NCBI RefSeq assembly: GCF_900163755.1
Contig: NZ_FUKI01000156.1
Location: 1 to 64,000, forward strand
Length of the DNA stretch: 64,000 nucleotides
From: Crenothrix polyspora
GTDB lineage: Bacteria; Pseudomonadota; Gammaproteobacteria; Methylococcales; Methylomonadaceae
Direction of reading: 5' to 3'
In this document: positions 1 to 64,000 of the stretch, piece after piece
How the letters are laid out: each line of letters begins with the position of its first letter
Numbering within the stretch: position 1 is the first letter of the stretch
Translations under genes and position numbers: made by a program
Notes under the pieces: generated by a model
The model's database searches: none
What the model was told of the DNA's origin: nothing
The model's input: the letters and a program-made list of their open reading frames with translations, nothing else

Positions 1-756
1 TTACGTGAAACTTGTTTATGGGGGCTGTTATTCGACATTTAAAGAGTGACTGAGTACTAGTTTGGCAAAAAACTGCGCCTAAAATACCAACTAATAGCGT
101 AGAAAACCAATTTCTGGATAGCTTTAGAAAAGCATTCATGATTGATTCTCATACAACATTCGATTGAATCCTGTCAGTAGTTAGGTCAGTTACTGTGAGT
201 ATTGCTAAAAACGATTATTTAAGATGATATAAAATTTTAATACACGATAAGAAAAAACTTACTCAGGTGTTTTTAAAAACAAAATTTTATGCCTGATGCT
301 AGGCCGAGCAAAGCGTAGCCCCGCATCAGGGCTTCGATACACCTGTGAATATTGAACTTTTTATGTTATTCCAATCTGAATTCATCCTATTGATAATAAG
401 TATAAACTCATTAACTTAATGACCAGTGAGGCTTAGGATGGGGGTCTCGCACCTCAACCCTTCTTTATTCAAAGAGAGGAGTGAATATTTTGCTTATAAA
501 GTTAATAGCCCACGATATGACGACTATTGAGGTTTTTATTGGATAGCGGATGCTGCCAGTGTACGCTAATAATTACACGCAAAGAAGTATAGATAAAATA
601 ACTTAGATAAATCGTGGTGTTACGGGTTATTAAATTCCATTAAATTAATGGTAGTAAAGAAAAAATGGCGGCCAGATTACATGCAATGCGTGTAAATTTT
701 GGTGTAGGTGCGGATTTATCCGCACCTGGCAAGCAAATTTTTCCCTACATCTGTTG
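1..756. other. Non-coding region upstream (3' side) of the Lon-like gene
   Basis: No convincing gene is visible. The stretch holds one long imperfect palindrome: CAGGTGT at 264-270 pairs with ACACCTG at 339-345, and CCTGATGC at 292-299 pairs with GCATCAGG at 323-330. The sequence near 48-60 (GACTGAGTACTAG) matches the end of the inverted-repeat element at 52666-52818 and may be a remnant of it. Otherwise the region is AT-rich and unremarkable. Confidence 0.6.
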
Positions 757-3144
757 TTAGCCGCCTTCTTCTTTATCGTCATCCGAAACTAATTCCGAAA
801 TTTCTTTTAAACGAGCAATGGCTTTAAAGTTAATGCTGTTTTCAGTATAAAAGCCATTATTATCCAGTTCTCCCGCCAAATAGCCGGTTAATAATTCCAA
901 GGTTTCATTGACACGGGTAACCGCATAAACAGCAAATAAGCCTTGGGCAACCGCGTCAATCACTTCCTGTTTTAACATGAGGTTACGTTTATTAGCGGCC
1001 GGAATAATTACCGCATGATGCCCAGTAAGCCCTCTCGCCTGGCACAAACGGAAAAAACCTTCTATTTTTTCATTAACGCCGCCAATAGCCTGCACTTCAC
1101 CGTACTGATTAACCGAGCCTGTTACTGCAAAGCCCTGATCAATAGGCGTACGGGTAAGTGCTGAAATAAGACAGCACAACTCAGCTAATGAGGCGCTATC
1201 ACCATCAATAAAGCCGTAAGATTGCTCTACGGCAATGCTGGCAGAGATGGCAAGCGGAAATTGCTGTGCATAACAATGGCCTAAGTATCCGGTCAAAATC
1301 ATTACGCCTTTAGAATGAATAGCCTGACCTAACTCCGCTTCGCGTTCAATATCAACGATACCTCTGGAGCCTGGGTAAACCGTGGTGGTAATACGTGCCG
1401 GTGCGCCAAAACTGCTACCACCAATTTCCAGTACGGTTAAGCCATTAATTTTGCCTATTGCCTCGCCATCTGTATCAATTAGAATCGTGCCATCCAGCAT
1501 GTCTTCGAGTATCGTTTGTGGCAATCGGCCATTACGGTATTCTCTGGCCGCCAGGGCTTGTTCAATATGGCTTCTGTCTATCTCGCTGGCTTTGTCTTTG
1601 TTACAAAATACATTGGCTTCGCCAATAATTTGCAAGGTGTCGTTGATACGCGCTGAAAAATGATGTTGATCTTCGGTTAATCGGCAACTGTGCTCAATCA
1701 AGCTTTCAATCGCACGGCGGGTTAAGGTTTTGCCGTTAGCATCGTGCGCCTGTTTTATCATGAGGGTGATAAAGCGGTGCATCGATTCATCGTTACGCGG
1801 TATGGCATAATCAAAATCAACCAAAATACGGAACATCTCGTTAAATTCGCTGTCCATTTCCTCTAACAGATAATACATGTCCGGCGAGCCTACCAGAATG
1901 ATTTTTACGTTCAGTGGAATCACTTCTGGTTTGAGGGTCACTGTATTAATACCCAGCTCAGAATACGGGGTATCAATCTCAATGCGCCCCGACTGCAGGG
2001 CGCGTTTAAGCCCTTCCCAAACGAACGGATAGGTCAGTAATTTTTCAGCATCCAGAATTAAATAGCCTCCGTTGGCTTTGTGCAAGGAGCCTGCGCAAAT
2101 TTTACGGTAGCTGGTGAGCAACGAGCCTTGATCATTGACGTATTCAATGCGACCAAATAGATTTTGGTACGTTGGATGTGGTTCGTGGATAATCGGTGCG
2201 CCAGTTTCTTGCTTGTTATCAATTAAAATATTGGGCGCATATTGTTCGTTAAGCAGTAGTTTTTTTGATCGAATATCGCTGGCATCTAAGGCTTTGCCGG
2301 GCATTAAGTAATCGGCTATCGTGGTTTCTAAATCTTTTTTCAGTTCTGATAAATAGCTAATGACATCTTCAACAGCTTCATATTTATCATGTAACTCTGC
2401 TAGCAGTGGCTCTACGGCCAAGCTGATCGTATCATTATCCAGTTGTTTGAGTTTTTCTACCATGCCGCGTCGCCATTGTGGCAGCTCCAGCAATACTTCG
2501 CTTAAATAATCTTCCAGCTCTTCAACCTGTTTATGAAACAGCTCGCGTTCGGTTTGTGGTAATTGGGTAAATTGCGCTTCGTCTAAGGTTTTTTTGTTTT
2601 TAATGGGTGCAAACGTAATGTTCTCGCTTTCTCGAAACAACGCGATATGAATGGCGTGTGCTTTTTTTTCAACCTTATCAATGGCACCGTTATAATCTTG
2701 ACTGAACTGGCGCTCTAAGGCATTTTTCTTTTGCTGATAGGCGGGGCTTTCAAATGCCGCAGGGAAAGTGGCCAATAAATCATCTATTAGTTTTTCTATA
2801 TCTTTGCTAAATTGCTGGCCATGTTCAGCGGGTAATTCAATCGCTAATGGCTCTCTGGCATTAGAAAAGTTATCCACATAGGCATAAGTGGGTGGCGATG
2901 GTAACGTTGGTGCGATAACATCCAAATGATCGGTGACCATTGTCAAACGGCCTAAACCTGGATCCCCCATCACAAAAATATTGTAACCAGGGCTGGTCAT
3001 GGCAATGCCAAACTCAAGCGCCGCCTGTGCTCTGGGTTGTCCTAAAATATTGCTGTGCCGCAGCAGGGCATCAGGGAATTCAAAACTACTTAAATCGATG
3101 TGTAGTTTCAGCGCTTCAAGCGGAAGTTTTAAGGTGTTGGACAT
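757..3144 (-). CDS. Lon-like ATP-dependent protease (AAA_32/Lon_C family, YcbZ/AsrA type)
   Basis: This 795-residue protein has the layout of the Lon-like family that includes E. coli YcbZ and Pseudomonas AsrA: an N-terminal AAA region, a long helical insert (about residues 120-280), the rest of the ATPase and a C-terminal Lon peptidase domain. The P-loop reads GDPGLGRLT, with arginine in place of the usual lysine, as I recall is common in this family. The proteolytic dyad is visible as the serine of DGDSASLAEL and the lysine of GGVNEKIEG. No N-terminal LAN domain or membrane segment is seen, so it should be cytosolic. It likely degrades damaged or regulatory proteins; the substrate is unknown. 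It stands alone, with no partner on its strand. The start MSNTLKLPLEAL fits the family N-terminus. Confidence 0.9.
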   Translation of the reverse strand: MSNTLKLPLEALKLHIDLSSFEFPDALLRHSNILGQPRAQAALEFGIAMTSPGYNIFVMGDPGLGRLTMVTDHLDVIAPTLPSPPTYAYVDNFSNAREPLAIELPAEHGQQFSKDIEKLIDDLLATFPAAFESPAYQQKKNALERQFSQDYNGAIDKVEKKAHAIHIALFRESENITFAPIKNKKTLDEAQFTQLPQTERELFHKQVEELEDYLSEVLLELPQWRRGMVEKLKQLDNDTISLAVEPLLAELHDKYEAVEDVISYLSELKKDLETTIADYLMPGKALDASDIRSKKLLLNEQYAPNILIDNKQETGAPIIHEPHPTYQNLFGRIEYVNDQGSLLTSYRKICAGSLHKANGGYLILDAEKLLTYPFVWEGLKRALQSGRIEIDTPYSELGINTVTLKPEVIPLNVKIILVGSPDMYYLLEEMDSEFNEMFRILVDFDYAIPRNDESMHRFITLMIKQAHDANGKTLTRRAIESLIEHSCRLTEDQHHFSARINDTLQIIGEANVFCNKDKASEIDRSHIEQALAAREYRNGRLPQTILEDMLDGTILIDTDGEAIGKINGLTVLEIGGSSFGAPARITTTVYPGSRGIVDIEREAELGQAIHSKGVMILTGYLGHCYAQQFPLAISASIAVEQSYGFIDGDSASLAELCCLISALTRTPIDQGFAVTGSVNQYGEVQAIGGVNEKIEGFFRLCQARGLTGHHAVIIPAANKRNLMLKQEVIDAVAQGLFAVYAVTRVNETLELLTGYLAGELDNNGFYTENSINFKAIARLKEISELVSDDDKEEGG

Positions 3145-3252
3145 GTAGACCGTGTGATGTGAAATAACAAACTATCGGTAATTCTATCATTTAAAATTGA
3201 ATATCTGCTGGGTAGTTAAGTGATTTTTAATAATGAACTTACCAAAAGGATT

Positions 3253-3320
3253 GTCCACAAAAAACACGAAAGGCGCGAAATATAAAACCATTTTCCGTGT
3301 TTTTCGTGCCTTTCGCGGAC
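3253..3320. repeat. Palindromic repeat, family E copy 1 (GTCCACGAAAGGCACGAAA type)
   Basis: A 68-bp near-perfect palindrome whose left arm starts GTCCACAAAAAACACGAAAG and whose right arm ends TTCGTGCCTTTCGCGGAC. A second copy lies at 22517-22574 and a right-half remnant at 40635-40656. All copies are intergenic. Confidence 0.75.
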
Positions 3321-3481
3321 ACACGCGTATATTCTTTCGTGGAATATCCTTATACCGTGTTATGCCGCGTAACCCGAAGAAATTAGCGGTTTTAATGCTG
3401 GCTTAATCTTTTATGCGTTCAATATGCGTAAAATTAAGCCATGTAATCCATCCCCCTATTTTTAGTCATACCAAAACCAAG

Positions 3482-4807
3482 ATGCTACAGTGTAATCAAC
3501 GTCATTTACCCATTTTATTATTGATTTCAGCAGGGCTGCTCAGTGGCTGCCAGACATTCAATGGCCTTTTTCCTGCGCAACAACGTGCCGTAAATACAAA
3601 CTTACCGATAGAAACGCCGGTTGTCGCTCAACACGAATACCCCTTATCCCCCAAACAGGCTATGGTGGGTAATTTAGCTACCGTTAACAGCCGCGAAGGC
3701 GATGCTTTATCCGATATTGCCCGCCATTTTGGCTTAGGCTATACCGACATCAGCATTGCCAACCCCAGCATTGCGCCGTGGACACCCAAAGCTGGCAGTC
3801 AGGTAGTGTTGCCCGTACAATTTATTTTGCCGGAAGCCCAGCACAAAGGCATCGTGCTTAACTTGGCTACTATGCGTTTGTTTTATTATCCCAAAAAACA
3901 AAACAGTGTCACTACCTATCCGGTGAGCATTGGCCGCGAAGGCTGGGGTACGCCAATGGGTTTAACGCGTGTTGCTGTTAAAACCGCCAATCCAGAATGG
4001 CATGTCCCTGACTCTATTTACCGTGAGCATGCACAAAAAGGTGATATTTTGCCGCATGTGGTGCGCTCTGGCCCCAATAATCCCCTTGGTTATTATGCGA
4101 TGCGCTTGGCACTGCCACGCTATTTAATTCACGGTACTAACAAGCCTTATGGTATTGGTATGCAAGTGAGTCATGGCTGCATTCAAATGTACCCTGAAGA
4201 TATTGAGGTGTTGTTTGAGGATGTTGCCGTGGGTACACAAGTTCATATCGTGCATCAACCGTATCTGGCAGCCTGGCATGACAACAGTTTGTACATGGAA
4301 GCCCACGATCCGGTCGCGCAAGCGGCGGGCAATAAAAACAGGAAGCAGAAGGAATTTTTAGGCACGCTAAAAAAGATGGCTAAACAGCATCACGCCAAAG
4401 TTGATTGGGATAAGGTTAAGCAAGCATTAAAGCGTGCCGACGGTATTCCGACACCGGTTTTAGTGGGTAGCCCCGATATAAATACGTTAACACGCAGCGC
4501 CACCGCTGTGAACCACCCAGGCACTTTGTATGGGCAACCTGTTGTTGCACCGTTAAAAGCCAATGATTGGTCTATTCTGGTGGATACTTTTAAAGACGAA
4601 ACCGCCGCCCAGCGTATGGTGGCTATGCTCAATCATCAAGGCCCCAGTATTCCTGCCCGCAAAATACAAAAAGGCGCTGACTATGAAGTGATTGCCGGGC
4701 CTTTTAGCGATAAAAAACAAGCCAACGCTTTTGCCAAGCGTATTCGCTATGAATTTGAAATTGACGTTAAGCCGATAGCGCCGGTGTTAATGTCTAGCAA
4801 TCCTTAA
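3482..4807 (+). CDS. Lipoprotein L,D-transpeptidase (YkuD) with LysM and SPOR domains
   Basis: The chosen start gives a lipoprotein signal peptide with the lipobox LLSGC (the frame stays open upstream to an ATG at 3413, but that adds 23 residues before the signal). Next comes a LysM-like segment (SREGDALSDIARHFGLGYTD), then a YkuD catalytic domain with the His and Cys signature HGTNKPYG...SHGCIQMY. The C-terminus is a SPOR domain (from DWSILVDTF to the end, with YEVIAGPFSDKKQA). It should sit in the periplasm on the outer membrane and cross-link peptidoglycan stem peptides or attach lipoproteins to them, with SPOR steering it to denuded glycan at the division site. Known relatives are ErfK/YbiS-type enzymes; having LysM, YkuD and SPOR together is uncommon in them. 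Confidence 0.9.
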   Translation: MLQCNQRHLPILLLISAGLLSGCQTFNGLFPAQQRAVNTNLPIETPVVAQHEYPLSPKQAMVGNLATVNSREGDALSDIARHFGLGYTDISIANPSIAPWTPKAGSQVVLPVQFILPEAQHKGIVLNLATMRLFYYPKKQNSVTTYPVSIGREGWGTPMGLTRVAVKTANPEWHVPDSIYREHAQKGDILPHVVRSGPNNPLGYYAMRLALPRYLIHGTNKPYGIGMQVSHGCIQMYPEDIEVLFEDVAVGTQVHIVHQPYLAAWHDNSLYMEAHDPVAQAAGNKNRKQKEFLGTLKKMAKQHHAKVDWDKVKQALKRADGIPTPVLVGSPDINTLTRSATAVNHPGTLYGQPVVAPLKANDWSILVDTFKDETAAQRMVAMLNHQGPSIPARKIQKGADYEVIAGPFSDKKQANAFAKRIRYEFEIDVKPIAPVLMSSNP

Positions 4808-4815
4808 TCACACCG

Positions 4816-4850
4816 CCATTAAGTTAAGAGGGTAACGTCTTACTTAATGG
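4816..4850 (+). terminator. Possible terminator hairpin after the L,D-transpeptidase gene
   Basis: A perfect 9-bp stem (CCATTAAGT with ACTTAATGG) around a 17-nt loop lies 8 bp after the stop codon. There is no U-tract, so intrinsic termination is uncertain. Confidence 0.3.
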
Positions 4851-4881
4851 TCGCCTGGCAAGTAATCGACACCCTCTTATC

Positions 4882-7122
4882 ATGACGCAAGCTTGCAACA
4901 CGCGCTACAACATTCTACGGGTGGCTGTACCGATTCGCCTACACTGTCTGTTTGATTATTTTGCCCCAGAAAACAGTTTTCACACTGATTTTAAGCCAGG
5001 AATGCGCGTCTTAGTGCCTTTTGGTCGCGGTCAAAAAGTGGCGTTTCTTATCGAATGCGTTAGCCACAGCAACATTGATAGCCACAAACTCAAGCCAATT
5101 ATAGCGATTTTAGACGCGCAGCCTTTGCTGTCAGCACACGATGTTCGTTTATTGCAGTGGGTCAGTCGTTACTACCACCATCCTTTAGGTGATGTCTACA
5201 CTACTGCGCTGCCAGCTTTATTACGACAAGGCAAAGTGGCTGCACTGCCCGTTGAAGAATGTTATGCGTTAACGGCGCTTGGCATGGCCACAGACAGTGA
5301 GCAATTAAAACGCGCCCCCAAGCAAAAAGCACTGCTGGAAAAGTTCCAAAAGCATGCTTGTTATTTATCTGCCGCAGCGCTTTCCAACGGGGATGAAAAG
5401 TGGCGTAGCGCATTAAAGCCCTTGCTGGAGAAATCTTTGCTGGAAGTTGCCATACCTAGCATTGAGGCGTTACCCGCTGACGCTTTAATGCGTAACGAAG
5501 CGTTAATCAGCAACCCTCAGCAACACGCTGCGATTGACAAAGTCTGCGATAGCTTAGGGCAGTTTGGGGTATTTTTACTGGAAGGTGTTACCGGCAGTGG
5601 TAAAACCGAAGTGTATTTGCAAATTATTCACACGGTGTTGCAACAGCAGCAACAGGTGTTGGTATTAGTGCCAGAGATCACTCTTACTCCACAGCTGGAA
5701 GCCCGTTTTCGACAGCGTTTTTCTGTCGATATTGCTGTGACGCATTCTAAATTAACCGACAAGCAGCGTAATATCGCGTGGTTAAAAATGCAGCAAGGCA
5801 TGTGTTCTATCATGCTCGGCACTCGTTCGGCGTTGTTTACGCCGCTTAAAAATCCTGGTCTGATTATCCTGGACGAAGAGCATGATGCCTCGTTTAAGCA
5901 GCAGGAAGGCTGTCGATTTTCCGCGCGTGATGTCGCTGTGGTGCGCGGCAAAATGCTAGGTATACCTGTGCTATTAGGCTCGGCAACACCGTCGTTAGAA
6001 AGTTTTCATAATGTTAATCAAGGCCGCTACCAGTTATTACACCTGCCTTTGCGTGCCGGTAATGCCACGCCGCCAACTTTTCAGTTATTGGATATCCGCA
6101 ACAAAAAAATGCAAGAAGGCTTGAGTGCCATGCTGATTGCTGAAATCAAAGACACGCTGGCCAAAAATGAACAAGTGTTATTGTTTTTAAATCGGCGTGG
6201 CTTTGCGCCAACGTTGATATGTCACGGTTGCGGCTGGGTGATGCGTTGCTCGCAATGCGATGCCAATATGGTTATCCATGCCCATGAGCGGCGATTGCGT
6301 TGTCATCATTGTGCTTATGAACATCAGCTACTTGAAAGCTGTCCCGCCTGTATAACTGGTCAGTTAATGCCTTTGGGTTTGGGCACAGAGCGTGTGGAAA
6401 ACGTTTTAACCAGTTTGTTTGCCGATAAAGTCATTGTGCGCCTTGACCGTGATTCCACCAAGCATAAAGGCAGTTTGGAACGCTATTTGGCACAAATTAA
6501 TGACGGCCATGCCGATATTATTCTGGGCACACAAATGCTTGCCAAAGGGCATCACTTTAGCCAAGTAACCTTGGTGGTCATGCTGGATGTCGATAGCGGT
6601 TTGTTCAGCATCGATTTTCATGCTGCCGAACGTTTGGCACAATTGATTGTACAGGTGTCGGGGCGTGCCGGCCGTGAGCAAAAACCTGGCAAAGTTATTT
6701 TGCAAACCCGCCAGCCCGAACACCCGTTGTTGCTGACCTTGATTAAGCGCGGTTACAAAGCTTTTGCCACTATTGCACTTAGCGAACGCCAAGAAGCTTT
6801 GTTGCCGCCATTCAGTTATCACATCTTGTTACGTGTACAGGCGAATAATGAGGATCTGGCCAAGCAGTTTTTGCACACGGTACTTAATTTAGCCCATAAC
6901 AGCCAGCATTCAACCTGTGAGCTGCACACCGATATTTTAGGTCCCGTGCCCGCACCGATGGCAAGGCGTGCCGGACTTTACCGCTACCAATTACTGTTTC
7001 AGAACCAAAAAAGACAAGTATTACATCAATTTATTGATCGATTACTGCCAGAAATCTACAAAATTAATCGCAGTTTTAGTGTGTCTTGGTCGCTGGATGT
7101 TGATCCCGTTGACTTGTTTTAA
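4882..7122 (+). CDS. priA: Primosomal protein N' (replication restart helicase PriA)
   Basis: A 746-residue protein of normal PriA length. It shows the N-terminal 3'-DNA-binding region, a superfamily 2 helicase core with Walker A GVTGSGKTEVYL and Walker B LDEEHD, and the PriA-specific zinc-binding cysteines (CHGCGW, CSQCDA, CHHCAY, CPACI) inserted between helicase motifs. PriA loads the primosome at stalled forks independently of the origin. It is followed by argS and the SPOR protein, a gene order found in other gammaproteobacteria. About 100 bp separate it from argS. Confidence 0.97.
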   Translation: MTQACNTRYNILRVAVPIRLHCLFDYFAPENSFHTDFKPGMRVLVPFGRGQKVAFLIECVSHSNIDSHKLKPIIAILDAQPLLSAHDVRLLQWVSRYYHHPLGDVYTTALPALLRQGKVAALPVEECYALTALGMATDSEQLKRAPKQKALLEKFQKHACYLSAAALSNGDEKWRSALKPLLEKSLLEVAIPSIEALPADALMRNEALISNPQQHAAIDKVCDSLGQFGVFLLEGVTGSGKTEVYLQIIHTVLQQQQQVLVLVPEITLTPQLEARFRQRFSVDIAVTHSKLTDKQRNIAWLKMQQGMCSIMLGTRSALFTPLKNPGLIILDEEHDASFKQQEGCRFSARDVAVVRGKMLGIPVLLGSATPSLESFHNVNQGRYQLLHLPLRAGNATPPTFQLLDIRNKKMQEGLSAMLIAEIKDTLAKNEQVLLFLNRRGFAPTLICHGCGWVMRCSQCDANMVIHAHERRLRCHHCAYEHQLLESCPACITGQLMPLGLGTERVENVLTSLFADKVIVRLDRDSTKHKGSLERYLAQINDGHADIILGTQMLAKGHHFSQVTLVVMLDVDSGLFSIDFHAAERLAQLIVQVSGRAGREQKPGKVILQTRQPEHPLLLTLIKRGYKAFATIALSERQEALLPPFSYHILLRVQANNEDLAKQFLHTVLNLAHNSQHSTCELHTDILGPVPAPMARRAGLYRYQLLFQNQKRQVLHQFIDRLLPEIYKINRSFSVSWSLDVDPVDLF

Positions 7123-7220
7123 ACACCCATCGCGCTAATTAGCCATGCCCATAGATATACACCCTATTATATTGGATAATGTGCGACTATCTTTATATAT
7201 GAGCCACCTACCGTAAATCA

Positions 7221-8981
7221 ATGATGCAAAAAATAGAGGCACTTGTTCACCACGCTTTTGAGTCGCTTAAAAGCAGCGACCTTATCGATCACACGATTAC
7301 GCCACATATTGTGGTGGAGCGCACCCGTGATAACAGTCATGGCGACTTTACCACCAACGTTGCCATGATGCTGGCCAAGCAGGCAAAAACCAATCCGAGA
7401 ACCTTAGCTGAACACATTATTGCCGCACTGCCCCAAGATGCCAGCGTTATCAAGGTGGAGATTGCAGGGCCTGGCTTTATCAACTTTTTTGTTGATCGTA
7501 ATGCCCAGTACGACATTATCAAGCGCATACTCAATGAGGGGGCACAATTTGGTTTAAGCAAGCTTGGTGCCGGTAAAAAAGTGCAGGTCGAATTTGTTTC
7601 TGCTAACCCGACAGGGCCTTTGCATGTGGGGCACGGGCGCGGTGCCGCTTACGGTTCTGTAGTCGCTGATTTATTGGCCGCTGTGGGTTTTGATGTGCAT
7701 CGTGAATATTATGTTAACGATGCCGGACGGCAAATGGATATTTTGGCTACCAGCATTTGGCTACGCTATCTTGAAGTCTGCGGCGAAATATTACCTTTTC
7801 CCAGCAATGGCTATCGTGGCGATTATGTGCGCGATATTGCCGCCACGATCCATCAAAGCGCCAGTAATGATTACCGTAGACCCGCTGAGCTGGTATTGGA
7901 AAATACACCGCTGGATGAACCGGATGGCGGCGATAAAGAAGTTTATATTGATGCGTTGATTAACAGAACTAAAACCTTGTTGGGCAAAGTTTTGTACCGT
8001 GATTTTTTTCAAATCGGCTTAAATACTATTTTGGATGATATACGGGACGATTTACAAGAGTTTGGCGTGGATTATCAGCAATGGTTTTCAGAGCGGCATT
8101 TAATGGAAGATGGTTCTGTTGATACGGCGCTAAATCGTTTACGCAGTGGTGGCCATCTTTATGAAAAAGATGGCGCAATTTGGTTTGCATCTGGTGTACT
8201 AGGTGATGAAAAAGACCGTGTCGTGGTACGTGAAAATGGCCAATGCACTTATTTTGCTTCGGATATCGCCTATCACATGAATAAGTTGGATCGTGGTTTT
8301 GACCGCATTATTAATATTTGGGGTGCGGATCACCACGGTTACATACCGCGTGTGCGTGCCGCGATGACCGCCTTGGGAGCGGATGAGTCAAAATTAAAAG
8401 TATTGCTAGTGCAGTTTGCCACACTTTACCGTGGTGATGAAAAAGTGCAGATGTCGACACGTTCTGGTGATTTTGTCACTCTGCGGCAGTTACGCAATGA
8501 AGTCGGCAAAGATGCCGCGCGGTTTTTTTATGTGATGCGCCGCTCAGAACAGCACATGGACTTTGATTTAGACTTGGCAACGTCAAAATCTAACGAAAAT
8601 CCGGTGTTTTATGTGCAATATGCCTATGCGCGAGTGTGTAGCGTGTTACGTCAACTGGATGAAAAAGGCTGGGCAAGAAACTTGCTTTTGGGCATGGATC
8701 ATCTACACTCATTAACAGAAGAGCATGAAACTAATCTTATCGGCATTTTAGCGCGCTATCCTGAAGTGCTACAACGCGCTGCGCTGCACTATGAACCCCA
8801 CCAATTAATACAGTATCTGCGTGAGCTAGCAACCGCTTTTCACACTTATTATAATGCCCACCAATTTCTTGTCGATGATGCACAGATTCGTGATGCGCGT
8901 TTGAATTTGATTTGCGCGGTCAAGCAAGTATTGTCTAATGGCTTAGGGTTAATTAATATCACCGCACCTGAATCAATGTAA
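7221..8981 (+). CDS. argS: Arginine--tRNA ligase
   Basis: This 586-residue class I synthetase carries the N-terminal Arg-tRNA synthetase domain, the HIGH signature as HVGHGRG in [15 protein letters not shown], and the KMSK-like loop as VQMSTRSG. That loop lacks the lysine of canonical KMSK, which is normal for many ArgS enzymes. The C-terminal DALR anticodon-binding domain follows. The enzyme charges tRNA-Arg in the cytosol. The start codon is the first of two adjacent ATG codons; no strong ribosome site is visible. The downstream SPOR gene begins only 5 bp after the stop, so the two are probably cotranscribed. Confidence 0.97.
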
Positions 8982-8986
8982 ATGTA

Positions 8987-9628
8987 ATGGCCAGAGACTA
9001 CAAACACCGCGCACAAAACAACAATAAACCGACTGCCAGTCAGTATCGGCAGCGGCCTAAATCCGGCTCTAAAATTGGGCCGCTAAAATGGATGTTGGTT
9101 ACTGCGTTGGTAATTGCGTTTGCGGTGTTTTTAGTGTATTTACGCAGCATAGGCGATAAGCACCCCGCAGCGTCTTTGGCCACTAAAACAATGACTACTG
9201 CCATTAAACCAGAAGCGGTTAAAAAACAAGAAGAGGATGCCAAAGAAACAGCCGAGCTTGAGGCTAAAAAGCAACCACCGCAGCCACAGTTTGATTTTTA
9301 CACTATTTTGCCGAAAAAAGAAGTGATGATCGCTGATCACGAAATTAAAACCCGCGCCCGTGAAGAGCGAGTCGGCAAAGTAAAAGAAGCACATTACGTG
9401 ATTCAAGCAGGTTCTTTTAAAGTGCTGAAAGAAGCCGATTTATTACGCACCAAGTTGGCTTCTATGGGCATAGAATCAAAAGTTAATAAAGCCAAAGTCG
9501 GCGATGTTAATTGGTATCGCGTTAAAATTGGGCCTTATGCGCGTCTGGTCAGTGTTAATACTGTAATGGCGCGGTTAAAGCAAAATGATATGAAGCCCGT
9601 GGTAACTGAAGTAGAGAGCTCGGATTAA
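8987..9628 (+). CDS. SPOR-domain cell-division protein, FtsN-like
   Basis: A 213-residue bitopic protein: a basic, Asn/Gln-rich cytoplasmic tail, one membrane helix (MLVTALVIAFAVFLVYL, about residues 36-52), a charged periplasmic linker, and a C-terminal SPOR domain (HYVIQAGSFKVLKEAD, YRVKIGPYA). This is the architecture of FtsN, which binds denuded septal glycan and activates constriction. Its position after priA-argS is where ftsN-like genes sit in related genomes, which supports the call although overall FtsN sequence is poorly conserved. It may be translationally linked to argS. Confidence 0.85.
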   Translation: MARDYKHRAQNNNKPTASQYRQRPKSGSKIGPLKWMLVTALVIAFAVFLVYLRSIGDKHPAASLATKTMTTAIKPEAVKKQEEDAKETAELEAKKQPPQPQFDFYTILPKKEVMIADHEIKTRAREERVGKVKEAHYVIQAGSFKVLKEADLLRTKLASMGIESKVNKAKVGDVNWYRVKIGPYARLVSVNTVMARLKQNDMKPVVTEVESSD

Positions 9629-9690
9629 AGCGATTGACAGAATTAAACACACCGTATGCCTGATTTGATAGGTACACAAAAATAAGCCTT

Positions 9691-9723
9691 AGATCTACGA
9701 GGTTTTAAAAACCTTGTAGATCT
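9691..9723. repeat. Short palindrome, family F copy 1
   Basis: AGATCTACGAGGTTTT faces AAAACCTTGTAGATCT, a 16-bp stem with one G-T pair. A related palindrome lies at 26615-26645. It comes 62 bp after the SPOR gene and could also terminate transcription, although no U-tract follows. Confidence 0.6.
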
Positions 9724-9802
9724 TTGAGTAGCCGACAAAATAAAGCTGACTGAACATAATGGTCACTATTTTCAGTATTCCCATTCAGTCGCGTAAAGTG
9801 GA

Positions 9803-9970
9803 CTGCATGCTCCTCTCAATCCGACATTAACATCCAAATCTGTTAGATTAACAGTAAGCGGTTAACTAAATTTACTCGTATTCTGTGTTTTTGGCATATT
9901 AACCGTATGATCAACTCCTCGCCGTGGTTTTTAATGTAATGACAATGATGCTCTAGACAGTAGGTATAAA
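9803..9970. repeat. Left copy of a diverged direct repeat flanking a small gene
   Basis: It shares with 10474-10635 an ordered series of matches, including CTGCATGCT near the start, CATCCAAA, GTTAACT, and a 36-bp block (9877-9912 versus 10548-10583) with one mismatch. The two copies bracket the SdrD-B-like small gene. Confidence 0.7.
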
Positions 9971-10148
9971 TACCTATTGCTTGAAAAAAATCAGCCACTT
10001 ATACTGAAGGCGTAAGTTACGCATACGATAATATTATTTATGTAATCAATATATTACATAAAATAAATAGCATGTATTCATTTGTATAAAGCAAATTTGG
10101 ATAGGTAACTTGTCGGTGGATTCTTTCTTGATTTTAAGGAGTGTGACT

Positions 10149-10370
10149 ATGGCTAGTTCAAATAATACAGCGACACTGAGCAATACGGCGTGGAATGATG
10201 TTAATCACGATGGCTTCCAGGATACGAATAAGGCTGGTTTGGCGAGTTCGACTGTTAATTTGTACGATATACAATCCGGGGTATTTATAAGCAGTGTACC
10301 AACGGGCAGTGATGGTAATTATTCCTGTGATGTTGCTCCGGGTACTTATCAGTTATTAATGGTCGTATAG
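10149..10370 (+). CDS. Small SdrD-B-like domain protein, probably a gene fragment
   Basis: The 73-residue product starts at an ATG with a good ribosome site (AAGGAG, 7 bp upstream). It resembles the first half of an SdrD B-like repeat as found in large surface adhesins: TAWNDVNHDGFQD matches the Ca-binding start of that domain and DGNYSCDVAPGTYQLLM matches its end. No signal peptide is present, and the protein stops right after one domain, whereas family members are usually many repeats long. It is most likely a truncated remnant of a larger adhesin gene, though the intact start leaves a short functional protein possible. Confidence 0.55.
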   Translation: MASSNNTATLSNTAWNDVNHDGFQDTNKAGLASSTVNLYDIQSGVFISSVPTGSDGNYSCDVAPGTYQLLMVV

Positions 10371-11119
<749 letters not shown>

Positions 11120-11146
11120 CATTACCACACAATAACTATAATAATT

Positions 11147-12436
11147 ATGTCTAAACGAAATCTTAAGCTGTTTTTCAGCTTGCTACTACTACCACAATTT
11201 GTATTTGCCGCTGAATTAAATCAAGCCAATACTGCGTGGATATTAACCTCAACAACACTTGTGTTGTTCATGACTATTCCTGGCTTATCGCTGTTTTATG
11301 CCGGCTTGGTACGCAGTAAAAACGTGTTGTCGGTGCTGATGCAATGCTTTGCCATTACTTGTTTGGTATCTATTCTTTGGCTGGCTGGTGGCTATAGCTT
11401 TATTTTTGCTAACGGCGGCGATTTACAAAAGTTTATTGGCGGTGCGTCAAAAGTATTTTTGCCAGGGATTACCACGGGCGCATTAACCGGTGATATTCCT
11501 GAAAGTGTATTCTTTATGTTTCAGATGACCTTTGCGATTATTACACCCGCGTTAATCGTTGGTGCATTTGCTGAGCGCATGAAATTTTCTGCCATGCTAT
11601 GGTTTAGTGCGTTGTGGCTAATAATTGTGTATTTGCCGGTGTGCCATTGGGTATGGGGCGGCGGCTGGTTGGCTGATTTAGGCGTAATGGATTTTGCGGG
11701 TGGTATTGTTATCCATGTTAATGCCGGTGTTGCGGCTTTAGTGTCGGCGTTGGTTATTGGTAAACGAAAAGGCTTCCCCACTACCGCTATGCCGCCACAT
11801 AATATGACGATGGTAGTTACCGGTGCGGGTATGCTGTGGGTGGGCTGGTTTGGTTTTAATGCCGGCAGTGCGTTAACATCGGACGGACGTGCGGGTATGG
11901 CAATGTTGGCTACGCATATTGGCGCTGCTTCTGGTGCATTAACTTGGATGTTTATTGAATGGTTACGTTACGGTAAGCCCAGCGTATTAGGTATAGTGAC
12001 TGGCATGGTGGCAGGATTAGGCACAATTACACCGGCATCGGGTTTTGTAGGCCCCGTGGGTGCATTAATTATTGGCGTTACTGCGGGTATCGTGTGTTTT
12101 TACGCGACACAGTTTGTTAAACGCAAATTGATCATTGATGATTCGCTAGACGTATTTCCGGTACACGGTGTGGGCGGTATTACAGGCTCATTATTGACTG
12201 GTGTATTTGCGGTAGGCAGTTTGGGGGGCATCGGTTTGGCCGACGGCGTGAGCATGGCACACCAAGTGGGCGTGCAAGCCTTGGCTGTTGTTGTTACTAT
12301 CGTGTGGAGCGCTGTGTTTAGTTATATTATTTTAAAGGCCTTGGATAGATGTATTGGCTTGCGTGTTACGGTGGATGAGGAAGTGCAAGGCCTTGATACG
12401 GTATTGCATGAAGAAACCGGCTATCTCGATTTATAA
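11147..12436 (+). CDS. amtB: Ammonium transporter
   Basis: A 429-residue polytopic protein with a cleavable-looking N-terminal signal (FSLLLLPQFVFAAELNQAN) and about 11 membrane helices, the normal Amt design. The twin pore histidines are in VIHVNAGVAALVSAL and VFPVHGVGGITG, and the signature DFAGGIVIHVNAG is complete. It carries ammonium across the inner membrane when external supply is low, and GlnK should block it when nitrogen is plentiful. It forms a two-gene operon with glnK and is followed by an intrinsic terminator. Confidence 0.97.
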   Translation: MSKRNLKLFFSLLLLPQFVFAAELNQANTAWILTSTTLVLFMTIPGLSLFYAGLVRSKNVLSVLMQCFAITCLVSILWLAGGYSFIFANGGDLQKFIGGASKVFLPGITTGALTGDIPESVFFMFQMTFAIITPALIVGAFAERMKFSAMLWFSALWLIIVYLPVCHWVWGGGWLADLGVMDFAGGIVIHVNAGVAALVSALVIGKRKGFPTTAMPPHNMTMVVTGAGMLWVGWFGFNAGSALTSDGRAGMAMLATHIGAASGALTWMFIEWLRYGKPSVLGIVTGMVAGLGTITPASGFVGPVGALIIGVTAGIVCFYATQFVKRKLIIDDSLDVFPVHGVGGITGSLLTGVFAVGSLGGIGLADGVSMAHQVGVQALAVVVTIVWSAVFSYIILKALDRCIGLRVTVDEEVQGLDTVLHEETGYLDL

Positions 12437-12464
12437 TACGAATTACACAGGGACAGTGGGCAAG

Positions 12465-12498
12465 AAGGCGGCTTTCCTACGGGGGAGCTGCCTTTTTT
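12465..12498 (+). terminator. Intrinsic terminator after amtB
   Basis: AAGGCGGCT (12465-12473) pairs with AGCTGCCTT (12486-12494) with one G-T pair, and six T residues follow at 12493-12498. It lies 28 bp after the amtB stop. Confidence 0.85.
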
Positions 12499-12528
12499 AT
12501 TTAAATGACGAAGGTGAGGCGAGACAGT

Positions 12529-15500
12529 ATGAAAATACCAAGCATAGCATCTAAAATCATCAAGATTTTCACGGTTATTATCGCGATAATTGCGCTGTAT
12601 GGATTATTGGGTTTTGTCGTACTGCCTAACATTCTCATTGCCAAACTGCCGGATATTATTTACCAGCAAACTGGCCGAAAAGCGGCTATTACTAATATTG
12701 CTTTTAATCCTTTTAATTTGCGCTGCCGTCTGCAAGATTTCAAAATGCAGGAAAAAAATGGCTCAGCGTTTATGAGTTTTAAGAGTTTTACCACCAAAAT
12801 TAACGCCTGGCAGTCCATCACGTTAAAATATTTGGCTATTGAGGAGGTCACATTAACTCAGCCGTTTGTCCATGTCGCCAGGTTAAAAAACGACGATTTT
12901 AATTTTGCTAACATGTCCAAAGGCAAGCCGGACAAAAAAAAATCTGACGGTAAAATATTTCCGATTAATATCAGCAAAATCGCCATTGTTGATGGCAAGC
13001 TATTTTGGGAAGATTATCATCTGGATAAATCTGTTCAAGAAAAGATGACTCCCATCAATCTGAGCATTGATAATTTCACCACTAACGCGGATAAGCAATC
13101 TAAGCTTGGTATCACGCTGGCATTAATGTCGGGTGGCAAACTGGACTGGAAAGGCAAGATCGGCGTTAACCCCATTACCTCGCACGGGCATATCAGCCTA
13201 GATAACATCAAGCTGCCAACCTTATTGGCGCTGGCTGCTCCGAACAAACCGGCGTTTGATTTGCACGGTACTGAACGCTTTAGCGCGGATTATACGCTGG
13301 ATTACAGTAAAGACGGCCTGAAGTTATCGTTGAGTAAAGCCAAACTTGCGTTAATTGACGTGGCATTTACTAAGCAACAACCCAGCCCAATCGCGATAGC
13401 GATTCCAAGCTTCACTTTGGCGGCGGACATTGTTGTTGACCAAGCGAAAAATCGTTTCAAGCTCACGGCTGATAAATTTAAAGTTGCCATTCAGGATTTT
13501 CAGTTTGAGCAAAAAACCAAGCAGCCGGTATTGTTAAAAACACTGGATATTACCCACGAGGCCAATATTGCGCTCAGTTTTGTCGATAAAACACTACAGT
13601 TTACAAGCAGTAAAGACAAGCTTGAGGTGCGCGAGCTATATTTTGAGCAGCAGGGCATAGCAGGTAGCGTCATTAAAATACCGCTGCTTGTTCATAAAGC
13701 GGATATTAAACTCAATAAAACCGATAAGGCTTTGCAGATCAGCACCGATAAGACCCGCTTGGATGTGCGTGATTTTAGTTTTAAACAAAAAGGTGATAAC
13801 AGTAAGTTTATTGAGATTCCGAGTCTTAGCCATCAAGCTGATATGCAATTTAATCAAACCGGCCAAGATTTGCAGATTAGCGCCAATAAAACCACGCTAG
13901 ATATTAGTAATCTTGATTTTAAAGACAATGGCGACAATAAAATGCTGCTGACAATACCCAGTTTGCGTCATGAAACCGATATTAAAGTCAGCCAGAATGA
14001 TAAAGGTTTACAGGTAAATGCTAATAAAACAAAATTAGATATAAAAAATATTGATTTTAAACGCAGTGGTAACAACAAAATGCTGGTAAAAATACCGCGT
14101 TTTAGTCACGAAACTGATATGCAATTTAATCTTGCTGACAAAATTTGGCAAATAACCACTCATAACACCAAGTTATCCAGCGGCAATATTCAGCTATCTG
14201 GTATGGATTTAGCGCCGATAATGCTTAAAATTCCAGAGCTGGCCTTGGAAACCGCTTATAAAACCGATAATAAAGATAATACGCTCAGTTTTGTCGCCAG
14301 TAAAGGTAAGTTTGACTTGCAGAAGTTGCAGTTAGACGACACTGAGCATAACACCACATTGGCTAAAGTTGATGCATTTGGTTTTAATGGCTTAGACGTT
14401 AATCTTAAAAATAAAGAGTTGCTATTAGCATCGGTCAGCGCCAAAAATGCTGACTTTAAAGCCTGGCTTAATGCCGATAAAACTATTAACTACCAGGCCT
14501 TGTTTTCAGCCCCCAAACCATCAACATCACACCACCTAACAAAGCCTGTTGTCACACGTAACAAAGCCGCAGACAGTGCTTGGAAAGTTAAAGTCAGCAA
14601 GCTGGCGTTAACTAATTTTGGCCTGGATTTTGAAGACAGAACTCTGGCAAAGCCTATTGCCATGACAGCCAGGCCTATTGATTTACAAATGAAAAATTTT
14701 ACCACCAAAACCGGCGCAGCGCTGCCTGTACAATTAAGTGTGGGTATCAATAAATCGGGTTTATTAAAGATTGCCGGTACTACCACGTTAGATCCGTTTG
14801 CTACCCAGCTGGCAGTTACTGTCAATAATCTTGCTTTGGAAAAATACCAGCCTTATCTTGATAAGTTTGCCCGCTTAGATATTATTCAGGGCAATTTGAA
14901 TATTGATGGCAAGCTTGCGGTGGCTAAAAAAACCAAGGACATGGATGTTAAGTTTAAAGGCAATACCAGTGTCGTCGATTTGGTGACGCGTGACCAGATA
15001 CTTAATAAAGATTTTGTTAAATGGGATAAGGTCAGCGTTAATGATATTGATGCCGATGTGTTGGCTAATCGCTATACTGCGGCCGCGTTAATTATGAACA
15101 AGCCTTATGCCAGGGTAACGATTAGAAAAGACAAAACCATTAATGTTAATGACATTATGGTGCCCAAGGATAAAGCCTTACCAGCCAGTAACAGTAAAGT
15201 ATCTTCCGCAAAAGCTACAACCACCGCCAGCAAAAAAACCTATTTTAAATTGAACACAGTAAAAATCATTGATGGCGCATCTGATTTCTCAGATCTTTCT
15301 TTACTTATACCGTTTTTCGCCCCCATTAAAGAGCTAAATGGCGGAGCTAATGATATTTCATCGGAACAAAACTCGAAAATTACCGTTGTGCTGGTAGGTA
15401 ATACCTTTGAATTGTCGCCGGTAAAAATCAAAGGTTCGGTCAGCCCGTATTTGGGTAATTTCGATATCGATATGAATTTTGACGGTATGCCGATGCCACT

Positions 15501-16443
15501 GGTATCACCGTATATGGTGCAATTTGCCGGTTACAAAGTGGAGAAAGGCAAGCTATCGCTGGGGCTAAAATACGCGATTGAAAAAAAGCAACTTACGGCT
15601 TCCAATAGCATCTTGATCGATCAGCTGGAATTGGGTGAAAAAGTTGAGAATCCCGATGCAGTGTCTTTGCCACTGGAGCTGGCTGTTACTTTATTAAAAG
15701 ATTCTGACGGTAAAATAAAAATTGATGTGCCGCTAACCGGTAGCTTGGAAGATCCACAATTCAGCATTGGTAGTATTATCGGCGATGCTTTGTTTAATGT
15801 GTTGACTAAAATTATCACTTCGCCTTTTAAATTTATCGCAGGGCTTGCAAACAGTGACGCAGATTTAAGTGTGATTAATTTTACCGCAGGTGCGAGCGTA
15901 TTAAGCGCTGAACAAATCCAAAAATTAGATGACATCGCTAAAGCCTTGAAAGATCGTCCTGCTTTAAATATTGAAGTTAAAGGTGCAGCTTTCCAGGAAC
16001 AAGACTGGCCGGTGCTACGTGATGAGGCCTTGCATGAACAGCTACAGCGGCTTAAAGCCGGTGAGATCAACAAAGACAACGATAAAAAAGTTCGTTCGGA
16101 ATATGTGTATTTGTCCGCCGATGATTATAATCGTTTACTGGTCGATGTGTTTATTATGCAATACCCAAAGCTGGCCAAAAAATCACTTTTTGGTAAACCA
16201 ATTCTGATTGGTAATGAAGAAGGCGATTTTTATGCGTTTGCTAAAAAGAAAATGTCAGAAACTTTAGTTCCCGATCTTAAGCGCTTAAACGATCTGGCCA
16301 CTGATCGTGCCGGAGCTATCGCTAAACATTTAGTGCAAAAAGCCGGTATACCCAATGAGCGCATTTTTATTTTGGATACCGTGGTCGATCCTGAGCGTAC
16401 TGGAAAAGACATTACCAGTCAGTTATCGTTAAAAACCAATTAG
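12529..16443 (+). CDS. Very large DUF748/AsmA-like envelope protein with 46-residue repeats
   Basis: The 1304-residue product has one N-terminal membrane helix (FTVIIAIIALYGLLGFVVLP) and a long beta-rich periplasmic body like DUF748 and other AsmA-clan proteins. Residues 280-647 form eight consecutive units of exactly 46 residues (pattern F-x-G/N...IPSLSHETD...LQI-A-KTKLDI). The next part (from about WKVKVSKLALTNFGLDFEDR) is typical DUF748, and the C-terminus resembles an OmpA-like domain (INFTAGASVLSAEQIQKL, DRAGAIAKHLV). Related AsmA-clan proteins such as YhdP and TamB bridge the two membranes with a hydrophobic groove and move phospholipid; a similar role is inference here. Start 12529 is preferred over 12505 because AGGTGAGG lies just upstream of it. 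It follows the amtB terminator. Confidence 0.85.
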   Translation: MKIPSIASKIIKIFTVIIAIIALYGLLGFVVLPNILIAKLPDIIYQQTGRKAAITNIAFNPFNLRCRLQDFKMQEKNGSAFMSFKSFTTKINAWQSITLKYLAIEEVTLTQPFVHVARLKNDDFNFANMSKGKPDKKKSDGKIFPINISKIAIVDGKLFWEDYHLDKSVQEKMTPINLSIDNFTTNADKQSKLGITLALMSGGKLDWKGKIGVNPITSHGHISLDNIKLPTLLALAAPNKPAFDLHGTERFSADYTLDYSKDGLKLSLSKAKLALIDVAFTKQQPSPIAIAIPSFTLAADIVVDQAKNRFKLTADKFKVAIQDFQFEQKTKQPVLLKTLDITHEANIALSFVDKTLQFTSSKDKLEVRELYFEQQGIAGSVIKIPLLVHKADIKLNKTDKALQISTDKTRLDVRDFSFKQKGDNSKFIEIPSLSHQADMQFNQTGQDLQISANKTTLDISNLDFKDNGDNKMLLTIPSLRHETDIKVSQNDKGLQVNANKTKLDIKNIDFKRSGNNKMLVKIPRFSHETDMQFNLADKIWQITTHNTKLSSGNIQLSGMDLAPIMLKIPELALETAYKTDNKDNTLSFVASKGKFDLQKLQLDDTEHNTTLAKVDAFGFNGLDVNLKNKELLLASVSAKNADFKAWLNADKTINYQALFSAPKPSTSHHLTKPVVTRNKAADSAWKVKVSKLALTNFGLDFEDRTLAKPIAMTARPIDLQMKNFTTKTGAALPVQLSVGINKSGLLKIAGTTTLDPFATQLAVTVNNLALEKYQPYLDKFARLDIIQGNLNIDGKLAVAKKTKDMDVKFKGNTSVVDLVTRDQILNKDFVKWDKVSVNDIDADVLANRYTAAALIMNKPYARVTIRKDKTINVNDIMVPKDKALPASNSKVSSAKATTTASKKTYFKLNTVKIIDGASDFSDLSLLIPFFAPIKELNGGANDISSEQNSKITVVLVGNTFELSPVKIKGSVSPYLGNFDIDMNFDGMPMPLVSPYMVQFAGYKVEKGKLSLGLKYAIEKKQLTASNSILIDQLELGEKVENPDAVSLPLELAVTLLKDSDGKIKIDVPLTGSLEDPQFSIGSIIGDALFNVLTKIITSPFKFIAGLANSDADLSVINFTAGASVLSAEQIQKLDDIAKALKDRPALNIEVKGAAFQEQDWPVLRDEALHEQLQRLKAGEINKDNDKKVRSEYVYLSADDYNRLLVDVFIMQYPKLAKKSLFGKPILIGNEEGDFYAFAKKKMSETLVPDLKRLNDLATDRAGAIAKHLVQKAGIPNERIFILDTVVDPERTGKDITSQLSLKTN
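13366..14469 (+). repeat. Eight tandem 138-bp coding units inside the DUF748 gene
   Basis: Eight units of exactly 138 bp (46 codons), in frame and without gaps. Units 3 to 6 are clearly alike in protein (FKQKGDNSKF, FKDNGDNKML, FKRSGNNKML; IPSLSHQAD, IPSLRHETD, IPRFSHETD), while units 1, 2, 7 and 8 keep only the hydrophobic pattern and the length. DNA identity between units is low, so this is an old expansion. Confidence 0.85.
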
Positions 16444-16680
16444 TCATTTTATCGAAGCTGATTATGAATTGCTAAGATAGTGGGTGGTCGGTTTAAGCAA
16501 GAACTGGCATCATTATTAAGAGATTAGTAAATCCCTGATGTCTTTGGTTATTTAAAGCTTACCTCCATCGTTAGCTTCTGGTATATTCAAGCCGCAGCAA
16601 TTAGCCTGCGGACTAACTAACGCCAGCTTATTGCAAAGCAAATGAATAATAAAAATTAATTTACGAGGTGGAGAGCCGTT

Positions 16681-17343
16681 ATGATTGAAGGGTTATTTGT
16701 AATAACTACTGTATTTGTTTCTTACGTGGTCTATCAGATTGTTAACGAACCAAAAGCGACTAATATTTCCGAAGAACCGCAGTCTGTTAACGAAGAAACT
16801 GCTTCGGTAACAGAGCAATCAGCTGTAGCAGTTGAGCCAGCTGTAGAAGCTGAACCGGAAGCCGTTGCTGTTGTAGAAGCGACTGCTGAAGAAGCGCCTG
16901 TGGAAGCCGTTGCTGAAGAAACTCCCGTTGCTGAAGAAGCGCCTGTGGAAGCCGTTGTTGAAGAAACTCCTGCTGCTGAAGAAGCGCCTGTGGAAGCCGT
17001 TGTTGAAGAAACTCCTGTTGCTGAAGAAGCGCCTGTGGAAGCCGTTGTTGAAGAAACTCCTGTTGCTGAAGAAGCGCCAACTGCTGAAGCATCTGTGGCT
17101 GAATCAGTAGAGTCAATCGAGCAAAATACGCCTAAAGTTGCGGGTATAAAAAATCCAAAAACCGGCGAAGTGGTTATTGTGTATAACAATTATCGTTTTG
17201 CTAAACGCTGGATAAAAGAAGCGTTAGTGAGTGAAGGTTTGTTGAAAAAAATCTATAAAAATAATGAGCTAAATGCTGATGTTGAAATAAAAATAAAAGC
17301 AGCAATAGCCACGCTTGAAACTCTGGATCAATATCGCGTTTAA
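16681..17343 (+). CDS. Membrane-anchored acidic protein with 15-residue tandem repeats, function unknown
   Basis: The 220-residue protein begins with one hydrophobic helix (LFVITTVFVSYVVYQIV), continues as an Ala/Glu/Val/Pro-rich acidic stalk with four tandem 15-residue units (EAPVEAVVEETPVAE), and ends in a compact basic domain of about 68 residues (NPKTGEVVIVYNNYRFAKRW, EALVSEGLLKKIY). I do not recognise the end domain. The design suggests a small globular domain held away from the inner membrane by an extended linker. A strong ribosome site (GAGGTGGAG) precedes the ATG. It is monocistronic, convergent with pilR, with a hairpin in the short gap. Confidence 0.7.
   Translation: MIEGLFVITTVFVSYVVYQIVNEPKATNISEEPQSVNEETASVTEQSAVAVEPAVEAEPEAVAVVEATAEEAPVEAVAEETPVAEEAPVEAVVEETPAAEEAPVEAVVEETPVAEEAPVEAVVEETPVAEEAPTAEASVAESVESIEQNTPKVAGIKNPKTGEVVIVYNNYRFAKRWIKEALVSEGLLKKIYKNNELNADVEIKIKAAIATLETLDQYRV
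16891..17070 (+). repeat. Four tandem 45-bp coding repeats
   Basis: Units start at 16891, 16936, 16981 and 17026, each beginning GAAGCGCCTGTGGAAGCCGT. They differ at only a few bases, so copy number has probably changed recently by slippage or recombination. A broken fifth start follows at 17071. Confidence 0.9.
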
Positions 17344-17354
17344 GATAACTGCCT

Positions 17355-17378
17355 AACCAGCAGAGCTTTCTGCTGGTT
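17355..17378. terminator. Bidirectional terminator hairpin between convergent genes
   Basis: A perfect 10-bp stem (AACCAGCAGA with TCTGCTGGTT) and a 4-nt loop occupy the 42-bp gap between the repeat protein and pilR, which run toward each other. U-tracts are weak. Confidence 0.6.
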
Positions 17379-17385
17379 AATCAGG

Positions 17386-18723
17386 TTAATCATCGTCTAG
17401 GCCTAGTTTTTTCAAGCGGTATCGAAACGATCGAAATGACAGTCCTAATTGCTTGGCAGCGGCGGTTTTATTCCATCTATTTTCTTCCAAAGCTTGCATA
17501 ATGGCATTTTTTTCAATCTCTTCCAGATAATCCTCAATAGAGCCAAGCGATGGATCATATTGCGATGAATCCACTGAGTTTTTAATGCCAATCGGCAAAT
17601 TTAAATCATCCACCTCAATATACTTGCCATCATAAAGCGCTAAAGCTCTTTCTAAAATGTTTTCTAATTCTCTGACATTACCAGGAAAACTGTAGTTTTC
17701 TAATGCGGTTAATGCCGCTTTCGAGACAGAAGCCGTATTATCACCGGTTAATTTAGCCAAAATATGGGTTGTTAACACCGGAATATCAGTCACTCTTTCA
17801 CGCAGTGCGGGTACATGCAGATCAATGACATTAATACGGTAGTATAAATCTTGTCTGAAAGTCCCTGTTTGCACCATATCAGCTAAGTTTTTGTGGGTTG
17901 CACTCAGTAAACGCACATCGACAGGAATTTCTAACTGGTCACCTACGGGGCGTACTTTCTTCTCTTGAATGGCGCGTAATAATTTCACTTGCAGAGACTG
18001 TGGTAAATCTGCAATTTCATCCAGAAATAAAGTACCGCCTTCGGCTGCTTGGAACAAGCCTTTTTTATCACTGACCGCACCGGTAAAACTGCCTTTTTTA
18101 TGGCCAAAAAATTCGCTCTCCATCAGCTCCAAGGGGATAGCCCCGCAATTGATGGCCACAAAGGGCTGGTCGCTACGTGGACTTTGCTGATGAATTAATC
18201 GTGCTACCAATTCTTTACCAGAACCGGATTCACCACGAATATAAACCGGCGCTTGGCTACGGGCAAGCTTATCTATCTTGGCACGAATTTCCCGCATCGC
18301 CGGCGATTCCCCTAACAGTAAATGCCGGGTGCGCCGATCTTTACCCAGTGATTGTTCAGAAATTTTTAGCGCACCGCTGATAATTTGCCGCAATGCGGGC
18401 AAATCCACCGGTTTAGAAATAAAATCAAACGCACCTTTTTTCATAGCTAAAATAGCCATATCAATGCTACCGTGCGCGGTAATCACCGCAACAGGTATTG
18501 GTTTTTGCATGATTTGTATGTAATCAACAATTTCAAGCCCACTGCCATCCGGCAAACGCATATCTGTTAAACATAAATCTATTGATTTATTCATCAACAG
18601 ATCTTTGGCTTTACTGACGTTTTCAGCACAATAGGTTTCAATAGACATCCGGTTTAAGGTGATTTCTAATAACTCACGAATATCCGGTTCATCATCAATA
18701 ATTAAAACGCGGGGTTTACTCAT
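17386..18723 (-). CDS. pilR: Sigma-54-dependent response regulator PilR
   Basis: A 445-residue NtrC-family activator. It has a receiver domain (IIDDEPDIRELLE, with the phosphorylated Asp in CLTDMRLPDGSG), an AAA+ domain with Walker A GESGSGKE and the sigma-54 contact loop GSFTGA, and a Fis-type helix-turn-helix (NKTAAAKQLGLSFRSFRYRL). PilR activates the type IV pilin promoter through sigma-54 in pseudomonads. The adjacent six-helix kinase supports PilR over other NtrC homologues. No pilA is in this window. The ATG overlaps the pilS stop by 4 bp (ATGA). Confidence 0.92.
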   Translation of the reverse strand: MSKPRVLIIDDEPDIRELLEITLNRMSIETYCAENVSKAKDLLMNKSIDLCLTDMRLPDGSGLEIVDYIQIMQKPIPVAVITAHGSIDMAILAMKKGAFDFISKPVDLPALRQIISGALKISEQSLGKDRRTRHLLLGESPAMREIRAKIDKLARSQAPVYIRGESGSGKELVARLIHQQSPRSDQPFVAINCGAIPLELMESEFFGHKKGSFTGAVSDKKGLFQAAEGGTLFLDEIADLPQSLQVKLLRAIQEKKVRPVGDQLEIPVDVRLLSATHKNLADMVQTGTFRQDLYYRINVIDLHVPALRERVTDIPVLTTHILAKLTGDNTASVSKAALTALENYSFPGNVRELENILERALALYDGKYIEVDDLNLPIGIKNSVDSSQYDPSLGSIEDYLEEIEKNAIMQALEENRWNKTAAAKQLGLSFRSFRYRLKKLGLDDD

Positions 18724-20348
18724 ATTGCAATCCTTATATCATTGGCATCCATTAAAAATAATCTAAAGCAACTGTGGTGATCGCTGGTCAAATAATAGCG
18801 CAAGGTGGCCTGATTGAGCTCAGCCAATTCCTTGGAAATATACAAGCCTAAGCCAGTGCCGCTAGACGAGGTGGTAAAAAAAGGTTCAAATAATCGTGCA
18901 ATATGCGCATCACTTACACCTGGGCCTTGGTCGATAATTTCTAAACACGGTGCTTGCTGGTAAATATAAACCCGTAAGGTCACTACACCGTTTTCTGGCG
19001 TGCCGTATTTAAGCGCATTACGGCATAAATTATCCATAATTTGCTTTAAGTGCCCAGGATCCATATAGATAGTCAAGGGCTCTTTGGCCAGTACCAGCTG
19101 AAAAGAGCGCATGTCAGCATTATGCTCTTCAATAAAATGTGCCAAATAGTCTTGCAGCCAGGTTTGCAAATTAATCGCGTCGCGCCTAGTAGGGCCTCTG
19201 CGTGAAAGTTGCAGTATGTCTTCAATAATGCTGTTGACGCGACCAGAGTGAGTTTGAATAATTTCTAATAAACGCAGATCGGGTTTGGTTAAGTCGGGAT
19301 TTTCAGACAACAGTTGTCCGGCATGGCTGATAGCGCCTAAGGGGTTACGAATTTCATGGGCAATGCTGGCGGTTAGTTGGCCTAATGACGCTAATTTGCT
19401 TTGTTGAACGCGTTGATTGTAAAGTGCCATGTCTTCAAAAGTGACCAAATAATAAATACCACCGGCTGTTGGTAATACGGTAAAGCGCACATGCAGCTCT
19501 AATTGACTGGGCAGTTTGAGCAGAATAAAATCCTGCTTGGTATCACGTAACCAGTTTTCAAAAGCCTGTGCCAATACATCGGATATATCGTGTAATTTTT
19601 TAGGTTTTATCAGCGTATGGCTTAGCTTTAGTGCTGCGTTATTGGCCATCTCAATGGATTTTTCTTGATTGACAATGACAATGCCCGATTGCAAGTTTTC
19701 AATAATATAGCGATTGAGTTCTTCCAAATTAACAATGATTTTTTGCTGCCGGTTGGCAATTTTTAGCATATGCTCGCTGCGATTGGCCAACACAAACGAT
19801 AATAAGGCAATCGCAAAAAAAGATGCCCCCAACATACCTGCGCTGGTATAAGCCGTATTAAAAAAACTGTGTGTGACAGACGCGTAAACTTGTTCAGCCA
19901 AAACCGCAAGGCTAGCCATAGAGGCAAACACTAAAGCACAGCGGCCGCCCACCAGTAAGCCACCGGCAGCAATTGATACGGCTAATAAAATGCCTACACC
20001 ACTACTAAGACCACCGCACGCGTGCATGACTAAGGTTAAAATACCAATGTCACTAAAAATAACCCATTGCGCTTGTGCGCTATAGCCTATAGGTCGCCAG
20101 AAAATAAAAATAATCGATAAAACACTAACGGCAAAATAGCTGTGCATACTGTAGGCATACACGTTTGCATCATAAGATCCTAGAAAAGAAGGCCCTGAAT
20201 GCGTATAAAACAAGGCAATCAGTGCCGCCGCCAGCATGAGGCGATAGCCTGAATAAACCTTCAACAATGTCCATGCTTGATCCGCAGGAATGCCGTAACC
20301 CGTAGAGAAGGGGCAAGGGAAAATAATGTCGGTGTTATTATGATGCAT
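18720..20348 (-). CDS. pilS: Sensor histidine kinase PilS
   Basis: The 542-residue protein has six N-terminal membrane helices (from LMLAAALIALFYTH to GASFFAIALLSFVLA), a PAS-like segment, a HisKA domain with the phosphoacceptor H-box SIAHEIRNPLGAISHAG, and an ATPase domain (NLCRNALKYG, DQGPGV, GTGLGLYISKELA). Six helices without a periplasmic sensor domain are the PilS design. It should phosphorylate PilR. The upstream 114 bp is shared with the divergent sucC gene. The last codons overlap pilR, indicating translational coupling. Confidence 0.9.
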   Translation of the reverse strand: MHHNNTDIIFPCPFSTGYGIPADQAWTLLKVYSGYRLMLAAALIALFYTHSGPSFLGSYDANVYAYSMHSYFAVSVLSIIFIFWRPIGYSAQAQWVIFSDIGILTLVMHACGGLSSGVGILLAVSIAAGGLLVGGRCALVFASMASLAVLAEQVYASVTHSFFNTAYTSAGMLGASFFAIALLSFVLANRSEHMLKIANRQQKIIVNLEELNRYIIENLQSGIVIVNQEKSIEMANNAALKLSHTLIKPKKLHDISDVLAQAFENWLRDTKQDFILLKLPSQLELHVRFTVLPTAGGIYYLVTFEDMALYNQRVQQSKLASLGQLTASIAHEIRNPLGAISHAGQLLSENPDLTKPDLRLLEIIQTHSGRVNSIIEDILQLSRRGPTRRDAINLQTWLQDYLAHFIEEHNADMRSFQLVLAKEPLTIYMDPGHLKQIMDNLCRNALKYGTPENGVVTLRVYIYQQAPCLEIIDQGPGVSDAHIARLFEPFFTTSSSGTGLGLYISKELAELNQATLRYYLTSDHHSCFRLFLMDANDIRIAI

Positions 20349-20462
20349 GATTTTTTAAGATAGCGTTTTTCGGCGACTTGGTTAGAATAGTCAGAACCCT
20401 GCTGTTAAGCATAGCAGCGATACAAAAACCCGCCGATTTTTAACGACCTATCAGGAGTGTCA

Positions 20463-21629
20463 ATGAATATTCATGAATACCAGGCTAAACAGCTGTTTTT
20501 AAATTATGGGATACCGATTCCTGATGGCAAACTGGCTGTTAACGCTGAAAACGTCACGCACATAGCGCAAGCGCTTGGCGGCGACAGTTGGGTGGTAAAG
20601 GCGCAGATTCATGCCGGTGGGCGTGGCAAAGCAGGCGGGGTAAAATTGGCTAAAACCCTGGCTGAAGTCGTAAGCGTTACTAACGATATGCTGGGGATTA
20701 CGCTGGCCACTCATCAAACCGATGCCGCTGGTTTACCGGTCAATTCAGTGTTGATAGAGCAAACTTATCCTATTGAGCGTGAGCTGTATTTAAGCTTATT
20801 GATTGACCGCAGCACCCAGCGCATGAGCTTTATCGCTTCGGCAACCGGCGGCATGGACATTGAAGCGGTAGCGGAACACTCACCTGAAAAAATTATCTCT
20901 GTGTCACTTCATCCGGCAGCGGGCCTGCAAGATTATCAATGCCGAAAGCTGGCTTACGCACTGGCCTTAAGCGGTGGCCAAATTAAAACCCTGGCTAATA
21001 TTATGCGCGGCATGGTGCGGTTATTTTTAGATAAAGATGCTAGCCAAATTGAAATCAATCCGTTGATAGTGACAGGCAGCGGTGAGCTCTTAGCACTGGA
21101 TGCCAAGATCAATTTTGATGACAATGCGCTCAGTGCCCATCCGGATATTGCAGCGCTGAAAGATCCTACACAAGAAGATGACCGAGAAAATCAGGCACAG
21201 CAATTTGGCTCGGTGTACATCACGCTGGAAGGTAATATTGGCTGCATGGTTAACGGTGCGGGTTTGGCGATGGCGACTATGGATATTATTAAATTAAAAG
21301 GCGGCCAACCGGCCAACTTTCTGGATGTGGGTGGTGGCACCGACCCCGAAAAAGTCGCCAAAGCTTTTAAACTGATTTTATCTGACAGCCATGTTAAAGC
21401 CATATTGATCAATATTTTTGGCGGTATCGTTAAGTGCGACACGATCGCCGAAGGCATTTTGGCGGCTGTTAAAGAAACTGCCATTAATCTGCCCATTGTG
21501 GTCAGGTTGGAAGGTACTAACGCACAATTGGGCCGTGATTTGTTAAACAACTCAGGACTTAACTTAACCGCAGCCAATGATCTTGATCATGCTGCCGAAC
21601 AAATCGTCATGCTGGCGGGGGCGCAATGA
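20463..21629 (+). CDS. sucC: Succinate--CoA ligase subunit beta
   Basis: From the ATG at 20463, which has AGGAG 5 bp upstream, the product has 388 residues, the same as E. coli SucC; a GTG at 20457 lies inside that ribosome site and was not used. It shows the ATP-grasp N-terminus ([30 protein letters not shown]) and the C-terminal ligase domain ([38 protein letters not shown]). With SucD it converts succinyl-CoA to succinate with nucleotide gain. Malate-CoA ligase (MtkA) is a close homologue and cannot be fully excluded in a C1-using organism, but the match to SucC is close throughout. Confidence 0.93.
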
Positions 21630-22492
21630 GTATTTTAATCAACAAGGACACCAAAGTACTTTGCCAGGGCTTTACTGGCAAACAAGGCACGTTCCATTCG
21701 CAACAAGCCCTGGATTACGGCACGCAATTGGTCGGCGGTATTACCCCTGAACGCGGCGGCAGTACACATTTGGGTCTACCGGTATTTAACACCGTACAAG
21801 ACGCTGTCAACATTACTCAGGCGACTGCCAGCGTTATTTATGTACCGCCGTTTTATGCCGCCGATGCCATTTTGGAAGCGATGGATGCGGGCATTAAACT
21901 CATTGTTTGCATTACCGAAGGCATCCCCATATTACACATGTTGAAAGTAAAAGCCGCGCTGCAAGAGACTGATGCAATCTTAATCGGCCCCAACTGCCCT
22001 GGTATTATTACCCCAGGTGAATGTAAAATCGGCATTATGCCGGCCAATATTCATTTACCTGGCTCGATAGGTATTGTGTCTCGATCTGGTACGTTGACTT
22101 ATGAAGCAGTACACCAAACTACACAGCAAAACCTCGGCCAAAGCACTTGTGTCGGTATCGGCGGTGATCCGCTGCACGGCATGAATTTTGTGGATGTGCT
22201 GCGTCGTTTTCAGGAGGATGAACAAACCCGTGGCATCGTTATGGTGGGCGAAATCGGCGGCTGTGAGGAAGAGGAAGCCGCTGACTATATCAATGCCCAT
22301 GTTACCAAGCCGGTGGTGGCGTATATTGCCGGACAAACTGCGCCGCCAGGTAAGCGTATGGGTCATGCGGGCGCTATTGTCAGTGGCGGCAAAGGTACGG
22401 CCAAATCCAAAATGGCGGCGTTAAAAGCGGCGGGGATTGAAGTGGTTAACTCGCCCACCGAGATTGGGTTAGCGATGAAAGCGTGTTTTTGA
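21626..22492 (+). CDS. sucD: Succinate--CoA ligase subunit alpha
   Basis: A 288-residue protein of normal length. It has the CoA-binding Rossmann part ([29 protein letters not shown]) and the phosphohistidine loop [17 protein letters not shown]. It partners SucC; its ATG overlaps the sucC stop by 4 bp (ATGA), so the subunits are translationally coupled. Confidence 0.95.
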
Positions 22493-22516
22493 TATTTTCC
22501 GTAGAATAAAGCTTAA

Positions 22517-22574
22517 TCCACAAAAGGCACAAAAATATAAAACTCTTTTTGTATTTTTTGTGGCTTTCGTGGAC
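22517..22574. repeat. Palindromic repeat, family E copy 2
   Basis: Arms TCCACAAAAGGCACAAAAAT and TTTTTTGTGGCTTTCGTGGA face each other across a short AT-rich loop. It lies between sucD and fabI and may act as a transcript end for sucCD. Confidence 0.7.
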
Positions 22575-22715
22575 AGTTAGCAGTAACCAAGCGCGGTATA
22601 AAAAGCCACAAAATACTGGACATCACTCAGCACGTCGTAGATACTTGCGAACACGATACACCTCGTGTCCACTACAAATTAAAACAACAACTAAAACAAT
22701 CACTAGGAGATATTA

Positions 22716-23498
22716 ATGGGTTTTATGCAAGGCAAAAAAGTGTTAATTGTCGGTTTGGCCAGTAACCGTTCCATTGCCTGGGGAATCGCGCAAGCCATGC
22801 ACCGCGAAGGTGCTGAATTGGCATTTACCTTCCAAAATGAAAAGCTGCAAAGTCGTGTGGTCGATATGGCCGAGCAATGCAATTCTAATATTACTCTGGA
22901 ATGCGATGTCAGCATTGATGTGCATATCGACAACGTCTTTGCCAAACTTGGCGAACATTGGGATGGCTTGGATTGTATCGTGCATTCGGTGGCATTTGCC
23001 CCGCGTGATGCGCTCAATGGTGATTATGTTGATGTCACCACCCGCGAAAACTTTAACATCGCTCACGATGTCAGCTCGTACAGCTTTACCGCATTAGCTA
23101 AAGCTGGCCGCGCCATGATGCAAGGCCGCAACGGTTCGCTATTGACTTTAACTTATTTAGGCGCAGAACGGGCGATTCCTAATTACAATGTTATGGGCGT
23201 TGCCAAAGCCAGCTTGGAAGCCAACGTGCGCTATATGGCTGTCGCATTAGGTGCTGAAGGTACGCGTGTTAATGCCATCTCCGCAGGGCCGATCAGAACG
23301 CTGGCCGCTTCCGGCATTAATGATTTTAAAGCCATGCTCAACAAAGCCGCCGATACCTCACCGTTAAAAAGAAACATAACCATCGAAGAGGTTGGCAATG
23401 CCGCGGCGTTTATGTGTTCTGATTTAGCGTCGGGTATTACTGGCGAAATTACTTATGTTGACTGCGGTTATAATATTGCGGGATTAGCTTCCTCATAA
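22716..23498 (+). CDS. fabI: Enoyl-[acyl-carrier-protein] reductase (NADH)
   Basis: A 260-residue FabI of standard length. It has the FabI-type nucleotide site ([20 protein letters not shown]), the active-site block [20 protein letters not shown] with the paired Tyr and Lys, and the C-terminal [14 protein letters not shown] block. It carries out the last reduction step of each fatty acid elongation cycle and is the usual triclosan target. AGGAG precedes the ATG. It lies 223 bp after sucD with a palindrome between them, so it is probably its own transcription unit. Confidence 0.97.
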
Positions 23499-23836
23499 GA
23501 TTAGTTAGCCACTAGTCAGGATAAAGGAGGTGTATCGTTCGTAGTGAACCTGTTGAACCATGAGCGGCACACCGTGTCCATTCCTCGACAAGCTCTGGAC
23601 AAGGAGAAGGCTGGAATGAGGGGGAAATAAACGTGTTGATTTTATTCTCCTAACCCCAGCCCTTTTCAGCAGGAGAGGGAGTATATAGCTTTGGCAATGC
23701 ATTGTTTTTATCTTCTGCAAATCTGCTTCTACTTTACTTACAATTTGGGAGCGGACGGTTTTAAAATCAAATAACAGTAATTTACTAAATTTTTTTGCCT
23801 TGCGTGCTTGCCGTGACCTGTGCAATCAATCGTCAG
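23499..23836. repeat. Intergenic region with degraded palindromic repeats
   Basis: From about 23535 to 23600 there is a degraded copy of the TTCGACAAGCTC core shared by the miniature elements elsewhere in the window (GTTCGTAGTGAACCTGTTGAA, then CCTCGACAAGCTCTGGAC). From about 23600 to 23680 GGAGAAGGCTGG faces CCAGCCCTTTTC, a second palindrome. No gene is supported here. Confidence 0.55.
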
Positions 23837-25552
23837 TTATAAGCGGTACAAGGGCTCCAGACTACTATCTTTATTGGTGATGGCTGTTCTGGCCTTGTTT
23901 TCAATAAAGTATTGAAACAGTTTTTTACCATCCCATTGTTCCGCATCCTTACCGTAAATAATCTGATTTAAATGCAATATTTCGTCGCGCAAGCGTGCTT
24001 CACAAAATGTGGCCACAGCACCCAAACTGGTGACACCAAATTGCTTATTACCCCAATCCATTAACACTGCTTTAGTTTTTTCAACATCATTATTCGCACA
24101 AGATTTTTTCAAACGCTTAATAACCTCCTTAATAGTAATATCCGCTTCAGTATCAATCACCACCACCGCCTTCTTTTTCGCAGAGCGCTTAGCGAAAAAA
24201 TAAATGACGGTAATCAACCAGCCCGCTGCAAAAAACACACAGGCAGCCCATAACCAATTAAAAGAATTCTTAACGGCTATGGGATTTACTACCGAGGTTA
24301 TTTCAGGTTTTGCAGCCACATTACTGGGTTTTGGCGTGGCTGCCGAAGGCGCGGCAATCGGTGCTACTGTTGCCGCTGCACCAAACGCGGTTAATGCAAC
24401 TTCTGGCAGCTTAGCAATTTCTACTTTTTGGCTTTGCGTGTTAAACCACGGTATTTCTATAGCAGGCAAGGTATAGTTACCGGCTTGTGACGGAATAAAA
24501 GCTATTTTTTCTTGTCTTAATGCCAGTAAACCGTCTGATTTTTTTTGCTCTTGCAATACCGGCTGGTCAGGATAAACTTTAAATTGCTCATTGCTCTTGG
24601 CGGTATTTAATTCAGGTAATTGGCCGACCGTGGCGCTTTTGGCCTGCAAAGTCAGTGTTCTAGTTAATGGCTCACCAACTTTGGCTTGCTGTGTATCACC
24701 AGACCATTCTTGCTTTAGTTCCATTTGTTCGGCAGAAACCCAATGCGTGCCAGGGAAGCTACTGGGCGCAGGGGCAATATTTAAAACAATTTTTTTCGAG
24801 ACAATACGCTTGGTTTTAGTAGCCTGTGGGTTAAAAAAATCGTTGATGCTCGGCGTATTGTTACTGATCACATCAGCCGTTAGTTCTAAAGGATTAATGG
24901 TCAATTGGCCACTTTTTTGCGGGAAGATAGCGTATTTACGCTCAGTAACACGATAATTAATACCGTTGTGCAACGCGTTATAATCCGTATCTTCACCGAG
25001 TTTTTCAATCACCGCATCGCTTAATTCCGGCTCAGTTAATTTAGCCTGCGCCATTTCAACATTTCTGTATAACCGCAAGGTATAAATAATCTGCGATTGC
25101 ACATAGCTGCTTTCGGGAGTTGCTTTAACATCTAAAAACAATTCACTGTCGCTGCTGATGTCTTTTTTACCTGCGGCCTTACCAACCAATACCGATATAG
25201 CTTGACTAGTGTCATCACCAAATTTTATAGCCGGAATAATCAAACTACCGGCTCGCTTGGCCATCACATTCAGTGTCCATTGCACGGTTTTGCTTAAATT
25301 GCCATTAGAGAATACTGTGTTGCTGCTTTGGCTTTGATTGAGTACGCTAAAGTCTTGGTCTAACACGCTAAAATCCGGTGCTCCATCGGGTGATTCTGTG
25401 GCGGTAAAAACAATTTGAAAAGACTCACCAAGATTAACAGGCGTGTGATCAACTGAGACATCAATTGGCACAGCCATAGCCCACTGCGGTGTAGTCAGTA
25501 TTAATAACACAACGGCAAATCGCATCGATTTTATTAATTTTATAGCGTTCAT
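23837..25552 (-). CDS. batD: BatD-like protein (oxygen-tolerance family)
   Basis: From the ATG at 25552 the product has 571 residues. It has a signal peptide (FAVVLLILTTPQWAMAVPID), several Ig-like periplasmic segments (VNLGESFQIVFTATES, LYRNVEMAQAKLTEPELSD), an Ala/Pro linker and a single C-terminal membrane helix (WLWAACVFFAAGWLITVIYF) followed by a cytosolic tail. This is the BatD layout. A TTG at 25567 could extend it 5 residues and overlap the kinase stop, but the ATG is preferred. Bat proteins work with MoxR ATPases in envelope stress tolerance; the mechanism is unknown. It is separated from batA/batB by a kinase gene. Confidence 0.85.
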   Translation of the reverse strand: MNAIKLIKSMRFAVVLLILTTPQWAMAVPIDVSVDHTPVNLGESFQIVFTATESPDGAPDFSVLDQDFSVLNQSQSSNTVFSNGNLSKTVQWTLNVMAKRAGSLIIPAIKFGDDTSQAISVLVGKAAGKKDISSDSELFLDVKATPESSYVQSQIIYTLRLYRNVEMAQAKLTEPELSDAVIEKLGEDTDYNALHNGINYRVTERKYAIFPQKSGQLTINPLELTADVISNNTPSINDFFNPQATKTKRIVSKKIVLNIAPAPSSFPGTHWVSAEQMELKQEWSGDTQQAKVGEPLTRTLTLQAKSATVGQLPELNTAKSNEQFKVYPDQPVLQEQKKSDGLLALRQEKIAFIPSQAGNYTLPAIEIPWFNTQSQKVEIAKLPEVALTAFGAAATVAPIAAPSAATPKPSNVAAKPEITSVVNPIAVKNSFNWLWAACVFFAAGWLITVIYFFAKRSAKKKAVVVIDTEADITIKEVIKRLKKSCANNDVEKTKAVLMDWGNKQFGVTSLGAVATFCEARLRDEILHLNQIIYGKDAEQWDGKKLFQYFIENKARTAITNKDSSLEPLYRL

Positions 25553-25563
25553 AGTGTTTATTT

Positions 25564-26466
25564 TCAATCTTCAACCATATGTGCATGTTGCCAGGCATAC
25601 GTGTATGCCTGATAGAAACTTAAATTTCGAGCAGTTGCGCCACGTATTCCTACAATTGCCGAAGCAAACGCCTGTGCGCGGTGCAAAATAACCGGCAGCG
25701 ACCAATTATGCTGCATACCCAATAACGCAACCGCAGAAAAAGCATCGCCTGCGCCAACCGTATCAACAACAGCCACTTGTTCAGGCGGTGTAATTTCAAA
25801 AAATTCATCGTCTTGATTAATTGCAACAGCGCCCTGCGCACCACGGGTTACTATCAAAATAGCCACGTTATATTTACGCCGGAAGTGTCGCATAGCCTGT
25901 TTTAACGGCAGCTGAACAGATTGTAATTGCATTAACTCCTGTTCGTTAAGTTTAGCCCAATCCGCTCGGTTAAGTAATGTCGCAAGCAACTCCGCTTGCC
26001 ACCAGGGTGATCTCAAATTAACATCAACAAATATTTTACCTGTATGTTGTCTCAATAATTTATTCAGTGCGGCCGCTGATACCGGTTGTCGCAGCGCTAA
26101 CGAACCATGATAAAACACATCATTCGGACACAGTTGTGTATTAAGTTGGTCTATGTTAATAAAATCATACGCTTGATTGGCTAAAATATTGTACTGTGGC
26201 TCATTGTCAACGACAGTAATTTGTACACTTCCCGTTGGATGACGGGAATCGACTTGCAGATTCTCAATGCTCATGCCCCAGTGCTGCATGGCCTGTTGTA
26301 TATCTCGTCCTTCAACATCGTTACCAATGCGACTGATAAAGTCAGGGCTCTGACCAAACGCCTGTAAATGCCAAGCCACATTAAACGGCGCACCACCTAA
26401 TAGCCTTAAGCCATCAGGGAATTGATCAAACAGCACTTCACCAAATACTCTAACGCGCTTATTCAT
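25564..26466 (-). CDS. PfkB-family sugar kinase, probably fructokinase
   Basis: The 300-residue protein has the ribokinase fold signatures: the N-terminal GGAPFNVAWHLQAFG for sugar binding and the C-terminal DTVGAGDAFSAVALLG with the catalytic Asp. The sequence is closest in feel to fructokinases, which phosphorylate fructose with ATP, but other hexose or nucleoside substrates are possible. It lies inside the Bat gene cluster, 238 bp after the BatB/C gene and 11 bp before batD, so batD is probably translated from a transcript that includes it. No sucrose genes are nearby to support a pathway. Confidence 0.8.
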   Translation of the reverse strand: MNKRVRVFGEVLFDQFPDGLRLLGGAPFNVAWHLQAFGQSPDFISRIGNDVEGRDIQQAMQHWGMSIENLQVDSRHPTGSVQITVVDNEPQYNILANQAYDFINIDQLNTQLCPNDVFYHGSLALRQPVSAAALNKLLRQHTGKIFVDVNLRSPWWQAELLATLLNRADWAKLNEQELMQLQSVQLPLKQAMRHFRRKYNVAILIVTRGAQGAVAINQDDEFFEITPPEQVAVVDTVGAGDAFSAVALLGMQHNWSLPVILHRAQAFASAIVGIRGATARNLSFYQAYTYAWQHAHMVED

Positions 26467-26704
26467 TATGTTGCTTATTCTAGTTGAGTCTACCCGTTAA
26501 AAAAAACTGTTAAAACCAAATGTAAGGTGGATTGAGATTTTTTCAAGCTAGGTTAATCACGTCATTGACACTTAGTCACTCTTTACGTGTCGAGTACATT
26601 TTTGTCCAGTGCGTGACCTACGAAGTTTTAAAAATTTCGTAGGTCTACCTTGGCTTTAAGGTGATATTATTCTTAAAAACTATCTAGACTGAGTACATCA
26701 AAAT
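26467..26704. other. Intergenic gap inside the Bat cluster
   Basis: The 238-bp gap between the BatB/C gene and the kinase contains the palindrome at 26615-26645 and the words ACTGAGTACAT near 26688-26698, which resemble an end of the 52666-52818 element. It is the only sizeable break in an otherwise overlapping operon, and probably carries a separate promoter for the kinase and batD. Confidence 0.5.
26615..26645. repeat. Short palindrome, family F copy 2
   Basis: GACCTACGAAGTTTT faces AAAATTTCGTAGGTC with one mismatch. Related to the palindrome at 9691-9723. Confidence 0.65.
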
Positions 26705-28609
26705 CTACCACGCATAAGCACCGTCATTAGCGGGGTGTTCACGCTGACCGTATTGGTACTTAAATTTACGTTTTAACAAACCAGCAGGGTCGTCAGGAAT
26801 ACGCTTTAACCACTGCTCGTTAGCTTGCTGTTTTTCATCATAAGGTTTTTCCTCCGCAGGCACCTGCATTTTTTTATCATCTGGCGATTTTTCAGCATCG
26901 GCTTTTTGCTGCTCTTTTAGACGCATCGCTTCCATTTTAGCGGCTTGCTCCTGCTCTTGCGCTTTGGCTTTATCATCGCCAGCCGATGATTGAGCTTTTT
27001 GCTGATCAGCCGCATTTTTTTGTGCCTGTTCTTGCGTTTGCTCCGGTTTTTGTTCTGGCTTTTGTTCCGATTCTTTGGATTCGCCAGGCTTATTAGGATC
27101 TTTTCCGCTCTCGGTGTTTTCTTCGGGCTTACTCGGCGCTTGCTGACTCTGGTCGCCCTGATCGCCGGACTGCTGATCTTGCGGCTTACTTTTTTGTTGA
27201 TCTTGCTGTTGTTGATCTTGCTGTTTTTGTTGCTCTTGTTTTTGCTGTTTTTGTTTTTCCAGTTCCTTGGCGACCAATTCTTTATTGTATTTGGCATCAG
27301 CGTTATTTGGATCAAGCTTAAGCGCTTTTTGGTACGCTTTTAGCGCATCCTCTAACTTACCGTCTTGGGCGAGTACATTGCCTTTATTATAAAAATCATC
27401 AGCACTTTTGCTGCCTTTCAGTATCGCCAAGGCTTTATCATACTGTCCTGCTTTATACTGCGCCGCCACTTTCCAATTCTTATTTTCAAAACTATTGGCA
27501 GCCTTAGCAAAGTCTCCAGACTGATATGCTTTTGCACCTTGCTGATCTTTAGTTTGCCATAAATCCTGCCATGCCAACGCATAACTGGTTTTAGGGAAAG
27601 GCAGTATCAGTAAAAGCGCAAAACACAACACCCCTTTTCTAAAACTCAATGCGGCCAGCGGTAAAACCAACAATAACAACCACGGGCCTCGGTCATGCCA
27701 AATATCAATCGCCTGATTACTGGCATTACCGGCTTGTTGTTTAGATGCTTCCATCGCTGATAATAAGCTTTGAATATCCTCATCGCTAGCACTTAACGTT
27801 TGATAGTTACCATGCCCTGTACTGGCCAGTTTTTCTAAGGCAGATTGGTCTAGTTTAGGCACGATAATAGCGCCTTGCCGATCTTTTAAAAAGCCACCGC
27901 CTGCCAACGCGATAGGCGCACCCTCTGCCGTACCAACGCCTAACACGGATAATTTATAATTATCCAAAGCATTAACCGCCGCTAGGCTGTTATCCACCTC
28001 AACGCCGTCAGTTACTAGTAATATATGACCTTTTTGCAAGCCTGATTGCTTGAAAAGTTCGGTGGCTTTTTCCAGTGCAGCACTGGTATTGCTGCCTTCA
28101 CTGGGCATAATCTCAGTATTTAACGCCGATAACTGGCTTATTATGGTTTCAGTATCGTTGGTTAGCGGCGTTACGGTAAAGGCATCGCCTGCGTAAACCA
28201 ACAAAGCCGTCTGGCCATCTTTACGTTGCTTTAAAATATCAGCAATTTTAAACCGTGCCATCGTCAAACGGCTGGGCTTGACATCACCTGCATCCATAGA
28301 TCGCGATAAATCCAATACAATAATCAGTGCCGCATCATTTCTAAAAGCGGGCGAGGGTAAGCGATCCCAGGTAGGGCCTGCCAATGCCAAAATCACTAAA
28401 AAGGCGGCAACGATACCTGCCAGTAATGGCCAGCGACTTTGATGAATGGCTTCTTTTTGCAACAAATACGGCAACAACGCTGCATCGCATACCGAAGACC
28501 AATTGCCTTGATTGAGCTTATTACGGATCATTAACACCGCCACCAGCGCATAAGGAATTAATATCAGCAAACAATAAGGCCTTAAAAAATGAAATTCCGC
28601 CAATATCAT
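26705..28609 (-). CDS. BatB/BatC fusion: von Willebrand A domain plus TPR
   Basis: Starting at the ATG that overlaps the batA stop (ATGA at 28606-28609) the protein has 634 residues. Two N-terminal membrane helices are followed by a vWA domain with the metal site DLSRSMDAGD, a third helix pair (PWLLLLVLPLAALSFRKGVL), and TPR repeats (DFYNKGNVLAQDGKLEDALK, AYQKALKLDPNNADAKYNK). The last 170 residues are a Gln/Lys/Glu-rich low-complexity tail ending in a conserved-looking KRKFKYQYGQRE. BatB and BatC are separate in some bacteria and fused in others. It should act in the inner membrane as part of the MoxR-linked complex. Confidence 0.87.
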   Translation of the reverse strand: MILAEFHFLRPYCLLILIPYALVAVLMIRNKLNQGNWSSVCDAALLPYLLQKEAIHQSRWPLLAGIVAAFLVILALAGPTWDRLPSPAFRNDAALIIVLDLSRSMDAGDVKPSRLTMARFKIADILKQRKDGQTALLVYAGDAFTVTPLTNDTETIISQLSALNTEIMPSEGSNTSAALEKATELFKQSGLQKGHILLVTDGVEVDNSLAAVNALDNYKLSVLGVGTAEGAPIALAGGGFLKDRQGAIIVPKLDQSALEKLASTGHGNYQTLSASDEDIQSLLSAMEASKQQAGNASNQAIDIWHDRGPWLLLLVLPLAALSFRKGVLCFALLLILPFPKTSYALAWQDLWQTKDQQGAKAYQSGDFAKAANSFENKNWKVAAQYKAGQYDKALAILKGSKSADDFYNKGNVLAQDGKLEDALKAYQKALKLDPNNADAKYNKELVAKELEKQKQQKQEQQKQQDQQQQDQQKSKPQDQQSGDQGDQSQQAPSKPEENTESGKDPNKPGESKESEQKPEQKPEQTQEQAQKNAADQQKAQSSAGDDKAKAQEQEQAAKMEAMRLKEQQKADAEKSPDDKKMQVPAEEKPYDEKQQANEQWLKRIPDDPAGLLKRKFKYQYGQREHPANDGAYAW

Positions 28610-29583
28610 AATCTCACTCGCGTTAAACACACACAGGCCGCCAATACCAGCGCCACAGACAGCGGCCAAAAATACAGCTCACTGCGTGGCCTAAAATACT
28701 GCTTGTCTTTTTCAACTGGCTCCAACTTATCCAGTAGCATATAGATATTGTTTAATTCGTCGGTATTTCTGGCACGAAAATACTGACCGCCTGTGCTTTC
28801 AGCAATTTTTACCAAAGTCTTTTCATCCAGATCAACCGAAGGGTTAATTTTACGCGAGCCAAAAAAACTCCGTACCACCAGCTCGTCTGCCCCGACACCG
28901 ATGGTATAAATTTTTAAATGATTCTGCGCGGCCAATTCAGCCGCTTTAATAGGTGACACTTCGCCAGCGGTATTAGCGCCATCGGTTAGCAGCAATAATA
29001 CACGGCTGTCGGCAGGTTGATTTTTTAGACGCTTAACCGCCAAACCAATCGCATCCCCAATAGCCGTTTTATCGCCAGCAAGACCTAACGCAGATTCGTT
29101 AAGCAAGGTAACGACGGTTTTTCGGTCAAAGGTTAGTGGGACTTGCAAATACGGCTGCGAGCCAAACAAAATCAAACCTAATCTGTCCCCGACACGCCGG
29201 TTAATAAATTCACGGGCAACTGCTTTAATGGCGGTGAGACGATCAACAAATTTTTTGTTGAGCATAAAGTCTTCCATCTCCATACTCGGCGATAAATCCA
29301 CCGCCAGCATCAGATCACGGCCACTTATCGCCTGTTCTACTGGCTCACCTAACCATTGCGGCCGCGTACAAGCCAGTACCAACAAACACCAGGCCACCAT
29401 AATAACAACAAGCGGCCATTTTTTACTGGGCACAACCGTGCGTGCATCATCGGCAGAAAAATCATCTAAGAAAGGCACTTTTAGCGCAGCACTTTCCATG
29501 GGCACTATAGCGGGCATTATCCAGCGGATAATCAAAGGTAACGGTAAAGTCGCTAATAACCAAGGCCATTCAAAATGAATCAT
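28606..29583 (-). CDS. batA: BatA-like von Willebrand A domain membrane protein
   Basis: The start at 29583 (MIHFEWPWLLATLPLPL) overlaps the upstream stop by 4 bp and gives 325 residues; an upstream in-frame ATG at 29601 lies inside the previous gene and was not used. Two N-terminal helices, a vWA domain with the metal-site motif DLSPSMEMED and a threonine/aspartate site (LLLLTDGANTAGEVSP), and a C-terminal helix (FWPLSVALVLAACVCL) match BatA. It forms part of the Bat operon. Confidence 0.88.
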   Translation of the reverse strand: MIHFEWPWLLATLPLPLIIRWIMPAIVPMESAALKVPFLDDFSADDARTVVPSKKWPLVVIMVAWCLLVLACTRPQWLGEPVEQAISGRDLMLAVDLSPSMEMEDFMLNKKFVDRLTAIKAVAREFINRRVGDRLGLILFGSQPYLQVPLTFDRKTVVTLLNESALGLAGDKTAIGDAIGLAVKRLKNQPADSRVLLLLTDGANTAGEVSPIKAAELAAQNHLKIYTIGVGADELVVRSFFGSRKINPSVDLDEKTLVKIAESTGGQYFRARNTDELNNIYMLLDKLEPVEKDKQYFRPRSELYFWPLSVALVLAACVCLTRVRL

Positions 29584-30068
29584 CTTTTTTGTCTTGCACA
29601 AGTTTTAAGCCAATTACGACATACATCGAGTAATTGTGTAATTTCAGGATCGGTAGGCGGTGTCTTGCGATACGGCGCATCCACCAGCAAACGCCCAACA
29701 CCGATACTAAAAGGCGCGTCTTTTAAGCCATTATCTAAAAACTCTAACCAGGCACGGCCTGTTAAGCCAGCCACTTCAGCACGCGGCGCAACGCTAATGG
29801 CAACGCGTCGAATTAACACCGACAATTCACACAATTTTTGCATACTGCCCATATCGGCATCTTTTTCAATACTGTCTAAATGCTTTCTAGCAATTTTTAA
29901 AGCTTTTTTAACCGCGTTTTTACGTGTAACGCGTTTAAAAGCACGGTAGGCGAATACCAGTAACACCGGTATCAATAGCGCGAGCAACCACCAGCCAAGC
30001 GCAAGTGGCCACCAACTTATTGCTTCCGGCAAATGTATGTCTCTTAGAGGTAATGGCGTCGTTGACAT
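29580..30068 (-). CDS. DUF4381 membrane protein of the Bat operon
   Basis: A 162-residue protein with an N-terminal proline-rich start (LPLRDIHLPEAISWWPLALG), one strong membrane helix (WWLLALLIPVLLVFAYRAF) and a basic helical cytosolic part. This is the DUF4381 family, which is almost always found between a DUF58 gene and batA. Its function is unknown. The stop overlaps the batA ATG by 4 bp. Confidence 0.85.
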   Translation of the reverse strand: MSTTPLPLRDIHLPEAISWWPLALGWWLLALLIPVLLVFAYRAFKRVTRKNAVKKALKIARKHLDSIEKDADMGSMQKLCELSVLIRRVAISVAPRAEVAGLTGRAWLEFLDNGLKDAPFSIGVGRLLVDAPYRKTPPTDPEITQLLDVCRNWLKTCARQKR

Positions 30069-30104
30069 TGAGTGAGTGCTGAGTATGTAACCGGTTAAAT
30101 TCGG

Positions 30105-31073
30105 TTATCTTAATTGTTGTATTGGATTTTGCACGGTACTGCATTGAATTAATACCAGCCCCATTTTTTTTGCCAAAACTTCAAGTCGTTGTAAACGTTG
30201 TACAAAATTCTGTTGATATTGCGTTAAGCGCTGAGAGTCACTGGTATCAATCACTACGTCACGTTTATCGTCAGTAAATCGATAGCGGCCTTTGGTCGGC
30301 AAAGTACTTTCCAGTGGGTCGTAAACAAAAATCAACACCACGTCACAATGACGACGCAATTTAGCAAGATGCGCTTCGGCTTTATCATCTACGCCTCTAA
30401 AATCACTGATAATATACACCAAGCTGCCCGGTCTAACATGCTGTGTTAAGCGCGCCAAAACCTGTTCAAGTGTCATCACTAAATCCGCTGCGATCTGGGG
30501 CTTTTCGGAGACTTTTGGAGTTTTTGACCGTTGCTGTTGTTGCATTTCCGGTTTGGTCACCAGCGTATTCAAAAATCGCAATACCGCATGCTTGCCATTA
30601 TGCGGCTTTAACTCTTGGCACACATCCAAAGAAAATATCTGCCCACCGATACGATCACCGTGATGCTCTGCTGTCCATGCCAATAATGCCGCCAGTTTAG
30701 CAGCCAATACCGATTTAAACACACCACGGGTGGCAAAATGCATGGTCGGTCGGTTATCAACAGAAATAAACACTGGGCGCTCCCGTTCCTCACGAAAAAT
30801 CTTGGTGTAGGTTTGATCCATTCGCGCGGTTACCCGCCAATCAATGCGTCGAATATCATCGCCTGGTTGGTACGGACGCACTTCGTCAAACTCCATGCCT
30901 CGACCTTTAAAGTGCGACACATAACCACCGGCTTGCTGGGCACGAATACCTTTGTAATGCTGTTTTAACCCTGCTGCTGGCCGTGCCAAATCAATCAGTG
31001 TTTTTAGTGATACTGAAATCAGCTCACTGGCATCAAGGCTTTGCGTGGGTGCAACTTGCTTACTAAATAACAT
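30105..31073 (-). CDS. DUF58 domain protein of the MoxR/Bat operon
   Basis: The 322-residue protein carries the DUF58 signature YQPGDDIRRIDWRVTARM followed by a vWA-like fold (RPVFISVDNRPTMHF, VYIISDFRGVDDKAEAH). No membrane segment is seen, so it is likely a cytosolic vWA-type partner of the MoxR ATPase. Its ATG overlaps the moxR stop by one base (TAATG), and the next gene starts 36 bp after its own stop. Confidence 0.88.
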   Translation of the reverse strand: MLFSKQVAPTQSLDASELISVSLKTLIDLARPAAGLKQHYKGIRAQQAGGYVSHFKGRGMEFDEVRPYQPGDDIRRIDWRVTARMDQTYTKIFREERERPVFISVDNRPTMHFATRGVFKSVLAAKLAALLAWTAEHHGDRIGGQIFSLDVCQELKPHNGKHAVLRFLNTLVTKPEMQQQQRSKTPKVSEKPQIAADLVMTLEQVLARLTQHVRPGSLVYIISDFRGVDDKAEAHLAKLRRHCDVVLIFVYDPLESTLPTKGRYRFTDDKRDVVIDTSDSQRLTQYQQNFVQRLQRLEVLAKKMGLVLIQCSTVQNPIQQLR

Positions 31074-32065
31074 TAAGGTACAGCAATTCTGGAGATTAGC
31101 TCTTTAATAACATGGTCGGTGGTGATACCTTCGGCTTCGGCTTCATACGATAAAATCAAGCGATGCCGCAGCACATCGTAAGCCATCTCCTGAATATCTT
31201 CAGGGCCGACAAATTCCCACTGCCCTAACCAAGCCTTAGCCCTAGCACAGCGATCTAAGGCAATACTGGCTCTGGGGCTAGCCCCATACTGTAACCAGCG
31301 TGCTAAATCGGCACCATACGCACCTGGATTTCGTGTTGCTAAGATAATTTGTAATAAATAGTCTTCCAAATTATCGGAGAGGTAAATATCTAAGACTTCT
31401 TTGCGTGCCTCAAACAAAGTTTCTTGGCTGAGTGGCTCAAATTGATTGTCTTTTTTAGACGTTTCATATCGTGCTTCTGTTCTGGCCAAATGCAAAATAC
31501 TTTTTTCATGCTCAGGCTTGGGGTAATCTACTTTAATATGCAATAGAAAACGATCCAATTGCGCTTCGGGTAACGGATACGTACCTTCTTGCTCAATGGG
31601 ATTTTGCGTGGCCATAACCATGAACAATTTTGGCAAGATATACGTCGCCTTACCCACAGTAATTTGCCGCTCAGCCATAGCTTCCAGCAGTGCTGACTGG
31701 ACTTTGGCAGGTGAACGGTTAATTTCATCCGCCAAAATTAAATTATGAAATAATGGGCCTTTTTGAAACTCGAATGTGCCTTGCTGGGGTCGATAAATTT
31801 CGGTACCGGTTAAATCAGCAGGCAATAAATCAGGGGTAAACTGCACGCGATGAAAATCACCTTGAATACCTTTACTTAAGACGTTAATGGCTCTGGTTTT
31901 AGCAAGGCCTGGCGCACCTTCTACCAGAATATGCCCATCGGCCAGTAAGCCAATCAACATTCTCTCAACCAAAACGTCTTGCCCTATAATTTCTTCGTTA
32001 ATATAGTTTTTTAAGCGTATTAAAGAAGTTTGTATCGTATTTTGATAACTGTTTTTTTCTGACAT
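31073..32065 (-). CDS. MoxR-family AAA+ ATPase
   Basis: The 330-residue protein has Walker A GAPGLAKT, Walker B LILADEINRSPAKVQSALLE, and the sensor region (FMVMATQNPIEQEGTYPLPE) typical of MoxR. These ATPases act as chaperones that work with vWA proteins to mature or insert metal cofactors in target complexes. It is the first gene of the cluster moxR-DUF58-DUF4381-batA-batB/C-(kinase)-batD, and the promoter should lie in the gap above 32065. Confidence 0.93.
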   Translation of the reverse strand: MSEKNSYQNTIQTSLIRLKNYINEEIIGQDVLVERMLIGLLADGHILVEGAPGLAKTRAINVLSKGIQGDFHRVQFTPDLLPADLTGTEIYRPQQGTFEFQKGPLFHNLILADEINRSPAKVQSALLEAMAERQITVGKATYILPKLFMVMATQNPIEQEGTYPLPEAQLDRFLLHIKVDYPKPEHEKSILHLARTEARYETSKKDNQFEPLSQETLFEARKEVLDIYLSDNLEDYLLQIILATRNPGAYGADLARWLQYGASPRASIALDRCARAKAWLGQWEFVGPEDIQEMAYDVLRHRLILSYEAEAEGITTDHVIKELISRIAVP

Positions 32066-32942
32066 AACCCAGATTATTCGTTATTGAAACCATTAAGGTT
32101 TGATAAGTTGACTAGCAACTAAGCTGAAACAAGTAAAAACCAAGCCTTGTTGAGTGTTTCGCCTTAGTTGGCAGCCGATAAATTTAAGTGGTTTTTATTT
32201 GCTTGTGTGTCACGCCACAATCACAAACAGTACCAAGACTCAGCACCACTTACCGTGACAAAAAAGCTAATTAGTGTATTTTGATGACATATTCGCGCCT
32301 GATAAAAAATATTTAATGCGTTATAGTCACATCAAAACAAATATTCTTAACACAGCACATCAAATATTCAATTTATCTGTAAAGAGTAGCTCATCAACAG
32401 ATTTTTTTTGAGTTTATGATAACAATAAACTTAATTTTTTCTCATTATATTAGCATTGTTTATCTATCTATTTTCACAAGTTTTGTGTTAATAGACCATG
32501 ATTTAAACTTAACGTTTTAGTCCGTCAACTCGCGGATATCTTGACACTTAGGTTATTTTTACGGAGTACTGTCATTGGCTACAACAAAAAATATAGTACA
32601 CCTGTACCCAATCTACACATAAAAATTAAAATCCGTTTATTTACTAATCAGCTAAAATACTACTGAAAGATAGCGCTGTTATTTAACACGAGGGTGTGTT
32701 AAATAATCTCATCGCTGTTGCTTAAACACAGAACAGCAACTTATCTTTTTTGGGCTACCCATTTAAGGCGGGACAACGTGTAAGGCTTAACCGTTCGCCC
32801 TGAGCGTGTCGAAGGCTGGGCGGTTAAGTCGATCATGATTCGACAAGCTCACCACGAACGGCTTAACCTGAAACTGCCCCGCCTTAAGTGGGTAGCCTCT
32901 TTTTTGACGTGATTTTATTTTTTAATTAGCAAAAGGAAAGAA
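32066..32942. other. Long AT-rich non-coding region between divergent transcription units
   Basis: No gene is supported. The part near 32108-32212 is a decayed palindrome (GCAACTAAGCTGAAACAAG against CTTGTGTGTC...TTAGTTGGCAGCC). The stretch 32270-32560 is very AT-rich. The miniature element at 32753-32897 lies at the right side, 45 bp before the DUF4124 gene. Divergent promoters for moxR and the DUF4124 gene should lie here. Confidence 0.6.
32753..32897. mobile_element. Miniature inverted-repeat element, family C copy 1
   Basis: A 145-bp element with imperfect terminal inverted repeats GGCTACCCATTTAAGGCGGG and CCCGCCTTAAGTGGGTAGCC. It is bounded by a perfect 9-bp direct repeat TCTTTTTTG (32744-32752 and 32898-32906), as expected for a target duplication. 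Inside is the GAGCGTGTCGAAGG...TTCGACAAGCTCACCACGAA core shared with other families. No coding capacity. Confidence 0.8.
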
Positions 32943-33530
32943 ATGAAATTTGCATTGCTCCTCTTGGGAAGCTTTTTATCTTCATACGCTTGCGCAGGTG
33001 TTTACAAATGTACTGATGCGAACGGAAAAACCGCCTACCGAGAAACTCCCTGTGCCGCAGGAAATAGCAACATTCAGCTTAATGTAAAAACCGGCAGTGC
33101 GGTTGACTTAGATACACTCAAACACCAACAGAACAACCAAGAACAACAGCAACAAGCGGTTATTGATCAACAAAAACTAGCGCAACAACAGCTTACGCAA
33201 AAAAAGGAAAAGCTCAAGCAAGAAGCTATTGATGAAAGCGCAAAAAATCAGTTTCTCATTAAAAGTAATCCACAAAAATACTCTGCTTTTGCCATACCGC
33301 CCTATAAATATGAACAACTACCGGCTCTGATTAAGCCGTACCAAGACAGATTACCCGATATTGAACGTATGAGACGACTAGCCGCCGAAAAAGCACTGGC
33401 TTCTAACGAATGCGTGCGCGTTGAAGCCGCTGAATTAAATATTAAAAGCACTAAAGATGCCTTGGTTTTTCTGGTGGATTGCAGCACTGCCAAACGTTTT
33501 TATATGACAGAACAACAACTAACGCAGTAA
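32943..33530 (+). CDS. DUF4124 domain secreted protein
   Basis: The 195-residue protein has a short signal peptide (LLLLGSFLSSYACAG) and then the DUF4124 motif VYKCTDANGKTAYRETPC. A Gln/Lys-rich coiled coil (about residues 60-100) and a C-terminal part with two further Cys follow. DUF4124 proteins are periplasmic and of unknown function. A good ribosome site (AAAGGAAAG) precedes the ATG. The next gene begins 4 bp after the stop. Confidence 0.8.
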   Translation: MKFALLLLGSFLSSYACAGVYKCTDANGKTAYRETPCAAGNSNIQLNVKTGSAVDLDTLKHQQNNQEQQQQAVIDQQKLAQQQLTQKKEKLKQEAIDESAKNQFLIKSNPQKYSAFAIPPYKYEQLPALIKPYQDRLPDIERMRRLAAEKALASNECVRVEAAELNIKSTKDALVFLVDCSTAKRFYMTEQQLTQ

Positions 33531-33534
33531 TATT

Positions 33535-34365
33535 ATGATTATCCCTAAAATAATACTGATTACTGGCTGCTCCAGTGGCATAGGCTACCAAACGGCGGTA
33601 ACGCTAAAAGCCCGTGGCCATCAGGTAATTGCAAGTGCTAGAAACCCTGAAGATGTTGCACGTTTAAAGCACGCTGGATTTTTTGCGCTGCAACTGGATT
33701 TGGCGGACAGTAACAGTATTCAGCAAGCTGTTTTAGCGATGATTGAATTTACAGGTGGCAAGATTGATGCGTTATTTAATAACGGCGCTTTTGGCCAACC
33801 AGGCGCGGTTGAAGATTTAACGCGTGCCGTGCTACGCCATCAGTTTGAAACCAACCTGTTTGGCACACATGAATTAACCAATCTTATTATTCCACTCATG
33901 CGCCAACAAGGTCAGGGACGCATTATTTATAACAGCTCGGTGTTAGGTCTGGTGGCTATGCCGTACCGTGGGGCTTACAATGCCAGCAAATATGCTTTAG
34001 AGGGCTTGGTGGATACCTTGCGCCTTGAGCTACACGGCACTAACATACAGCTGTCTCTTATAGAGCCTGGGCCGATATTAAGCGATTTTAGAAAAAACGC
34101 ATTTTATCTGTACCAAAAAAATATTGACCCTAGCAGCAGTGCCCATCAGCACAGCTATAACGCAATGGCAACACGCTTACAAACCGAAGGTACCGCAGCG
34201 CCTTTTACCTTGCCGGCCACAGCTGTTGTCGATAAAGTTATACACGCATTAGAAAACAATCGCCCCAAAATACGCTATTACGTCACCTTCCCTACTTATT
34301 TATTTGCGTTTTTAAAACGCATTTTACCCGCTGGCTGTTTAGATTATTTACTTAGAAAAGTTTAG
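33535..34365 (+). CDS. Short-chain dehydrogenase/reductase, unknown substrate
   Basis: A classical 276-residue SDR. The NAD(P) site TGCSSGIGYQTA is followed by the basic residues typical of NADPH users (ASARNPEDV), then NNGAFG and the catalytic YNASK. The C-terminus has a hydrophobic helix (YLFAFLKRILPAGCLDYLL), which suggests membrane association and fits retinol/steroid-type SDRs. It is tightly linked to the DUF4124 gene, but I see no functional reason for that pairing. Confidence 0.88.
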   Translation: MIIPKIILITGCSSGIGYQTAVTLKARGHQVIASARNPEDVARLKHAGFFALQLDLADSNSIQQAVLAMIEFTGGKIDALFNNGAFGQPGAVEDLTRAVLRHQFETNLFGTHELTNLIIPLMRQQGQGRIIYNSSVLGLVAMPYRGAYNASKYALEGLVDTLRLELHGTNIQLSLIEPGPILSDFRKNAFYLYQKNIDPSSSAHQHSYNAMATRLQTEGTAAPFTLPATAVVDKVIHALENNRPKIRYYVTFPTYLFAFLKRILPAGCLDYLLRKV

Positions 34366-34424
34366 TCTGTTGTGTGGCAGTAGTCCTTTCAGGAAATGCG
34401 GGTTGCTGGGGTTTATATGCCGTT

Positions 34425-36224
34425 TTAATCATACGTAACCTTCCAGGTTTCTACCGCCTGTTTAGCTAACCAGGCTTGATACAAGTTAAGGTTTTGTAAA
34501 TTCCATTGTTCATAAGTAGCAACCTGCCGCGCTAATGGATAATGTGCTGTTAAATAAGCTCGCTTTTTATTTACAAAATTTGATCTTTTTAGACCATCTT
34601 TCTCAAGCAACACCACATTCCCTAAGCGATCCTGGATATCATTCACACCTTCCCCAAAATAACTATCCCATTCCTCATCAGGATTATAAGGGCACACATG
34701 CTCTAAGGTCGTTTTGGTATAGTCTGTTTCATGCCCTAAATACGTCTCTATTTCAGCCAATAGAAATCTTATTTTTTTGGCTGAGCGCCTGCTGGGCATT
34801 TTATGAAATTCAAAGGCATTAAAAAACACATCGTCGCCAGGGTATAGCTTTCTAAACAACTCACTGTTTTTTACATGGCTGGCACGTTGAAATTCAGTTG
34901 CGTTAATTTTGATGGCAAGTTGGTTATAAGCAGAGTCTTGCTCGTTAGGGGAAAGATGGCAAATAACGTTGTATCTAATCGCCAGAATATAAATATACCT
35001 GGCAAGACTGACAAACTCCTCAGGTGAAAACTGATGAAACGCAACCATTAAAACAGTAAAAGGTTGTTTTATATTAAACAACTCAAATCCTTCCAAGTAC
35101 TTTTTAGCGCCACGATAAACAACGTCTTGATTACCCCACCAATCATCGTAAGGATTTAATAAAGACGCATAAACAGGCGCATACTGACTCAAAGAATGAA
35201 GATAGTCGTAAGCTTTTTCGGGTGTATTGACTATCTTGCGTACTGAGGCAAATAAATCTTTTTTGGTGACTAAGGTGGCCTGGAAATTATGGTGGTAACG
35301 AATAAAATCGGTAAAGTTACTTTCGCCCAGTTGAGAAACAATTTCAGACCAACTTTCATCCAGCTCATTTAATTCGTGATCCGACACATCATTGTTTTTT
35401 GTTACCACAGAAAAGATATAGTTTTTTAATAAATCTGGGGTTGATAACTGAACGCCGCGTGCATTTAAGGTTTCGAACACTTTGTAAGCGTTTAAATCAT
35501 CTTGCACGACGATCTTGGTAAAAATCATCCCTGAGGTAATACGCTCAATGAATTCGGCTATTTGTTGCCCTGTATTACCGAGTCTTTTGCTGACAAAAAA
35601 CTTAAAACATTCATTTAATTGTTTATTGGTTTTTGTTTGGCCTCTTCTATTGGGCGTATCTAGTACATCAAATCGTATAAAAACAGGATAATAAAAATCT
35701 TCAAATCATGAATGAAATGCTGATTGTGTACAGCATAAAGCTAAATTAAAATCCTGTTGACTTCCAATTTGGTGTACTAGTGTGGAGCAAATAGTTTTAA
35801 AATTAGCGCCATTATTTCTGTTTAATGACAGTTTGCTATCCACTTTTAGCGAAATAGCATTTTTAGAACCTACATAGCGCTCGGTCAATACTCGCAAGCG
35901 TTCGGTATTTTCAGCGGCCTCTGCATTTTTATGGATAAGCAACTGAATATTTTTCATGGCCGCTAAGACCATTAAAGACAGCGTGATTAAGCGTTGTTGG
36001 CCATCGATAACTTCAAAATCATGCTGGCTCTTGCGTTGTAAGACGATATAGCCCATGTAATGGTATTGTTCGTTGTTGATCGTCTCAATATCAGACCACA
36101 AGTCTTCCCATTGCTCTTTATCCCACGCGTAATCTCGTTGAAATCTGGGCACTTGATATTTAACACCATTACTAAGCAACTCTTGGAAAGTTTGATTAGT
36201 GGGCTCCATTAACATAAATGCCAT
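34425..36224 (-). pseudogene. DUF262/DUF1524 (GmrSD-type restriction) gene interrupted by one in-frame TGA
   Basis: The first 172 residues hold the DUF262 half with QRDYAWDKEQWEDLW and the DGQQR box (FEVIDGQQRLITL). A TGA at 35708-35706 then stops the frame. Reading on in the same frame, with no shift, gives FEDFYYPVFIRFDVLDTPNR and runs without another stop to 34425, including VFETLNARGVQLSTPDLLKN and a DUF1524-like His box (TTLEHVCPYNPDEEW). With the TGA read through, the protein would have 598 sense codons. GmrSD-type nucleases cleave modified phage DNA. The gene is either inactivated by a point change (for example from CGA or TGG) or affected by a sequencing error. Two products, a 172-residue N-part and a C-part from 35528, are conceivable but less likely. 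Confidence 0.8.
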
Positions 36225-36262
36225 AGATGACTCCTAAAGAATAGCTAAATTCAACAGTATTT

Positions 36263-36391
36263 TACAGCGTTTTCACAGTTGAATAGTTACAGCGTAACCG
36301 TTCGCACTGAGCTTGTCGAAGTGTGCCGTTCATGCTTCGACAAGCTCAGCACGAACGGTGGCTGTAACTGTTCTAAGTTGAAAACGCTGTA
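36263..36391. mobile_element. Miniature inverted-repeat element, family A copy 1
   Basis: A 129-bp element with perfect 13-bp terminal inverted repeats TACAGCGTTTTCA and TGAAAACGCTGTA, whose outermost TA may be a target duplication. The inside holds two arms of the core (CACTGAGCTTGTCGAAGTG and GCTTCGACAAGCTCAGCACG). Copies: 53582-53711 (three base substitutions plus one extra A) and the interrupted copy at 57268-57489. No ORF. Confidence 0.85.
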
Positions 36392-36408
36392 TGTTGATTT
36401 AACACTCA

Positions 36409-37434
36409 TCAGATAACACGTAAAGATCCCGCCGGAAACTGCATGGTCATACAATGCAAGCTACCATATTGATGTACCAAAGGTTTGCACGGTGTCGCAA
36501 TAATCTCCCGATCAGGAAATACGCCCGCTAAACGCTGTTGAATAATAGCATCCATTGGATCATCATAAGCGGGCACTAACACCGCACCATTAATAACCAA
36601 GAAGTTGGCATAATTGGCCGGTAAGCGTTGGCCTTCTTCATTGTAAATAGGTGCGGGCATCGGCAAGGGAATCAACTGATACTGTTTATCACTTTGCGTA
36701 CGCAGCGCTTGCAATTGTGCCGCCATATTTCTTAGGCTATCAAAATGCGGGTCATTGGGATTAATGCAACTGGTGTAAGCAATAGTATCTTCTGTGCAAA
36801 ATCGTGCCAAAGTGTCGATATGGGCATCGGTATCATCACCGGATAAATTTTCCTGATCCAGCCATAACACACGCGTAGTGCCGAAATGTCTTTCCAGTTG
36901 ACGTTCAATATCTTCTTGTTTAGACCAGGTATTGCGGTTAGGGTTTAGCAGGCATTGGCGAGTCGTTAAAATGGTATCGATACCATCGCTTTCCACACTG
37001 CCGCCTTCAAGAATAAAATCAATCATTCTGTGCTTGGTGTGCTCAAATAGCGGCGCAGCTAACAAGCGCTGATTCAGGGCATTATCGTATTGATGCGGGT
37101 ATTTATTACCCCAGCCATTAAAACGAAAATTCAGCAATAGCGGCTCACCGTCGCTTTCCACAGTGAGAAATACGGTATCACGCACCCAGATGTCATTCAC
37201 TCTGGCCTGAATGAAATTGATGTTTTCAATGCTGGCCAATTGTTCGCTAATGTACTGCTGATGGCTATCATCACGGCAGACAATAATCAACCGTTGAAAC
37301 CGGCTAATAGTGTCAGCAATAAACCGATAACTGTCTTCAACAGCGGCTAGGCGGTTTTGAAAATCGCCGGTTTCATGTGGCCACGCGATAAGTACAGCAG
37401 CTTGTGGCTCCCATTCGGCTGGAAAGCGAATCAT
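36409..37434 (-). CDS. aguA: Agmatine deiminase family protein
   Basis: From the ATG at 37434, which has AGAGGG upstream, the product has 341 residues. It shows the family motifs WVRDTVFLTV, FRFNGWGNKYPHQYDN, LEGGSVESDG, GDDTDAHIDTLARF and the nucleophile in GSLHCMTMQFPAG. The enzyme hydrolyses agmatine to N-carbamoylputrescine and ammonia in polyamine synthesis. The partner amidase (aguB) is not in this window, and related bacterial peptidylarginine deiminases share the same motifs, so the substrate assignment is by family. Confidence 0.9.
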   Translation of the reverse strand: MIRFPAEWEPQAAVLIAWPHETGDFQNRLAAVEDSYRFIADTISRFQRLIIVCRDDSHQQYISEQLASIENINFIQARVNDIWVRDTVFLTVESDGEPLLLNFRFNGWGNKYPHQYDNALNQRLLAAPLFEHTKHRMIDFILEGGSVESDGIDTILTTRQCLLNPNRNTWSKQEDIERQLERHFGTTRVLWLDQENLSGDDTDAHIDTLARFCTEDTIAYTSCINPNDPHFDSLRNMAAQLQALRTQSDKQYQLIPLPMPAPIYNEEGQRLPANYANFLVINGAVLVPAYDDPMDAIIQQRLAGVFPDREIIATPCKPLVHQYGSLHCMTMQFPAGSLRVI

Positions 37435-37534
37435 GTTAATCCCTCTAAAAATAAAAATTAAAACAGTTTGGCGACAGAAAACACAAGGCACCCAAAAATT
37501 TCAAGCGTAAAAACCGATACAACACAGACCTTAA

Positions 37535-37633
37535 GGAACGCGCACGAAATAACTTGAGCAAGTTCATGCTTCGACAGGCTCAGCACGAACGGTGGTGGCG
37601 TTTAAGTTGTTCAAGTTATTTCATGCACGTTCC
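37535..37633. mobile_element. Miniature inverted-repeat element, family B copy 1, at the recN stop codon
   Basis: A 99-bp element with ends GGAACGCGCACGAAATAACT and AGTTATTTCATGCACGTTCC, bounded by a 3-bp direct repeat TAA (37532-37534 and 37634-37636). Its last base supplies the G of the recN TAG stop codon. The core GCTTCGACAGGCTCAGCACG lies inside. Another copy is inserted in the family A element at 57268-57489. Confidence 0.85.
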
Positions 37634-39306
37634 TAAGTAGCTACCGAGTGCAACATTTCTTTGGCATGTGCCAAAGTATTAGCCGTTAGTTTAACACCGC
37701 CCAGCATACGGGCGATTTCTTCAATGCGTTCCGATTCTTCAAGTAAGCGCACAGTGGATGCCGTAACATCTGTGCTATGGCTTTTGGATACATATAAATG
37801 CTGATGTGCTTGTGCGGCCACTTGTGGTAAATGCGTTACGCACAACACTTGTCGATTGTGACTTAAACGCCGTAACTTCTGGCCTACAATTTCGGCGATA
37901 CCGCCACCAATGCCCGCATCCACCTCGTCGAAAATCATGGTAGGCGTAGATTTATCATGGGCGGTGCTGACTTGAATCGCTAGACTGATACGCGACAATT
38001 CGCCCCCTGATGCCACTTTTGCTAGCGATTTTGGCGGTAATCCCGGATTGGCACTGACCAGAAACGTTACCGTATCCAATCCATTCAATTTAGGTGTATT
38101 GACAGCTTGCGCGGCAATATCAATCAAAAACTCACCTTGCGCCATACCCAGTTCTTTAATAATGTCAGAGATTTGCTGCTGTAATTTTTTAGCACTGTGC
38201 TGGCGACTCTCTGATAAGGTCTTGGCCAATTCGGCATAGTGCAGGTGCAATTGCTCGGTGTGCGTGGTTAATTCTGCGATGCGTTCGCCGCTGTGGGTAA
38301 TGCCATGCAGTTCCAGAGCAATATGTGTCACCGTGGTCGGCAATGCGTCGGGTGATACACGGTGTTTACGGCTCAGTTTTTGGATCATCTCCATTTGGCC
38401 TTCCAGCATCGCCATGCGTTGTGGATCAGTGTCTTGCACTTTTAAAAACCGGCGCAATTGCAAGGCGGCCTCTTCGGTTTGAATCTGGGCTTCGGTTAAC
38501 ATGCTGCACAGTTCTTGTAATTCTGGTGCATAACGGCAAAGCTGGGTCAGGCTATTAATACTGTGCTGTAGCATCTGGTTAACTGAGTGCTGATCGTTTT
38601 CATACAAACACTCAACCTGCGCCTGACCAATGGTCAAAATCTGTTCCAGATTGGCCAGCTTAGTATGCTCTTCCAGCAAAGCGGCGTAGTTAAAATTAGC
38701 CAGATCCAATTGTTGCAGTTCATTAATTTGGTAGCGTAGTAATTGCTCACGTTCAGTCTGATCGGTACTGGCTTTTAGTAAGGCGTGCAATTCCTGGTGC
38801 GCGGTATGCCATTGCCGATAACAGCTATTGAGCGAATCGACAAGCGCCTGATTTTTGGCGAATACATCCAGTAAACGCCGCTGTTCATCGCTGTGCAACA
38901 GGGTTAAATGCGCGTGCTGACCATGAATTTCCACCAGCTGTTCACTGAGTTCTTGCAAGGATTGCAAGGTGACCGAACGATTGTTGATATAGGCTTTGGA
39001 GCGGCCATCCTCGTTAATAACGCGCCGTATCAAACACTGTTGTTCATCATCCAGATCGTTAGCTTGCAGCCATTGCTGGGCGTGCGGCGCATCGCTTAAA
39101 TCAAATTCCAGATTAATTTCGGCGCGTTTGCACTCAGGGCGTATGTAGCCGGAATCCGCACGATCGCCCAAGGCTAAACCCAAAGCAGTCAATAAAATAG
39201 ATTTACCCGCGCCGGTTTCGCCAGTTAACACCGACATGCCGGTGTGCAAATCAAGGTTTAAGCCTTTGACGACGGCAAGATCAGTAATGCTGAGATTTAA
39301 TAGCAT
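37633..39306 (-). CDS. recN: DNA repair protein RecN
   Basis: Starting at MLLNLSITDLAVVKGL (39306) the protein has 557 residues, normal for RecN. It has the SMC-like N-terminal ATPase half (TGETGAGKSILLTAL), a long coiled coil (about residues 160-370), and the C-terminal ATPase half with the signature ASGGELSRISLAIQV and Walker B MIFDEVDAGIGG. RecN acts early in double-strand break repair. Upstream in-frame ATGs lie within nadK and were rejected. Four bases separate it from the nadK stop. The stop codon overlaps the family B element. Confidence 0.95.
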   Translation of the reverse strand: MLLNLSITDLAVVKGLNLDLHTGMSVLTGETGAGKSILLTALGLALGDRADSGYIRPECKRAEINLEFDLSDAPHAQQWLQANDLDDEQQCLIRRVINEDGRSKAYINNRSVTLQSLQELSEQLVEIHGQHAHLTLLHSDEQRRLLDVFAKNQALVDSLNSCYRQWHTAHQELHALLKASTDQTEREQLLRYQINELQQLDLANFNYAALLEEHTKLANLEQILTIGQAQVECLYENDQHSVNQMLQHSINSLTQLCRYAPELQELCSMLTEAQIQTEEAALQLRRFLKVQDTDPQRMAMLEGQMEMIQKLSRKHRVSPDALPTTVTHIALELHGITHSGERIAELTTHTEQLHLHYAELAKTLSESRQHSAKKLQQQISDIIKELGMAQGEFLIDIAAQAVNTPKLNGLDTVTFLVSANPGLPPKSLAKVASGGELSRISLAIQVSTAHDKSTPTMIFDEVDAGIGGGIAEIVGQKLRRLSHNRQVLCVTHLPQVAAQAHQHLYVSKSHSTDVTASTVRLLEESERIEEIARMLGGVKLTANTLAHAKEMLHSVAT

Positions 39307-39310
39307 AGAT

Positions 39311-40198
39311 TCAGCTGTGGTAGCCGCTGCTCCAGTTGAGTTTAGTGCGAAGTATCTGAAAAAAATCATGGCCTTCGGGGTGTAATATCCGTATCGGCTT
39401 AGGGTCTTTTTTAATACAAATTTTATCACTGATCAGCACGTCCGGTATTTCAATATGATCACAAGTGACCTGCGCGTTGATCTGCTTAGTTTGGCAAAAA
39501 CTGATCTCAATTTCTGCTGAATCATGGACGACTATCGGACGATTGGATAAGGTGTGCGGATTCAGCGGCACTAATACCAAGGCGTTTAAAGACGGGTATA
39601 AAATCGGCCCACCCGCCGACAGCGAATACGCAGTGGATCCGGTCGGTGTTGACACGATCAAGCCATCAGAACGTTGCGAGTTTAAAAATACCCCGTCAAT
39701 TTTGGTGGTAATTTCAATCATGCTCGGCGTTACCCAACGATGCACCACCACTTCATTAACGGCGGTTTCCTCGTGGATAACACGCGCATCACGGATAATT
39801 TTAGTACGCAGTAAATAGCGGTGTTCTTCGGTGTAATGACCATTTAAGATGGCTTGTAATTTCTCGGTTAAATCATTTGGAGATATATCCACCAAAAATC
39901 CCAAACGCCCAAGATTAATGCCGATAAGCGGGATGTTATAATCCACAATAGCGCGTGCTGCCGAAAGAAACGTACCGTCACCGCCAACCGCAATCATTAA
40001 GTCACAACGTTTACCTATGTCGCTGATGGCACAGGTTTCTACCGACAAATTATCGACATAGCGGGCATTATCTTTGGCGATGACCACGGCATAATCGCGC
40101 TGTTTAAGAAAATCACATAAAGTGGTTAATGTGGTGGTGATACTCGGATCTTTGAGTCTGCCAATAATACCTACGGTTTTAAAAGTAGTGTGCATCAT
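39311..40198 (-). CDS. nadK: NAD kinase
   Basis: About 295 residues from the first ATG of MMHTTFKTVGIIGR. Family signatures are the GGDGT box (AVGGDGTFLSAARA), the conserved NLGRLGFL and the TGSTAYSLSAGGPI block. The enzyme makes NADP from NAD and ATP. The nadK-recN order is common in gammaproteobacteria. No clear ribosome site marks the start, and an ATG at 40219 is an alternative. Confidence 0.95.
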   Translation of the reverse strand: MMHTTFKTVGIIGRLKDPSITTTLTTLCDFLKQRDYAVVIAKDNARYVDNLSVETCAISDIGKRCDLMIAVGGDGTFLSAARAIVDYNIPLIGINLGRLGFLVDISPNDLTEKLQAILNGHYTEEHRYLLRTKIIRDARVIHEETAVNEVVVHRWVTPSMIEITTKIDGVFLNSQRSDGLIVSTPTGSTAYSLSAGGPILYPSLNALVLVPLNPHTLSNRPIVVHDSAEIEISFCQTKQINAQVTCDHIEIPDVLISDKICIKKDPKPIRILHPEGHDFFQILRTKLNWSSGYHS

Positions 40199-40277
40199 GC
40201 AATACAAATTAAAGGACAAGGCATTTGATTATACAAAAAATTGGCACTAAGGCTACGGGTTTTACTGACTAAAAACT

Positions 40278-40411
40278 GGCTACTCACTTAAGGCGGGACA
40301 GTTTTAGGTTAAGCCGTTCGTGGTGAGCTTGTCGAACCATGAATAACAGCCTTCGACAAGCTCAGGCCGAACGGTAGTTGTAGTTTATTGTCCCGTCTTA
40401 AGTGGATAGCC
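40278..40411. mobile_element. Miniature inverted-repeat element, family C copy 2
   Basis: A 134-bp element with ends GGCTACTCACTTAAGGCGGG and CCCGTCTTAAGTGGATAGCC. TAAAAACT stands immediately outside both ends. The core (GAGCTTGTCGAACCATGAA and CCTTCGACAAGCTCAGG) is inside. Confidence 0.75.
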
Positions 40412-40530
40412 TAAAAACTGGCCAGCAACTTAAAACGGGACAGCAATAAAACCGTTCGTGGCGAGCTTGTTGAGCCATGAACCACACGTTCTTCGACAAA
40501 CTCAGGGGAACCCAGGACGACCAGATACCC
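40412..40530. mobile_element. Partial family C element, copy 3
   Basis: It follows copy 2 directly. The left end (GGCCAGCAACTTAAAACGGG) and the core (GAGCTTGTTGAGCCATGAACC, TTCTTCGACAAACTCAGG) are recognisable, while the right end has decayed. Confidence 0.55.
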
Positions 40531-40540
40531 CGTCATAAAT

Positions 40541-40605
40541 ATAAGTATCTACACAGTTTTTCCTGAATTCTGGGATGATGCAGGAAAAGTTGTGTAGATA
40601 CTTAT
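40541..40605. repeat. Long perfect-arm palindrome
   Basis: ATAAGTATCTACACA (40541-40555) pairs exactly with TGTGTAGATACTTAT (40591-40605), and inner arms TTTTCCTG and CAGGAAAA extend the stem. It would form a strong cruciform or RNA hairpin. I see no second copy in the window. Confidence 0.7.
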
Positions 40606-40668
40606 GCCTTAAAACAGACAAACACCCATCCATGATTTTTGTGTTTTCTGTGGACAATATCGGCGGGT

Positions 40669-41223
40669 TCACCCCCGATTTTTGAAGTACTCCAGTGTCA
40701 TAAACAAGGCGGCGATTGATCTTGCTTCAGTACACTCGCCGGTCGCCAATAAGGCGTTAATTTGGTTGAGTTTCCAGGGGATAACTTCCAGTTCTTCGGG
40801 TTCATCGCCGATCAGTCGTTCTTCGTACAAATCCTGGGCGATAACAATTTCGGTCATGTGTTCAAGATAGGATGGCGCAATCGAAAATGAACTCAAATGG
40901 TGCAGACTTCTTGCGCCATAACCGACTTCTTCTTTGAGCTCACGATTGGCTGCTTCTAAAAAAGATTCACCGCAATCGGTTTTGCCTTTGGGCAAGCCTA
41001 ATTCATAGCGGTGTACGCCGGCTGAATATTCCCTGATCAGTAATACTGTTTCTGCATCTAGCATGGGTACAATGAGTACGGCGCTGGTGTCGCTATTGCT
41101 GCGTGCCAGACGTTCGTAATTGCGCCGTTCGCCATTACTGAATTCAATTTCCAGTGCTTCAATGCGAAATAAGCGACTTTTTGAGACGGTGGTTTTAGTG
41201 AGAATGGTCGGTTTTTCAGCCAT
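40669..41223 (-). CDS. nudE: Nudix hydrolase NudE (ADP-compounds hydrolase)
   Basis: A 184-residue protein close to the length of E. coli NudE. The complete Nudix box is GLPKGKTDCGESFLEAANRE followed by LKEEVGYG. NudE hydrolyses ADP-ribose, NADH and diadenosine phosphates. It is divergent from yrfG across 45 bp, the same pairing as in E. coli, which supports the specific name. Confidence 0.9.
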   Translation of the reverse strand: MAEKPTILTKTTVSKSRLFRIEALEIEFSNGERRNYERLARSNSDTSAVLIVPMLDAETVLLIREYSAGVHRYELGLPKGKTDCGESFLEAANRELKEEVGYGARSLHHLSSFSIAPSYLEHMTEIVIAQDLYEERLIGDEPEELEVIPWKLNQINALLATGECTEARSIAALFMTLEYFKNRG

Positions 41224-41268
41224 TGTGGTATTTTATACGGTGAATTTTGTTAAATATAACGTACTCTG

Positions 41269-41925
41269 ATGATAGATTGGAAGCAAATTGATACCGTGTT
41301 GTTGGATATGGACGGCACATTACTGGATTTAAATTTTGATAATTATTTCTGGAAAGAATTTGTGCCGCTTAAGTTTGCCGCGCAGCACGGCTTATCGGTT
41401 GAAATAGCCAAACAACAGTTAGAGCCGCGCTTTAAAAGTAAAGAAGGGCAACTGGAGTGGTATTGTCTGGATTACTGGAGTAACGCTTTACAGTTAGATA
41501 TTGCTGGCTTAAAAGCCGAAATTTCCGAGTTGATTGCGGTGTTGCCGCATGTGCTTGAATTTTTAGAGAAGTTGCAACATAGCCCGCGCAAAGTGATATT
41601 AGTCACCAATGCACACCGTGATAGCTTGTCACTTAAAATGCACAAAACTGCCTTACAGTCTTATTTTGATGACATTATCAGCTCGCACGATGTGGGATTG
41701 CCTAAAGAGCATCAAGGCTTTTGGCAGAGCCTGCAAAACACGCAGGTGTTTGAAAATCACAATACGGTGTTAATTGATGATAGTCTGGCTGTGTTACATT
41801 CAGCCAGACAATTTGGTATTGCGCACCTGGTGTCTATTAGCAAGCCGGACAGCCAGTTACCTAATCGACAGATTACCGATTATCCCGCCATTGAAGATTT
41901 TAGGGCGTTGATGGTCGGGCTTTAG
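41269..41925 (+). CDS. yrfG: GMP/IMP nucleotidase YrfG (HAD family)
   Basis: A 218-residue HAD phosphatase with motif I LLDMDGTLLDLNFDNYFWKE, motif II (VILVTNAH) and motif III/IV (VGLPKEHQGFW, VLIDDSLAVLHSA). YrfG dephosphorylates purine 5'-nucleotides. The divergent pairing with nudE supports the call. The last 26 bp overlap the 3' end of rhlB on the other strand. Confidence 0.88.
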   Translation: MIDWKQIDTVLLDMDGTLLDLNFDNYFWKEFVPLKFAAQHGLSVEIAKQQLEPRFKSKEGQLEWYCLDYWSNALQLDIAGLKAEISELIAVLPHVLEFLEKLQHSPRKVILVTNAHRDSLSLKMHKTALQSYFDDIISSHDVGLPKEHQGFWQSLQNTQVFENHNTVLIDDSLAVLHSARQFGIAHLVSISKPDSQLPNRQITDYPAIEDFRALMVGL

Positions 41926-43258
41926 GCGCTCGTGATGTGCTAGAAGCTGAGCTTGGGCGCGGTTTTTGTGGTCTGGGCTTGGCAGGTCTTTTTTCAGGAA
42001 TAATGAGTTCTGCTAACAGGTCAGCAGTAATTGGCTTAACGGGAATTTTTTGGCCAATATAGTCTTCAATATCGGGCATGGAGTAGGCATATTCTTCACA
42101 GATAAAACTGATTGCCTCGCCGCTGGCACCAAAGCGTGCGGTTCTGCCAATTCTATGCACGTAGTCTTCAACATCTTGTGGCAAATCGTAGTTAAACACA
42201 TGCGAAACATCGGCAATGTGTAAGCCTCGTGCCGCCACATCGGTTGCAATTAATAAGGTAATTTTATTATCCTGAAAATCAGTCAGTAGCCGCTGACGTT
42301 TATCTTGCGGCACATCGCCACTCAGTGCGGCTGTTTTATAGCCGTTGGCGTTTAAATAATCATCCAACTGTTCGGCACAGCGCTTAGTATTGACAAAAAT
42401 AATACTGCGTAGCGGTTGATACTGCCGCAATATACCGACCAATAACGGTAGTTTTTGCTGATTAGACGGGCAAAACGCGCTTTGCTCAATGGCTTTAGAG
42501 GTCACATCTTCGCTTTCAATGCGTACCAGCACCGGATTGTTCATGTGCTCATAAGCCAATTCCGTCACTTTGTAAGACAGGGTGGCGGAGAACAGCATGT
42601 TTAAACGTTGATCTGGCGCAGGCATGCGGCGTAGCAAAAAGCGGATATCTTTAATAAAACCTAAATCGAACATGCGATCCGCTTCATCCAATACCGTCAC
42701 TTGTACATTATTGAGCGTGAAAGCATTTTGCTTGTAAAAATCAATAATACGCCCCGGTGTGCCAATAATAATATCCACATTGGCTTTGACGGCATCTAAT
42801 TGTTTTTGGTAATCAGTGCCACCGTAAATCAGGGCAAATTTTAAATCAAGGTGTTTGCTGAGCAACAGTGCATCTTTGTGGATTTGTATGGCTAGCTCGC
42901 GTGTTGGCGCAAGAATAATGGCTCTAGGGTATTTAACAGGATTAGTTTGGGGTAATCTGGTGGCGGCAACAGATTTTTCTGCAAGGTCGTCATCGTCATC
43001 ATCGTAATGAAGATGATCGTCTTCCTCATACTCAATTTCATTAATGAGATGCTGAAACGTGGCCAGTAAAAAGGTTGCGGTTTTACCGGTACCGGTTTGC
43101 GCTTGTCCGGCAATATCTTTGCCGCGCAGCAGTAATGGCAACGCTTTGTCTTGTATGGGCGTGCAGTGATTAAAATGGGCCTCATTAAGACTGCGGAGGA
43201 TGGGATCAGATAATTCGAGATTACTGAAGCGGGTGTGTGTTAAATGTTTATCGTTCAT
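41900..43258 (-). CDS. rhlB: DEAD-box RNA helicase RhlB
   Basis: The 452-residue helicase has the Q motif (FSNLELSDPILRSL), Walker A AQTGTGKTATF, DEAD in VLDEADRMFDLG, SAT, and the C-terminal HRIGRTARFG. It has an unusual acidic insert (about residues 77-95, YEEDDHLHYDDDDDDLAE) soon after Walker A, and a Lys/Arg/Pro-rich tail (KRPAKPRPQKPRPSSAS) for RNA binding. RhlB unwinds RNA in the degradosome. The divergent trxA-rho pair is the standard neighbourhood of rhlB in gammaproteobacteria. Confidence 0.92.
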   Translation of the reverse strand: MNDKHLTHTRFSNLELSDPILRSLNEAHFNHCTPIQDKALPLLLRGKDIAGQAQTGTGKTATFLLATFQHLINEIEYEEDDHLHYDDDDDDLAEKSVAATRLPQTNPVKYPRAIILAPTRELAIQIHKDALLLSKHLDLKFALIYGGTDYQKQLDAVKANVDIIIGTPGRIIDFYKQNAFTLNNVQVTVLDEADRMFDLGFIKDIRFLLRRMPAPDQRLNMLFSATLSYKVTELAYEHMNNPVLVRIESEDVTSKAIEQSAFCPSNQQKLPLLVGILRQYQPLRSIIFVNTKRCAEQLDDYLNANGYKTAALSGDVPQDKRQRLLTDFQDNKITLLIATDVAARGLHIADVSHVFNYDLPQDVEDYVHRIGRTARFGASGEAISFICEEYAYSMPDIEDYIGQKIPVKPITADLLAELIIPEKRPAKPRPQKPRPSSASSTSRAPKARPSTP

Positions 43259-43350
43259 GTGCTATAGCATAACGTAAAAATGCATTGGTTTAAAATTCAT
43301 TGACTCATTAAGTGATCCCTCCTATAGTCTAAGTTTTTGGGAGACAAACC

Positions 43351-43683
43351 GTGAGCGATGCCGTTCTTCATGTAACAGACAGTGAATTTAACGAAAAAGT
43401 AATTTTAGCCAGTAAAAATCAGCCAGTTTTGGTCGATTATTGGGCGGAATGGTGTGGTCCTTGTAAGCAAATAGCGCCGCTGCTCGATAAAATGGCGATT
43501 AAATATGCGGGTAAATTGACTGTTGTTAAAATCAATATTGATGAAAATTCTGCCACGCCACAACATTACGGTGTGCGTGGTATTCCAACCTTAATGATAT
43601 TCAAAGATGGCGAAGTAGAAGGTACTAAAGTAGGGGCATTGGCAGAATCTGCACTGAGCAGTTTTATTGATAGCAATATGTAA
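43351..43683 (+). CDS. trxA: Thioredoxin
   Basis: A 110-residue thioredoxin with the active site WAEWCGPCKQIAPLL and the cis-proline loop VRGIPTLMIF. It reduces cytosolic disulfides. The start codon is GTG at 43351 with GGGAGA upstream. It precedes rho, as in E. coli. Confidence 0.96.
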   Translation: MSDAVLHVTDSEFNEKVILASKNQPVLVDYWAEWCGPCKQIAPLLDKMAIKYAGKLTVVKINIDENSATPQHYGVRGIPTLMIFKDGEVEGTKVGALAESALSSFIDSNM

Positions 43684-43696
43684 ATTTATATCCTCG

Positions 43697-43731
43697 CTCA
43701 AACTCGTTACAAATGGTTGGACGAGTTTGAG
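43697..43731 (+). terminator. Terminator-like hairpin after trxA
   Basis: CTCAAACTCGT pairs with ACGAGTTTGAG, an 11-bp perfect stem with a 13-nt loop. No U-tract follows. Confidence 0.45.
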
Positions 43732-43752
43732 ACCTTAAGCTATACTTAGTCT

Positions 43753-43771
43753 GTGTGTTAATCTAACACAC
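43753..43771 (+). promoter_or_regulatory. Hairpin in the rho leader
   Basis: GTGTGTTA and TAACACAC form a perfect 8-bp stem around ATC, with flanking ATACT (43742-43746) and AGTAT (43774-43778) extending it. It lies about 105 bp upstream of the rho ATG. In other bacteria rho controls its own leader; whether this hairpin is part of that is inference. Confidence 0.4.
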
Positions 43772-43876
43772 TTAGTATATCGTCCGACAAAAACCACATC
43801 CCAATATTGTCAATCCTGTCCTGGTCGTTACTGCTGGTTATTCACAGTAGCGCTATTCTTCGAGTTATCCTTTTAT

Positions 43877-45133
43877 ATGAACCTTACCGAATTAAAACTA
43901 AAACAAATAAGTGAAGTTATTGATATAGCCGAATCTTTAGGGCTGGAAAACGTAGCCCGCGCTCGCAAGCAAGATTTAATTTTCGCTATTCTCAAAAAAC
44001 AAGCTAAAGCGGGTGATGACATTTCCGGCGACGGCGTTCTGGAAATATTACAAGATGGGTTTGGATTTTTGCGAACGCCAGGCTGCTCTTATCTCGCAGG
44101 CCCCGATGACATCTATGTTTCTCCCAGTCAAATCAGGCGCTTTTCTTTAAAAACCGGCGATACCATCACCGGAAAAATAAGACCGCCCAAAGACAACGAG
44201 CGCTATTTTGCCATGCTCAAAGTTGATCAGATCAATTTTGAACCCCCCGAAAACACCAAGAACAAAATCATTTTCTCCAACTTAACGCCGCTGTTTGCCA
44301 AAGAACGCTTTGTGCTTGAACAAGGCAACGGCACCACAGAAGATTTAACCGGTCGTATTATTGACTTAATTGCCCCGATTGGCAAAGGCCAGCGTGGTTT
44401 GATAGTCTCCCCGCCCAAAGCCGGTAAAACCATGATTTTGCAAAGTTTGGCGCAAGCCATTGCTGAACAAAATCCTGAATGTTATCTGATTGTGTTATTA
44501 ATCGACGAGCGTCCTGAAGAAGTGACCGAAATGGAACGCTGTGTACGCGGCGAGGTAATTTCCAGTACCTTTGATGAGCCCGCCACCCGCCATGTGCAAG
44601 TGGCAGAAATGGTGATCGAAAAAGCCCGTCGTTTGGTAGAACACAAACACGATGTAGTTATCTTGTTAGACTCGATCACGCGATTGGCCAGAGCCTATAA
44701 CACGGTCGTACCGTCTTCTGGCAAGATATTGACCGGTGGTGTCGATGCCAATGCCTTAGAAAAACCCAAGCGCTTTTTTGGTGCCGCCCGTAATATTGAA
44801 GAAGGTGGCAGCTTAACCATTATTGCAACGGCCTTGGTGGATACTGGTTCCAGAATGGACGAAGTCATCTACGAAGAATTTAAAGGCACTGGCAATATGG
44901 AATTACACCTGGATCGTAAGATTGCCGAAAAACGCATTTACCCTGCTATTAACATTAATCGTTCTGGTACACGGCGCGAAGAATATCTGGTTGATCCTGA
45001 CACGCTGCAAAAAACCTGGATTTTACGTAAAATTCTACAACCTATGGACGAAACCGCCGCTTCTGAATTTTTGCTGGGCAAACTGAAAGATTTTAAAACC
45101 AACGCGGAATTTTTTGATTCTATGAAGCGTTAG
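43877..45133 (+). CDS. rho: Transcription termination factor Rho
   Basis: A 418-residue Rho of normal length. It shows the N-terminal helical domain ([20 protein letters not shown]), the cold-shock-like RNA-binding domain ([20 protein letters not shown]), the ATPase P-loop ([15 protein letters not shown]), Walker B ([16 protein letters not shown]) and the Q- and R-loops. The hexamer stops transcription of untranslated RNA. It has a 193-bp leader after trxA. Confidence 0.98.
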
Positions 45134-45147
45134 ATTTACGATGGCCG

Positions 45148-45227
45148 CATCAGTTGTTAAACTCTACACCGTAGACGCAACTGATGGTTTACACTGCTGA
45201 TCAACCGTTATTAAAGCGGTTGATTGT
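45148..45227 (+). terminator. Two terminator-like hairpins after rho
   Basis: CATCAGTTG (45148-45156) pairs with CAACTGATG (45178-45186), and ATCAACCG (about 45200-45207) pairs with CGGTTGAT (about 45218-45225). Neither has a clear U-tract. Confidence 0.35.
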
Positions 45228-45260
45228 AACTGTCATTTAATCATCATGGAGATTTCGCTT

Positions 45261-45701
45261 ATGAATCGTTTGTTACCTTCATTTATCACCAGCGCTGTTT
45301 TTGTTTTATCTTTTGCCGGGGTAGGCACTGCGTTAGCAGATCCATTTGGTTTAACGGCGAATTGTGCATTACCCAATTATGTTCCTAATAAATGCGGTTT
45401 AACTATTCGACTGAATGATATTGCCACGACTGTAAAAACAATAAAGCAAGTGGTGTTTTCTGTTCAAGTGACGGACAAAAATGGTAAATTTGTGCCTAAT
45501 TCTAAATGGTATCCTGTTTACAATGCCTATAATGACACAGTAAATAATGTGACTTCTTTTGCCGCGTTTTCTACTGCCAACAATATCGCTGTTTCGTGTG
45601 GTAAATCTTACAATATAAAAGCTCACATAACCGGAAGTGCTACACCGGAAGTGTTTAATAAACAAGTGATCGCATGCCCTTCTATTAATAAAGCTCTGTA
45701 A
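45261..45701 (+). CDS. Secreted four-cysteine protein of unknown function, paralogue 1
   Basis: The 146-residue product has a signal peptide (LLPSFITSAVFVLSFAGVGT, cleaved near ALA-DP) and a beta-rich body with four Cys at LTANCALP, NKCGLTI, AVSCGKSY and VIACPS. The next gene encodes a homologue with the same Cys pattern and a near-identical start (MNRLL). I do not recognise the family. The body may be an Ig-like fold with two disulfides. The start at 45261 is chosen because GGAGA lies 9 bp upstream; an ATG at 45246 adds five residues ahead of that site. Confidence 0.7.
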   Translation: MNRLLPSFITSAVFVLSFAGVGTALADPFGLTANCALPNYVPNKCGLTIRLNDIATTVKTIKQVVFSVQVTDKNGKFVPNSKWYPVYNAYNDTVNNVTSFAAFSTANNIAVSCGKSYNIKAHITGSATPEVFNKQVIACPSINKAL

Positions 45702-45797
45702 TCTGCTCGTATTTATTCGTAAAATTTTTGTTAAACTCTGAGAAAGTCGTCACTGATTGGTGTGATGATTTTTTCATCGAAATTTTGGAGTTAGCTC

Positions 45798-46217
45798 ATG
45801 AATCGTTTATTAAACTCAAGCCTTACTGTCTCTGCTTTTGTTGCAGTGTTTGCTTTTGCAGGTACAGCGTCCGCTGCGGATACTTACGATGTGATGGCGG
45901 AATGCTCAGTATCGCATTATACCGTGCAAGGTAAATGCGGCCTGTCGATGCATCTTAGTGAAGATTATCTCAGCAAAACATCACTTAAAAAGGTGGTTTT
46001 TAAAATAAATGGCAAACCTGTACACATAGGGTACAACGACAAAACACCGTTAGCTCAAGGTAATACCTTTTCAGTGTTTTCTTTAGCAAATTCTATTCCG
46101 GTAACGTGTGGAAAAACATATACCGTTACTGCGTATGTGGTTAAAGCGACAGCAGCGGCAGAAACAAAAGTAGGTGATCCCCAGCTGGTAGTTTGCCCCG
46201 TTAAAGCTGATTTTTAA
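45798..46217 (+). CDS. Secreted four-cysteine protein of unknown function, paralogue 2
   Basis: A 139-residue homologue of the preceding protein with a signal peptide ([19 protein letters not shown]) and Cys at [23 protein letters not shown] and VVCPV. Shared blocks include [35 protein letters not shown] against FSTANNIAVSCGKSYNIKA. It has its own ribosome site (TTGGAG) and a 96-bp gap from paralogue 1, whose sequence resembles the leader of that gene, so the whole unit appears duplicated. Confidence 0.7.
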
Positions 46218-46309
46218 AAAACACATCAATTTTAGGGAAGGTTACCGCAGATGTGCGTAGCAAGCCTTCCCCCTGCTTTTCTTTTTTGTTAAAGGGACTA
46301 ACACAAATC

Positions 46310-47137
46310 ATGACCGATTTTACCCTGCTGTTACATGGCCTTATTCTGGGCGTTGTCGAAGGCTTAACCGAATTTCTCCCCGTATCTTCCACCGGACATC
46401 TCATCTTAGCAGGGCAACTGCTGGGTTTTAATGATGATAAAGGTAAGATATTTGAAATTGCTATTCAGTTTGCGGCGATTTTAGCTGTGGTGTGGGAGTA
46501 TCGTGTGCGCTTATGGCATACGGTACTGGGCTTAAAATCCGAAGCGACATCACAGCGATTAGCGTTTAATTTGATTATTGCGTTTTTACCGTCTGCAATT
46601 TTAGGTTTTTTGTTTTTAAAGCAAATTAAATTTTATTTGTTTAATCCGACCGTGGTCGCGTCTGCGTTAATTATTGGCGGGGTGATTATTTTGTGGGCGG
46701 AGCGTCGCCAGCATACACTTCATGCGGAAACAGTGGATGAAATGACCTGGAAGGATGCGTTAAAAGTCGGCTTTGCACAGGCGTTAGCCATGATTCCCGG
46801 CACGTCTCGCTCTGGAGCAACTATTATTGGTGGGTTGTTTTTTGGTTTGTCGCGTAAAACGGCAGCGGAGTTCTCATTTTTCCTCGCTATTCCTACTATG
46901 TTTGCCGCCACATTTTACGATGTCTACAAAAACCGCGACTTGTTCAGTGTTGACGATATCGGTTTGTTTGCAGTAGGCGGCATTGTGTCTTTTATCAGTG
47001 CATTTTTTGCCGTGCGTGGTTTAATCCATTTTATCAGCAAGCATGATTTTACCGTGTTTGCCTGGTACCGGATTGTGTTTGGTATTTTGGTGTTGGTGTC
47101 AGCGCACATGGGCTGGGTGGATTGGGGGCAGCATTAA
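46310..47137 (+). CDS. uppP: Undecaprenyl-diphosphatase UppP (BacA)
   Basis: The start at 46310 ([14 protein letters not shown]) gives 275 residues, the family length; the upstream in-frame ATG at 46253 adds a non-hydrophobic tail. The active-site motifs [18 protein letters not shown] and [20 protein letters not shown] are intact among about eight membrane helices. It recycles the lipid carrier for peptidoglycan synthesis and can confer bacitracin resistance. Confidence 0.96.
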
Positions 47138-47156
47138 TTACCTGCGTCTTTTCAGC

Positions 47157-47298
47157 GCTACCCACATAAGACGGGACACAGTACAAGGATTAACCGTTCG
47201 CTTTGAGCTTGTCGAAGGGTGGGTGGTTAAACCGATCATGGTTCGACAAGCTCACCACGAACAGCCTAACCTGAAACTGTCCCACCTTAAGTGCTAGC
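47157..47298. mobile_element. Miniature inverted-repeat element, family C copy 4
   Basis: A 142-bp element with ends GCTACCCACATAAGACGGGA and TCCCACCTTAAGTGCTAGC, and an inner region (GAGCTTGTCGAAGGGTGGG...GTTCGACAAGCTCACCACGA) close to copy 1. It fills the gap between the convergent uppP and OmpA-family genes. Clear flanking direct repeats are not seen. Confidence 0.7.
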
Positions 47299-47309
47299 TC
47301 TATTTTCTA

Positions 47310-48173
47310 TTATTCGCTGATTTCAATACGACGATTACGCTTACGACCCTCTTCGGTAGCGTTGTCATCTAGGGGCGTATCTGCCCCCGCACCTTCTACT
47401 GTCAAATGCTCGGCAGGCACACCCGAATTGACCAAAAAGCGCATCACGGCTTTAGCGCGTTTAAGAGACAGGATGTGATTGTCCTTTGGATAACCGATAT
47501 TATCAGTATGGCCGACAATTTTTAAATGACGGGTATCATTCTTCAGTAGCTCAACAATTTCTAATAAGCGTGGCGCAGATGCAGGCGGTAAGCGTGCGCT
47601 GCCATTGCCAAACTCAATAGATTCGCGCACGATAATTTTAGTATCCACGGGTTCAATTACCGGTGGCGCAGGAGTTGGGGCTACCGGTTCAACCACGGCT
47701 CGTTTGGCCGCTATGACAGGCGGTGGCGGAGCTATTGGGGCTATTGGTTTAACCACAACCGCTTTGGGTATTGCAATCGGTGGTGGATTTATAATAACCG
47801 GTTTGGGCTTAACCGGTTTAATTACCGGTGTGGGTGTTTGCAAAACAACATGCGTGGCTTTAATAGCCGGTACTGTTTGAGGCAAAGTAGTTAAAACCAC
47901 GGGTGCTGGGGCTTCTATTGCGGCTATCACCGGTTTATTAATTACTACTGCCGGCGTTTTTACCGTAGCTGTTGTGGCATAGGCTTGTGGTGTGGTTACT
48001 GCGGCTGTATTTAAATGCAGTGATTTTGCAATAGGTTGCGTAGGCTTAGGTTTAACGGCGTAATGCCAAACACCGGCTAGCATGGCAAAAGACAGTAGAA
48101 TACCTATTAGGGTATCGTAACAGTCGTCATCGGATTTTTTTTGCAGTAAGACAGGTTGATCTTGGGGCAGCAT
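47310..48173 (-). CDS. OmpA-family peptidoglycan-binding protein with proline-rich linker
   Basis: A 287-residue protein with one N-terminal membrane helix (TLIGILLSFAMLAGVWHYAV), an Ala/Pro/Val/Lys-rich linker of about 130 residues (APTPAPPVIEPVD), and a C-terminal OmpA-like domain (LKIVGHTDNIGYPKDNHILS, LSLKRAKAVMRFL, RKRNRRIEIS). The domain binds diaminopimelate in the cell wall. Topology suggests an inner-membrane anchor reaching the wall. The gene for an MscS-like channel lies 82 bp upstream on the same strand, with a hairpin between them. Confidence 0.85.
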   Translation of the reverse strand: MLPQDQPVLLQKKSDDDCYDTLIGILLSFAMLAGVWHYAVKPKPTQPIAKSLHLNTAAVTTPQAYATTATVKTPAVVINKPVIAAIEAPAPVVLTTLPQTVPAIKATHVVLQTPTPVIKPVKPKPVIINPPPIAIPKAVVVKPIAPIAPPPPVIAAKRAVVEPVAPTPAPPVIEPVDTKIIVRESIEFGNGSARLPPASAPRLLEIVELLKNDTRHLKIVGHTDNIGYPKDNHILSLKRAKAVMRFLVNSGVPAEHLTVEGAGADTPLDDNATEEGRKRNRRIEISE

Positions 48174-48206
48174 AATAGCTCTCCTTGAAACAGGTGAAGG
48201 ATGTAA

Positions 48207-48234
48207 ACAACTGAGCGCTTTAGCGCCCAGTTGT
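48207..48234 (-). terminator. Hairpin between the MscS-like and OmpA-family genes
   Basis: A 12-bp stem (ACAACTGGGCGC with GCGCTCAGTTGT on the minus strand, one G-T pair) with loop TAAA. On the minus strand it is followed by a short TTTA, so it may be a weak terminator or attenuator between the two genes. Confidence 0.5.
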
Positions 48235-48255
48235 TGTATTGAACGCGCGGCGTAA

Positions 48256-49743
48256 TTACTTACGCAGATTGCTCAACCAATACTCCATCTGTTTACCCGC
48301 TGCTTCGCGGCCACCTAAGCCAAATGATAAAGCAAAGGCAACGGCGACAGCGCCCAGTGTTAAGCCAAATGCCAGATTGACAATGTCATCAGCAAGCCCC
48401 ATTGCACGCAGACCCATTGCGGTAACCAAACCGATAATGGTGAAGCGTACTAAGCTAGCCGCGCCCGCATTGTCTGAGCCACCTGCTAACATGGCTTTTT
48501 TTGCCAAATTCGCTATCCAGAAGCCTACCGCAAAAATAACCGCGCCCAGTAATACTTGCCCGCCAAATTGTATAAACAAGGTTACAACATCACTAATTTG
48601 GTGAAAGCCCAGCATATTGGCTGCTTCAACCGTTGCAAACAGCATCATGAAGAATAAAATGCCTTTAGAAACCAAGCTTGATGGCGGTGTGGCTTGATTG
48701 GCAAATGTAAAACCTAATTTGGCAGGCAAACCATCAAAACCCATGCCTTTAAGCAATAAACTGACACTGGTGGCGGCAAATTTACCCACATAATAAGTAA
48801 TGCCTAGCAAAGCCGCAGCGGCGAATAAATTAGGGATAATTGTGAGGATTTTTTGTAACATTTCTGTTGCAGGCCGCGAAATAGCGTCAATACCTAAGGT
48901 ATTTAAAGCGGCAATCAAAGCAGGGATAAAAACCATTAAAAACACAACTAATCCGCCCATAGCAGACAGCGAAGTACCTGATTGAAGACCTAATCGTGTA
49001 CCCCATTTATTAGCGCCCGCTGTTTCAAGCAGGGTTGTGGAAATATTACGCAAGATTTTAGCAATAAACCAACCCACAGCACCGATAATGCCTGCGCCAA
49101 AAATATTGGGCAATGCGCTGAGCATTTTTTGCACCATATCCTGGATAGGCAACAGCAGACCATCCATTTGCAATGCACCCAAGATACCTGGAATAAAAAG
49201 CAATAACACAAACGAGAACAATAAATTACCAATACTTTTGCTTAAAGGTGATGAGTTGGCAACTGTCTTTCCCAAGCTTGGCTTGGTAGTAGAGGCATCA
49301 AAAAATTTTGAATCCAACGATGTTGAAGACAACGCTTTGGTTACTACAACACGGGTAATTGTTGCAATCAGCCAAGCAACCAAGGCTAAAACGCCCGCCG
49401 AAATCAATTTCGGCAAATAGTTGCCTGTTTGTGTCAGTATGGCATTCAGTGGGCCCGAGGATTGTCCTGTGTTGAGGTTGTTAAGAGCAATGATGACGGT
49501 AAAAAACAGAATAATCCAAAAAACCCCTTTAGCGATAATGTTTTCAAGCCCCGACGATGAATCACCGGTTGGGTTAGTGCCCTTATTTAAAGCCCCCAGT
49601 GCTTTACGCGCCAAAGAGCTTGCTATACAGGCAATAATCCAGCCAATAATAAATATGCCAATAGACAATAAAATCGAAGGTAGTAATTCGCTTACCCCCT
49701 TGGGTAAGCCCCCTGCTATATTTGATAACATTGTTTCATTCAT
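48256..49743 (-). CDS. MscS-like membrane protein with repeated TM helices
   Basis: A 495-residue polytopic protein composed of repeated hydrophobic units each containing a Trp-containing 'TM_helix' type segment (ILLSIGIFIIGWIIACIASS, LISAGVLALVAWLIATITR, FGAGIIGAVGWFIAKILRN, LLGAVIFAVGFWIANLAKK). The C-terminus has the MscS pore-like helix GLTLGAVAVAFALSFGLGGR but no beta domain after it. This resembles the short CmpX-type proteins rather than full MscS. It probably responds to osmotic or envelope stress; channel activity is not certain. Confidence 0.8.
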   Translation of the reverse strand: MNETMLSNIAGGLPKGVSELLPSILLSIGIFIIGWIIACIASSLARKALGALNKGTNPTGDSSSGLENIIAKGVFWIILFFTVIIALNNLNTGQSSGPLNAILTQTGNYLPKLISAGVLALVAWLIATITRVVVTKALSSTSLDSKFFDASTTKPSLGKTVANSSPLSKSIGNLLFSFVLLLFIPGILGALQMDGLLLPIQDMVQKMLSALPNIFGAGIIGAVGWFIAKILRNISTTLLETAGANKWGTRLGLQSGTSLSAMGGLVVFLMVFIPALIAALNTLGIDAISRPATEMLQKILTIIPNLFAAAALLGITYYVGKFAATSVSLLLKGMGFDGLPAKLGFTFANQATPPSSLVSKGILFFMMLFATVEAANMLGFHQISDVVTLFIQFGGQVLLGAVIFAVGFWIANLAKKAMLAGGSDNAGAASLVRFTIIGLVTAMGLRAMGLADDIVNLAFGLTLGAVAVAFALSFGLGGREAAGKQMEYWLSNLRK

Positions 49744-50252
49744 TGTTATTCCCCGTTTGGTAAAATCAGTAAAGAATATTTCCGGAATTGTTGTTTTTAT
49801 AAAACATTCTGAAAAAATTATTACATGCAGCCGACCGGCGCTGCCCCGTTACAGCCACTGATTGTGGAAAACCACTTACAAAATTCAATGCTGGAACGTC
49901 CTTGTCGTGTTTCATCTCGTTGTACTTAATAATTCGTGTCAATCTGAACTAGCACACCTTTCCTGCGCGTTGGTTCAGTGGTCTAGTAAGTTATACATAA
50001 TAGATTCCATAAAAATTAGCGTTCAGCGTCAATACGTTTAACTACAACGTATAGGTTCTGCGTCCATAGACTAATATGCTGTTTATTCAAGTAATTTCTG
50101 AAGTATCCCTTAAGTAATATTGCAGTGTCAAGAAAAATTACAAAATTTTAGTGGTTTTTATGAGTGATTGCTTACAATTATCATAGTTTTTCATGTGTTG
50201 ATTTTTATCAACAAGTTGTCGTAATTGGCTTGCTATTTGTCATTATTCAGTT

Positions 50253-50343
50253 CCTCTCTTTGAAAAGGAGGGGTTAGGGAAGATTTTTAAATAAATCCCC
50301 CTTCACCCCTCGCTTTGCTCTCCCCCTTTTTCAAAGGGGGAGG
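50253..50343. repeat. Palindromic repeat of the CCCCCTTTTTCAAAGGGGGAGG type
   Basis: The left part CCTCTCTTTGAAAAGGAGGG pairs with the right part CCCCCTTTTTCAAAGGGGGA, and inner words GGTTAGGG and CCTTCACCCC also face each other. It resembles a widespread intergenic repeat. One copy in this window. Confidence 0.65.
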
Positions 50344-50548
50344 TGAGTGCTTACTGCTATTTAACGGCATAACCATCAACGCAAATGCACAGCCTTTTTT
50401 AAAGAAAAAGCTTTAATCGGGATGTGATCTAACTAAAAATATTCAAGATAGCGGATCTTGATACCGTTAATCTCATCACTATCAAACTCTTTTTTTGATC
50501 TTACTAGTACGTCTGTAAAATTAATTAAACTATGTTATTTAACGCATT

Positions 50549-50575
50549 AAAAATAAGGCATTTAACCTTATTTTT
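50549..50575. promoter_or_regulatory. Palindromic box 1 upstream of the secreted protein gene
   Basis: AAAAATAAGG and CCTTATTTTT surround CATTTAA. A second, slightly changed copy lies 70 bp downstream (50619-50644, with GGCATATGACC at its centre). It could be a regulator-binding pair or a terminator-like hairpin. Confidence 0.45.
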
Positions 50576-50743
50576 ATAATGCAATGATTTGTAGTCATTT
50601 CTATTTTTTAAAATATAAAAAAATACGGCATATGACCTATTTTTAAAATACGTGCAAAAATTTTTGCCTGTTTTCTAAGATACCTGAAAAAACATTTACA
50701 CAGGGCTTGTATTTTTTTATTTTAAATTCAATGTGTTGTGATT

Positions 50744-50767
50744 TTAGCGTGTATTTTTTTACGCTAA
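50744..50767. promoter_or_regulatory. Inverted repeat just upstream of a sigma-54-like promoter
   Basis: TTAGCGT (50744-50750) and ACGCTAA (50761-50767) form a perfect 7-bp inverted repeat with a 10-bp centre, 17 bp upstream of the promoter match. It may be an operator. Confidence 0.4.
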
Positions 50768-50783
50768 GAGACGCGTATTTTTG

Positions 50784-50799
50784 TGGCATGGTTTGTGCT
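50784..50799 (+). promoter_or_regulatory. Probable sigma-54 promoter
   Basis: TGGCATGGTTTGTGCT fits the -24/-12 consensus TGGCACG-N4-TTGC with two mismatches, and the invariant GG and GC are exactly 10 bp apart. It would start transcription near 50811, about 70 bp before the ATG at 50882. Confidence 0.55.
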
Positions 50800-50881
50800 T
50801 TGTAGAATACTGGTAAGTGAGGCTGCGCTTAAATGAAGTTCGTTAAAAAAACCTTAAATAAAAACGTCCTCAGGAGGACAC

Positions 50882-51868
50882 ATGAAGCACACAGTAAAAA
50901 AATTAGCCCTTTGTTCATTGGTCGGTTTGTTTGCAAGCCAAGCTTACGCACATACTTCTATTAGAGACCAAGTTGATGAAGGCAAACCCAGCTATAACGC
51001 GTTTAATATTGGCCACGGCTGTGGTGGCGATGCCGGTACTGACACATACCCCGTAATTGGGCAAACCGGATTATTCCCGTTCGGTCAGAATGTTGTCTGG
51101 CGCAGGCTGTCACTTGCCGGCGTTGAGTTATCAAAAACAATTGGTGGTAATGGCGGTATTTTGCCCGATACCGCCACCGGCGGCCCAGGGTCTGGTTTTT
51201 TGAGTTTAGGTGTGGCAGGTTATGACGGGTTTACGTCACCGTATAGCAAAATGCACGAAATTGTCGATGCGTTAGGTAACGTTCATGCGTTGCATTGGTA
51301 TCAAGGTGCTATGAACCCTAAATCAAATGCCTTAACTACTTTTAAAGTTACCGCACCTATGATTACCGATAACTGCGTTAGAAAGCTGTCCATTCGTATG
51401 GCGGCGCTTAATTGGTGTGATGTGCAAAAAAATGCCGTTAATGATATAAAAGGTCCTTATCTGGCACCCAGAGATGCATACAATCGTTTGGTGCCCAAGG
51501 TTATTCAGATTGGTGTTAATAATGGTATACAAACTAATGTAACTCCCGGTAAATATTACACCACAATGCCAAAAGGTAATGGCGACAATAACCGTTATGA
51601 TGCGTGGTTTAAAGATATTGAAGGCGGTAGTGCTAATTTTTCTGATACAGACCTACAGTCTTCTTGGCCCGCTATGGTGGTTAATAACGTAGGGGTAACA
51701 CCAGAGCAAATTAAGGCCTGCCCGGGTGGTGTTCAGGTTGATATGATTGTTGAGCCGCTCGGCGTAGATTTTGACACCTATTTAACCGCCGCCAATATGC
51801 CTGGCCCGTCTTCAAGCATGACAGTCGACAATGGCAAACCATTCCCATTGGGTAAATCAAATTTTTAA
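50882..51868 (+). CDS. Secreted protein with predicted N-terminal histidine, distantly DUF1775/YcnI-like
   Basis: A 328-residue protein with a clear signal peptide (LALCSLVGLFASQAYA) cleaved before His24, so the mature protein should start HTSIRDQV. The following YNAFNIGHGCGG resembles the Y-x-A...HGC-x-G pattern of DUF1775 (YcnI) proteins, which bind copper through an N-terminal His. The rest (HALHWYQGAMNPKSN, VDMIVEPLGVDF) is not familiar to me. An excellent ribosome site (AGGAGG) precedes the ATG. An intrinsic terminator and then a second His-first secreted protein gene follow. Copper binding is a hypothesis. Confidence 0.7.
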   Translation: MKHTVKKLALCSLVGLFASQAYAHTSIRDQVDEGKPSYNAFNIGHGCGGDAGTDTYPVIGQTGLFPFGQNVVWRRLSLAGVELSKTIGGNGGILPDTATGGPGSGFLSLGVAGYDGFTSPYSKMHEIVDALGNVHALHWYQGAMNPKSNALTTFKVTAPMITDNCVRKLSIRMAALNWCDVQKNAVNDIKGPYLAPRDAYNRLVPKVIQIGVNNGIQTNVTPGKYYTTMPKGNGDNNRYDAWFKDIEGGSANFSDTDLQSSWPAMVVNNVGVTPEQIKACPGGVQVDMIVEPLGVDFDTYLTAANMPGPSSSMTVDNGKPFPLGKSNF

Positions 51869-51948
51869 GCTTTAAATTGTAAAGATTAGGACAGTGATAT
51901 AGACAAGGAGGTCTTTTTAACGCGATAGACTTTGGGTGTAACTGCTAT

Positions 51949-51986
51949 TCCAGAAAGTCTGTGAGTAGGCTTTCTGGATTTTTTTT
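51949..51986 (+). terminator. Intrinsic terminator between the two His-first protein genes
   Basis: TCCAGAAAG (51949-51957) pairs perfectly with CTTTCTGGA (51970-51978), followed by eight T residues at 51979-51986. Confidence 0.88.
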
Positions 51987-52101
51987 AACACACACTGAAG
52001 AATGGATTTACGACGTAATAACTAGCGTAAATGGGCTGGGGAATAATATCCCCGTATTGTTACATAGTGTCCGTTATGACTAACGGCGGAAGGATAAAAT
52101 A

Positions 52102-52569
52102 ATGAAAAATAAATTTAAACTGTTGTTGGCGGTGTCTTTAATGGCGGTAACAGGCTTGGCTTCGGCACACAGTATGTCGGGCGGGTTAGTAGCAAAACAA
52201 CTAAAAAAAGGTTCAAAGAAGGTTTTTGTTGCCGCACCGGCTGTAGATATTTATCAGGTTGATTGTGGTGCTGGTACTACTAAGCTGTATTATCGCGTTA
52301 AGACAAGCGCAGTAGCCGTAGCATCAAAAATCAGTATTCAAGGCTTTAAGGGCGGTGCGAGTACATTAAGTACAGACCCTGTTAATACCGATGCTAAGTT
52401 CAGCCCAGCCATTAATTTTGCTAACGGTGAAGGTTCTTATTCGGTGTCAGTGAGCAGACCGGCATCAGCCACTTGGGGATTTTCAGAAAACTATGTTGCC
52501 GAAATGCACTGCCAAGATAAGGGCGGCGCTCATACTGAGACGACTATTACCATGACACAAAACCAGTAG
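52102..52569 (+). CDS. Small secreted protein with predicted N-terminal histidine, unknown family
   Basis: A 155-residue protein whose signal peptide (LLLAVSLMAVTGLASA) should be removed before His23, leaving HSMSGGLVAK at the mature end. Two Cys are present (QVDCGAGTT, EMHCQDKGGAH), the second next to His residues. The rest is beta-rich (YSVSVSRPASATWGFSENY). I do not recognise the family. The leader TAACGGCGGAAGGATAAA gives a ribosome site (GGAAGG). A terminator separates it from the upstream gene, so it has its own promoter. Confidence 0.68.
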   Translation: MKNKFKLLLAVSLMAVTGLASAHSMSGGLVAKQLKKGSKKVFVAAPAVDIYQVDCGAGTTKLYYRVKTSAVAVASKISIQGFKGGASTLSTDPVNTDAKFSPAINFANGEGSYSVSVSRPASATWGFSENYVAEMHCQDKGGAHTETTITMTQNQ

Positions 52570-52595
52570 GGTTTGTGTTGTAACGCTTCGTTTTT

Positions 52596-52618
52596 AGAGA
52601 GGCAATTCTTGCCTCTCT
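52596..52618 (+). terminator. Terminator-like hairpin after the small secreted protein gene
   Basis: A perfect 10-bp stem (AGAGAGGCAA with TTGCCTCTCT) and a 3-nt loop lie 27 bp after the stop. No U-tract follows. Confidence 0.5.
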
Positions 52619-52665
52619 TCCCGTTTAATGTATTTTCCTAACACCAATACCTTCGCTAAGTGGGG

Positions 52666-52818
52666 CTAGTAATCAGTCAATTTTATTTTGGCGAGTGTGA
52701 ATTTTAAAAAACCGTTCGTGGTGAGCTTGTCGAACCATGAACCACAAGTCCTTCGACAAGCTCAGGACGAACGGAGTATTTTATAGTACTCGACAAAGTA
52801 AAATTGACTGAGTACTAG
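52666..52818. mobile_element. Miniature inverted-repeat element, family D
   Basis: A 153-bp element with imperfect ends CTAGTAATCAGTCAATTTTA and AAAATTGACTGAGTACTAG, and inner CGAGT words. The centre carries the core shared with families A-C (GTGAGCTTGTCGAACCATGAA and TCCTTCGACAAGCTCAGGAC). Partial matches to its end occur near 48-60, 9725-9753 and 26688. Confidence 0.75.
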
Positions 52819-52833
52819 CGTAAAGCTCACGAA

Positions 52834-53198
52834 TCATGCTTTATATTGCGTTAGCAGCTGACTGATTAGCTGATGCAGCTCAGGTAAGTCTTCATGGATA
52901 GTTTTCCAAACCAGTTCAAAATCCACTTTAAAATAGCCATGTGCAATACGATTACGCATGGCATACATGAACTCCCAAGGCACTTCGGCGTTAGTTTCCG
53001 CAAATATTGAGTGAAAAGTTTCTATATTATGCGCTGCTTCACCGATGACTTCGAAGTTTCTGACAACTGCATCTTGAGTCTTTTATCATCAAGAAAATCA
53101 ATTTCCAAGCTATCTTCAAGGTAATGATAAATTCGCTCAATAGCTTCAACGATGTGTTCGAGATAATTGGGGATTCGTAAAAGGTCTTTTTTACTCAT
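52834..53198 (-). pseudogene. hepT: HepT-like toxin gene with a -1 frameshift
   Basis: The ATG at 53198 overlaps the mntA stop by 4 bp. The first frame reads MSKKDLLRIPNYLEHIVEAI to FLDDKR, then loses homology. The adjacent frame continues as KTQDAVVRNFEVIGEAAHNI and FMYAMRNRIAHGYF, with the HEPN ribonuclease motif RX4HXY (RNRIAHGY), and ends at 52834. One extra A in the A-run complementary to 53081-53084 would restore FLDDKKTQDAV, the usual HepT sequence. Either a recent deletion or a homopolymer sequencing error. HepT is an RNase toxin controlled by MntA. Confidence 0.8.
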
Positions 53199-53485
53199 AT
53201 TGACTGGGCTTCTTCTAGCACTTGGTTACGAAATTTTTCGGGTAAAGCTCTAGGGGTCAACACATCCACCGTCACATTGAGCAAGAGTGCCACCTTAACC
53301 TGAATTTTGGCAATATCCATCAACGTGGTTTCCGGCGTGGGATCAACCAGCAAATCCAGATCGCTGTCATCGGTGTCATTGCCGTGTAACACAGAACCGA
53401 ACACCCGCACGTTGTTGACGCGATGGCTCAGGGCGATTGCACGGATGGCATCGCGGTGGATTTGCAAGGCTAAAGAGGGGCGCAT
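53195..53485 (-). CDS. mntA: MntA-like nucleotidyltransferase antitoxin
   Basis: A 96-residue minimal nucleotidyltransferase with the complete GSX10DXD signature (GSVLHGNDTDDSDLD) and the third Asp in VDVLTPRAL. MntA antitoxins silence HepT by adding AMP to a tyrosine near its active site. It is directly upstream of and overlapping the frameshifted hepT, the expected operon. Confidence 0.88.
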   Translation of the reverse strand: MRPSLALQIHRDAIRAIALSHRVNNVRVFGSVLHGNDTDDSDLDLLVDPTPETTLMDIAKIQVKVALLLNVTVDVLTPRALPEKFRNQVLEEAQSI

Positions 53486-53581
53486 AGTGGTCTACCTGTA
53501 ACGTGGATTTTGTAAATAATAGCATGACAAGCATCACTGGGTTATATCGACGCGGTTGGGCTGCTGCTTTTTGTAATCCAA

Positions 53582-53711
53582 TACAGCGTTTTCACAGTTC
53601 AATAGTTACAGCGTAACCGTTCGCACTGAGCTTGTCGAAGTGTGCCGTTCGTGCTTCGACAAGCTCAGCACGAACGGTGGCTGTAACTGTCCTAAGTTGA
53701 AAACGCTGTAT
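53582..53711. mobile_element. Miniature inverted-repeat element, family A copy 2
   Basis: It is 130 bp long and differs from copy 1 (36263-36391) by three substitutions and one extra A near the right end. Outer TA is present at both ends. Confidence 0.85.
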
Positions 53712-53761
53712 GTGACTAACCTGTGGTAATTAACAACACCCGCCAAACAAACGACCGCTTA

Positions 53762-53850
53762 GGCGCGTGCATGAAATAAGTTGAACAACTTAAATTTTAC
53801 TCCCGTTCGTGCTGTGCCTGTCGAAGCATGAACTGCAAGTTGAGAGCGAG
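53762..53850. mobile_element. Decayed family B element
   Basis: GCGTGCATGAAATAAGTTGA and the core word GTGCCTGTCGAAGCATGAAC match the reverse strand of the B elements at 37535-37633 and 57286-57375. The far end has decayed. Confidence 0.55.
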
Positions 53851-53914
53851 CGATGCGCTTTGTTGCACGTCAGATTTGTGTCTAGCCGTAATGACAGCGA
53901 TTTAAGATGCCACG

Positions 53915-56029
53915 CTATATTTTACGTTTTACATCAATAATATGAGGTAGCTGCGCTATTTTACTCAACACTTGGCTTAATTGATTAATATTTCCCACTT
54001 GTATAGTCAGTTCCAAGGTAGCGGAAAAATCGGCATGGGTATTGAGCGTAGCACTACCGATATGGATTTTAGCGTGTGATAAAACCTGTGTAACATGGTT
54101 TAACAGGTTTTGGCCATTAAACGCATTGATGCTAATAGGCACGGTAAAATTAGATTTTTGCAGCGTCCAATCAACTCGAATCAGTTGCGCTTGCTTTTCT
54201 GGCGCAAGATGCACAATATTGTCACAGTCTTGCCGGTGTATGGTAATGCCTTTGTGATGCGAGATATAACCAATGATGGCATTGCCCTGTACAGGCTTGC
54301 AGCACAGTGCAAAAGAACTTAATACATTGTCGATACCATCAACAGCAACCAGCGACTTTGCGGAGGTGCTGGCAGCCTTATTTTTTGTTAAAGACAGTGG
54401 CGCGGCTTGCAGCTCAGGGATTTTAAAAAAAGCAGCCAGTTGACGATGATTGATGTCACTGCGGCCAATGGCTTCTAATAGTTTATCCGTGTCGGGTTGA
54501 TGAAAATGTTTCGCCAGCTCGTTTAGATTGGCCGATTTTAATCCTAAACGTTGCAGTTCTTTATCTAAAATGCTTTTGCCGGTAGCCATATTATCGCTTT
54601 GCTGCTGATTTTTAAACCAGCTTTTTACCTTGCTAATAGCGCGTGACGACTTTAAGTAACCCAGATGCGGATCGATCCAGTTATGATTTGGCTCGCCACT
54701 TTTAGCGGTCAGCACCTCAACACGCTCACCTGATTTTAATTTATAGGTAAGCGGCACGATACGCCCGTTAACTTTAGCACCACGGCAGCGATGACCAATA
54801 TCGCTGTGGATGGCGTAGGCAAAATCTAAGGGTGTTGCGCCTTTTACCAAATCCACCAATTTGCCTTTGGGCGACAGAACATAGACACGGTCATTAAATA
54901 ACTCGTTGTTAAAACTATCGGCTAAAGTTTCGTTATTATTTTCTTCCAACAATTTACGTAACTGGGTAATATTTTTGTCCAGCGCAGGATTTTGCTTGCC
55001 ACCTTCTTTATACGACCAATGCGCGGCTACACCTAATTCGGCAAAGTCGTGCATAGCCTGGGTGCGTATTTGTACTTCGATGCGATTACCTTCCATATCT
55101 AAAATCACGGTATGCAGCGATTGATAACCGTTGTTTTTGGGATTGGCAATATAGTCGTCAAATTCTTTAGGGATGTACTGCCACAGGCTGTGAACAACGC
55201 CCAATACTGTATAGCACTCGGTTAGATTACTGACAATAATGCGTACCGCCAATAAGTCGAATAGCTCATCAATGGACAGCTTTTTAAGCTGCATTTTTCG
55301 CCAGATACTGTAAATATGTTTGGGGCGGCCACTGATGTGACACGGAATGGATTCTAGTGCTAATGTGCTGTGCAATAGATCAATAAAGTGATTAATACAC
55401 AATTCACGGTGTACACGGTTATTGGCCAGTGATTTAGCGATACTGCGATAACTTTGAGGATTTAAATACCGAAACGCTAAATCTTCCAGCTCCCATTTAA
55501 GCTGATGTATACCAAGACGATTGGTAATTGGTGCGTAAATATCCAGGGTTTCCTGGGCGATAAACAGTTGAGTTTCGGTAGGCTCTTTCGATAAATTACG
55601 CAACCGTAGCGTTCGGTACGCCAACTTAATAAGCACCGCCCGAATATCCTGAGTCATTGACAACAGCATTCGCCTTAGAATTTCCGTTTGATTCGGTTGT
55701 TCGGCCATATCGGTAGAATAAATAGTCGACCGATTAAGTGAGTGTACATTTTCAACCAGTGTTGCTACTTTATTACCAAAGTGTTTGGCAATATTAATGG
55801 GCGGATTCATATTGACAATACGAGGATCGCTTAATAGTGTAGCCAGTATCGTGGTTAAATCGACTTTGAAATCCAGTAAAAAAAGCGCAACTTGTATACT
55901 TTGTGGCCGATCATAGTGTAAATCTTCGGGAATTAAATCGATAATTTTTACAGCTTGATCTATGATTTGTGCATCAGCCGTAGAGAATTGACTGGTAAGT
56001 ACGGTTTTTGGGGCTAGGCTTTTTTTCAT
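53915..56029 (-). CDS. relA: (p)ppGpp synthetase RelA
   Basis: A 704-residue RelA/SpoT homologue. The N-terminal hydrolase-like domain lacks the His-Asp pair (TLLSDPRIV where hydrolases have HDVIED-type residues), so it should be inactive. The synthetase domain is intact (SGRPKHIYSIWRKM, LFDLLAVRIIV, KEFDDYIANPKNNGYQSLHT); the acidic EFDD is the RelA form rather than the RXKD form of bifunctional enzymes. TGS (VYVLSPKGKLVDLVKG), zinc-finger (ALCCKPVQGNAIIGY, HRQDCDNI) and ACT domains follow. It makes the stringent alarmone on ribosomes carrying uncharged tRNA. Confidence 0.93.
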   Translation of the reverse strand: MKKSLAPKTVLTSQFSTADAQIIDQAVKIIDLIPEDLHYDRPQSIQVALFLLDFKVDLTTILATLLSDPRIVNMNPPINIAKHFGNKVATLVENVHSLNRSTIYSTDMAEQPNQTEILRRMLLSMTQDIRAVLIKLAYRTLRLRNLSKEPTETQLFIAQETLDIYAPITNRLGIHQLKWELEDLAFRYLNPQSYRSIAKSLANNRVHRELCINHFIDLLHSTLALESIPCHISGRPKHIYSIWRKMQLKKLSIDELFDLLAVRIIVSNLTECYTVLGVVHSLWQYIPKEFDDYIANPKNNGYQSLHTVILDMEGNRIEVQIRTQAMHDFAELGVAAHWSYKEGGKQNPALDKNITQLRKLLEENNNETLADSFNNELFNDRVYVLSPKGKLVDLVKGATPLDFAYAIHSDIGHRCRGAKVNGRIVPLTYKLKSGERVEVLTAKSGEPNHNWIDPHLGYLKSSRAISKVKSWFKNQQQSDNMATGKSILDKELQRLGLKSANLNELAKHFHQPDTDKLLEAIGRSDINHRQLAAFFKIPELQAAPLSLTKNKAASTSAKSLVAVDGIDNVLSSFALCCKPVQGNAIIGYISHHKGITIHRQDCDNIVHLAPEKQAQLIRVDWTLQKSNFTVPISINAFNGQNLLNHVTQVLSHAKIHIGSATLNTHADFSATLELTIQVGNINQLSQVLSKIAQLPHIIDVKRKI

Positions 56030-56155
56030 TAAACAAGTGTGTGAATGATTCGAAAAGATAGAATAATCATGATAGTCTAGTCTTACAATAACATAAGAAA
56101 AGAGGGCTTTTTCGTAGCTCCCTTTTCATAGCCATGGCAAATAAATTAAATAATA

Positions 56156-57229
56156 ATGAATAACGATAATAAACAGGAGGCTAATCCCAATGCCTCGTTA
56201 CACTATATTTACCCCTCCAGAGCGCAACAAAAAACGGTAAACTTTGATGATGTTGTACGTATTTTATGGGCGCGTAAAAAAATAATTTTTATAACGGCGC
56301 TGATAGTTGCAATGGTAGGTTTTCTGTTTGCATTAACCCGCTCAGCAACGTATTCATTTTCCACCACGGTACAAATTGGTACTGTGTCTAGTGGTGGTAA
56401 AAATGAGCTGATTGAATCTACCGATACCGCGCTGAATAAAATTTTATCCGCGTATATACCTTTTGTTTTAGCACATTTTTATGAAAAGCAACCAGAGGAT
56501 GGTGGGCGTTATAAATTGAATGTATCAGTGCCTAAAAAAAGTGATATTCTTATTGTGGATGCCAACGGCTCGATAGATCAAGAAAAAATATATAAAGAGC
56601 TAATTGATAATGTTGTAAAAAAATTAATCTCGGATCATTCTCGTATTATTAATTTAAAAATTAAAAATTTTCAGGTTACTATTGCTCATGCAGAGAATGT
56701 ATTTGCCAGTAGCAAAGATAATGCCACGTTAATTGCGGCCAATATAGCGCGTTTAGAAAAAACAGCAGAATTGTTACGCAGTCAAATAGCAGAAAAAAAA
56801 CGCATTTTGGCAGATGCTGTTAAAAACAGGGATCATGTTAATAGCAATAGTGCGACAGGTGCTATGAGTGTATTGTTGATTGACAGTGAAATTCAGCGTT
56901 ACCAGCAATTGATTGATACCCTAGAAAGAAATTTATTGATTGATTTAAATCAGCAGCGCAATGAGCTTGAAAAAAGCGCGTCAGACAATTTGCGCGATCA
57001 ACGTGATTTGCAAAATAATATAGATCAGTTTAAAAATGAATTAGCGAATATGAGTAATACCAAGGCTATTGTGCCGGTAATGAGGTCGTCTGATCCCGTG
57101 GGTATCAGTAAAAAAATGATTTTGCTGATTACCGTTGTGTTAGCAGGCCTTGCTGGTGTTTTTGCGGCGCTGGTGGCGGAGTTTTTACACAATATTATTT
57201 TAAATCAAAAAGACGTGTCAGTGAAGTAG
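56156..57229 (+). CDS. Wzz-family chain-length/polysaccharide copolymerase protein
   Basis: A 357-residue protein with a short cytosolic start (YIYPSRAQQKTVNFDDVVRI), membrane helix 1 (KIIFITALIVAMVGFLFALT), a long coiled-coil periplasmic part (about residues 170-300), and membrane helix 2 (MILLITVVLAGLAGVFAALV). This is the Wzz/PCP layout that sets polysaccharide chain length. No polysaccharide genes are near, so the target polymer is unknown. It is divergent from relA across 126 bp. Confidence 0.82.
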   Translation: MNNDNKQEANPNASLHYIYPSRAQQKTVNFDDVVRILWARKKIIFITALIVAMVGFLFALTRSATYSFSTTVQIGTVSSGGKNELIESTDTALNKILSAYIPFVLAHFYEKQPEDGGRYKLNVSVPKKSDILIVDANGSIDQEKIYKELIDNVVKKLISDHSRIINLKIKNFQVTIAHAENVFASSKDNATLIAANIARLEKTAELLRSQIAEKKRILADAVKNRDHVNSNSATGAMSVLLIDSEIQRYQQLIDTLERNLLIDLNQQRNELEKSASDNLRDQRDLQNNIDQFKNELANMSNTKAIVPVMRSSDPVGISKKMILLITVVLAGLAGVFAALVAEFLHNIILNQKDVSVK

Positions 57230-57267
57230 GCTTATTTTTAAATGCTGGATATCAACTGATATTGAAA

Positions 57268-57489
57268 TACAGCGTTTTCAACTTAGGAACGCGCACGAAA
57301 TAACTTGAGCAAGTTCATGCTTCGACAGGCTCAGCACGAACGGTGGTGGCGTTCAAGTTATTTCATGCACGTTCCTTAGGATAATTACAGCCACCGTTCG
57401 TGCTGAGCTTGTCGAAGCATGAGCGGCACACTTCGACAAGCTCAGTGCGAACGGTTACGCTGTAACTATTGAACTGTGAAAACGCTGTA
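57268..57489. mobile_element. Family A miniature element, copy 3, interrupted by a family B element
   Basis: In reverse orientation to copies 1 and 2. The ends TACAGCGTTTTCA and TGAAAACGCTGTA are intact. Removing the inserted 90 bp (57286-57375) and one copy of TTA gives 129 bp, the same length as copy 1. Confidence 0.9.
57286..57375. mobile_element. Family B miniature element inserted in family A
   Basis: Ends GGAACGCGCACGAAATAACT and GTTATTTCATGCACGTTCC, flanked on both sides by TTA (57283-57285 and 57376-57378), the expected 3-bp duplication. It is 9 bp shorter than copy 1, because GTTGTTCAA near the right end is GTTCAA-type shortened. Confidence 0.9.
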
Positions 57490-57656
57490 GGTAGTACTGC
57501 TGGTTTTTTAGCTAACGGCTAAAGTTTATCGTTTTTTTTATGGTTAAGTTTGTATTTTGGCTATCAAATACTACACTTTTTTTGAAAACCTCAGTGGGTA
57601 AGGGCTGGCCAACGTGAAGTATTCATAATACACTTAACTTATGAAGGAAATGCGCG

Positions 57657-57905
57657 ATGAAAAAATTACTTGTTTTGTTATTTTTATTTACCGGTTATGC
57701 GGTGGCGACTCCCGTTAATATTAATGCTGCTGATGCAAAAACAATGTCTGACGCATTAACGGGTATAGGCCAGAAAAAAGCAGAAGCTATTGTTAAATAC
57801 CGTACGGAAAAAGGCCCTTTTAAAGTCGCGGAAGATTTAACTAATGTTGCAGGTATTGGTCCTAAAACAGTTGAAAAGAACAAAGCCGATATTTTGCTGC
57901 AATAA
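57657..57905 (+). CDS. Small ComEA-like helix-hairpin-helix protein
   Basis: An 82-residue protein with a signal peptide (LLVLLFLFTGYAVATP) and a ComEA-type double helix-hairpin-helix (VNINAADAKTMSDALTGIGQ, DLTNVAGIGPKTVEKNK). It should bind DNA non-specifically in the periplasm, as in DNA uptake by competent gammaproteobacteria. A ribosome site (GAAGGAA) lies upstream. Monocistronic. Confidence 0.88.
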   Translation: MKKLLVLLFLFTGYAVATPVNINAADAKTMSDALTGIGQKKAEAIVKYRTEKGPFKVAEDLTNVAGIGPKTVEKNKADILLQ

Positions 57906-57936
57906 TTAGGCTACCAGCTTAATAAGGCACAAAATG

Positions 57937-57970
57937 TAGGTTGGGTTGAATGCTTTTCTCAACCCAACAT
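57937..57970. repeat. GTTGGGTTG palindrome
   Basis: GTAGGTTGGGTTGA faces CTCAACCCAACA in a hairpin 30 bp after the HhH gene stop. Another TGTTGGGTTG follows at about 57988. The same motif, decayed, appears in the direct repeat at 10474. Confidence 0.6.
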
Positions 57971-58040
57971 TTTCAAAGTATTGTAAATGTTGGGTTGCCA
58001 AACAGCAGGCAGCTTGGCTTAATTGAGTATTATTGTGTTT

Positions 58041-58203
58041 TGTCCCACTTTAGTCGCTAGCTCATTAAAGCTTAGTCTGGTAAGGTGGGACATTTTCAAA
58101 AGCCGTTCCTGGTGAGCGTGTCGAATCATAAACCATCAGCCCTTCGACAAGTTAAAGGTCAGTGGATGTCTCATCTTTGTGACCCGTCTTATTTTAGTGT
58201 CGA
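58041..58203. mobile_element. Decayed family C element(s), copy 5
   Basis: TGTCCCACTTTAGTCGCTAGC (about 58041-58061) resembles a C right end, and a second piece runs from GGTAAGGTGGGACATT to GTGACCCGTCTTATTTTAG with core words GAGCGTGTCGAATCATAAAC and CCTTCGACAAG. Confidence 0.5.
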
Positions 58204-58391
58204 TTGACTGTATGATTTTAGCATCTTTAAGCGTTCATTAGCGCTTTGTATAGCGTACAATTCTGCATTTTCCTCGAAAAGAATTTTATAAAAATTAGCG
58301 CCTTTTAACGGTTTTCTACACTAGAAATGTCGTTGTTTGTGGCGTGTTCTTGTACACTTTATGCAAAGATTATTTTTACAGCGGAATCGTC

Positions 58392-60077
58392 ATGGCTTAT
58401 GATTTATTGTTAACTACTTTACAAAAAAAAGACAAGCTATCGGCTTCGGAGTTAAAAAAAGTAGAGCGTGTTAAAAAAACAGCGGTGTCAGAAAGCTTGC
58501 CGCAATTATTGGTTAAGCTGGGGTTGTGTTCTGAGTTGGATGTCGCCGATGCTTTTGTTGAATCAGGACAGTTTGAAAAAATCGTACCTAGCCAATATCC
58601 CTTAGAAACCCCGTTGCCTGAAAACATATCACTGCGCTTTTTAAGGCAATACCATGTTATTGGCTTAGCCAGTAATGAGGATAGCATTACTGTAACGATG
58701 ATGGATCCGGAAGATCAATTTGTTATGGATGCCTTAACGCTGGCCACCGGTAAGCGTATTATTGCTAAAGTAGGCTTGTTGTCGGAGATTGATGCGGCAT
58801 TAGAGGTGCAGTACGGTGAAGGGCGTTCAAAAATGGATAAAGCCATCGATGATTTAATGATCGATGATATTGATGAAGAAGATTTGGAGCATTTAAAAGA
58901 TTTAGCCAGCGAAGCGCCGGTAATTAAAATGGTGAATCTTATTATGCAACGCGCCATTGAAACCAAAGCTTCTGATATTCATATCGAACCATTTGAGCAA
59001 TCGCTTAAAGTGCGGCTTCGGGTTGATGGTGTACTCAAGGAAATTGATGCGCCGTCGGTTAAGTCTACCGCAGCGGTAATTTCACGTATTAAAATTATGG
59101 CCAAGCTGAATATCGCCGAACGCAGGTTACCGCAAGATGGCCGTATTAAAGTGCAAATGCTGGGTAAAGAGCTGGATTTGCGGGTTTCCACTATTCCTAC
59201 CATGTACGGGGAAAGTGTGGTTATTCGTTTGTTAGATAAAGAAAATACCGTGCTGGACTTTAATGCACTGGGTTTTGGCGGGAGACAGTTGGAACAATTT
59301 GTCGAAGTGCTGTCTATGCCGCACGGTATTATTCTTATTACAGGGCCTACCGGTAGCGGTAAATCTACCAGTATGTATGCCGCGCTTAAACAACTGAATA
59401 CCTCAGAGCGTAAAATTATTACTGTTGAAGATCCGGTTGAATACCAAATGGAAGGGGTTAACCAAATTCAGGCTAAGCCACAAATTGGCTTAACATTTGC
59501 GATGGCGCTGCGCTCTATCGTCAGACAAGATCCAGATGTTATTATGATTGGTGAAATGCGTGATTTAGAAACCGCTAGAATTGCGGTGCAATCAGCGCTC
59601 ACAGGCCATTTGGTGTTATCTACTTTACATACCAACGATGCCGCTGGCGGGGTGACGCGTTTGTTGGATATGGGCTTAGAAGAGTATCTGCTGACATCAA
59701 CGGTTAATGGTATATTAGCGCAGCGTCTGGTTAGAAAACTGTGTACGCAATGCAAAGACGCTTTCCTTGCTCCACCCGAATTAATCAGTGATATGAAGTT
59801 ACGGCGGTACCTACCAGAAGGTGATATTGTGTTGTATAAGCCTGTAGGTTGCGCAGCTTGTGGTGGCTTAGGCTACCGTGGCCGTCTGGCTATTATTGAA
59901 TTTTTACAAATGAGCGATCCCTTGCGTAAGCTTATTATGGCGCATGAAGAAGCTGGCGCGATTCAGCGACTGGCAATTGCCGAAGGCATGACCACCATGT
60001 ATGAAAACGGACTGCAAAAAGTCATACAAGGCATTACCACCCTAGAAGAAGTATTGCGCGTGACCTCGGAAGCTTAA
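58392..60077 (+). CDS. gspE: Type II secretion ATPase GspE
   Basis: Starting at MAYDLLLTTLQKK (58392) it has 561 residues; an ATG at 58344 adds 16 unrelated residues. It shows the N-terminal N1E/T2SSE domain, then the ATPase with Walker A GPTGSGKSTSMYAAL, the Asp box, Walker B RQDPDVIMIGEMRD, His box (STLHTNDAAGG) and a four-Cys zinc site (CTQCKD...GCAACGG). It powers pseudopilus assembly at the inner membrane. It starts the operon gspE-F-G-H-I-J-K; two bases separate it from gspF. Confidence 0.95.
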   Translation: MAYDLLLTTLQKKDKLSASELKKVERVKKTAVSESLPQLLVKLGLCSELDVADAFVESGQFEKIVPSQYPLETPLPENISLRFLRQYHVIGLASNEDSITVTMMDPEDQFVMDALTLATGKRIIAKVGLLSEIDAALEVQYGEGRSKMDKAIDDLMIDDIDEEDLEHLKDLASEAPVIKMVNLIMQRAIETKASDIHIEPFEQSLKVRLRVDGVLKEIDAPSVKSTAAVISRIKIMAKLNIAERRLPQDGRIKVQMLGKELDLRVSTIPTMYGESVVIRLLDKENTVLDFNALGFGGRQLEQFVEVLSMPHGIILITGPTGSGKSTSMYAALKQLNTSERKIITVEDPVEYQMEGVNQIQAKPQIGLTFAMALRSIVRQDPDVIMIGEMRDLETARIAVQSALTGHLVLSTLHTNDAAGGVTRLLDMGLEEYLLTSTVNGILAQRLVRKLCTQCKDAFLAPPELISDMKLRRYLPEGDIVLYKPVGCAACGGLGYRGRLAIIEFLQMSDPLRKLIMAHEEAGAIQRLAIAEGMTTMYENGLQKVIQGITTLEEVLRVTSEA

Positions 60078-60078
60078 T

Positions 60079-61290
60079 ATGCCGTTGTTTAACTATAAAG
60101 CCATTAATAATCTGGGTGAAACCGAAGATGGCGTAAAAGATGCTCCTGATGAGCAGGCTGTTATTATCGCCTTACAAGCCGATGGCTATATTCCTATTCG
60201 CGTTACGCCCGTCAGTGCTCGTGCTTTTTTGTTTGGTGGTGTAAAACAACACAAATTAAACGCTAAAGAAATCGGCTTGCTGACCGGCGAGTTGGCCGTG
60301 TTGCTGGATTCTGGGTTGCCTCTGGATAAATCGTTGTCGGTATTAATTGATTTAACCGATGATAACGAGCACTTAAGTAAATTAATTGGCAGAGTACTGG
60401 AGAAAGTAAAAGGCGGCGCATCACTGGCAGATGCCTTAGAAAAACAAACTGGTGTGTTCAGTAAATTTTATTTAAATATGGTCAGAGCCGGTGAAGCAGG
60501 CGGCAGTTTAGGTGATGTATTAATGCGTCTGGCTGAATACTTGGAGCGCTCTAAAGAGCTTAAAGATACCGTGAGTACCGCGTTAATTTACCCAATTACT
60601 TTGTTGGTGGCTTCGTTGGCATCTTTATTTGGTATGCTGACTTTTGTAGTGCCGCAATTTACCGAAATGTTTGAAAACTCCGGCAAAGAATTACCCGTGT
60701 CTACACAAATTGTCGTTGCCATGTCTGATTGGTTGCAAAGCTGGTGGTGGGTGTTATTTATTATTGTTTTTGCAATATATGCCACTATGCGGGTGCAATT
60801 GGCTAACCCGATCAGTAAAAAAGCCTGGGATGGCCGGTTTTTAAAGTTACCGTTGGCTGGTAATATTATTTTAAACAAGGAGGTCGCTAATATCAGTCGT
60901 ACTTTGGGTACGTTATTGGGTAATGGGGTTTCAATTATGTCTGCACTGGTGATTGTGCGAGAAACAGTCGATAATTTGGTATTGGCTGAGGCAATCCATG
61001 ATACCGGAGAGCAGCTCAAGCAAGGCAAGCATATGTCTGATGCCTTGCAAGACAAAGGGATTTTCCCCAAAATGGCCATGCAAATGATTAAAATGGGCGA
61101 AGAAACCGGACGTTTGGAAGAGATGTTGCTACGGGTGGCAAATATTTACGACAAACAATTACGAACCTCAATAACTCGTATGCTGGCGTTGCTTGAGCCA
61201 GCGTTGATAATTACAATGGGGCTGATGATTGCGGGGATTATGGTCGCTATTTTCTCAGCAATCTTAGGCGTTAATGATTTAGCTTCTTAG
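60079..61290 (+). CDS. gspF: Type II secretion platform protein GspF
   Basis: A 403-residue protein with two tandem T2SSF domains and three membrane helices (ALIYPITLLVASLASLFGML, WVLFIIVFAIYATMRV, ALIITMGLMIAGIMVAIFSA). The pattern MVRAGEAGGSLGDVLMRLAEY and its repeat MIKMGEETGRLEEMLLRVAN are the family marks. It connects GspE to the pseudopilus. Confidence 0.95.
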   Translation: MPLFNYKAINNLGETEDGVKDAPDEQAVIIALQADGYIPIRVTPVSARAFLFGGVKQHKLNAKEIGLLTGELAVLLDSGLPLDKSLSVLIDLTDDNEHLSKLIGRVLEKVKGGASLADALEKQTGVFSKFYLNMVRAGEAGGSLGDVLMRLAEYLERSKELKDTVSTALIYPITLLVASLASLFGMLTFVVPQFTEMFENSGKELPVSTQIVVAMSDWLQSWWWVLFIIVFAIYATMRVQLANPISKKAWDGRFLKLPLAGNIILNKEVANISRTLGTLLGNGVSIMSALVIVRETVDNLVLAEAIHDTGEQLKQGKHMSDALQDKGIFPKMAMQMIKMGEETGRLEEMLLRVANIYDKQLRTSITRMLALLEPALIITMGLMIAGIMVAIFSAILGVNDLAS

Positions 61291-61299
61291 GAATACAGA

Positions 61300-61728
61300 A
61301 TGAAACACATGAACAATCGCAGACAAACAGGCTTTACCCTGCTCGAATTATTGGTGGTATTGGGTATTATTGCCATGCTGGCCGGTATTGTTGGCCCCCA
61401 GGTGATGAAACACATGGGTGAATCCAAAGTGAAGGCAGCAAAAGTGCAGATAGAAGATTTGGCCGCCACGCTGGATATGTATAAATTAGACGTGGGCAGC
61501 TACCCGACTACCGAACAGGGCTTGGTGGCTTTAGTAGAATCCCCTGAAGGTGCCGGACGTTGGAATGGCCCGTATTTGAAGAAAAGTAAAATCCCCTTGG
61601 ACCCTTGGCAACAAGAATATCATTATGTATCACCCGGTGAGCACGGTAAGTTTGATTTACTCTCTTTGGGCGCTGATTCTAAAGAAGGTGGTGAAGGCGA
61701 AGACAAGGATTTAAATAACTGGGAATAA
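61300..61728 (+). CDS. gspG: Major pseudopilin GspG
   Basis: A 142-residue prepilin with leader MKHMNNRRQTG, cleavage before F, conserved Glu5 (FTLLELLVVLGIIAML), and the C-terminal GspG calcium-binding loop (DLLSLGADSKEGGEGEDKD). It polymerises into the pseudopilus. AGGAA precedes the ATG. The stop overlaps the next start by one base. Confidence 0.96.
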   Translation: MKHMNNRRQTGFTLLELLVVLGIIAMLAGIVGPQVMKHMGESKVKAAKVQIEDLAATLDMYKLDVGSYPTTEQGLVALVESPEGAGRWNGPYLKKSKIPLDPWQQEYHYVSPGEHGKFDLLSLGADSKEGGEGEDKDLNNWE

Positions 61729-62246
61729 TGCTTACTTTAAAGTCGCAACAGTCCCCGCCAATCCAAAGGCAAAGGTATTTAAGCTCAGGTACGTTGCAAC
61801 GTAACCAGGGCTTTACCTTGCTTGAGCTGATTGTTGTTCTGGTGATTATGGTGTTGGGTTTTTCGGCGATCAGTATGAATTTATCGTCGGGTAATGACAG
61901 TACTGAGCTTAAAGCAACGGCAAGAGACATAGCGTCTGCTTTGCGTGGTGCTAAGGGCTTAGCCACTGTGTCGCATAAAGAAACCACCTTGACTATTGAT
62001 TTTGCTGAAAACAGCTACGTAGTCAGCGGACACGATAAAATCTATGAAATCCCACAAGATATTGATACTACCATGCGTACCGGCCAAAAAGAATTAGCCG
62101 AGGCGAATGGTCAAGGCAGTATCCGATTTTTTCCAGACGGGTCTTCTTCGGGTGGCTGGATTAAATTAGAGCGCGGCAAACTGGCGTGGCGTATTAATGT
62201 TAACTGGCTCACCGGACACATTGAACTACAAGATGCCGTCGAATAA
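61728..62246 (+). CDS. gspH: Minor pseudopilin GspH
   Basis: A 172-residue protein with a longer leader (28 residues to ...LQRNQG) and pseudopilin helix FTLLELIVVLVIMVLGFSA with Glu5. The C-terminal GspH fold ends GWIKLERGKLAWRINV. The ATG overlaps the gspG stop (TAATG). Confidence 0.88.
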   Translation: MLTLKSQQSPPIQRQRYLSSGTLQRNQGFTLLELIVVLVIMVLGFSAISMNLSSGNDSTELKATARDIASALRGAKGLATVSHKETTLTIDFAENSYVVSGHDKIYEIPQDIDTTMRTGQKELAEANGQGSIRFFPDGSSSGGWIKLERGKLAWRINVNWLTGHIELQDAVE

Positions 62247-62664
62247 GCAGCACGGATTTTCGTTATTGGAAATTTTGATTGCCTTTACCATTTTGGCTTT
62301 CTCGTTAACTATTTTACTGAAAATATTTTCTACCGGCGTGAGTTCAGCGGGTGTATCTGAAGAATACACGGCCGCTGTGCAAATAGCTGAATCCATGTTG
62401 GCCAGAGTGGGCACGGAAATAAAATTGCAAAGAGATGGCGGGGATTGCAAGAAGTGGGATAAAGACAAACAGGATTATGATAAATACCGCTGCGAACTGG
62501 CTATCACCCCAATTAACTTTCGCAGTGGCTTACGCGGTTTTAAAGCAGAACCCATAGCCGCGCAATTGTTCAATGTAGAGGTAACTGTCAGTTGGGATGC
62601 CGGTGATAATGACAGACAGGTCAATTTGACAGCCATCAAACTGCTGGGCACACCCGCACAATGA
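62233..62664 (+). CDS. gspI: Minor pseudopilin GspI
   Basis: A 143-residue pseudopilin from MPSNKQHG, with helix FSLLEILIAFTILAFSLTI. The start at 62233 overlaps the end of gspH by 14 bp; an upstream ATG at 62197 would give an atypical long leader. It forms the tip complex with GspJ and GspK. Confidence 0.88.
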   Translation: MPSNKQHGFSLLEILIAFTILAFSLTILLKIFSTGVSSAGVSEEYTAAVQIAESMLARVGTEIKLQRDGGDCKKWDKDKQDYDKYRCELAITPINFRSGLRGFKAEPIAAQLFNVEVTVSWDAGDNDRQVNLTAIKLLGTPAQ

Positions 62665-63404
62665 ATAACATTACCCAGCCCAACCGTCGGTGTTTAGCCG
62701 CTAATATTATCCCTATACGCTTAATACAGGGTTTTACCTTAATTGAAGTGTTGATTGCCATGACCTTGTTAAGCGTCATGATGGCGTTGTTGTTTGGTGC
62801 AATGAAAATTTGTGCCGACAGTTGGGAAAAAGGCGAAAGCAAAGTGGCTGATGTTTCCGAAGTGGCAGCCGTTTATAATTTTTTTCAGCGGCATTTAACG
62901 ACGGTAGTACCACTGTCGGACAGTCTGACATCTGATGTTAATTTTGGCGAAAGCTTTGCTTTTCAGGGAGAAGCGCACAAGTTGCAATTTTTATCCAGCT
63001 TTCCGGCCAGTGCTGGGCAAACCGGTCTGCAATTAATCACTCTGCAAGCAGAACAAGACGGCGATAAGGGGGAAAAAATAACCGTTAGCTTAACGCCTTT
63101 TTATCCGGCGGCGGCAGGTGCAAATTGGAACGATGAAAAAAAAGCTACCGAAGTTGACATATTAAAGCGTGTTAAACGTTTTGAATTACGTTATTTTGGA
63201 GATCCTGATCAAACCGGCACTCCCGACTGGTATCCAGAGTGGTCGCTTAGAGAATTTCATCCGCGTTTGGTTAAAATTAGCATCGCGTTGGCAGATAAAG
63301 ACAACAAAAATAAAGAGGGGATTTTTTGGCCGGATATAATTATTGATTTAAAAGCCACTCAAACAGCGGTAAATCTGGGTTTTAATTTCGATAACACAGA
63401 ATGA
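62661..63404 (+). CDS. gspJ: Minor pseudopilin GspJ
   Basis: A 247-residue pseudopilin with leader ending IRLIQG and helix FTLIEVLIAMTLLSVMMALL. The later KRFELRYFGDPDQTGTPDWY region is typical for GspJ. Its ATG overlaps the gspI stop by 4 bp (ATGA). Confidence 0.88.
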   Translation: MNNITQPNRRCLAANIIPIRLIQGFTLIEVLIAMTLLSVMMALLFGAMKICADSWEKGESKVADVSEVAAVYNFFQRHLTTVVPLSDSLTSDVNFGESFAFQGEAHKLQFLSSFPASAGQTGLQLITLQAEQDGDKGEKITVSLTPFYPAAAGANWNDEKKATEVDILKRVKRFELRYFGDPDQTGTPDWYPEWSLREFHPRLVKISIALADKDNKNKEGIFWPDIIIDLKATQTAVNLGFNFDNTE

Positions 63405-63503
63405 GGCCGCCCATTATTTGCAACAATAAAAGTATAGATCAGCCGCACGACTTAGGTCTTGCTGTGCGTGCATTAACATCATCCCTTATAGCGGATAAAT
63501 GCA

Positions 63504-64000
63504 ATGTGTAATGTCGGCCAAAAGCCTAAAGGTTTTGCGTTAGTGCTAGTATTATGGGTGCTGAGTTTATTGACGTTAATGGCCGGTAGTTTTGCACTGA
63601 GTATGCGCCGTGAGGTGTCAGCGACGGCTTATCTTAAAAATACCGCGCAGGCAACCGCACTGGCCGAATCGGGTATTGCTGTTGCTGAGTACATGATGAT
63701 GTCGGCAGGACAAAATAACGCTAACGCGCAGCAAGACAGAAACTGGCGCACCGATGGCAGTGTCTATCAAATAATAGCGGGTAATGCGCGGGTGAGGGTT
63801 CGATTGCTATCGGAAACAGGTAAGATAAATATTAATTTGGCTGAGCAAGGTTTATTGCGTGCTTTGTTACAGCGTGCGCCCGTACCTGCTAATGCCGGCA
63901 AAGATCCGCAGCGCGTTACAAAACTGGTAGACGCTATTTTGGATTGGCGCGATACCAATGCAAATGTCAGACCTAACGGTGCAGAAGAGCATGAGTATTT
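63504..64000 (+). CDS. gspK: Minor pseudopilin GspK, N-terminal part cut by the window end
   Basis: The frame opens at ATG 63504 and is still open at 64000 (165 codons seen). The leader MCNVGQKPKG precedes the helix FALVLVLWVLSLLTLMAGSF, which has Val instead of Glu at position 5, the hallmark of GspK. RLLSETGKININ and LVDAILDWRDTNANVRPNGA are the typical GspK core. It is 99 bp after gspJ. Confidence 0.93.
   Translation, partial: MCNVGQKPKGFALVLVLWVLSLLTLMAGSFALSMRREVSATAYLKNTAQATALAESGIAVAEYMMMSAGQNNANAQQDRNWRTDGSVYQIIAGNARVRVRLLSETGKININLAEQGLLRALLQRAPVPANAGKDPQRVTKLVDAILDWRDTNANVRPNGAEEHEY

Follow-up and report, generated by a model that had tools for sequence, protein, structure and literature searches.

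Two adjacent genes in the window (the whole 64,000-nt stretch of DNA that was analysed) encode two unlike exported proteins, here termed P1 and P2, which are probably copper-binding proteins of methanotrophs that aid copper capture or transfer, most likely under copper scarcity. The role in copper acquisition is likely because the palindrome and the sigma-54 type promoter-like site before P1 genes also stand before genes of CorA-like copper proteins and DUF3570 genes in the same genome. A wider reading is put forward as tentative and is rather doubtful as a whole: gammaproteobacterial methanotrophs might possess an undescribed sigma-54 copper-starvation regulon, marked by AAGTGTGTCATATGACACACTT, in which two unlike His-first proteins (one of the YcnI fold and one of a new three-His beta-sandwich family), flavinylated DUF3570/redoxin and CorA-type surface proteins would reduce copper, capture it and hand it towards pMMO. 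The features of the gene pair in the window are:

50621-50642, + strand: upstream activator-like palindrome AAATACGGCATATGACCTATTT, with 2 mismatches relative to AANTGNGKSATATSMCNCANTT, some 160 nt upstream of the -24 element
50784-50799, + strand: -24/-12 promoter-like site of the sigma-54 type, TGGCATGGTTTGTGCT, 98 nt upstream of the P1 start
50882-51868, + strand: P1, secreted YcnI/DUF1775-like protein of 328 aa, signal peptide 1-23; mature residues H1, H22 (of HGC), C24 and C156 invariant, W219 nearly so
50951-50953, + strand: His codon for predicted mature residue 1 of P1
51949-51978, + strand: terminator-like hairpin with U tract between P1 and P2 (-18.1 kcal/mol, z -3.4)
52102-52569, + strand: P2, secreted beta-sandwich protein of 155 aa, signal peptide 1-22; mature residues H1, H114 and H122 as candidate site, plus C33 and C115
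52168-52170, + strand: His codon for predicted mature residue 1 of P2

P1 and P2 are intact open reading frames with ordinary signal peptides, and signal peptide cleavage, inferred from the A-x-A rule, is predicted at the junctions SQAYA/HTSIRD for P1 and GLASA/HSMSGG for P2. The original prediction that both mature forms begin with histidine was borne out, as the reading frames lie where it had placed them, both junctions are of the A-x-A/H type and the histidine is conserved in homologues. It had also presented the two genes as neighbours, which they are, but they probably form no simple operon in the window because the strong terminator-like hairpin with its U tract intervenes. Two related small secreted proteins, the first of them without a Pfam match, are encoded by adjacent genes elsewhere in the window (45246-45701 and 45798-46217). 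Downstream of the pair, a small nucleotidyltransferase of the toxin-antitoxin type is encoded on the minus strand (53195-53485), the partner gene of which is probably located further along that strand.

The histidine follows A-x-A in 21/21 aligned P1 homologues, down to about 20% identity, and in this alignment of 21 sequences no exchange occurs at Ala23, His24 (mature H1), His45 (H22), Cys47 (C24) or Cys179 (C156), and hardly any at Trp242 (W219). For P2, His1 was found in 32/35 homologues of the first alignment and in 55/71 of a wider set of distinct domains. Because of this conservation across homologues the A-x-A/His junctions are more than chance and, judged by the alignments, His1 of both proteins is under selection. 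The P2 domains were sorted by their His content automatically, with rows that have long tails or odd signal ends assigned by eye. The second His (H136, before the invariant second Cys) is present in 53/55 domains with His1 and in 0/16 without it (Fisher p 5e-14, common descent being ignored), and the third His in 52/55 and 1/16, respectively. His1 and the second His are kept or lost together and therefore behave as one site. Such co-loss is what would be expected of ligands of one metal, and a P2 metal site is proposed from it. The loss was observed in several genomes, often in proteins fused to other domains. P2-like domains without the His residues also stand behind CxxCH-bearing or similar N-terminal segments of the same protein (L064, L028, L122 and L083:6767-7609). 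The HGCGG motif of P1 and the MHCQDKGGAH motif of P2, to which attention had been drawn beforehand, are present at conserved positions (H45/C47 in P1; C137 and H144, together with H136, in P2). Both proteins have candidate second ligands.

The mature form of P1 was modelled by AlphaFold with modest confidence (pLDDT 71). In VIA-align, this model matched the YcnI structures 8um6, 7me6 and 7mek with Z 10.4-10.9 at 2.7-3.0 angstroms over 124-125 residues of 128 and the DUF1775 structure 3esm with Z 10.3; the four best rows were all DUF1775, and the next unrelated fold had Z 6.5. The alignment placed residue 1 of the model on His27 of YcnI, which is a ligand of copper. YcnI emerged in this second look with VIA-align alone, as Foldseek searches with the P1 and P2 models yielded nothing below E 0.001. 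Neither P1 nor P2 had a significant sequence match in Pfam, NCBIfam or PDB, the gathering cut-off of PF07987 (DUF1775) was reached neither by P1 nor by its homologues, and P1 was without any Pfam hit. The link by sequence is weaker than that by fold: in hhalign comparisons with DUF1775 the probability was 92% when the signal peptide of P1 was included and 19% for mature P1, both alignments covering the first segment up to and including HGC. One paralogue in the query genome (L138:9134-10027) was matched by the P1 profile as well as by a DUF1775 alignment, its own score against Pfam DUF1775 being below the cut-off (E 0.0018, 19.1 of 25 bits). Moreover, HGC, a second Cys and a Trp are present in 10/10 aligned proteobacterial DUF1775 proteins, and P1 keeps the same order. 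The proposed resemblance of P1 to YcnI/DUF1775 was thus upheld by the structure match of the model and by the sequence link through the bridging paralogue, and P1 is, as far as the model can be relied on, a remote relative of this family. YcnI binds Cu(II) via His27 and Glu50 near Trp137 and supports growth of Bacillus when copper limits (PMC8424229, PMC12362106), and many proteobacterial members of the family are without Glu50 (PMC8424229). In P1, the His of HGC may replace Glu50 and create a two-His brace; residue order and conservation suggest that Trp219 corresponds to Trp137 of YcnI and that His22 is the second ligand.

Promoter architecture connects P1 with copper genes. A sigma-54 site of the TGGCAY-N6-7-TGCT type (score of at least 20 of 25) was located within 170 nt upstream of 29/29 P1 genes in comparison to 26/445 neighbouring control genes. 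A palindrome core of the AAGTGTGTCATATGACACACTT type lies further upstream of this site in 21/29 P1 genes (shuffles: mean 0.3, maximum 2), and within a fixed span of 550 nt the core was present for 19/29 P1 genes and 21/445 controls. In the query genome, 15 sites of the full palindrome were counted versus 2 for the reversed control pattern. The combination of palindrome and sigma-54 site precedes both P1 genes of this genome, a CorA-like gene (E 1.2e-30) followed by MauG-like genes, further CorA-like genes (sigma-54 site at L143:655; two CorA-like loci in all), two clusters in which DUF3570 is accompanied by DsbD-like and cytochrome genes, and beta-propeller and di-haem peroxidase genes. The palindrome also precedes surface-cytochrome genes, and a gene for a multihaem cytochrome has palindromes upstream and no recognised sigma-54 site. 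An association of P1 and P2 with copper genes is in this way supported by a common promoter architecture. CorA is copper-repressible in Methylomicrobium album and binds Cu(I), its copper site consisting of two His and kynurenine (PMC3912023). Sigma-54 promoters have been predicted for copper-responding gene clusters of Methylococcus (PMC4831470). MEALZ_0810/0811, considered as possible counterparts of P1 or P2 named in copper transcriptome papers, are surface-associated proteins induced by copper limitation. Some members of the regulon, namely haloperoxidase-like, amidohydrolase and DJ-1/PfpI genes, are without an evident copper link, and the regulon signal may therefore be another stress.

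Three palindromes and a sigma-54 site are located upstream of a vanadium haloperoxidase-like gene (L138:633-2042). The palindrome/sigma-54 group on contig C127 of the query genome that contains a CorA-like gene also includes two more secreted proteins predicted to begin with His when mature, an astacin-like protein with the predicted start NAQA/HKIST (L139:4524-5738) and a CxxCH-containing protein with the predicted sequence SVWA/HPVYM...CSDCH (L139:5928-6548). In G019 and G044, which belong to one genus, 45 and 28 palindrome sites were counted versus 3-15 in the other genomes searched, which suggests an expanded regulon. MmoR was considered as the activator of P1 genes and rejected: the palindrome core was found before 0/18 mmoX genes, of which 13/18 have a sigma-54 site. 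The P1 genes therefore probably have a different activator.

The query genome (3.92 Mb, 180 contigs) contains two genes of PF02461 (AmoA/PmoA family) and a soluble methane monooxygenase, as well as a second P1-P2 pair on contig C45 and three further P2 genes. With P1 alone as query, no relative was detected in a scan of genome contigs; an alignment of seven P1 sequences as query returned 16 loci. Relatives of P1 were found in 19/101 genomes and those of P2 in 38/101. When 229 genomes, sampled evenly from the class, were searched, every genome other than the query genome with a P1 match also had PF02461, and P2 gave one further, weak match in a genome without PF02461. Because the matches co-occur with PF02461, the pair is almost restricted to methane oxidisers.

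This distribution, which tracks copper-dependent methane oxidisers, speaks against the explanation that P1 and P2 bind a metal other than copper, such as nickel or zinc, via the N-terminal His, or sequester metal protectively and not for uptake. DUF4198 proteins with an N-terminal His prefer nickel over copper (PMC12537917), and the three-His arrangement proposed for P2 suits several metals. However, P1 has the fold of YcnI, whose characterised member binds Cu(II), and the promoter architecture is common to CorA-like Cu(I)-binding proteins, so that a non-copper or purely protective function is considered unlikely.

In 12 P1 neighbourhoods the pair is located near genes for a redoxin, DUF4266, DUF3570 and ApbE, often together with a gene for a secreted HEAT-repeat protein. 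CopC, CopD and PCuAC were not recognised in the scanned part of the ORFs neighbouring the clustered pairs. The cluster adjoins the pair in most relatives and is absent around the window copy; the pair stands alone in the window, on C45 and in G002, and contig C55 of the query genome carries the full cluster with two P2 genes and without P1. The pair in the window is a detached copy. In one relative, a P2 domain and a P1-like domain are encoded together in a single ORF (L072:8014-9165), by which a joint role of P1 and P2 is supported. Flavinylation of DUF3570 by ApbE has been demonstrated, and the cluster has been described with its function given as uncertain in a paper whose main text does not contain the words copper and methanotroph (PMC8238504). 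The original prediction of an undescribed system stands for P2 and for the sigma-54/palindrome regulon, neither of which was found described in the literature searched, but not for the P1 fold, which is the known copper-binding YcnI fold, nor for the DUF3570/DUF4266/ApbE cluster, described in 2021 (PMC8238504).

These neighbours, along with the DsbD-like genes added in related operons, the P2 domains fused to CxxCH segments, and the multihaem cytochromes and di-haem peroxidases of the regulon, could also indicate that P1 and P2 are histidine-brace copper enzymes or electron carriers that partner the flavinylated DUF3570 system in redox reactions outside the cytoplasm, e.g. oxygen or peroxide chemistry, instead of trafficking copper. 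However, where P2 domains are fused to CxxCH segments, they lack the His residues and, to our knowledge, no catalysis has been demonstrated for YcnI-fold proteins, which leaves an enzymatic or electron-carrying function improbable.

P2 is a separate beta-sandwich family matching no named family in Pfam, NCBIfam, PDB and structure searches. Its confident model (pLDDT 90) is a beta sandwich whose closest structural neighbours (Z 8-10) are pre-peptidase C-terminal, collagen-binding and GOLD domains. The structural neighbours listed include no copper protein, and no similarity emerged in a profile comparison of P2 with DUF1775. A function of P2 in surface adhesion or as a scaffold, with a structural or coincidental N-terminal His and with P1 alone binding metal, would suit these general beta-sandwich neighbours, but it is very improbable, since a purely structural role does not predict that 16/16 surveyed P2 domains without His1 also lack the second His, and nothing is excluded by a fold match that is weak or absent.

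The preferred reading, copper capture and hand-over in the periplasm or at the cell surface when copper is scarce, is based on the fold, the conservation, the promoter sharing and the distribution. P1 would hold Cu(II) in a histidine brace formed by the N-terminal amine, His1 and His22, with Trp219 close by, and His1, His114 and His122 would be the metal ligands of P2. Bound copper may be reduced, or its ligands kept reduced, by the redoxin-DUF4266-DUF3570-ApbE system, the flavin/thiol chemistry thus changing the redox state of copper, which would finally serve pMMO and other cuproproteins. The regulon genes without an evident copper link, the nickel-binding His-first proteins (DUF4198, PMC12537917) and the absence of the redox cluster around the window pair count against a role in copper handling. 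The proposal bears on the copper supply for methane oxidation in methanotrophs that lack methanobactin: next to the known proteins CorA and MopE, P1 and P2 are candidate carriers for the steps behind them, with testable ligands. Moreover, an orphan flavin redox cluster is linked to copper genes, and the palindrome offers a DNA control motif as a starting point for experiments to trace the whole regulon and its activator.

Four known systems can be compared with the pair. In the DUF3570-DUF4266-thioredoxin-ApbE flavinylation clusters (Meheust et al. 2021, PMC8238504) the same four families occur that stand beside P1-P2 in most relatives, whereas P1 and P2 are extra members and the window pair is alone. 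In comparison to YcnI/DUF1775, P1 escapes detection by Pfam, has over twice the length, carries insertions and would have His where Glu50 stands; a signal peptide followed by His, the same fold, the position of His1 on His27 and the conserved order of HGC, second Cys and Trp are common to both. The signal-strapped His1 metalloproteins (DUF4198, DUF6702 and anglerases; PMC12537917) differ in that P2 has no Pfam match to DUF4198 or DUF6702, but they use a mature N-terminal His as metal ligand, as is predicted for P1 and P2, and several of them are beta sandwiches like P2. With regard to CorA and MopE, no sequence similarity of P1 and P2 was found, including no hit to PF18252 (Cu_bind_CorA), and the CorA site is not an N-terminal His (PMC3912023), whereas the arrangement of palindrome and sigma-54 site is common to P1 and CorA-like genes in the query genome, the proteins belong to the same bacterial group and their copper context is likely alike.
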